DNA from: a bacterium
GTDB taxonomy: Bacteria; JACRDZ01; JAJRWM01
Assembly (NCBI GenBank): GCA_024276815.1
Contig: JAJRWM010000047.1
Location: 1 to 19,290, forward strand
Reading direction: 5' to 3'
Length of the DNA stretch: 19,290 bases
In this document: piece after piece, positions 1 to 19,290 of the stretch
How the letters are laid out: each line of letters opens with the position of its first letter
How positions within the stretch are numbered: the first letter of the stretch is position 1
Notes under the pieces: generated by a model
The model's database searches: none
Seen by the model: the letters and a program-made list of their open reading frames with translations, nothing else
What the model was told of the DNA's origin: nothing
Program-made: the position numbers and the translations under genes

Positions 1-102
1 AAAAAATACCCGGTGACTCCGGTTCCGTGGCAGCACCCTGATAACAGCTGCCGCCGGATTGAGATGCCCGCCGCTGCCGCCGGCCGCGATCAAGACCCGC
101 AT
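1..102 (-). CDS. murG: MurG, N-terminal fragment (cut by window edge)
   Basis: This is the first 34 codons of the UDP-GlcNAc:lipid I GlcNAc transferase that makes lipid II on the inner face of the cytoplasmic membrane. The ATG at 102 follows the ftsW stop (TAG, 106-104) by one base. The visible start MRVLIAAGGSGGHLNPA matches the MurG N-terminal glycine-rich loop (GGTGGHxxPA), with Ser in place of Thr, a common variant of this loop. Position directly after ftsW is the usual dcw place for murG. The rest of the gene lies outside the window. Confidence 0.9.
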   Translation of the reverse strand, partial: MRVLIAAGGSGGHLNPAAAVIRVLPRNRSHRVFF

Positions 103-103
103 C

Positions 104-1207
104 CTAGGTCGCCGCCTCGTTATGGGCTGAAATATTCAGGAGAATGCCGACAGCGATCAGGTTTATTAACAAAGACGAACCACCGTAACTGATAAAGGGC
201 AGCGTTATTCCCTTGGTTGGCAGAAGGCGGGTTACCACTCCGATATTCACCATAGCCTGAAAAGTTATCGCCATGACAATCCCCCCGGCCAACAGCGCCC
301 CGAACAGGTTGTCACATTTTAAGGCTATTTTCGCCCCCCGATAAATTACGATAAAAAACAGCGATATTACCAGGAAAGTCCCGACAAAACCAAACTCTTC
401 TCCAATTATGGCAAAAATGAAATCCGTATGCGCTTCCGGCAAATAGAACATTTTCTGGGTGCTTTCACCCAGGCCCACGCCGACCGGCCCGCCGGACCCC
501 AAGGCGATCAGCGACTGAATGATATGGTAACCAAGGCCGTTCGGATCAGTCCCGGGATTTAAAAAAATCAGCAATCGCCTGAGCATATAAGGCTTGGAAC
601 GGACGATAAAGACGCTTAAAGGGGCGACCAGCACCGCCGGAAGAGCGAGATACGAGAAGGGCATCTTGCCAACAAAAAACAAAAAGTAGGAAACGGCCAG
701 GACGATCATCGCCGTACCAAAATCAGGCTCCAGCAAAATCAAAGTGAAACACAGCCAAACCACAAAAACCAGCGGTAAAACCCCCCGCTTAAAATTCTTT
801 AAATCTTTCTGTTTCCTGGACAATGCGCTGGCCAGGTAGATAATCAGCACCAGCTTGGCCAGTTCGGATACCTGAAAAGTAAAGCCGCCGATTTTAAACC
901 AGCGGCGGGCGCCGTTGATAGTGATACCGATGCCCGGCAAAAAGACCATTGACAACAAAACGATACAGGCCAGCAATATCCGCGGGGCCGGCTTCTCATA
1001 ATGGCGATAATCAATCTTCATAGCGATTAACGAGGCGGTAATCCCGATTAACAACCAGAGCGACTGCCTTTTCAAAAAGAAATATTTATCGTTAAATTTC
1101 TCCAGGGCCATTATGCCGCTGGTTGAGAAAATCATAATGATGCCGATACCGGCTAAAATCATTATAACCGTAAAGAGAAAGTAATCCGGCGCGTTTCGTT
1201 CATCCAT
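104..1207 (-). CDS. ftsW: FtsW, SEDS-family septal peptidoglycan polymerase
   Basis: This is a polytopic SEDS protein of 367 aa. With its partner class B PBP (FtsI, encoded upstream in the same operon) it polymerises lipid II at the septum. About ten hydrophobic segments are visible, and the C-terminal block LLPTKGITLPFISYGGSSLL is the SEDS signature. An upstream GTG at 1231 would add eight residues. I prefer the ATG at 1207 because GGAGGGAAGG lies six bases before it. That start overlaps the end of murD by 8 nt, implying translational coupling. RodA and SpoVE are related alternatives, but the dcw position favours FtsW. Confidence 0.93.
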   Translation of the reverse strand: MDERNAPDYFLFTVIMILAGIGIIMIFSTSGIMALEKFNDKYFFLKRQSLWLLIGITASLIAMKIDYRHYEKPAPRILLACIVLLSMVFLPGIGITINGARRWFKIGGFTFQVSELAKLVLIIYLASALSRKQKDLKNFKRGVLPLVFVVWLCFTLILLEPDFGTAMIVLAVSYFLFFVGKMPFSYLALPAVLVAPLSVFIVRSKPYMLRRLLIFLNPGTDPNGLGYHIIQSLIALGSGGPVGVGLGESTQKMFYLPEAHTDFIFAIIGEEFGFVGTFLVISLFFIVIYRGAKIALKCDNLFGALLAGGIVMAITFQAMVNIGVVTRLLPTKGITLPFISYGGSSLLINLIAVGILLNISAHNEAAT

Positions 1208-2576
1208 GGCAGACCTTCCCTCCATATTCACTGACAGCTTTTTTAAACAAGTCGCCCCGTTCCTGATAGTCGCGGAACATGTACCAACTGGTGCACCCCG
1301 GGCTTAACAGCACGATATCACCGGACCGGGCGGTGACGACAGCCGTTTTGACCCCTTCAGCCAACGAGGAAACAAGCGTTATCCCGCAACATCCTTTGAA
1401 TGTTTCCGCCAATTTTGGCGCCGCCTCACCCAGAAGCACCAGGGATTTAACCCTCTCTTTAATCAAAGGTTTCAGCGCGCCGAAATCACCGCCCTTGTCA
1501 CGACCGCCCATGATTAAGATAACCGGAGCGCCCTCAAAACTGAGCAGTGATTTCCGCACCGCGTCGATATTGGTCCCTTTCGAGTCATTGATAAAACGCA
1601 CGCCCTTGATAGTCGCGACCGTTTCCAGCCGGTGCGCAAGCCCTTTAAACGCTCCCGCCACCTGCCGAATCGCGGAACGATCAACTCCCATGATAGTCAC
1701 CGCCAGGCTGGCCGCCAGGAAGTTTTCCAGATTGTGAAGACCCTCCAGAGCGATTTCACTTCGCCGGATAATCTTCTTTTCGCCGGCTTCGTCTTTAAAC
1801 ACCAGCCAGCCGTTTTCCAGGAACATACCCTTTTCGACTTTTTCGGAGCGGCTGAAATAATATACGGTTCCCGGGCACTTCTCCGCCAGGGAACGGCATA
1901 ACTGATCGTCAAAATTGAGAACCGTCCAGTCCGTTTCAGCCTGATTTTCAAATATCTTCGCTTTGGCCGCCAGGTAATCCGCCATGGTCGGATGGCGGTC
2001 CTGGTGATCCGGGGTTACATTAAGTATGAGAGCGCCCCGGGAGTGAAACTCCCGGCAGCCGGCCAGTTGGAAACTGCTTGTTTCCAGAATCCCCAACTCC
2101 GAGCGGTTGATATTGTCTACTTCCAGCGAAACCGCCCGCCCGATATTCCCGGCGACCACACATTGGCCGCCGTTGCTTGTGAGCATTTCCCCAATCAGCG
2201 TCGTGGTAGTGGTCTTCCCGTTGGTTCCGGTCACGGCGATCAGGGGTTTATCAATATACCCGGCCGCCAGTTCCAGTTCGCTGATAACCGGTATTCTGTT
2301 CTCTATAGCCTTTTTGACAAAAGGAATCCGCTCGTTAACTCCCGGGCTTATGACCAGGAGGTGCGCCCCGGCAAGTATTTCATCAGGATGCCCCCCTAAA
2401 TAAAGTTCCAGATTAGCGGAACGTTCAATTCCACTCAGGCCCTTAATTTCAGTCATTTTTTTCATATCCGTCGCCCGGACCAGCGCTCCCATTCCCAGCA
2501 GGAACCTGACCGCGGCCAAGCCGCTTCGGGCCAGGCCCAGGACAATAACCTTTTTTCCTTCAAGCCGGTTTAACAT
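1200..2576 (-). CDS. murD: MurD, UDP-MurNAc-L-alanine:D-glutamate ligase
   Basis: This cytoplasmic Mur ligase adds D-Glu to UDP-MurNAc-L-Ala at the expense of ATP. It has 458 aa, the family length. Visible blocks are an N-terminal Rossmann-like UDP-binding region (VIVLGLARSG, 11-19), the ATP P-loop GTNGKTT (117-123), NVTPDHQDRH (about 186-195), HNLEN (281-285), FINDSKGTN (328-336, substrate region) and MGGRDKGGDF (356-365). The ATG follows the mraY stop by one base, and AAGGTG inside the mraY end serves as ribosome site. The C-terminal block reads SPGCTSWYMF, where I expect Asp in place of the Tyr. This is noted as a separate finding. Confidence 0.95.
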   Translation of the reverse strand: MLNRLEGKKVIVLGLARSGLAAVRFLLGMGALVRATDMKKMTEIKGLSGIERSANLELYLGGHPDEILAGAHLLVISPGVNERIPFVKKAIENRIPVISELELAAGYIDKPLIAVTGTNGKTTTTTLIGEMLTSNGGQCVVAGNIGRAVSLEVDNINRSELGILETSSFQLAGCREFHSRGALILNVTPDHQDRHPTMADYLAAKAKIFENQAETDWTVLNFDDQLCRSLAEKCPGTVYYFSRSEKVEKGMFLENGWLVFKDEAGEKKIIRRSEIALEGLHNLENFLAASLAVTIMGVDRSAIRQVAGAFKGLAHRLETVATIKGVRFINDSKGTNIDAVRKSLLSFEGAPVILIMGGRDKGGDFGALKPLIKERVKSLVLLGEAAPKLAETFKGCCGITLVSSLAEGVKTAVVTARSGDIVLLSPGCTSWYMFRDYQERGDLFKKAVSEYGGKVCHG

Positions 2577-2577
2577 T

Positions 2578-3729
2578 TTAACGCACCTTCAGGGTCATCA
2601 GGCTGAAAAGAGAAAGAATAATCGCCACGATCCAGAAACGGATCACGATTTTGGATTCTTCAATCCCACCCAATTCGAAATGATGATGCAAGGGAGCCAT
2701 GCGGAATATCCGCTTCCGGTCGCGGTAGCGGTAGCTGGCAACCTGCAGGATAACGCTTAAAGCCTCCATGACAAAAATGCCGCCGATAAAAAGGAGCCAG
2801 ACTTCTTTCTTGATCAGCACCGAGACCACCCCGAGAGCGCCGCCCAAGGCCAGCGACCCGGTGTCCCCCATAAATATCTGGGCCGGGAAAGCGTTGAACC
2901 ACAGAAAGCCCAAACAGGCTCCCATAATCGCGGCGCAAAAAACGGTTAACTCGCCGCTACCCTCAACAAAGAAAATATTAAGGTACTGGCTGAACCGCCA
3001 GTTCCCGATCAAATAGCAAAATACGGTCAGCGTCCCGGCGGCGAACATTACACAACCGACAGCCAGGCCGTCCAGGCCGTCTGTCAGGTTCACGGCGTTC
3101 GAGGTGCCGACAATGACTATGATAACCAGAGGTATATATAAAACACCTAACTCCACCAAAAGATACTTGAAAAAAGGGAAACTCAGTTTGGTCATAAAGT
3201 CCGTCGTCACGAAGGGAGTGTAATCGTTTCCGGTCGCGTAGCGCCATAACTGCCCGATATGCAGTGGATTCAAATAAAGATAGACGGCGACCGCCAGCCC
3301 CAGGGCGACCTGTCCCCAGAGTTTGACTTTAACCGACAAACCCTTGTTGTCGCTCCGTATCAGTTTTAAATAATCGTCGATAAACCCCAGTATCCCCAGA
3401 AAAATGGTTGATAAAATGCAAATCCAGATCAGGCGGTTGCCCAGATTGCCCCACAAAAAAGTGGGCACTAAAATCGAAATCAGGATTAAAAGCCCGCCCA
3501 TGGTCGGCGTGCCTTTTTTTTTCAGGTGTTCCTTAGGCCCGTCCTGATAAATATTTTCCCGGAAGGACAACGAGTTCAACTGGTTTATCACCAGTTTGCC
3601 AAAGAGCAGCGAAGTCACAAAAGCGGTTATCGCCGCGAGAACGGCCCGAACCGTGATATAACGAAATATCCGCAGAAACGACAGGGAACCGCCTTCCTGA
3701 AACAGCAGGCTGTAAAGATAGTAGAACAT
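2578..3729 (-). CDS. mraY: MraY, phospho-MurNAc-pentapeptide translocase
   Basis: This integral membrane enzyme transfers phospho-MurNAc-pentapeptide from UDP to undecaprenyl phosphate, giving lipid I. It has 383 aa from the ATG at 3729. A TTG two codons upstream (3735) is only three bases from the GGG of the ribosome site and is less likely. Hallmarks are KKGTPTMGG, the aspartate pair in GFIDDYLK (D118-D119), NLTDGLDGLA (about 214-223), FMGDTGS (D289) and the C-terminal HHH in APLHHHFE (348-350). The long N-terminus and the insert around 155-190 resemble the proteobacterial rather than the Bacillus form, supporting a Gram-negative host. The gene starts 15 nt after the terminal TGA of murF. 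Confidence 0.96.
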   Translation of the reverse strand: MFYYLYSLLFQEGGSLSFLRIFRYITVRAVLAAITAFVTSLLFGKLVINQLNSLSFRENIYQDGPKEHLKKKGTPTMGGLLILISILVPTFLWGNLGNRLIWICILSTIFLGILGFIDDYLKLIRSDNKGLSVKVKLWGQVALGLAVAVYLYLNPLHIGQLWRYATGNDYTPFVTTDFMTKLSFPFFKYLLVELGVLYIPLVIIVIVGTSNAVNLTDGLDGLAVGCVMFAAGTLTVFCYLIGNWRFSQYLNIFFVEGSGELTVFCAAIMGACLGFLWFNAFPAQIFMGDTGSLALGGALGVVSVLIKKEVWLLFIGGIFVMEALSVILQVASYRYRDRKRIFRMAPLHHHFELGGIEESKIVIRFWIVAIILSLFSLMTLKVR

Positions 3730-3744
3730 GGCCAATATCCCTTT

Positions 3745-5130
3745 TCAGCTGGCGCAAAGCGCGTCAGCCACAGTCTCCAGGGTCATCCCCCGGGAACCTT
3801 TGATTAAAATAATATCCGAACTTTTTATCTCTTTTTTAAGCTGGCTTATCAGCTTTTGCTTACTGGTAAAATGGCGGACGTTTTATTCCTTCATCCCCTT
3901 ATCCGCGGCGGCCCGGCTGATTAATTCCGCCTGCTCGCCAAGAGTATACAGCAGGTCTATTTTTTGCCGGGCGACAATTTCGCCGATCCGGGAATGAGCT
4001 TTACCGCTGATCTCGCCCAGTTCCTTCATATCGCCCAGGATCGCGAGTTTACGCCGCGAGGGGTCCAAGCAGCCGAGGAAATCAAGAGCGGCCAGCATTG
4101 ATTCAGGATTCGCGTTATAGGTGTCATTGATAATGGTCAAGCCTCTCTTGACCAGGATTTCCTGGCGTTGTTTAATCATTTTGATTTTGCGAAACGCCCG
4201 CAGTATCTGCTCTTCAGTCAAGCCCATAACCCGGGCCGCCGCCACAGCCGCCAGGCAATTGTAGATATTGTGCCAGCCGGATAAAGGCAGGCTGACCTCG
4301 TGAACCTTGCCGGTTCCCAGGTCAAGCTGGAACCTGGTCTGGAATAAAAACGTTTCGATATTTTTCGCGTTGACTTCGGCTTTTTACCTGATGCCAAACG
4401 AGACCACGCCGGCCCGGGATTTCTTAGCCATCATGCGGACCCGGGCGTCGTCGTAATTGAGAATCGCGAACCCGCCCGGAGGAAGATATTTTACCAGTTC
4501 CGCTTTTTCATCCGTTATATTTTGCAGGGTTTTGAAATAGCGCAGGTGTCCATGACCGATATTGGTAACGATACCATGCTGCGGCGCCACCAGTTCCGTC
4601 AACAACGTGATATCGCCTTTTTTATGCGCCCCCAACTCCAGGACGCCGACCTGATGACCTTTACTCAGTTTCATCAGGGTCAGCGGGCAACCGATTTCGG
4701 TATTGAAATTGCCTTCTGTTTTCAAAACAACGTATTTTTCCTTCAGTAAAGTTCCGAGGATTTCTTTCGTGGTAGTTTTACCGGTCGTTCCGGTTATGCC
4801 GATGCAGGGAACCTTGAATTTCTGGCGGTAGAATTTGGCCAGGTCAAACAGAGCCTGTTCGGTTGTCTTCACTTTAACCACAGCCGGATGGCTGAGTATT
4901 CGGGCCTGCAGATACTTGGGGTTGGCCACCACGGCCGCCGCGCCGCGCCGCAAGACCTGCTCAACAAACTGGTGACCATTGACCCGGTCGCCCACCAGAG
5001 CGAAAAAAAGGTCGCCGCTTTTAATTTTACGGCTGTCAGTCTAGGCGCCACTTAACTGGATACCCTTATCTTCCACGCTGAACTGATTGTTAAAAAATTC
5101 TTTCAAGTCAGCCCTGGTAAAATTTTCCAT
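3745..5130 (-). pseudogene. murF: MurF (UDP-MurNAc-tripeptide:D-Ala-D-Ala ligase), full length but with three in-frame stops
   Basis: Read straight through in one frame, ATG 5130 to TGA 3745 gives 461 codons, a normal MurF length, with no frameshift. Stops interrupt it at codon 30 (TAG, 5043-5041), codon 249 (TAA, 4386-4384) and codon 416 (TAA, 3885-3883). Family blocks lie on both sides of every stop: TDSRKI and GDLFFAL after the first, the P-loop ITGTTGKTTTKE (about 112-123), VTNIGHGHL, then HNIYN and INDTYNANPESM after the second, LGDMKELGE, and ILIKGSRGM after the third. GAGGATGA precedes the ATG, and ftsI ends 9 nt upstream. MurF joins D-Ala-D-Ala to the UDP-MurNAc-tripeptide and is normally essential. 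The copy may be a recent pseudogene backed up elsewhere, a gene read by suppression, or a sequencing or assembly error. Family assignment is firm; status is not. Confidence 0.9.
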
Positions 5131-5139
5131 TCTTCATCC

Positions 5140-7101
5140 TCAGGAGTTTGAAAACTTAACTGTCGATACCGATCCGGGGGAAATCTGGCTGCCAGCCGCC
5201 GGTATTTGCTCACAGACTACGCCGCTACCCTGAAATTTGACCTCAAGCTCCAGAGGCCGAAGGCGTTTAAAGACCTCCCGCATGGAGAGACCGGTGAGAT
5301 CAGGCATAAGGAAATTATCTCCTGGATAAAGAGAATTCCCGCTGTTTTTACCGCCGGACGAATGAACGGCGGCTGCTTTCATCAGGTCTTTTGAATCCCG
5401 GGCCGCACCCCGCCCCAGCTTGACGTCGAGAGGAACCTCCAGGTAAGCCATAACCTGTTTGGTTATCCGGGCGAAGAGCGGCGCCGCGGTATTAGCGGCC
5501 CACTTCTTTCGGGACGGACTGTCGAGACAGATCGCCACAGCTATCCGCGGATTTTCCAGCGGCGCGAATCCTATGAAGGTCATAATGTATTTGTCCTTAA
5601 AATAACCGCCATTGCTCGGATCGACCTTTTGCGCGGTGCCGGTTTTGCCGGCTACCCGGTAACCGGGAATCCGGGCCAAATGACCGGTGCCGTTATTAAC
5701 GGCGCCTTCCAGGAACTGTTTCAGCAGGGCGGCTGTTTCTTCCGAAATCACCTTACGCACCACCCGGGGCTTATCACGACGGATCGGAACGCCGCCGGCG
5801 GCGATAATCTCTTTGACAACATAGGGACGAACCAGCCGCCCGCCATTCGCGACCACGGAAATAGCCGCGGCCATCTGTAAAGTTGTCACCGCGACTTCCT
5901 GACCAATGGGAACGGCTCCCAGGGACATTCCCGACCATTTTTCCGGTTCGCGTAAGATCCCCTTGCTTTCACCGGCCAGAGCGATATTGGTTTTTTCGCC
6001 AAAACCAAATTTTCTGGCGTATTCATAAACTTTATTTTCTCCCAGTATCCGGGCGATTCTGACCATGCCGACGTTGCTTGATACTTCGACGACCCTCTGA
6101 AAGGTAATTTTACCGTGCGCCCTGAAATCATCAATCACGTGATTATTAAGCACCATGTACCCCTGGCCGCAGTCAACCAGTTCATCGGGAGCCACGATGC
6201 CTTCTTCCAGAGCCGCCGCCGCCGTGACAATTTTAAAAGAGGAGCCTGGCTCATAAATATCCGTGATGGCGCGGTTACGAAAATCCGATATTGGGAAACG
6301 CTGGTAGGCGTTGGGATTGAAGGTCGGCCGCACAGCCATAGCCAGGACTTCTCCGTTATCAGGATTCAAAACCACCACCTGGCCGCTCAACGCGTCAAAT
6401 TCCCGGACCGCCCAGGCCAGCTCCTTCTCGCAAAGATACTGAATATTTTCATCTATGGTAAGGGTGATATCAGCTCCGGTTGACGAAGTCGCGAAGATAT
6501 AGTCCGGAGGGAGGATAGACCGCCCCTTGGCGTCTCTTTTGCCTAAAAACCTCTGGCCTTTACCTTTGATATATTTATTGAAAGCGTATTCAACCCCCTC
6601 CAGCCCGTCGTTATCAAGACCGGTAAAACCCAACAAATTGCTGGCCAGTTCTTTTTTAGGGTAGAACCTCTTTGGTTCTTCCAGGTAGCTGACATTCTTG
6701 ATCTTTAAAGCGAGCACCCGGTTACAGACCTCGCGGCTGACCTGACGCTTCAACCAGAGAAACCCCCTGGCGGAGCTTAGCGCTTGATATAATTCATCGG
6801 GGTCTTTAGCCAAAATCCGGCCAAGCTGTCGGGACACCGCGCGAGGATTATCGATCTTTTTGCTGGCGTAAAGGGAGTATTGCTCAACGGTAACGGCAAG
6901 CTGGTGACCTTTACGGTCGGTTATCTGACCGCGACGGGGTAGCAAGCGGATGATTGAGGAATGGACTTTTTTCGCCTTTTTCCGATAAGCGTCACCTTGA
7001 AGGATTTGCAGGGAGAATAACCGAACACCTAAAACAAAACAGAGAACGTAGAGCAGGAAGAAAGCAACCCTGAGCCTGATTTTATGCGAGTCTGAGTACA
7101 A
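5140..7101 (-). CDS. ftsI: FtsI / class B penicillin-binding protein with C-terminal PASTA domain
   Basis: This septal D,D-transpeptidase has 653 aa. A signal anchor lies at about 12-32, followed by the PBP dimerisation domain (RRGQITDRKG at about 56-65) and a transpeptidase domain with SSFK (S287 to K290, nucleophile motif), SSN (341-343) and KTGTA (486-490). A PASTA domain at about 597-653 (MPDLTG onward) follows a Gly/Ser-rich linker, as in SpoVD-like and some deltaproteobacterial FtsI proteins. The start is TTG: TGA lies two codons upstream in frame, and GGGGTGA is the ribosome site. It acts with FtsW from the same operon. The neighbouring murE expected downstream is absent. Confidence 0.94.
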   Translation of the reverse strand: MYSDSHKIRLRVAFFLLYVLCFVLGVRLFSLQILQGDAYRKKAKKVHSSIIRLLPRRGQITDRKGHQLAVTVEQYSLYASKKIDNPRAVSRQLGRILAKDPDELYQALSSARGFLWLKRQVSREVCNRVLALKIKNVSYLEEPKRFYPKKELASNLLGFTGLDNDGLEGVEYAFNKYIKGKGQRFLGKRDAKGRSILPPDYIFATSSTGADITLTIDENIQYLCEKELAWAVREFDALSGQVVVLNPDNGEVLAMAVRPTFNPNAYQRFPISDFRNRAITDIYEPGSSFKIVTAAAALEEGIVAPDELVDCGQGYMVLNNHVIDDFRAHGKITFQRVVEVSSNVGMVRIARILGENKVYEYARKFGFGEKTNIALAGESKGILREPEKWSGMSLGAVPIGQEVAVTTLQMAAAISVVANGGRLVRPYVVKEIIAAGGVPIRRDKPRVVRKVISEETAALLKQFLEGAVNNGTGHLARIPGYRVAGKTGTAQKVDPSNGGYFKDKYIMTFIGFAPLENPRIAVAICLDSPSRKKWAANTAAPLFARITKQVMAYLEVPLDVKLGRGAARDSKDLMKAAAVHSSGGKNSGNSLYPGDNFLMPDLTGLSMREVFKRLRPLELEVKFQGSGVVCEQIPAAGSQISPGSVSTVKFSNS

Positions 7102-7155
7102 AAAGCATCACCCCGTTCCGTGGTTTTATCAGTCGAAACAAAAAAACGCTGAAGT

Positions 7156-7512
7156 TTACTCTGATAAGGGAACCGGCCCGTAGACCTTGCCCGGGATCAT
7201 CCCCAGCTCTTTTTTCGCGATTTCTTCTATTCGTTCAACTGAACAAAGCATTTCATACTCAACCAAAAGTTCACTATTTAATTTACTTGACTCCAGCAGC
7301 TCTTTTTCCAGGCGCGCCACCCGGTACCCCAGATCAACGCAATACAAGTTCTTCCAGAGAAAGGCCAGCACTACCAGCACGACAAAAAAAGTCGCCATGA
7401 TAATTACCAGGGATTGAGGCAACCGCCTTACCCTGGAAGATCTTCTGACCTTGCCTTTCACCCTTTGCTTACTAACTATTGTCGAGTGACGGCGCGCTAT
7501 CGCCTGCGTCAT
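7156..7512 (-). CDS. ftsL: FtsL-like septum protein
   Basis: This is a small bitopic protein of 118 aa. It has a basic cytoplasmic N-terminus (about 1-32), one membrane segment (about 35-53) and an extracytoplasmic heptad-rich helix (about 60-100) ending in KKELGMIPG, a typical FtsL/FtsB ending. FtsL proteins diverge fast, so the call rests on topology and on position between rsmH and ftsI, where ftsL normally sits. The ATG follows the rsmH stop by 12 nt with AGGAG in the gap. It probably joins FtsB and FtsQ to activate FtsWI. Confidence 0.8.
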   Translation of the reverse strand: MTQAIARRHSTIVSKQRVKGKVRRSSRVRRLPQSLVIIMATFFVVLVVLAFLWKNLYCVDLGYRVARLEKELLESSKLNSELLVEYEMLCSVERIEEIAKKELGMIPGKVYGPVPLSE

Positions 7513-7524
7513 TTAAGCTCCTCT

Positions 7525-8433
7525 TTATACTTTGACCGCGACCCGCATCTTGGCGCTTCTGCTTCTGGGGTTCAAGCCCGTTTCATCTGTTGACGGCAAG
7601 ACCGGTTTACGGGTTAAAATCCTCAGTTTCTGCTGATCCAAGCCCCCTTGGGACCACCGTTTCAAAGACCGTTTGACAATCCGGTCTTCCAAGGAATGAA
7701 AAGTGATAATAACCATTTTGCCCCCCTGTTTTAAATGGTTAAACGCCGCCTCCAACCCCTCTTCGAGCGCTTCCAGCTCGTCGTTGACCGCTATCCGCAA
7801 AGCCTGGAATGTTCTGGTGGCGAAATGTAATTTATTACCGTGGCGCACCTTGCTGGGAATCGCCCTCCGCATTGTATCCACCAAATCAGCAGTCGTCGCG
7901 AACGGTCTGTCCGCCCGTTCCTTAACAATAAACCGGGCAATTCGTTTAGCCCAGCGTTCTTCGCCAAAATTTTTTATAATGCTTGCTAATTCTTCCTCGC
8001 TGTAACAGTTGACGATATCAGCGGCCGTAAGCCCCTGGCTGAGATCCATCCTCATGTCCAAAGGACCGGGTTTCGAAAAGCTGAAACCCCGCTCCGCGTT
8101 ATCGAGCTGGAAGGAGGAAACCCCCAAGTCGAACAGGATACCGTCGACCTCCTCCATACCAAGCTCATTCACCACCCCTCCCATACAGCGAAAACTTTTT
8201 TCCACAATATCCAAACGGGCTTCATAACCCACCAGCCTTTTACGACAATATTCGGCGGCTGTTTGGTCCTGGTCGATGCCAACCAGCCAGCTTCCTTCAG
8301 GCAAAAGCTCTAAAAGGCGTTCTGAATGACCGCCAAACCCCAAGGTGGCGTCAATAAAGTTACCGCCCTTTTCCGGCTCCAGATAATGAATCGCCTCTTC
8401 AGCCATAACCGGCAAATGAATTGAATTTTTCAG
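7525..8433 (-). CDS. rsmH: RsmH (MraW), 16S rRNA C1402 N4-methyltransferase
   Basis: This S-adenosylmethionine enzyme methylates N4 of C1402 in 16S rRNA. Visible blocks are FIDATLGFGGHS (SAM loop), VGIDQD, GILFDLGVSS, GPLDMRMD, HFATRTFQALRI, ITFHSLEDRIVK and the ending NPRSRSAKMR. The first start codon of a standard type is TTG at 8415, giving 296 aa. That start would cut off the conserved H of the N-terminal HxPV block, which is encoded just upstream (CAT, 8418-8416). I therefore extend the gene to the CTG at 8433, giving 302 aa starting xKNSIHLPVM. That CTG lies one base after the mraZ stop, the same one-base junction seen at mraY/murD and ftsW/murG. GGAGGGG lies about 13 nt upstream. The family is certain; the start is inferred. 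Confidence 0.93.
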   Translation of the reverse strand: MKNSIHLPVMAEEAIHYLEPEKGGNFIDATLGFGGHSERLLELLPEGSWLVGIDQDQTAAEYCRKRLVGYEARLDIVEKSFRCMGGVVNELGMEEVDGILFDLGVSSFQLDNAERGFSFSKPGPLDMRMDLSQGLTAADIVNCYSEEELASIIKNFGEERWAKRIARFIVKERADRPFATTADLVDTMRRAIPSKVRHGNKLHFATRTFQALRIAVNDELEALEEGLEAAFNHLKQGGKMVIITFHSLEDRIVKRSLKRWSQGGLDQQKLRILTRKPVLPSTDETGLNPRSRSAKMRVAVKV

Positions 8434-8434
8434 G

Positions 8435-8866
8435 TTAAATGTTCAGCCCCTCCAGGCCTTCAAGAAAATTTTCATTGCTCTCGTCATATTCCTCGAAGAT
8501 CGTCTTGTCCCAGATCTCAAGCCGGTTGCCCAGCCCCAGGATGACCGCTTCTTTTTCGATGCCGGCCTTTTTCAACAGGACGGCCGGGATGTTGATCCGG
8601 CCCTGCTCGTTAATCACGCAGGCCGTAGCCGCTCCCAAAAGGCGTCGGCTCAGGTATTGCCCATTTTTATTTGAGAGCGGAACCTTCTGAAGTTTTTCCT
8701 TGACCTCGCTCCATTGTTCAGGTATATAAACAAACAGACATTTTTCCGTACCACGGGTTACGGTTAACTGATTTATCCCTTGTGCCGATAATAAATCACG
8801 AAACCGTGACGGAATACTGAGACGTCCTTTACTGTCAACGTTGTATTCATACATACCTGTGAACAT
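8435..8866 (-). CDS. mraZ: MraZ, AbrB-fold regulator of the dcw operon
   Basis: This is a 143-aa DNA-binding protein, exactly the usual family length. It has two SpoVT-AbrB-like halves: YEYNVDSKGRLSIPSRFR near the N-terminus and NEQGRINIPAVLL in the second half. MraZ forms rings and binds tandem repeats upstream of its own gene to control the dcw operon. A start further upstream (8911) is possible on paper, but the ATG at 8866 gives the canonical MFTGMYEY start and has AAGGAG seven bases before it. It is the first gene of the cluster, and its promoter region carries a fitting repeat array. Confidence 0.96.
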   Translation of the reverse strand: MFTGMYEYNVDSKGRLSIPSRFRDLLSAQGINQLTVTRGTEKCLFVYIPEQWSEVKEKLQKVPLSNKNGQYLSRRLLGAATACVINEQGRINIPAVLLKKAGIEKEAVILGLGNRLEIWDKTIFEEYDESNENFLEGLEGLNI

Positions 8867-8905
8867 TACGGCTCCTTCAAGGCCACTTTCCCCCGGGCGG
8901 CCGCT

Positions 8906-8941
8906 GTACACTTTGTTGCACTAATGTACACGATGGTACAC
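8906..8941 (-). promoter_or_regulatory. Probable MraZ operator: four repeats at 10-bp spacing
   Basis: On the minus strand the motif GTGTAC occurs three times and a variant GTGCAA once, beginning exactly every 10 bp. Plus-strand copies are gtacac at 8906, ttgcac at 8916, gtacac at 8926 and gtacac at 8936. Known MraZ sites are short tandem direct repeats with a GTG-like or GGG core about one helical turn apart in front of mraZ. The array overlaps the -10 region, consistent with autorepression. The assignment is inferred from layout and position. Confidence 0.75.
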
Positions 8942-8962
8942 TTCATACCCTCGGCATGTCAA
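8933..8962 (-). promoter_or_regulatory. mraZ/dcw promoter (sigma-70 type)
   Basis: TTGACA (8962-8957) is followed after 18 bp by TACCAT (8938-8933), a 4-of-6 match to TATAAT. The -10 box lies inside the MraZ repeat array. The predicted transcript starts near 8926, giving a leader of about 60 nt before mraZ. The -35 is exact; the -10 is weak. Confidence 0.6.
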
Positions 8963-9261
8963 GCACTTTTTTTAAGTATTTTTATTTTTTTTATTCCGGA
9001 CAAAAACCAGAGAAAGCTGGTTGTTAGCAGAGATTACTTAAAGTAATTTCTCACCATCAATTATGTATTACGCTGTAAACCTTGGGATGAACCAGATCTC
9101 GCCAACTTGGGAGTAGGGCGATTCAGAGGTCAGGGTGTGTTTCAATTAATGTCTGATGGCATTGCCGAAGAAAGGGAGGAAGGGGATTTTATTTATGCCA
9201 AGCGGGCAACACCGTATTTGATGCGCCAAGGACAAAATTCCTCAAACCGCAAGCTTGAAAA
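8963..9261. other. Intergenic region between rnpB and the mraZ promoter
   Basis: No convincing gene is seen. The part next to mraZ is A/T-rich (8965-8995). A perfect 7+1+7 palindrome, ATTACTT-A-AAGTAAT, sits at 9033-9047 and could be an operator, but it is too tight for a hairpin. A stop-free stretch on the plus strand (9046-9277) lacks a ribosome site and recognisable similarity. The rnpB 3' end is followed on the minus strand by TTTTT (9262-9258). Confidence 0.5.
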
Positions 9262-9633
9262 AGGAGTGGTCCTGTAAGCCGAGTTCTGTACTCTCGTCAC
9301 AAAGTGACAAAAGCAGTAGTCATCAATCTGGGATGAATATTACTATCCACCTCATGCGGCCTACCCGTAAGCCTGAAAACGGGCCGCTTTCACACGCTTA
9401 CCTATTTGGCCTTGCACCGGATGGGGTTTACCTGGACCGGCCCTGTCACCAGGACCGCGGTGAGCTCTTACCTCGCCATTTCACCCTTACCGATATAAAC
9501 CGGCGGTATATTTTCTGTGGCACTTTCCGTAGGATCGCTCCCCCTGGACGTTATCCAGCATCCTGCCCTGTGGTGCTCGGACTTTCCTCGGCTACCCGAA
9601 AAGGGTAACCGCGACTACCCGGACCACTCCTCT
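9262..9633 (-). ncRNA. rnpB: RNase P RNA, bacterial type A
   Basis: This is the catalytic RNA of RNase P, which trims tRNA 5' leaders. The ends pair to form P1: ggaccactcc at 9621-9630 with ggagtggtcc at 9263-9272. Universal blocks are present on the minus strand: GAGGAAAGTCCGAGC (9589-9575, 5' strand of P4), its partner ACAGAACTCGGCTTAC (9289-9274), and the P15/L15 region that base-pairs with the tRNA CCA end (GGTAAACCCCATCCGG, GCAAGGCCAAATAGG, 9435-9401). The length of about 370 nt is normal. The exact ends are inferred from P1. Confidence 0.96.
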
Positions 9634-9640
9634 TGGTGTT

Positions 9641-9646
9641 ATTATA
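9641..9646 (-). promoter_or_regulatory. rnpB promoter -10 box
   Basis: On the minus strand an exact TATAAT lies about 8 bp before the P1 5' strand of rnpB, the right distance for transcription to start at the RNA 5' end. No good -35 is seen 16-18 bp upstream; the best is a T-rich stretch. Confidence 0.7.
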
Positions 9647-9826
9647 ACATTTATTCATAGGAGAAAAGACCGTAAAAGGTTTGGAGTTCCCCCGGAAATT
9701 TTGTGGGGCAAACCTCTTGTCTTAAAAGGTTTCTTCCCCACGCCCCTTTCCTGGCACGTCGTGGATGTCGTTCAAGCGCTGAAAACTTTAACTTGGAGAA
9801 ACCTGATAGTAAGAACATTACACGCT

Positions 9827-9881
9827 CTAAAACTTCAGTTGGCCGGCGGCGAAAAGATTACATCTGGTTGCACTTTGCTCT
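9827..9881 (-). repeat. Dispersed intergenic repeat, copy 1
   Basis: On the minus strand this copy begins AGAGCAAAGTGCAACC, continues AGATGTAATCTTTT, then CGCCGCCGGCC, and ends AACTGAAGTTTTAG. It matches copy 2 (18910-18960, opposite strand) at about 42 of 47 aligned bases with small gaps, and the first 29 bases match copy 3 (19057-19085). All copies are outside genes. The nature is unknown; a small non-autonomous mobile element or a structured intergenic repeat are options. Confidence 0.7.
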
Positions 9882-9954
9882 GGTTATCACCTTTAAGACA
9901 TAGCCGAATACTTTTATGAGGAGGCGTTAAAAGTCGCGAAGCGCGTTACAACAT

Positions 9955-10899
9955 TCACCAGCCGGCTTTGAATATTCTGACCCGGTTGGCGAGCATTTCC
10001 ACCACGAAAAGCTTGCGGCTTTCCACGTCAAAATAAATTCCCATCGGAGTGGTGAACTTAAGAGCCTTGCCCTGCTTGTTGCCGATAATCCCCAGAAACT
10101 CGCCGCTATTGGAAAACACCTGGATATTACCAAATTTGACGTAGGAGCCGGCCACATAAATCCGATTATTGTCGTCAGCCGTTATCCCTTTCGGCCGGTA
10201 AAAAGTCCCCGGCGTTACTCCCCAGCCGCCGATTTGCCTGATAAACTCACCCTTCAGGTTAAAAACCTGGACCCTGGAATTGATCACGTCAACAATACAG
10301 AGATTGCGCTCGCTGTCCATGGTGATCGAATAGGGATAACGGAACTCGCCCTTACGCCGGCCCTTGAAGCCCCAGGAGAAATTAAATTTACCGTCTGTCG
10401 AGTAGACCAGGATCCGATGATTATCGTTATCAACGATGTAGCAGTTATTGGTATCCCCGTCAATTACCAGATCGGTCGGATCGGAAGGAACCAGTGGTTT
10501 TTCCCAGGCCAGCTTGAACGAACTCCGGAATTTCCCGTTTCCGTCATAGATATTTATCCGGTGGTTCCCTGAATCGGCGACAAAAACGTTCCCCCGACGG
10601 TCAACGGTCAAACCCACCGGGTACCACAACCGCCCCTCTTCCCGGCCTTTCTTGCCGAATTGAGTTATATAGTCGAAACTGGAGCTAAAGACTATCACCC
10701 GGTTATTGACGCCGTCGAGCAAATAGATTCTCCCGTTGGGACCGACTTCGACATCGCTGGGCTGGTTTAAAGGCAAGCCTTTGGATATCCTGATAGAGGC
10801 TATTTCCGTGGTTGGGATGACGTTGATAGCAGCCGATACCAACGCTGAGCAGAGCAAAAGACTGATAATTACCAGATGAAAACGTAAAGCTTTGTGCAA
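9955..10899 (-). CDS. Secreted NHL-repeat six-bladed beta-propeller protein
   Basis: This 314-aa protein has a signal peptide (hydrophobic about 8-22, cleavage near VSA-A) and no lipobox. The rest consists of six NHL repeats. Each opens with Pro-x-(D/G)-(I/L/V) plus a conserved Asp or Gly turn (PSDVEVG, PVGLTVD, PTDLVID, PYSITMD, PKGITAD, PMGIYFD) and closes with an (N/H/S)RxxVF-like strand, for one six-bladed propeller. The start is TTG with AGGAGG five bases before it, 26 nt after the cytochrome stop, so the two are co-transcribed. NHL propellers are usually protein or ligand binding scaffolds. An envelope role beside the cytochrome is inferred; no catalytic residues are visible. Confidence 0.88.
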   Translation of the reverse strand: MHKALRFHLVIISLLLCSALVSAAINVIPTTEIASIRISKGLPLNQPSDVEVGPNGRIYLLDGVNNRVIVFSSSFDYITQFGKKGREEGRLWYPVGLTVDRRGNVFVADSGNHRINIYDGNGKFRSSFKLAWEKPLVPSDPTDLVIDGDTNNCYIVDNDNHRILVYSTDGKFNFSWGFKGRRKGEFRYPYSITMDSERNLCIVDVINSRVQVFNLKGEFIRQIGGWGVTPGTFYRPKGITADDNNRIYVAGSYVKFGNIQVFSNSGEFLGIIGNKQGKALKFTTPMGIYFDVESRKLFVVEMLANRVRIFKAGW

Positions 10900-10925
10900 T
10901 TTTTACCTCCTGTAAGATGGCGCGG

Positions 10926-12563
10926 CTATTTTAACCCTTCCGTTCCCGCCTGGCCGGAATGGCAGGCGATACAAATAAATTTTAACCGCAGACGGTTTTC
11001 CTCGTCCGCTCCGTAGGAATCAGCCTTGTCCTGGAGCGCGCCGCGTTCGTGGGGATTGTGGCAGGTCACGCAAGTAACGTTGCCGGCTTCGTCCAGAGGC
11101 AGGGAAATGCTGTTCTCAATTTCATAAATAGCGAGATTTTTACGGATATTGTCCGGCGGCGTTGTCACGTGAAAGAAGCTGGCGGGATGCGGGGAATCCT
11201 GGTGGCAACGCGTGCAGAGATAAGTCATTTTCGTGGTATATAAAGTTTTCTGCTGCCAACTGGTCGCCTCATCAGTCAGGGTGGGATCGGAGGTATGGCA
11301 GTAGAGGCAGGTTTTCATAACCAGTTCACCTTCATCGTTTATCTGATCATGGGCATCAAAACGAGGATTTTTGGGATGACATTTGTAACACATTTCCGAA
11401 CGGTTAGCATAAGGCCCTCCGCGCAGGAACTTGGGATTCAACGTGCGGGCGTCTTCAGTGATATCTTTGGTTTGACAGCGGTGGTCATGGCAGGTAATAC
11501 AGCTTATTTTCCCGTTTTGCAAGGGGAACATTTTTTCATTGACCTTGATCTTGTCCGGCCGGATATTAACCGGATGGATGTCAGCCGTTAAATCCGCCGT
11601 TGCATGACACCACTTGCAGACTTTAACGAAATTACCATCAAATCTGTAAGTTATCTGAGGGGTCGTCCTCGGATCGATATTATGACAACTCAAACAGTAA
11701 CTGCCGCTGTCGTGAGGGTTTATCTTGCGGGACTTTTCGGCGAAAACGACAAAACCTTTGCGTAAAAAGTGCGGTTCCTTGCTTTCGCCGTGAGGAGCGT
11801 GGCAGGTAATGCAAGTCGTTTTACCTTCGTCCAGAGGCAACGTCAGGCTGGGGATCAATTCCCGCAGTTTTTCATCGGCAAAAGGATTTACTTGCTGATA
11901 ATGTCGCGGATCGGTTTTCTCATGACAGAAAAGACAAAGTTTGAGAAAATCAGACCGAACAGCCGATTTCTCCTCAGTGATAAGCGTCGGGTCGGTTAAA
12001 TGACAATACTGACAGTTTTTATCACTCTGGTTATGGGGGTTTTTCTCCGCCAAGGCTTCCCCGTGACAGGCTTTACACATATCGAGACGGACCTTGAACC
12101 GGCTTGACTGCCCTGGCTGACCGGGCAAACCCCGCAACAACAGGTTAGCCGCTCCTTCCTGATGCACGTCATGGCAGGTGATACAAACAATTTTACCCTT
12201 CGCCCGCCCCCGGGAACCTAGCGGGAAAACCGCGGGAATCAACATTTCCGGGGCAACGACGGCCGGGCTAAACATTACCGGATGCAAGTTGAAGTCGCTG
12301 TGGCACTGGTTACAAAGCTGCGCCGAGTTATCGACTCCCTGGATCAACAGCGCGTCCTCCGGCCTGGTCGCGGAACCAGGCTCTTCCGGGTGGCAGGTAT
12401 CGCAGCCCAGTTGCAAATGGGTGTTGGGCCGATCAAGCCGCGCCGCCGCCCCTTGTCCCGAAGCGGGCTTGTTTTCGGCCAACACAGCTACGACAACGAT
12501 CAGACAGATCAGCAGAAAAAAAACAGTTAACAATAATTTGTTTTTCGCCATATTATTATTCAC
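10926..12563 (-). CDS. 15-haem c-type cytochrome, doubled-CXXCH family (cytochrome 1)
   Basis: This 545-aa protein is exported by a Sec signal peptide (hydrophobic 10-28, cleavage near VLA-EN at 29/30). It has fifteen CXXCH haem-binding motifs, from C54 to C531. The motifs follow an ordered scheme: A (CxxCH before a D/P-rich stretch), B (CxxCH then HP), C (TCxTCH, mostly then xPH, the doubled-CXXCH signature) and D (CxxCH before NPH). They group as ABCD-ABC-ABCD-ABCD. The extra HP and PH histidines are candidate distal axial ligands. No other enzymatic domain or membrane barrel is visible. A GTG start at 12563 is chosen because AAGG lies five bases upstream; an ATG at 12551 is the alternative. 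It is first in an operon with the NHL gene and divergent from the TPR/cytochrome 2 operon. Confidence 0.95.
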   Translation of the reverse strand: MNNNMAKNKLLLTVFFLLICLIVVVAVLAENKPASGQGAAARLDRPNTHLQLGCDTCHPEEPGSATRPEDALLIQGVDNSAQLCNQCHSDFNLHPVMFSPAVVAPEMLIPAVFPLGSRGRAKGKIVCITCHDVHQEGAANLLLRGLPGQPGQSSRFKVRLDMCKACHGEALAEKNPHNQSDKNCQYCHLTDPTLITEEKSAVRSDFLKLCLFCHEKTDPRHYQQVNPFADEKLRELIPSLTLPLDEGKTTCITCHAPHGESKEPHFLRKGFVVFAEKSRKINPHDSGSYCLSCHNIDPRTTPQITYRFDGNFVKVCKWCHATADLTADIHPVNIRPDKIKVNEKMFPLQNGKISCITCHDHRCQTKDITEDARTLNPKFLRGGPYANRSEMCYKCHPKNPRFDAHDQINDEGELVMKTCLYCHTSDPTLTDEATSWQQKTLYTTKMTYLCTRCHQDSPHPASFFHVTTPPDNIRKNLAIYEIENSISLPLDEAGNVTCVTCHNPHERGALQDKADSYGADEENRLRLKFICIACHSGQAGTEGLK

Positions 12564-12626
12564 GTGAACCTTGATTCCGCCAACAAAGCAGCAATTTTAT
12601 CAGCGCCGCGTAATCATTACCTTGTA

Positions 12627-12655
12627 TTTATAATTCCTATAGCGACTTTTGTCAA
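12627..12655 (-). promoter_or_regulatory. Promoter for cytochrome 1 / NHL operon
   Basis: On the minus strand TTGACA (12655-12650) is separated by exactly 17 bp from TATAAA (12632-12627). This is close to a perfect sigma-70 promoter and would give a leader of about 57 nt before the GTG of cytochrome 1. Confidence 0.8.
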
Positions 12656-12765
12656 GATTTATTATGCGCGCGCGGAGGCTGCCGTCGCCCCGGAACAGCC
12701 CCCGGCGAACTGACGCGGTCGGGTTTATTTATTAACGATTAATGGAGTTTTTTAATTTTTTATCC

Positions 12766-12793
12766 TTGCAAAGGGTATACAGATTCTTATAGA
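12766..12793 (+). promoter_or_regulatory. Promoter for TPR / cytochrome 2 operon
   Basis: TTGCAA (12766-12771), a 16-bp spacer and TATAGA (12788-12793) form a moderate sigma-70 promoter, about 50 nt before the TPR start. It lies about 110 bp from the divergent cytochrome 1 promoter, so a shared regulator could act on both. No operator palindrome was recognised between them. Confidence 0.5.
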
Positions 12794-12848
12794 ATGTAAT
12801 AAGATACGGGGGAAGGCAAAAATAATTCCAAGGAGACCAAAGCTACTT

Positions 12849-14681
12849 GTGCGAATAAGCAGGGTCGTTTCTCGTCTTAAACAGATATTTTATTTAGCTT
12901 TCTTCCTGCTCCTGATCTTATCTTCCATCACTTTATCTTTGCCCGGCAAGGCGTTAGCTGGCAACGTCTCGGTCGCCGCCAGGGGGAAATACGCCCAGGC
13001 CATCAAAGCTCTTGAGGACAAAGACCAGGCCAAGGCCCGGGAACTGTTGCGTCAGGCGATCAAGGACTCTCCTGAATACGCTCAAGCCCACCTGAAACTG
13101 GGACAGCTCTACAGTGAACGCATTACGATGTTTGACAAAGCGCCGATTGAGTTGATGACCGTAATTGAGCTTAGCGACAACCCGGCGAGCAATCTGGCCC
13201 TGGTCGCCAGGTATAATTTAGGCATCATCTTCCTGAAGATCGGCGACTATGACAAGGCGCAGACGGCTTTTCAGAAAATAATCGAGTTGGACAGCGATTT
13301 CGACAAAATTCCGGAAATTTACAATTACCTGGGAGTTACCTACTACCACAAGGATATGTACAAGGAGTCTATCAAGCAGTTCAAACGGTCGATCCAGCTC
13401 AATCCTTCTGAAGACAAGGTGGTAAAGTTCAATCTCAAAAGCGTATACAAGAGAATGGAGCATTACAACCTGGGGATGACCTACTTTTTTATGAAGGATT
13501 ATAACGCGGCGATTGAGGAAATGTTGATAGCGGTCGAGGTTGACAGCAATTACTTTGAAGCCTTGTTTCACCTGGGCGATATTTATCTGGCCAAGGGTAT
13601 GCCGGGAGAGGCTTTGCGTTTCTACCAGCGGGCGGTCAGGGTGAATCCCAACCACCGCGACATTCCCCAGGTTTACAATGGCCTGGGCGTCACCCTTTAT
13701 AAAAAGGGCCAAACCATGAAAGCCATTGGCTTGTTGCGGAAAGCGCTGACGTTGCGTCCCAAATACGGACAGGCCAGAAAGAACCTGCGCAATATCTTTA
13801 ACAGCATCGACCAGAAAAAACTGTTGACCGCTGACCCGGGAAAAGACAAGGAAAAATATATTGAGGAGGCGACCAGCCTGGCCAAGGATTATGTGCTGGT
13901 CGGTCTTTATGAGCGCGGAATTACCTTGCTGGAACAAATTATACAGCTCGACTATGAAGCGGAAGGCGTTTTTGATCATCTGATTGACGCTTTAACCCAA
14001 ATGGGCGATGATTATCTGGCCAAGGAGAACTATAAACACGCCGTCAACACCTACAAGAGGATTATCGAACTTAAAGGAGAAACTCCGGAGCTTAACTACA
14101 AACTGGGGATTTGTTATTACAAACAGGGCAAATACTGGTTCAACGACGCCATCGAGGCCTTCGGCAAGGCGCTGGAAGTAAAGGACGCCCGCTATTATCT
14201 TGGCTTAACCTATCTTGAGCGCCGGGAGTATGTCGAGGCGGCCTTTCAAATCGAGGAGGTGTTAAAGAGAAACGAGGAGAACAGCAAAGCCCATTTTTTA
14301 CTGGCTAAAATATACCGGGCGCAGGGGCGTAACGGTTATGCCCTGGATGAAGTGAAGAGGGCCATTGAGCTGGAGCCTGACAACGTGGAATACCAGACCT
14401 TCATGAGCACGATTTCCGGCTCGTCGACCGACGAGTTTTCCGGCGCGGACGGCTTTCGTGACATCAGCGGAGCCGAGCAAACACCAAGATTGGTGAATCT
14501 TTTGGACTCGCCTGATGTTCTAAACAATAAAGGAGTCAGCTACGCCAAGAACAACATGCTGGAACGGGCCGCAGCAAATTTTGAGGAAGGTCTGCGGAAA
14601 GAACCGGGTTCGGTGGAACTTCGCAATAATCACGCGTTGCTGCTTTTAATGCAGGGCGACCTGGAAGAAGTTGAAAAGTAA
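12849..14681 (+). CDS. Secreted TPR-repeat protein (ends at an in-frame stop)
   Basis: This 610-aa protein has a signal peptide (hydrophobic about 13-31, cleavage near ALA-GN at 37/38). The remainder is roughly a dozen tetratricopeptide repeats, recognisable by W/Y/L-G-Y-A-P spaced helices such as NYLGVTYYHKDMYKESIKQF, NLGMTYFFMKDYNAAIEE and LGICYYKQGKYWFNDAIEAF. TPR solenoids are scaffolds for protein complexes. Here a periplasmic role in assembling or holding the neighbouring cytochromes is inferred from context. GTG is the start; AAGGAG lies 13 bases upstream, rather far. The TAA at 14679-14681 falls inside a TPR helix and similar sequence continues in frame after it, so this product is probably truncated (see the tail feature). 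Confidence 0.88.
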   Translation: MRISRVVSRLKQIFYLAFFLLLILSSITLSLPGKALAGNVSVAARGKYAQAIKALEDKDQAKARELLRQAIKDSPEYAQAHLKLGQLYSERITMFDKAPIELMTVIELSDNPASNLALVARYNLGIIFLKIGDYDKAQTAFQKIIELDSDFDKIPEIYNYLGVTYYHKDMYKESIKQFKRSIQLNPSEDKVVKFNLKSVYKRMEHYNLGMTYFFMKDYNAAIEEMLIAVEVDSNYFEALFHLGDIYLAKGMPGEALRFYQRAVRVNPNHRDIPQVYNGLGVTLYKKGQTMKAIGLLRKALTLRPKYGQARKNLRNIFNSIDQKKLLTADPGKDKEKYIEEATSLAKDYVLVGLYERGITLLEQIIQLDYEAEGVFDHLIDALTQMGDDYLAKENYKHAVNTYKRIIELKGETPELNYKLGICYYKQGKYWFNDAIEAFGKALEVKDARYYLGLTYLERREYVEAAFQIEEVLKRNEENSKAHFLLAKIYRAQGRNGYALDEVKRAIELEPDNVEYQTFMSTISGSSTDEFSGADGFRDISGAEQTPRLVNLLDSPDVLNNKGVSYAKNNMLERAAANFEEGLRKEPGSVELRNNHALLLLMQGDLEEVEK

Positions 14682-14935
14682 CTGCTTACCGCGGCGCTGT
14701 TGAATCCGGTTGAACCGCGGGTTTTTGTAAACCTGGCGATTCTTTACCATAAGAAGAAGATGTTTTCCCTGGCCAAGGAAAACCTGGCCAAGGCCAAGAA
14801 GATAGAAAAGAACCTGAGTAGTATCTATGATATCCTGGGAGAACCGGACGCAGATATTTCAAGTATCTCGCCGATCTGGATAGTTATCAGGAAGTAGGTC
14901 TTTATGAGACGTTTAGTTATGAAACCACCTTTTAA
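14682..14935 (+). pseudogene. Displaced C-terminal tail of the TPR gene (stop plus likely frameshift)
   Basis: The codons after the TAA continue in frame as TPR-like sequence: LLTAALLNP, VFVNLAILYHKKKMF, SLAKENLAKAKKI. In this frame the text then turns unlike a TPR end (GEPDADISSISPIWIVIRK, stop at 14897). If one base is restored near 14846-14850, the other frame gives a more natural ending, AEYFKYLADLDSYQEVGLYE and so on, stopping at 14935. The gene therefore seems to carry one nonsense and one frameshift change at its 3' end, or two sequence errors. The extended tail would overlap the start of cytochrome 2. Confidence 0.6.
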
Positions 14936-16406
14936 TAAGCGGCGAAGTGGCCTGCTGATATTGATAATAGCTGTTTGCTTGTTTGTTAATGTCGTCAGCG
15001 TGTTGGCGGAAAACAGCGATGAAGAAACCAGTTCGATAAAAGATTTCGCTGCCCGGAAAAGCGACGAACCCAACCCTCACCTGGAGTTTGAGTGCACTGA
15101 ATGTCATGAGCACAAACCTGACCGGAATTATGACACCAGGGAGACCGTTGATTTCAAGGGCGGGGATATTATAACCACCTGTTACGGCTGCCACGACAAG
15201 CAGGCGAACCTGCACCCGGCCGGCGTCGTGCCCTCGATGAAAACTCCTGATCATCTGCCTTTGGATATCGAGGGTAAAATCACCTGCGCCACCTGCCATA
15301 ATATGCATTTAAAAACTGTCGGCAATTATATTCTGCGTGGATTCACCAAAGAAGAGGGCAACCTCTACGAATGGCGCACTGATTTATGTTTTGACTGTCA
15401 TGGCGAGAATTTCAATGAAAAGAATCCCCATCGTTTGCAGTTGGAAAAGCAAAGCTGTAATTTTTGCCACTCTTCCAAGCCAACCGAGAAAGACACCGCC
15501 CAGACAGTTCAGTTACGCAAGGACATCATTTTAATCTGCTCCTTTTGCCATAATAACGTTCGTAAGAAAAACCACCCCTTGAACGTTGACCCAACCATCA
15601 AAGTGCCGAAAGAATTGCCACGGGACGCTTCCGGGCGGATCACCTGCGGCACCTGCCATAATCCACATGGCACCGCCCGGACAATCCACTTTTTGCGTGA
15701 GGCCTACATCATGTCGCTGGAGGAGAAAAAATATGTCAAGCCGCACTACGACAAGGACAAATGCACCGCCTGTCATATTACCCGCCCGAGTCCTGATGAC
15801 ACGGTGGAAACGGTCGATTTCCGCTATAACGGTAATTTCATCGCTTTATGCAACAGTTGTCACGGCCTGGACGCTGACATCCACCCCGTGAACATCAAGC
15901 CGCCGCCAACGATGACCGTGCCCCCCGAACTGCCCCTGGACAAGGACGGCAAGTTGACCTGTGTCACCTGTCATGAACCACAGGGCGTCAAACCGGGCAC
16001 CAAGCTCCTACGGGGCAAATACAAAAAACGAAACGATCTCTGCTTCCGCTGTCATGACCGCGAGGAATTTAACCGCATGAATCCCCATAAAGATCAGGAA
16101 CGGCAGCGTAAATGTATGTATTGTCACATCGTGCCTCCTGATCGCGACATTGACGATCATGAATCTATATTAACCAATATCAAAGGCACTATTATCATGC
16201 TTTGTATCCGCTGTCATCCCGATAAACCTCATCCGTCTAACTTCAACCATCTGGTTCGTCAGACCATGATTGTTCCCAAGCAGTTTCCCCTGGATCAGGA
16301 GGGCGGTATCACCTGCACCACCTGTCATAATCCTCACCTCGATCCGTCAAAAGAGAAAAAGTTGATGCGTAAAGGGCTTGACTGTAATTCCTGTCATGTT
16401 CTTTAA
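14904..16406 (+). CDS. 15-haem c-type cytochrome, doubled-CXXCH family (cytochrome 2)
   Basis: This 500-aa exported protein has a Sec signal peptide (hydrophobic about 16-33, cleavage near VLA-EN at 35/36, the same site motif as cytochrome 1). Fifteen CXXCH motifs run from C64 to C494, in the order ABCD-ABC-ABCD-ABCD, identical to cytochrome 1. C-type motifs such as ITCGTCHNPHG and ITCTTCHNPH are typical of doubled-CXXCH proteins. B-type motifs are followed by HP (LHPAG, NHPLN, IHPVN, PHPSN), and the histidine may ligate a neighbouring haem. AGGAAGTAGG lies five bases before the ATG. ATG 14919 would also keep the signal peptide but has no ribosome site. It probably carries electrons through or outside the envelope; no substrate-reducing domain is visible. 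Confidence 0.95.
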   Translation: MRRLVMKPPFNKRRSGLLILIIAVCLFVNVVSVLAENSDEETSSIKDFAARKSDEPNPHLEFECTECHEHKPDRNYDTRETVDFKGGDIITTCYGCHDKQANLHPAGVVPSMKTPDHLPLDIEGKITCATCHNMHLKTVGNYILRGFTKEEGNLYEWRTDLCFDCHGENFNEKNPHRLQLEKQSCNFCHSSKPTEKDTAQTVQLRKDIILICSFCHNNVRKKNHPLNVDPTIKVPKELPRDASGRITCGTCHNPHGTARTIHFLREAYIMSLEEKKYVKPHYDKDKCTACHITRPSPDDTVETVDFRYNGNFIALCNSCHGLDADIHPVNIKPPPTMTVPPELPLDKDGKLTCVTCHEPQGVKPGTKLLRGKYKKRNDLCFRCHDREEFNRMNPHKDQERQRKCMYCHIVPPDRDIDDHESILTNIKGTIIMLCIRCHPDKPHPSNFNHLVRQTMIVPKQFPLDQEGGITCTTCHNPHLDPSKEKKLMRKGLDCNSCHVL

Positions 16407-16432
16407 ATGTTGAAAACAATTGGAGGTAGCGT

Positions 16433-17446
16433 TTGCGAGCGATAATTCTAGTCGGTGGTAAAGGTATGCGTCTGCGGCCTTTAACGCTTAATACGCCAAA
16501 ACCGGTCGTGCCGGTGCTGAACCAGCCGTTGTTGCTCTACCAGATAAAACTGTTAAAGAACTTTGGCATTACAGATATCAGCCTTAGTTCGTTTTATCTT
16601 CCGAAAAAACTTCACGCCACCCTGAAAGATGGCGGAGACTGGGGTGTGAAGCTGTCTTACGTCCTGGAAGACGTTCCCCTGGGCACGGCTGGAGCGGCCA
16701 ATAACGCTTATCTGCGGGGAGCGAAAGAAACGACCGTTGTTTTCAACGGCGATATCCTGACTTGCCTGGACCTGGAAAAAGTCCTGACCTTTCACAGGCA
16801 AAAAAAATCCCAGGCGACCCTGGTCCTGACGCCGGTTGAGGACCCCAGCGCCTATGGCCTGGTTGAAACGAACCGACAAGCCCGGATAACAAGCTTCCTG
16901 GAGAAACCTTCCGAGGAAGAAATTACCACCTTTAATATCAGCGCCGGCGCCTATATCCTGGAGCCGGAGGTTTTTGAACTTATCCCGCCCCGGGAAAATG
17001 TCTCTTTCGAGCGGGGAACTTTCCCGGCGATGCTGCGAAAAGGGTTTTCCTTCTATGGCTATACTTCCGACAGCTACTGGCTGGATATCGGCACGCCGGA
17101 AAAATACTTGCAGGCGAACCTGGATATGATCGATCAGGCCGCTTCCTGGGAGTGGGCGCTTGGGCAAGGCAACCGGCCGGGAACAACCAACCTGCTGGTT
17201 TCCGGGAGCGCGAGCGAAATCGGGAGTAAAGCGGTCTATCGCTCCGTAGTGGGAGCCGGAGTCAGGATCTCCGCCGGGGCCTCGGTGCGTGACAGCGTGT
17301 TGTGGGACGATGTTATTATTGGCAAAAACTGCCTTGTTAAACATTCGATCATCGGCAAAGGGTGTGTGGTTGAGGAGAAGTGCCGGTTGCGCAACGTGGT
17401 TCTAGCTGATGGTTCCCATATTAAAAAAGGCAGCCTGCTGTCTTGA
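16433..17446 (+). CDS. Sugar-1-phosphate nucleotidyltransferase (GDP-mannose/NDP-glucose pyrophosphorylase type)
   Basis: This 337-aa cytoplasmic enzyme couples a sugar 1-phosphate to an NTP, giving an NDP-sugar and pyrophosphate. The N-terminal nucleotide loop GGKGMRLRPLT (8-18) is clear, with Met where Thr is usual, and is followed by TPKPVVPV. FNGDIL (104-109) holds the metal-binding Asp, FLEKP (155-159) the sugar-site Lys, and YWLDIGTPEKYLQAN (215-229) is typical of GMPP-B-like proteins. From about 255 a left-handed beta-helix (hexapeptide repeats) begins. The start is TTG with GGAGG seven bases upstream, 26 nt after cytochrome 2. The next gene encodes a phosphohexomutase that would supply the sugar 1-phosphate. 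Base and sugar specificity cannot be fixed by eye. Confidence 0.9.
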   Translation: MRAIILVGGKGMRLRPLTLNTPKPVVPVLNQPLLLYQIKLLKNFGITDISLSSFYLPKKLHATLKDGGDWGVKLSYVLEDVPLGTAGAANNAYLRGAKETTVVFNGDILTCLDLEKVLTFHRQKKSQATLVLTPVEDPSAYGLVETNRQARITSFLEKPSEEEITTFNISAGAYILEPEVFELIPPRENVSFERGTFPAMLRKGFSFYGYTSDSYWLDIGTPEKYLQANLDMIDQAASWEWALGQGNRPGTTNLLVSGSASEIGSKAVYRSVVGAGVRISAGASVRDSVLWDDVIIGKNCLVKHSIIGKGCVVEEKCRLRNVVLADGSHIKKGSLLS

Positions 17447-17485
17447 GTGGCGCCTGGCTGGTGATCGGAGCGACGGGAGTAAAAA

Positions 17486-18901
17486 ATGATCAAATTTGGC
17501 ACTGATGGCTGGCGGGCGGTAATCGCCGCTGACTTCAACACCACGAACGCGAAAATTGTTTTTCAGGCGATAGCGGATTATTTACTGGATACGCCCATTG
17601 CGGAGGGCGGGATCGCGATTGGTTACGATACCCGCTTTTTGTCCGATTATTACGCTGAACTGGCGGCTTCCGTTATGGCCGCTAATCAGCTAAAAGTGGA
17701 GTTCAGCGAGTCCTACGTCTCGGTACCCAATGTTTCCTGGCAAGTATTCGAGCGGAAACTGGCCGGCGGTATTATGATTTCAGCCAGCCATAATCCCCCG
17801 CGGTACAACGGCGTTAAATTCAAAGCCAGCTACGCCGGCTCCGCCTCCCCGGAAATCACCTCCCGCATTGAAGCCAAGCTGGGTAAAAACCCGCCCCGAG
17901 TTTTGGATTTTCAGGCCGGGATTGACGACAAGCTTATCGAGATCAGGGACTTTCGCCAGGCCTATCTGGAAAAAGTAAAATCTTATGTGGATTTCAAGCG
18001 CTTGGGCGCTTCCGGGTTAAGGGTTGTTTTTGATTCAATGGGCGGGGCGGGTCAGGGTTACCTGGAAACTCTTTTTCAGGATACCGACCTCGAAATCATA
18101 CCCTTGCGGAAAAAGCCCGACCCCCTGTTCTATCGGGTCAATCCTGAACCGCTGGCGGACAACCTCAGGGAATTGGCGAAGCGGGTAGTTGAAACCAGGG
18201 CCGACCTGGGATTGGCCTTTGACGGTGACGCCGACCGGATCGGCGGCCTGGACGGAAGCGGAGAGTTTGTTTCATCCCACCAGATTTTCGCTTTGCTTCT
18301 GAAGCACCTGGTTGAAAATCACCAACTGGAGGGCCGGGTAATCAAAACCGTTTCCGTGTCAGCCATGGTTGAGAAATTGTCCCGCGCGTACGGGTTAGAG
18401 CTTCATGAGACGCCGGTCGGCTTCAAGTACATTTGCGCCGAGATGTTGAAGGGCGGCGTGTTGATCGGCGGGGAGGAGAGCGGCGGGATTGGTGTTATGA
18501 ACCATATCCCGGAAAGAGACGCTTTGTTAAACGCTCTTCTCTTGCTGGAGTTAATCGCTCTCAGCGGTAAAAGCCTCAAGGAGCTTTGGGCTGAACTGGT
18601 TGAAAAGTATGGCCCGCATTATTATCAAAGAGTAGACAAGACCTTTAAACAAGCTGAGTTCCGGAAGCTCAAACATCAGTTGAATTCCGTATCCGAAGCT
18701 GAGGATATGCAGGTCGCCGATTACCCGGTCCGGGAAATCAACCGCCGCGACGGTTACAAGTTTATTTTAGAGGACAACAAGGGCTGGGTAATGGTTCGTA
18801 TTTCCGGTACGGAACCGGTGTTGCGTCTTTACTGCGAAGCGCGGTCGAAAGAGGAAACGGATAAAATCCTCAAAGCGGTTCAGAAGCGTTTTTTCACCTA
18901 A
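17486..18901 (+). CDS. Phosphoglucomutase/phosphomannomutase family protein
   Basis: This 471-aa alpha-D-phosphohexomutase interconverts hexose 6-phosphate and hexose 1-phosphate through a phosphoserine. Visible motifs in order are KFGTDGWR (3-10), the catalytic serine in ISASHNPPRYNG (S101), the Mg2+ loop FDGDADR (D246, D248, D250), the sugar-binding GGEESGG (328-334) and the phosphate-binding RISGTEP (438-444). GGGAG precedes the ATG by six bases. It is the last gene of the rightward operon. Substrate choice (glucose, mannose or glucosamine phosphate) is not decided by these motifs; it is not an obvious GlmM. Confidence 0.93.
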   Translation: MIKFGTDGWRAVIAADFNTTNAKIVFQAIADYLLDTPIAEGGIAIGYDTRFLSDYYAELAASVMAANQLKVEFSESYVSVPNVSWQVFERKLAGGIMISASHNPPRYNGVKFKASYAGSASPEITSRIEAKLGKNPPRVLDFQAGIDDKLIEIRDFRQAYLEKVKSYVDFKRLGASGLRVVFDSMGGAGQGYLETLFQDTDLEIIPLRKKPDPLFYRVNPEPLADNLRELAKRVVETRADLGLAFDGDADRIGGLDGSGEFVSSHQIFALLLKHLVENHQLEGRVIKTVSVSAMVEKLSRAYGLELHETPVGFKYICAEMLKGGVLIGGEESGGIGVMNHIPERDALLNALLLLELIALSGKSLKELWAELVEKYGPHYYQRVDKTFKQAEFRKLKHQLNSVSEAEDMQVADYPVREINRRDGYKFILEDNKGWVMVRISGTEPVLRLYCEARSKEETDKILKAVQKRFFT

Positions 18902-18909
18902 AGCGTGCG

Positions 18910-18960
18910 AGCGCGATCAGATGTAATCTTTCTTTTGCCGCCCGGCAACGGAAGTTTTAG
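18910..18960 (+). repeat. Dispersed intergenic repeat, copy 2
   Basis: Beginning nine bases after the phosphohexomutase stop, this copy reads AGCGCGATCAGATGTAATC, then TTTCTTTTGCCGCCCGGC, then AACGGAAGTTTTAG. It is the inverted counterpart of copy 1 (9827-9874). It contains the hairpin TTGCCG-CC-CGGCAA (18935-18948), so it could also act as a weak transcription stop. Confidence 0.7.
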
Positions 18961-19056
18961 CGCCGGACTACAGACGTGGACAACATATCGCACGATAGAT
19001 ATGTGTGGGGGTGCCGAGGGGGAGCGGTTTTGGCAATTAAAAAGAGTCCCCCTGAC

Positions 19057-19085
19057 AAAAATTATACTTGATTGCGCTTTGCTCT
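19057..19085 (-). repeat. Dispersed intergenic repeat, copy 3 (partial)
   Basis: On the minus strand it reads AGAGCAAAGCGCAATC then AAGTATAATTTTT, matching the first half of copy 1 with six differences over 29 bases, mostly transitions. It faces copy 2, so the two form imperfect inverted ends of a segment of about 175 bp (18910-19085). That segment also holds smaller inverted repeats: ACATATC/GATATGT (18983-19004) and AGGGGGA/TCCCCCT (19017-19053). Confidence 0.5.
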
Positions 19086-19136
19086 AAAATTGCCCCGCTT
19101 CTGGTTGATTTTTGCGCCGGTTCTTTTGGTCTCCTT

Positions 19137-19290
19137 TCAGCTTACCGCTTCTTTGATTACTTTCAATTGCTTGCCTATCACATCAAGCGCTGATAACACC
19201 TGTTCATTACTTTTATTGTTTTTAATTTCACAGACCTCGAAGTGCATACCGTCCTTCCTGGGGAAATTACCGCCCCAGTAAAAACCATGC
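19137..19290 (-). CDS. M15-type peptidoglycan peptidase, C-terminal fragment
   Basis: The minus strand is open from the window edge to a TGA at 19137, giving 50 complete codons plus one leading base. The visible start HGFYWGGNFPRKDGMHFEV matches the C-terminal zinc-site block of M15 family peptidases (FxWGGdW...D.MHFE), which include D-Ala-D-Ala carboxypeptidases and phage or bacterial L-Ala-D-Glu endopeptidases. The His of MHFE would be a zinc ligand. About 30 further residues follow, rich in Lys and Asn. The N-terminal part is outside the window, so it cannot be told whether this is a cellular enzyme or a prophage endolysin. Confidence 0.7.
   Translation of the reverse strand, partial: HGFYWGGNFPRKDGMHFEVCEIKNNKSNEQVLSALDVIGKQLKVIKEAVS

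Follow-up and report, generated by a model that had tools for sequence, protein, structure and literature searches.

The gene murF, encoding UDP-N-acetylmuramoyl-tripeptide--D-alanyl-D-alanine ligase, is interrupted by three in-frame stop codons in a bacterial draft genome assembled from a metagenome (GCA_024276815.1), and the question raised by this locus is whether the stops belong to the organism or to the deposited sequence. The window, i.e. the whole stretch of DNA analysed here (19,290 nucleotides), is one entire contig (JAJRWM010000047.1, designated C211) of this draft, which comprises 246 contigs and 2.39 Mb and has a completeness of 91%. We consider it likely that the deposited stops are base-substitution errors and that murF is an ordinary, single-copy gene, predicted to be functional, in the living organism. 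A sequence-only reading of the window had left three options: a relic backed by a second murF or a MurE-MurF fusion, stop suppression, or base-substitution error. The last of these is by far the best supported, as such stops proved to be genome-wide, made by substitutions only and even over contigs.

The murF gene lies on the minus strand between positions 3745 and 5130 and spans 461 codons. Translation of this strand confirmed a single frame with three stops and no frameshift, as had been described, and no indel was present. The stops are a TAG at codon 30 (5041-5043, minus strand), a TAA at codon 249 (4384-4386, minus strand) and a TAA at codon 416 (3883-3885, minus strand), and the frame is terminated by TGA. 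When the sequence was shuffled 2000 times, no shuffle had an in-frame stop count as low as the four of murF. The gene is flanked directly upstream by an intact gene for a SpoVD/FtsI-type penicillin-binding protein (5140-7101, minus strand), without murE in between, and directly downstream by an intact mraY (2578-3735, minus strand). The cluster continues with ftsW and murD on the downstream side and with ftsL, rsmH and mraZ on the upstream side. No internal stop was found in any of these neighbours, in line with the claim that the remaining dcw genes of the window are intact. The terminators read for the neighbours were likewise correct (TAG for ftsW and cytochrome 1; TAA for mraY, ftsL, rsmH, mraZ, cytochrome 2 and the mutase).

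For profile searches the stops of murF were replaced by X. The translated product matched TIGR01143 (murF) with 433.7 bits against a cut-off of 288.6, covering positions 1-418 of the 418 of the profile, and this score ranked fifth among the 60 genomes searched. The domains PF01225, PF08245 (the ATP-binding middle domain) and PF02875 were all found over their cut-offs. As in the MurF family, Mur_ligase, Mur_ligase_M and Mur_ligase_C follow each other in this order together with the P-loop GITGTTGKTTTKE, the profile is matched over its full length, and the gene sits between the FtsI-type protein gene and mraY in a dcw cluster. It differs from the family in that the deposited sequence carries three in-frame stops and that no murE precedes the gene. 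Judged by these sequence features, murF is probably an ordinary member of its family. No murE is present in the dcw cluster of the window, where only positions 5131-5139 separate the FtsI-type gene from murF; an intact murE is located on a separate contig (C131; L002, L039). In two relatives from the same phylum (G001 and G003) the ligase matches with a murE-like score are likewise found on other contigs than murF, and the relocation of murE may thus be old in the phylum.

Three stops within a single gene are what a real pseudogene could present, murF having been recently inactivated in this strain while another ligase substitutes for it or the cell wall has been lost. The family score of murF remains in the top range and hence shows no decay, the remaining dcw genes and the distant murE are intact, and neither a second murF nor a murEF was found in the genome. 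At 48-150 bits, the other matches to the murF profile stayed under the cut-off (288.6), and the strongest of them was murE. The option of a relic backed by a second copy or a fusion therefore received no support from a search of this 91%-complete genome. A drifting relic with lost constraint or indels was ruled out, since the gene has no indel and keeps the fifth-highest score of 60 genomes. Stops of the same type also interrupt the genes of SerRS, CysRS, S1, MurG and PyrH, not all of which can be dispensable, and we regard inactivation of murF in the strain as extremely improbable.

Scans of genome contig and viral contig collections yielded no relatives of murF, and a plasmid collection gave distant ones only. 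The nearest genomes compared belong to other families of a sparse phylum, and their murF is about 37% identical. The sequence-only reading had looked to an alignment with close relatives for the residues at the three stops. Such an alignment was informative at codon 30, where Ser was the commonest residue among 29 relatives, which otherwise had Val, Cys, Ala, Gly or Thr and never Glu. With these distant relatives it pointed to no single residue at codon 249, a variable loop position, or at codon 416, where Glu, Arg, Lys, Asn and others occur.

Mid-gene stops were then considered in a sample made of the window and 100 other contigs, with 963 kb of readable sequence. A coding-potential model was used to find stops with coding in the same frame on both sides, and true gene ends were removed by eye. 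The curated set, checked by eye and with homologues, comprises 55 stops (33 TAA, 19 TAG and 3 TGA) in otherwise intact genes, those without homologues being less certain; the density detected is about 57 per Mb. The interrupted genes include those of the ribosomal proteins S1 and L1, SerRS, CysRS, MurG, PyrH, NuoG, HypF, PrmC (two stops), citramalate synthase, AroF, PTS enzyme I, GalT and others, many of which (S1, SerRS, CysRS, MurG, PyrH, L1) are normally essential or universal. Each of the three TGA cases falls within a single Pfam domain match (GAF, TPR_16 and AAA_23). The window itself holds a further example, an in-frame TAA (14679-14681, plus strand) in a TPR-repeat gene starting at 12849, beyond which another 71 codons of TPR coding follow in frame. 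At the affected sites, homologues from phylum relatives have no stop, and in a control no internal stop was found in rpoB of 80 named genomes (107,210 aligned codons).

The distribution of the stops over contigs was not over-dispersed (p = 0.56). At the observed density, three stops would fall within 1.25 kb of each other with a probability of 11% for the sample and about 25% for the genome, and the cluster in murF is thus compatible with chance, because such stops occur genome-wide at about 57 per Mb. In a symmetric junction test, which counts breaks without a nearby start codon, 19 same-frame breaks were found versus 3 that change the frame. Of the latter, two were judged artefacts of overlap and one a normal gene start, which leaves no convincing frameshift; indels are rare or absent in this genome. 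Sequence error can consequently not be dismissed on the grounds that three nonsense changes and no indel would be too unusual for it. Stops of this kind are not special to murF, and the three are most likely not a real feature of the organism.

The residue lost at each stop was read from the homologous regions of relatives and from the PDB, which made 22 sites decidable (for the stops in AsnB and in a subtilisin, PDB searches left the lost residue undecided). Glu was the lost residue at 15 of the 22. It was unanimous among homologues in CysRS (HH[E]NE, 17/17), citramalate synthase (7/7), AroF (7/7) and HypF (5/5), and also in the smaller sets available for FabK and NuoG (4/4 each) and for UbiA, YgiQ and PrmC (3/3 each). 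The other sites correspond to Ser (murF codon 30), Leu (S1), Asp (SerRS), probably Tyr (NirSir, sulfite-reductase-like) and variable residues. Expected shares of Glu were derived from the codon usage of the genome. Uniform substitution would give 18% (3.9 sites) versus the 15 observed (p = 3e-7), and a symmetric G:C>T:A spectrum 57% (12.6 sites) versus 15 (p = 0.20). The Glu excess thus fits a G:C>T:A spectrum and not uniform errors, and the share of Glu codons affected is about 0.2%. Where the homologues are unanimous, Glu accounts for 9 of the 10 lost residues, which exceeds the symmetric G:C>T:A prediction (p = 0.03); the TGA count falls short of this prediction (3 vs 8.5, p = 0.02). Together with the rpoB and rpoC comparison described below, the Glu surplus and the TGA deficit leave slight room for a process specific to Glu.

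Such a process could be stop suppression, in which a Glu-charged tRNA would insert glutamate at part of the UAA and UAG codons and yield full-length murF and other proteins despite real stops. The strong Glu excess, with unanimous sites in CysRS, citramalate synthase, AroF, HypF, FabK and NuoG, is what it would produce, and a code in which UAR means Glu while UAA still serves as a stop occurs in Blastocrithidia, a eukaryote (PMC12153298). The genome studied here resembles that nuclear code in that its in-frame UAA and UAG stand mostly at Glu positions and UAA still terminates. It differs in being bacterial, in having only about 0.2% of its Glu codons affected, in its use of UAG and UGA as terminators as well, in having affected non-Glu sites and TGA codons, and in the presence of RF1/RF2 without a suppressor tRNA having been found.

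Several of these differences weigh directly against suppression. TGA makes up three of the mid-gene stops, and sites of the Ser (murF 30), Leu (S1) and Tyr (NirSir) type are affected. Among 660 long open frames, 422 end with TAA or TAG (TAA 275, TAG 147, TGA 238), and two class-I release factor genes of the RF1/RF2 type are present. No UUA or CUA anticodon, as expected of a suppressor reading UAA or UAG, was seen among the tRNAs typed, with neighbours (30 of the 33 loci found), a set from which several normal tRNAs are also missing, so that this absence is not proof. Back-up stops are fewer after TAA (19%) and TAG (10%) than after TGA (28%), which counts against leaky UAA and UAG, because leakiness would select for the opposite. 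The release factors and the use of all three stop codons as gene ends bear out the sequence-only reading in holding a general stop reassignment to be unlikely; suppression, which it had kept as an option, is disfavoured by the affected TGA codons, the release factors and the common TAA and TAG ends, and we hold it to be very unlikely. We give hardly any credence to its most specific form, a free-living bacterium with a low-level dual meaning of UAA and UAG, in which scattered in-frame sites (three of them in murF) are glutamate and the suppressor tRNA is encoded in the 9% of the genome that is missing. To our knowledge no bacterium reads UAA or UAG as glutamate, and this one would be the first known if the stops were real.

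A G:C>T:A spectrum would also be left by a living mutator, that is, a lineage without 8-oxoguanine repair by MutY which truly carries many such changes, or a mutation-laden sub-population caught by the assembly. Indeed, no MutY over the family cut-off was found in the genome. The same absence over the cut-off holds for the three phylum relatives, and the matches resemble endonuclease III. Yet the homologues in these relatives are uninterrupted at the stop sites, and a clone in which SerRS, CysRS, S1 and murF were all broken could not survive. We regard a mutator as scarcely probable.

For the preferred reading, base-substitution error or damage, the following course may be proposed. Isolated base substitutions in the deposited sequence would have created the three stops of murF and some 52 others, with an enrichment of G:C>T:A changes that turn the Glu codons GAA and GAG into TAA and TAG. 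Their likely source would be oxidised-guanine damage, or G-to-T miscalls, which found their way into the consensus of a metagenome assembly with thin coverage. Where the Illumina MiSeq miscalled G and C, it most often did so as G-to-T and C-to-A (PMC4381044). When a plain error profile of the MiSeq kind, with some rates guessed, was tried, the fit was poor (p = 4e-5), and a damage-like spectrum must therefore be assumed. The stops share with oxidised-guanine (G>T/C>A) short-read artefacts that they arise by substitution only, are enriched in G:C>T:A, and are evenly scattered regardless of gene function; they differ in a slightly higher Glu share at invariant columns and a lower TGA share than a strand-symmetric G:C>T:A process would give. 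Most likely, then, the stops are errors rather than bases present in the cells, and a chemical cause of this kind is a likely one.

As artefacts, these stops are a warning that a draft passing completeness and contamination checks can hold dozens of conserved genes with false stops, in a Glu-heavy pattern that mimics stop-codon recoding. A genome-wide baseline is needed before pseudogenes, the loss of essential genes or recoding are called in such genomes.

A search for missense changes covered the invariant positions of rpoB and rpoC, with 12 and 92 genomes for comparison. No clear G:C>T:A missense excess appeared in the two genes, where only 1-2 such changes were expected, which gives the test low power. 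In RpoB (L229 on contig C57), 12 residues are atypical for columns with a conservation of 97% or more across 92 other genomes, versus 3-4 in phylum relatives; the 12 are of mixed types, and half of them fit single G:C>A:T steps. An IspH-like gene (L038, 9383) was considered as a case of a lost start codon and dropped, the change not being G>T.

Two further observations concern gene neighbourhoods. The prmC gene (L390, 9847-10362 of contig C226), which has two in-frame TAG codons, one of them at the invariant Glu of the lEiG motif, adjoins a release-factor gene on that contig. In the window, two multihaem cytochrome c genes, an NHL-repeat protein gene and a TPR protein gene adjoin the dcw cluster (9955-16406), a neighbourhood suggestive of electron transfer in the periplasm or outside the cell.
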